Part shown: positions 1-5,252 of the stretch, one piece after another | Layout: each line of letters starts with the position of its first letter | How positions within the stretch are numbered: position 1 is the stretch's first letter | NCBI GenBank assembly: GCA_900542565.1 | Contig: UQOC01000084.1 | Coordinates: forward strand, 1 to 5,252 | Length of the DNA stretch: 5,252 nucleotides | Source of the DNA: an uncultured Eubacteriales bacterium | Lineage (GTDB): Bacteria > Bacillota > Clostridia > Peptostreptococcales > Anaerovoracaceae | Direction: 5' to 3' | Position numbers and translations under genes: made by a program | The notes under the pieces: model-generated | Databases searched by the model: none | What the model saw: only the letters and a program-made list of their open reading frames with translations | What the model was told of the DNA's origin: nothing

Positions 1-512
1 ATTCGGGCCAGTGTTATATGTCCGCCGTTATTGGGCGGCGCAGCGGCAACCGGGGCCAGTGCGCCCAGCCTTGCCGCCTGCCGTATGCCGGAAGACCGGG
101 CGAAAAATACCCGCTCAGCCCCAAAGACATGTGCCTGATCGAGGAAATAGGCGTTCTGTGTGAGGCGGGAGTTGCATCTTTCAAAGTGGAGGGCAGGATG
201 AAGTCACCCGAATATGTGGCTGTGGTGACATCTATCTATCGCAAATATATCGACCTGTGGCTCCGTGACGGCAGCTATGAGGTGTCGCCGGAGGATATGG
301 GAGCCCTGAGACAGATATTCAACAGAGGAGGCTTCACGAAAGGCTATTTTTACGGCGATCCGGAAAAAGACCTGATGACGGCCGACTTTTCCAAGAACGC
401 CGGTATATATGCCGGCAAAGTAGCGGCTTCCGGCAGAGGTCCGCTGGTAGAAATAGAGCCGCCTGCGAACGGGCCGGAAAAGGCGTGTGCCGGCTGGACC
501 GGTTCCGGCTGA
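1..512 (+). CDS. U32-family protein, N-terminal part (5' end outside window, frame broken at its 3' end)
   Basis: U32-family proteins share a TIM-barrel-like catalytic region. Studied members (RlhA, TrhP) hydroxylate 23S rRNA or tRNA; others were described as collagenases. The reading frame is already open at base 3 and encodes SGQCYMS, the end of the U32 signature (G-x-C-x-[LIVM]-S), so the true start lies upstream and the ATG at 18 is internal. Next come the family's cysteine-rich stretch (NRGQCAQPCRLPY) and the core motif SFKVEGRMKSPEYVA at about residues 54-68 counted from that ATG. The frame runs into TGA at 510-512 after a non-conserved tail, while the family continuation resumes in another frame (next entry). 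It is GC-rich, like a core chromosomal gene. Family assignment is firm, but which RNA it acts on cannot be told here. It may be a pseudogene or a sequencing artefact at the break. Confidence 0.85.
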   Translation, partial: SGQCYMSAVIGRRSGNRGQCAQPCRLPYAGRPGEKYPLSPKDMCLIEEIGVLCEAGVASFKVEGRMKSPEYVAVVTSIYRKYIDLWLRDGSYEVSPEDMGALRQIFNRGGFTKGYFYGDPEKDLMTADFSKNAGIYAGKVAASGRGPLVEIEPPANGPEKACAGWTGSG

Positions 513-1857
513 AGTGCCGGGCCAGCCTGCGCTGCTGGAAAAAGGCGACTACATAGAAATACGAGGAGACAAGCTGACCGGAGGTCTGGTCACTTATGCC
601 GAAACCAAACAGATCGGCGCTGCATTACATAGGGGGACAAAAAATAACAGAGGTACAAAAAATATCCGCCAGATCATCGGAGACATTAAAGGCGGCGCTC
701 AGGCGGGGGCGCCTGTGTACAGACTGGTTTCCGGACGGCAGATGGAGGCCGCCCGCAAGACATTTGAACATGTATCCATAGACGGGACAGGATCCAGACG
801 GAAGGCTCCCATAGAAATGACGGCAACCGTTGAGACGGAAGGCGAGCTTTCACTGGAAGTGAGGCCGGCCGACTATGTCCGGGAACAGGGGGATGCAGCC
901 GGGACAGACTCGGAGCAGAGCGCCGCAGACAGCAGTTCGTCATATGGCTCATCGGACCGCCTGACAGTAAAAGTTTTCAGCGATATGATCCCGAAAAAAG
1001 CCGCAAATGGCCGCAGCTGCGTCCAGACTGCCGAAAAACAGCTGAAAAAGACGGGAAACACACCGTTTGAAGTAGTCGCATTTGAGATCATCGAACCGGA
1101 GCCTGCTTTTGTTCCCGTGGCGGCTTTCAACGCTATGCGGAGAGAAGCCCTTGGCCGGCTGGAAGAACTGATGATCCAAAGTTATAAACGGAAACCGAGG
1201 CCGGTTGAGGAACATGGGCGTACTGATGATAAAGATGGCGGTGGTGAGAACGAGCAGACACTGGAGCTTTGGTTCTATAACTTAGACGAGATGAAAGAAA
1301 AGATCGTGAGCCGGGCTGGCATGGTGCATGCGGACGGAAACGCTGCGGCGCTGGTGCCGCTCCAGGATTATGAAGAAGCCCGTAATTTTGCGCAGGATTA
1401 TGGCTTGCGGCTCATACCATATCTGAGCCCGGTGATAAAGGGCCCGGCCCGCCGCTGGCTGGATGACAATATTGAAAGGCTGACAGCCCAGCTCAAGGCG
1501 GACGGCTGCGGTATTTATGTGGGGAATATAGGGCAGATAGATATGTTTGCTTCAAGAGGCGTGAGAGTTTACGCTGACAGCGGGATAAATGTGACCAACA
1601 GCCAGACGGCCGCTGCCTGCCGCAGCCTGGGAGCCTGCGGCTCTGCCCCTTCCTTGGAACATGTCTCCGCAGAGGACGGCGCCTTTCCGCTGATGATGAC
1701 CGAGCACAGGTTCGACAACAGCGTGATCGTAGACCGGAAAGGCCAGGCATACAGGCTGGACTTTGACGAGTTCACTCACAAAACGATGGTCAGAGCCGTG
1801 AGGAAAAATGAGGTGAGACTGGATAAGGCGGTGAGAAAGAGGAGGGTGTATTTGTAG
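487..1857 (+). CDS. U32-family protein, C-terminal part (after +1 frame change)
   Basis: This is the continuation of the preceding U32 gene, one frame over. KGDYIEIR near its beginning is the small beta-domain that normally follows the U32 core. About residues 150-250 hold the later conserved block (QLKKTGNTPFE, then NAMRREALGRLEEL), and the C-terminal third has the barrel-like extension seen in long clostridial members, ending with PLMMTEHRFDNSVIVDRKG. A serine-rich stretch around residues 130-155 looks like a linker. The frame is open from 457, after stop codons at 448 and 454. The GTG at 487 is only the first plausible restart codon, with a weak AAAAGG in front of it, so independent translation is doubtful. 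Restoring one continuous protein needs the loss of one base (or gain of two) between 457 and 512, for example in the AAAA at 478-481. The stop at 1855-1857 is followed by a terminator, so this is the last gene of its unit. Confidence 0.8.
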   Translation: MPAGPVPAEVPGQPALLEKGDYIEIRGDKLTGGLVTYAETKQIGAALHRGTKNNRGTKNIRQIIGDIKGGAQAGAPVYRLVSGRQMEAARKTFEHVSIDGTGSRRKAPIEMTATVETEGELSLEVRPADYVREQGDAAGTDSEQSAADSSSSYGSSDRLTVKVFSDMIPKKAANGRSCVQTAEKQLKKTGNTPFEVVAFEIIEPEPAFVPVAAFNAMRREALGRLEELMIQSYKRKPRPVEEHGRTDDKDGGGENEQTLELWFYNLDEMKEKIVSRAGMVHADGNAAALVPLQDYEEARNFAQDYGLRLIPYLSPVIKGPARRWLDDNIERLTAQLKADGCGIYVGNIGQIDMFASRGVRVYADSGINVTNSQTAAACRSLGACGSAPSLEHVSAEDGAFPLMMTEHRFDNSVIVDRKGQAYRLDFDEFTHKTMVRAVRKNEVRLDKAVRKRRVYL

Positions 1858-1869
1858 GGGGATGTGAAA

Positions 1870-1904
1870 GCCCACTGTCCCAAAAGACGGACAGTGAGCT
1901 TTTT
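1870..1904 (+). terminator. Intrinsic terminator of the U32 gene
   Basis: An 11-bp stem (left 1870-1880, right 1889-1899) with one C/A mismatch encloses an 8-base loop (1881-1888). It is followed directly by TTTTT at 1900-1904. It starts 13 bases after the U32 stop codon. The stem is made from the 26-base repeat at 1873-1898. Confidence 0.88.
1873..1898 (+). repeat. Palindromic dispersed repeat, copy 1
   Basis: A 26-base element with arms CACTGTCC and GGACAGTG, plus a trailing AG, around an A-rich loop. The reverse complement of 4079-4104 matches it at 24 of 26 positions. The differences are G for C at element position 7 and A for G at position 14. Here it supplies the stem of the U32 terminator. 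It may be a REP-like element or a recurrent terminator hairpin of this genome. Confidence 0.7.
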
Positions 1905-1943
1905 ATAATGTAGTAAAAGTTAGTCTTTGAGGAGGAAAAGAAA

Positions 1944-2573
1944 ATGATAGAAAATATGCTAGAAGATTATTTCGCAATCAAAAATAATGTAGAAAAGGAA
2001 TATTCAAAAATACGGGAAGAAAGCAAGTTTGAAAGAATAAGCAGTAAAATTTTCTATTGTGTTATTATAGCTTCGGGCTTTGGGATGATTGTTTGCCAGT
2101 TGATAGGATATGAAATTGGGATGTGGGTTGGTCTTGCAATAGCAGAATTAAGCGCAATATGCTTGGGCATAGGGGAAAAGTGCGAAACAAAAAAATGGAA
2201 AAAAGAGGCGGTCGAAAAAGAAAAAAATATCGGACGGGAGTTAATGAAGATTTTAAGGAAACATTATGAGATTTTTAATGAGGATCAGGTAATGCTACTC
2301 ATTAAAATGATAGATGACAGCATCAATATGAAGAGTAAAGCAGCTCGCTTATTAAAAATACTATCCGGCATGGGTACTTTGGCGATAGCAGTTGTGGGCG
2401 GTTTTATACATATATCGTCTTTGGAGGAATTAGCTACTATTTTGGGACTTATTATTTCTATGGCACTATTGATCGTAGGTATTTGGATCATTATCGATAA
2501 TATCATACTATCTAATACCACGAAAGAAAAAAAGAAAGAGCTGAAACATTGCCTTAATACCATATTGCTGTGA
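1944..2573 (+). CDS. Hypothetical four-helix membrane protein, 209 aa
   Basis: I do not recognise a family. The start is fixed by a strong GAGGAGG at 1929-1935, eight bases before the ATG. The protein has a charged N-terminal helix (about 1-34), two membrane segments close together (about 36-54 and 58-77), a long lysine/glutamate-rich cytoplasmic-looking helical region (about 78-138), two further membrane segments (about 139-157 and 164-184) and a basic tail. No signal peptide or catalytic motif is visible. The layout loosely recalls small helical membrane proteins found in defence islands (SLATT-like), but this is only a resemblance. It is clearly AT-richer than the U32 gene, which suggests acquisition by transfer. 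It stands alone between the U32 terminator and the next promoter. A perfect TATAAT at 1904-1909, overlapping the terminator's T-run, could be its -10 box, though no good -35 is present. I see no clear terminator after it. Confidence 0.8.
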   Translation: MIENMLEDYFAIKNNVEKEYSKIREESKFERISSKIFYCVIIASGFGMIVCQLIGYEIGMWVGLAIAELSAICLGIGEKCETKKWKKEAVEKEKNIGRELMKILRKHYEIFNEDQVMLLIKMIDDSINMKSKAARLLKILSGMGTLAIAVVGGFIHISSLEELATILGLIISMALLIVGIWIIIDNIILSNTTKEKKKELKHCLNTILL

Positions 2574-2634
2574 CATATGTGCGATGTAAGGACAGTCTGA
2601 AACGGTTAGTTCGGCCAAATTTACTAGAAGAAAA

Positions 2635-2663
2635 TTGACACACAAAGCGTTTCGTAGTACAAT
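2635..2663 (+). promoter_or_regulatory. Sigma-A-type promoter of the toxin-antitoxin remnant
   Basis: A consensus -35 TTGACA (2635-2640) is separated by exactly 17 bases from a -10 TACAAT (2658-2663), which has one mismatch to TATAAT. It lies 25 bases before the relB-like ATG at 2689. No terminator is seen between it and the end of the MNT/HEPN pair, so it probably serves those genes too. Confidence 0.85.
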
Positions 2664-2670
2664 GCACTAC
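2654..2670. promoter_or_regulatory. Inverted repeat over the -10 box, likely operator
   Basis: GTAGT (2654-2658) and ACTAC (2666-2670) are perfect inverted arms seven bases apart, and they enclose the -10 box. RelB-family antitoxins commonly repress their own promoter through such palindromes. Its use as an operator is inferred from position. Confidence 0.45.
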
Positions 2671-2688
2671 AAAAGATTAGGCGAATTT

Positions 2689-2909
2689 ATGAGTTTTTCC
2701 ATAAGATTGACAGCTGAAGAGAAAGCCCTCGCTGAAAGCTATGTGAAACTGCATTCCATGTCCCTTGAAGAAGCGTTCAAAACAGCCTTATTTAAAAAAT
2801 AGAGGACGAATACGATATAGCTGTTACAGACGAAGCATATGATGAGTATATTAAAGACAGAAGAAAAAGTAGGCCAATTTCCGAACTATGGAAGTAATTG
2901 GATATATAA
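2689..2909 (+). pseudogene. relB: RelB-family (DUF6290-like) antitoxin, frameshifted and truncated
   Basis: The ATG at 2689 begins MSFSIRLTAEEKALAESY, the ribbon-helix-helix N-terminus typical of DUF6290/RelB antitoxins, and runs to ALFKK before TAG at 2800-2802 (37 residues). One more A in the six-A run at 2794-2799 would continue into IEDEYDIAVTDEAYDEY, the expected toxin-binding part. That frame then meets TAA at 2895-2897 (ELWK-stop) although the family-like tail LDI follows, up to a second TAA at 2907-2909. So there are two independent lesions: a one-base deletion and a probable nonsense change. The remaining 37 residues could still bind DNA as a short repressor, but the part that neutralises the toxin would be missing. 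The ribosome binding site is weak (AGG at 2679-2681). Transcriptional slippage on the A-run could restore some full-length product. Confidence 0.75.
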
Positions 2910-3162
2910 TTTACCATGTTGAGACTACTGCCAGATTTGACAGGGAGTTTATAAAACTTGACAGGTATACGCAGCGCATTTGAGGAGAGTGGATCAAAAA
3001 AACCTGGAAGGCTGTTCTGATCCAGGGCAGCATGGGAAAGGATTAAAGGCTAACAGCGACGGACAGGGGAGATGCAGAATAGGCGATTATCGCATCATTT
3101 GTGAGATACAGGATGAGGAACTGATAATCCTTGCCTTGACTGTCGGACACAGAAAAAGATAA
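2906..3162 (+). pseudogene. relE: RelE/ParE-family toxin, decayed (lost start, stop and frameshift)
   Basis: RelE-family toxins are small mRNA interferases. In the frame beginning at 2906 the sequence reads IIYHVETTARFDREFIKLDR and YTQRI, then TGA at 2981-2983, then GEWIKK. After the seven-A run at 2996-3002 the match resumes one frame over as NLEGCSDPGQHGKGLKAN, GDYRIICEIQDEELIILAL and GHRKR. The expected start is ATA at 2906-2908. An ATG there would give the usual ATGA overlap with the antitoxin stop. Usual core residues are also altered: GQGRCR stands where the family normally has GQWRYR, and the C-terminal tyrosine is absent. The open frame 2980-3162 (60 residues) is therefore only the toxin's C-terminal half and has no credible start of its own. 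An active toxin is very unlikely. Confidence 0.78.
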
Positions 3163-3175
3163 TGGAGGCTAGACC

Positions 3176-3469
3176 ATGGAAGACAATGGCATAAAGAAGG
3201 AGCTTCTTGTCCAGATACGGACGATAGCAGCACAAAACGGAGTGAAAAAAGTGATCTTGTTTGGATCAAGAGCAAGAGGAGATCATAACAGAACCAGCGA
3301 CATAGACCTGGCTGTTTCAGGCGGCAATGCTGCCGGATTTGCCGCTGATATAGAGGAAGAAACCGCTACCCTTCTGGAATATGACATAGTTGATCTTGCT
3401 AAACCTGTAAACAAGGAACTGATAGAATCGATCAAAAAGGAGGGAAAAGTATTGTATGAAAAAATATGA
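3176..3469 (+). CDS. mntA: MNT-domain nucleotidyltransferase, MntA-like antitoxin
   Basis: A minimal nucleotidyltransferase of 97 residues. In MNT/HEPN (type VII) modules the MNT enzyme adds AMP to the HEPN toxin and so silences it. The active-site signature is complete: FGSRARG with Gly30-Ser31, ten residues, then SDIDL with Asp42 and Asp44, and a probable third metal ligand Asp73 in YDIVDL. Length is normal for the family. The start is set by GGAGG at 3164-3168, seven bases before the ATG, only 13 bases after the toxin remnant's stop. Its 3' end overlaps the HEPN gene by 14 bases, so the two are translationally coupled. Older annotation would call it the HI0073-type nucleotidyltransferase subunit. 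No lesion is visible, in contrast to the module in front. Confidence 0.9.
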   Translation: MEDNGIKKELLVQIRTIAAQNGVKKVILFGSRARGDHNRTSDIDLAVSGGNAAGFAADIEEETATLLEYDIVDLAKPVNKELIESIKKEGKVLYEKI

Positions 3470-3845
3470 TAACTTTTGTGCAGCTCTTGAAAACTTAAAA
3501 GAGCTATATAACTACAACGAGCCATATGATACGGTTATACTAACCGGTTTGGTCGGACTGTATGAAATATGCTTTGAACAGTCGTGGAAAATGATGAAAG
3601 AAATTTTAGCTTCTCATGGATATGAGGCGTCAGCTACCGGTTCTCCAAAGACTATTCTGAAAACAGCTTTCAAGGCAGGAATGATAGACGATGAAAACCT
3701 TTGGCTGGAAGCCCTGGAAGCCAGGAACAATGTGTCGCATGCGTATAATCGCGACATAGCTAATTATATAGTGAAACAAGCTAAAGATAAGTTTTACAAC
3801 ATGTTCAAGAAATTGAAAGACGAATCCGAAAAGTGGATGCTGTAA
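3456..3845 (+). CDS. hepT: HEPN-domain protein, HepT-like toxin (HI0074 family)
   Basis: An all-helical HEPN protein of 129 residues, of the family formerly called nucleotidyltransferase substrate-binding protein (HI0074). The typical core is visible: FEQSWKMMKEIL (about 40-51), SPKTILKTAFKAGMI (about 63-77), WLEALEARNNVSHAYN (83-98). The R-x4-H ribonuclease motif is Arg90 and His95. Tyr97 completes R-x4-H-x-Y, the tyrosine known to be AMPylated by MntA in studied pairs. It may cleave RNA (tRNA in the best studied case) unless modified by its partner. The start is supported by AAGGAGGG at 3437-3444, inside the MNT gene and 11 bases upstream. The pair lies next to a CRISPR-cas operon, which suggests a defence role, for example abortive infection. 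It is intact. A terminator follows at 3961-3991. Confidence 0.9.
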   Translation: MKKYDNFCAALENLKELYNYNEPYDTVILTGLVGLYEICFEQSWKMMKEILASHGYEASATGSPKTILKTAFKAGMIDDENLWLEALEARNNVSHAYNRDIANYIVKQAKDKFYNMFKKLKDESEKWML

Positions 3846-3877
3846 GATTGAAGGAAAAGTGATCAATAAAGAGCCAA

Positions 3878-3907
3878 GTCGTCCTCAAACGAGGCGTGAG
3901 TAGAAAT
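3878..3907 (+). CRISPR. Solitary degenerate CRISPR repeat, type I-C-like
   Basis: The 30-base unit begins GTCG (3878-3881), has a short stem CCTC (3883-3886)/GAGG (3891-3894) around AAAC, and ends GCGTGAGTAGAAAT. Type I-C repeats are about 32 bases, begin GTCG, carry a C-rich/G-rich palindrome and end GCGTGGATTGAAAT or a close variant. Eleven of the last 14 bases agree with that ending. It lies about 270 bases before a type I-C-like cas3. No second well-kept copy is present in the window, so this is not an array. It may be a regulatory pseudo-repeat, a relic or a coincidence. Confidence 0.5.
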
Positions 3908-3960
3908 TATTAGTTTGATTGTTATGTATCGAATTCCCCGTGATCTTTACGGGCACAGAG

Positions 3961-3991
3961 GCCATCTTGTCTATAGGATAAGATGGCTTTT
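3961..3991 (+). terminator. Intrinsic terminator after MNT/HEPN and pseudo-repeat
   Basis: A 12-bp stem (3961-3972 with 3976-3987, two G-T pairs near the tip) with a three-base loop is followed by TTTT at 3988-3991. It ends the unit that contains the MNT/HEPN genes and the pseudo-repeat, and separates it from cas3. Confidence 0.88.
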
Positions 3992-4022
3992 GCTTAACAA
4001 CAAAAATAATAAAGAAAAATAC

Positions 4023-4051
4023 TTGCATTCGGTTCACATATATGCTATATT
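4023..4051 (+). promoter_or_regulatory. Candidate cas3 promoter P1 (extended -10)
   Basis: TTGCAT (4023-4028, a weak -35) lies 17 bases before TATATT (4046-4051), which is preceded by TGC, giving an extended -10. Initiation near 4058 would leave an untranslated leader of roughly 120 bases before cas3, containing the palindrome and the repeat below. Confidence 0.5.
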
Positions 4052-4066
4052 CAAATCAGAAACGAT

Positions 4067-4079
4067 GGAAAACTTTTCC
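4067..4079. promoter_or_regulatory. Perfect palindrome, possible operator in cas3 leader
   Basis: GGAAAA-C-TTTTCC is a perfect 6+1+6 palindrome, placed just after the expected P1 start and abutting the 26-base repeat. It could bind a dimeric regulator of the cas operon. No regulator gene is visible in the window. Confidence 0.35.
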
Positions 4080-4104
4080 TCACTGTCCGTTTTTTGGCAC
4101 AGTG
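4079..4104 (-). repeat. Palindromic dispersed repeat, copy 2 (inverted)
   Basis: The reverse complement of this stretch matches 1873-1898 at 24 of 26 positions. On the + strand it forms CACTGTCC (4081-4088) against GG and ACAGTG, with one bulged C, around a T-rich loop. There is no T-run after it on either strand, so it does not look like a terminator here. It lies between the two candidate cas3 promoters and covers the place where a -35 for P2 would be. Confidence 0.65.
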
Positions 4105-4111
4105 TCCCGTG

Positions 4112-4117
4112 TATAAT
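4112..4117 (+). promoter_or_regulatory. Candidate cas3 promoter P2, -10 box
   Basis: A perfect TATAAT lies 60 bases before the cas3 ATG, but the -35 position holds only a T-rich sequence (about 4089-4096). If it is used, it would start near 4124, exactly at the pseudo-spacer match. An activator or the neighbouring inverted repeat might compensate for the missing -35. Confidence 0.4.
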
Positions 4118-4119
4118 GG

Positions 4120-4128
4120 CTAATAGAA
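4120..4128 (-). promoter_or_regulatory. Candidate pseudo-protospacer with TTC PAM in cas3 leader
   Basis: Read on the minus strand, 4128-4126 is TTC and 4125-4120 is TATTAG, identical to bases 3908-3913 right after the pseudo-repeat. TTC is the known type I-C PAM and must lie 5' of the protospacer, as it does here. Beyond the sixth base the pairing stops, so cleavage would not be expected, but short seed binding could block transcription at P2. Confidence 0.35.
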
Positions 4129-4177
4129 AAAGAAGTTACCCAAATAAAGAGCAGTGCATTTGCTCAGGAGGCCATTT

Positions 4178-5252
4178 ATGACAACTATATACAAAGCTCA
4201 TCTCAATGAAAGTACAGGTCAGATTCAGACTGTAAAAGAGCACAGCGAAGGTACAGCAAGACTTTGCGAGGAATTTGCAGTACAGCCGTTCAAACCGATA
4301 GCAGCTGCCATGGGCATGATCCACGATGTTGGAAAATTTCAGTCAGTTTTTCAGCGACGCATAAACAACGAAAACATTAAAGTAGAACACTCTACCTGTG
4401 GGGCCATTGTTTCCGCAAAAGAATACGGACCTCCGTCCAGCTATATAATGGAATATTGCATTTCGGGACACCACTCCGGGCTGCCGGACAGCGGTGACAA
4501 AAACGATGATCCGGGCCGCGTGCCGTCGACCATGCACAGCCGCATGAAAAGACAGTTTGAAGATTTCAGCGCCTATAAAAGCGAGTTGGATCTGGTGAAA
4601 CAGGACGAAAAACAGATGAAAGAACTGGAAGATTTTCTTGCCGCTGATTGTAAAACAAATGCGCAGCTCATTGATAAGTTCGCTTTCATCACCAGATATT
4701 GCTTTTCATGCCTGGTGGATGCCGATTCCATAGATACAGGCAGATTCTGCGGCACGCTGAATGAAGACAGGCCCACTGCGGATTTCAGAAGATGTCTTGA
4801 TAAAGTCAACGAGCGGCTTGATTCCTTTGTGTGCAGGACCCAGCTCCAAAAGACGAGGAAACTTCTCCAACAGCAGGTTTTTGACAAGGCTGACAAAGAC
4901 GCTGAGATCTATCTTATGAACATGCCAACCGGCAGCGGCAAGACCCTTTGCAGCGTCAAATTTGCTCTGGAAAGAGCCTTGAGAAAAAACAAAAAGCGTA
5001 TAATCTATGTGATCCCATACAATTCGATTATCGACCAGACAGCCGGCGAGTTTGAAAAGCTGTTTGGACAAGACGCCCAGATATTGAGGCACCAGTCCTC
5101 TTTTTCTTACGAGGATGTAGATGACGAGGACGAAAACTACAGGACAGCCATGAAAACTGCCGCGGAAAACTGGGATGCGCCTTTCATCATAACTACGGCA
5201 GTACAATTCTTTGAATCACTCCATTCTAATAAACGGGGAAAACTCCGCAAGG
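4178..5252 (+). CDS. cas3: Cas3 helicase-nuclease, type I-C-like (3' end outside window)
   Basis: Cas3 is recruited by Cascade to nick and unwind target DNA. The ATG at 4178 has CAGGAGG (4165-4171) six bases upstream. The frame stays open to the window end (358 codons). The N-terminal HD nuclease domain shows His22 (KEHSEG), His49-Asp50 (IHDVGK), His71 (VEHSTCGA), His98-His99 (GHHSGLPD) and a late Asp near 181-183 (LVDADS). The SF2 helicase begins at about residue 225, with Walker A PTGSGKT at 250-256, motif Ia in YVIPYNSIIDQTA, and TTAVQFFESL near the window end. DEAH and later motifs lie outside. KVEHST, PYNSIIDQ and VQFFESL are typical of type I-C Cas3, the first gene of that operon, so cas5, cas8c and cas7 are expected to the right. 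No lesion is visible. The long leader with two possible promoters suggests regulated expression. Confidence 0.93.
   Translation, partial: MTTIYKAHLNESTGQIQTVKEHSEGTARLCEEFAVQPFKPIAAAMGMIHDVGKFQSVFQRRINNENIKVEHSTCGAIVSAKEYGPPSSYIMEYCISGHHSGLPDSGDKNDDPGRVPSTMHSRMKRQFEDFSAYKSELDLVKQDEKQMKELEDFLAADCKTNAQLIDKFAFITRYCFSCLVDADSIDTGRFCGTLNEDRPTADFRRCLDKVNERLDSFVCRTQLQKTRKLLQQQVFDKADKDAEIYLMNMPTGSGKTLCSVKFALERALRKNKKRIIYVIPYNSIIDQTAGEFEKLFGQDAQILRHQSSFSYEDVDDEDENYRTAMKTAAENWDAPFIITTAVQFFESLHSNKRGKLRK

Follow-up and report, generated by a model that had tools for sequence, protein, structure and literature searches.

The locus analysed here raises the question of what a single degenerate type I-C-like repeat, lying upstream of cas3 and outside any array, may be doing there. 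The window, that is, the whole stretch of 5,252 nucleotides of contig UQOC01000084.1 from an uncultured Eubacteriales bacterium, carries cas3 (type I-C; best PADLOC model Cas3c, 1.2e-91) on the plus strand at 4178-5251, where the gene runs off the window; the contig ends inside cas3, which is the sole type I-C cas gene present. A preliminary description had read the region upstream of this gene as a possible autoregulatory, CreR-like crRNA preceding a type I-C cas operon, and this reading is strongly supported by 17 comparable loci in which guide and target are matched. According to our analysis, the segment 3878-3991 is very probably a CreR-like RNA element that would guide Cascade to 3995-4011 and thereby likely repress the cas operon. 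This judgement covers the kind and the make of the element, and it overlaps with the smaller probability, weighed below, that the copy in the window has lost its function.

Degenerate repeat, pseudo-spacer and flanking genes

The hallmark of type I-C systems is the gene order cas3-cas5c-cas8c-cas7c-cas4-cas1-cas2 together with repeats of 32–33 nt, and exactly this order, complete and followed by the array, was found in the relative L008. Sixteen relatives were fetched with the first 358 residues of the window's Cas3, and an array was present in 12 of them; the comparison with arrays was made using the repeats of these relatives, the contig of the window ending inside cas3. When the degenerate repeat (psiR1; GTCGTCCTCAAACGAGGCGTGAGTAGAAAT) at 3878-3907 of the plus strand was aligned globally with array repeats from six relatives, 22–26 bases were identical, and the best of the shuffles (500 per relative) reached 20–22. 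So, the lone degenerate I-C-like repeat announced in the preliminary description is present upstream of cas3 beyond chance, and the comparison with array repeats that it had suggested, made here with those of relatives, turned out in its favour. The 3′ handle of the repeat, GTGAGTAGAAAT at 3896-3907 (+), is intact; in the mature RNA, it would form the 5′ handle. Array repeats ended in the same GTGAGTAGAAAT in 7 of the 12 relatives with arrays (one of these, L016, being counted by a low consensus of four copies) and were one or two bases off in the other five, and the handle was identical at 12 of 12 bases in all 10 lineage relatives that bear the element. The sharing of the handle with arrays and the identities above those of shuffles indicate that the element is a type I-C repeat with a worn stem and an intact handle, which corresponds to the CreR trait of a degenerate repeat outside the array that keeps its processed handle, as judged on the relatives' arrays. 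On sequence grounds, the array repeat of the window's own genome should be expected to end in GTGAGTAGAAAY.

In five of the seven genomes with a CTY handle, those with places listed, a lone handle precedes cas3, and the array that shares this handle is separate from it, at a distance of approximately 8–9 kb in four of these five and on a separate contig in the fifth. The genome G334 (L024) contains a GTGAGTAGAAAT array plus a separate small GTGGATTGAAAY cluster elsewhere on the same contig. The hairpin predicted for psiR1 just 5′ of the handle was no stronger than those of shuffles in the window (z −0.81) and little stronger across the loci (z +0.19 to −2.44).

The repeat is followed by a pseudo-spacer (psiS) at 3908-3935 (+; the 3′ end is approximate), the guide part of which is TATTAGTTTGATTGTTA at 3908-3924. 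Next to it lies a hairpin, CCCCGTGATCTTTACGGG at 3936-3953 (+), which was read from the fold and may be a remnant of a second repeat (psiR2); by eye, it resembles GCCCGTGACGGGC of L052 and the clear psiR2 of L008. A second flanking repeat is clear by eye in L008 and L085-L088, and the window shows the hairpin only. The unit ends in a terminator-like hairpin with a TTTT tail at 3961-3991 (+), also read from the fold, which confirms the terminator described earlier; the fold of 3870-4000 had a z of −4.0. Terminator scans missed this hairpin owing to their loop limits (7–9 nt) and scoring; the terminator picks made across the loci, which were poor or absent at several of them, were not used as evidence. 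In line with the earlier description, no clear promoter was found for the element itself, the best candidate, TTGAAA-17-GATGCT, being poor. No Rfam family was matched.

Genes for an MNT nucleotidyltransferase (3176-3469) and its HEPN-type partner (3456-3845), assigned by Pfam, lie on the plus strand 5′ of the element. The HEPN gene ends 32 bases before the repeat and no terminator was seen between that end (3845) and the repeat, so the element RNA may derive from this operon; as far as can be read from the arrangement, the 3′ end of the MNT-HEPN mRNA could be formed by the element. Further upstream, a DUF6290 protein is encoded at 2635-2802 and a ParE-like fragment at 2980-3162, followed by the MNT-HEPN pair (3176-3845), and two toxin-antitoxin-like modules (DUF6290/ParE-like and MNT-HEPN) thus stand in tandem 5′ of the cas operon.

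Predicted target site, PAM and likely promoter

When the first 17 bases of the pseudo-spacer were compared without gaps along the cas3 leader, one site stood out, TATTATTTTTGTTGTTA, on the minus strand at 4011-3995, with the PAM CTT (minus strand, 4012-4014), which is also the PAM of the lineage arrays. This predicted target (protospacer) matches the guide at 14 of 17 positions, with mismatches at guide positions 6, 10 and 11, and at 13 of the 15 scored bases. Shuffled spacers equalled the site in 0.4% of cases without a PAM, in 0.24% with a YTY PAM and in 11 of 10,000 cases (0.11%) with a CT[CT] PAM. Pairing resumes at positions 13–17 after the breaks at 10 and 11, with which it is among the weakest of the set.

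The likely cas3 promoter, TTGCAT-17-TATATT at 4023-4051 (+), was recognized by its match to the consensus, the start of its −35 being 12 nt away from the first base of the target. It was not listed by the promoter consensus scan, its −35 matching at 3 of 6 bases; the same scan listed TTAACA-18-AATACT at 3994-4023, at the chance rate (1 found, 1.5 expected). The window accordingly presents a further CreR trait, a spacer partly complementary to the cas promoter region with a PAM (14/17, CTT), the promoter being assigned by consensus. Additionally, the cas3 leader contains a small ORF at 4065-4181 (ATG at 4065), the stop codon of which overlaps the cas3 start and for which no ribosome site was seen.

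A different target had been proposed previously, namely, TTC+TATTAG on the minus strand at 4128-4120. All of the short motifs concerned are present, TATTAG at the beginning of the spacer (3908-3913), TTC+TATTAG in the leader and TATAAT at 4112-4117, and what speaks for the proposal is that all six seed bases match, with TTC, next to a perfect −10 box. However, this site matches the guide at 7 of 17 positions in all, and the TTC+six-mer site was found in none of the 10 relatives first found. The match had been estimated as a sub-percent event, which it is not, since TTC with the six-mer arose in 2.2% of 20,000 trials in which the first 17 spacer bases were shuffled; any of the four YTY PAMs with the six-mer occurred in the leader in 5.6% of shuffles. 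Moreover, the lineage PAM is CTT/CTC, and the supposed link to the TATAAT box is not supported, the better site being approximately 110 bases further upstream, beside another promoter-like pair. We regard TTC+TATTAG as a chance match and consider it extremely unlikely to be the site at which the guide acts. The expectation that relatives would keep the repeat together with a seed/PAM match was borne out as to the keeping of both, and the matches lie at other sites and with another PAM than had been supposed. The TATAAT at 4112 is disfavoured as the cas3 promoter, as no good −35 accompanies it by eye.

The PAM follows the repeat type. Loci with the GTGAGTWGAAAT handle had CTT or CTC in 15 of 15 cases (CTT in eight, CTC in seven), and those with the GGATTGAAA-type handle had TTC in three of three, their scans having imposed no TTC requirement. 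Three array spacers of L004 matched a viral contig at 29–30 of the first 30 bases, with CTT in all three; this PAM count disregards a fourth phage match (24/30, with CTG), a match in L002 (24/30, with GTC) and hits within or close to the L008 array. In a published PAM catalogue, CTT (Ruminococcus) and CTN (Anaerobutyricum) are given for type I-C as novel versus the canonical TTC (PMC8482600). The guide-site PAMs, the phage protospacers and the published catalogue together indicate that TTC is the wrong PAM to seek here. When single spacers were scanned in viral_contigs, two of L004 matched one phage contig, and neither a single L008 spacer nor GCGTGAGTAGAAATTATT gave a match; the whole arrays of L004, L014 and L008 gave no phage match by megablast. 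Spacers of the L008 array have further matches, at 26–28 of 30 bases and with no CTT PAM, in the L008 sequence 5′ of the cas operon (at 1773 and 3036, minus strand).

Distribution of the element and guide-target matching

The element build was found in 18 of the 77 non-duplicate type I-C cas3 upstream regions, the window included, and the guides of the 17 other loci differ, each closely matching a site upstream of its own cas3. By group, the build was present in 11 of the 30 regions of the window's Cas3 lineage (the window, L001-L017, L019, L020, L022-L026, L049, L050 and L052-L054), in 1 of the 22 more distant loci (L027-L046, L055 and L056; the positive one is L044) and in 6 of the 25 obtained by a class-level search with the Cas3 of L044 (L063-L088 without L069). 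Second copies of counted loci or genomes were dropped (L018, L021, L047, L048, which equals L016, L051, L062 and L069). These counts leave out 10 of the 40 matching genomes of one search, for which no locus was obtained, and include as negatives L065 and L075 (approximately 160 bases upstream) and L029 (approximately 430), which could hide an element. Genus-level searches around G008 and G035, as well as searches of the family and class of G016, gave no new relatives.

The first scan covered plus-strand elements in 52 regions of 500 bases, requiring a handle-like 12-mer (at least 6 of 12) and, after it, a guide whose YTY-flanked site matched at no fewer than 13 of 15 bases. It gave 11 clear elements (the window, L003, L008, L016, L017, L019, L020, L024, L025, L026 and L052), all with a perfect handle, and none of 60 Markov-resampled versions per region scored as high. 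Of these, L003 and L008 come from mouse-gut Lachnospiraceae. The second scan, of both strands of the 41 remaining regions, added L044, in which the element is in the opposite direction; the 838 handle-like words in the 19 lineage negatives scored at most 12 of 15. The third scan identified L072, L074 and L085-L088 among 568 handle-like words. The first-scan returns of L030 were array repeats, L077 scored 13 of 15 with a handle of 8 of 12, L036 scored 13 of 15 inside a coding sequence, and L009 has a repeat-like stretch by eye without a target; none of these was accepted. No such element was found at four plasmid-borne I-C loci (L058-L061, from seven plasmid hits). On the Cas3 tree, the presence of the element is scattered (9 changes versus a shuffled mean of 9.4), and L049 and L050, the nearest Cas3 relatives of the window (70–71%), are without it.

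In an unmasked, PAM-free search for the best match of 17, a CTT/CTC site was picked in all of the first 11 loci, with a tie of two CTT sites in L026; the leader of that locus has two tandem target sites for one guide, at offsets −152 and −175, both with CTT. The numbers of matches at guide positions 1 to 18 in these 11 loci were 11, 11, 11, 11, 11, 5, 11, 10, 11, 10, 10, 3, 11, 11, 11, 9, 6 and 1. Within guide bases 1–15, 14 of the 17 mismatches fell at positions 6 and 12, or 13 of 17 when the tied second site of L026 was used, and this periodicity is claimed for the first 11 loci, because the later seven were found with positions 6 and 12 masked. In type I guides, positions 6 and 12 stay out of the pairing. 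They are likewise described as unpaired in type I-B CreA (PMC8501985).

The specificity of the pairs was evident from exchange controls. The 110 spacer swaps between loci reached at most 12 of 15, versus own scores of 13–15, and no guide fitted a foreign leader as well as it fitted its own; 335 array spacers run against the 11 leaders also reached at most 12 of 15. At the same time, the guides of sister loci differ at four to eight of the 13 scored positions, and the target followed the change in 6 of 6 positions for L008/L019, 6 of 6 for L020/L024, 4 of 4 for L025/L026 and 6 of 8 for the window and L052. Both these figures and the co-change of guide and target counted in 325 of 343 cases are partly built in, because the loci were chosen for good matches; a fair control is provided by the swaps. 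In the closely related L085-L088, guide variation at positions 4, 5 and 16 is mirrored in the targets.

The placement of the sites relative to the predicted promoters also recurs among loci. For targets on the minus strand, the start of the −35 is 4–16 bases away from the first base of the target (window 12, L003 11, L008 6, L019 4, L020 4, L024 10, L052 16 and L017 11, the last by the second-ranked promoter, the best-scoring one being 139 nt away), and for targets on the plus strand (L016, L025, L026 and L044), it is 19–24 bases away, with 23 in L044. By eye, the sites of L085-L088 are immediately 3′ of the −10. L072 departs from this: the element is at −260 and the target at −378, with no obvious cas3 promoter adjoining; since this target is upstream of the element itself, it may serve to regulate the element or another promoter.

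Likely mode of action, rival readings and known systems

Processing by Cas5c leaves a handle of 11 bases. In the scheme that we favour, 3878-3991 would be transcribed into a crRNA-like CreR RNA, and Cas5c would likely cut it inside the repeat, leaving such a handle; cutting of type I-C repeats by Cas5, not Cas6, is described in PMC10013973. Type I-C Cascade loaded with this RNA would bind 3995-4011 beside the likely cas3 promoter (4023-4051) and, by blocking RNA polymerase on the leader, would likely repress the cas operon. By analogy with other CreRs, array crRNAs or anti-CRISPRs could divert Cascade, which would relax the repression and raise the output of Cas protein; for CreR, it is reported that cas expression is low until Cascade is drawn away (PMC12737573, PMC13131331). 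Beyond about base 17, the guide no longer matches the target, and the pseudo-spacer seems short relative to array spacers, which are 32–36 long. Guides no longer than 24 bases are reported, for type I-B, to repress without interference (PMC10989794), and by this analogy, the short match and pseudo-spacer would allow binding without cleavage.

The most serious rival is that the element is the same and the family real in the relatives, with the window holding a decaying or orphan copy that no longer regulates; we regard this as possible, though unlikely. The breaks at guide positions 10 and 11 speak for it, as single changes at these positions abolished CreA function in type I-B according to PMC8501985, and so do the unclear promoter of the element, the patchy presence on the Cas3 tree and the broken neighbouring genes. 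Against decay stand the handle, intact at 12 of 12 bases, the 13 of 15 scored bases matched with the lineage PAM, a result reached by 11 of 10,000 shuffles, and the pairing that resumes at 13–17. The pairing breaks, the poor promoter, the patchy presence and the nearest relatives without the element are the reasons for which both the favoured reading and this rival are held at the strengths given. A functionless leftover of a former array, with a spacer taken from the genome itself, would also consist of a repeat and spacer-like DNA, and self-targeting spacers exist; however, the guides differ among 18 loci and each fits a site 5′ of the cas3 of its locus, the mismatches clustering at the flipped positions, and because decay would not preserve such a guide-target pattern, we find this explanation scarcely credible.

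A further reading, modelled on CreA antitoxins, holds that what is expressed from the targeted promoter is mainly a small toxin RNA (CreT) encoded in the leader, rather than the cas genes. Approximately 120 bases separate the promoter-like pair from cas3 and hold the small ORF (ATG at 4065), which contains AGA codons by eye; at the same time, several loci are too tight for a separate toxin gene (−35 at −60 in L003 and at −54 in L008), and we consider this arrangement very unlikely. Returning to the CreR-like regulator of the cas operon, a broader proposal can be built on it, according to which type I-C has a wide class of short-guide CreRs of its own, evolving together with the cas leader and changing PAM along with the effector, the RNA in the window being cut by Cas5c from the 3′ end of the MNT-HEPN toxin-antitoxin mRNA, which would tie autorepression of cas to the processing of that mRNA. 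We would give this combined proposal little chance.

That an effector can be directed at the promoter of its own cas genes through a short match is known from tracr-L of type II-A, which is based on tracrRNA and Cas9, unlike the unrelated RNA and effector considered here. CreR RNAs were introduced as cas-regulating RNAs by Liu et al. (2023, Cell Host Microbe), as cited in PMC13131331, PMC12737573 and PMC12948488. To judge from these citing texts, the element shares with CreR its crRNA-like make, its position outside the array and upstream of cas genes, its partial complementarity to the cas promoter region and the lack of an obvious toxin partner. CreR is named for types I-B, I-E and V-A in the available text of PMC13131331 and for "type I and V-A" generally in that of another review (PMC12737573). 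Unlike the CreRs reviewed there (I-B, I-E and V-A), the present element is a predicted one of type I-C, where repeats are cut by Cas5 instead of Cas6, and, unlike them, it has a CTT/CTC PAM in most loci. Our literature search found no CreR paper for type I-C, the 2023 CreR paper being one that may mention I-C. CreR is an established kind of regulator, and it is the type I-C version that may be new.

The likeness to CreA of the CreTA module (type I-B, Haloarcula), as far as PMC8501985 and PMC9458426 describe it, extends to the degenerate psiR1 with the 3′ handle best kept, to the use of a PAM, to the seed at 1–5 and 7–11 with flipped positions 6 and 12 (PMC8501985), and to the presence of one or two repeats, some with a terminator directly after the pseudo-spacer. 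In contrast to CreA, which represses the promoter of a toxin RNA and is described as pairing to base 11, cas3 is here the nearest gene downstream of the target, and pairing usually reaches base 15–17. With the Racr RNA anti-CRISPRs, the element has in common a solitary repeat outside the array, according to PMC10651486; Racrs are viral decoys in that account, whereas the present element is located at the host's own cas operon together with a matched target. Comparison of the window with phage collections gave no match.

Type I-C is a common CRISPR subtype. If the favoured reading is true, the self-braking logic of CreR would also operate in I-C, with a different processing enzyme and a mostly different PAM, in gut Clostridia. 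The 18 guide-target pairs would then be ready-made tests of the extent of pairing that represses without cutting, and the self-match would deserve attention both in scoring arrays for autoimmunity and in reprogramming native I-C systems for repression.

Two minor observations concern the remainder of the window. A gene for a U32 peptidase/DUF3656 collagenase-like protein is broken across two frames, at 3-512 and 487-1857. Shortly after it, at 1871-1894, lies a hairpin like that at 4081-4104, one reading CACTGTCC...GGACAGTG and the other CACTGTCC...CACAGTG, and by eye, the two are approximately reverse complements of one another.
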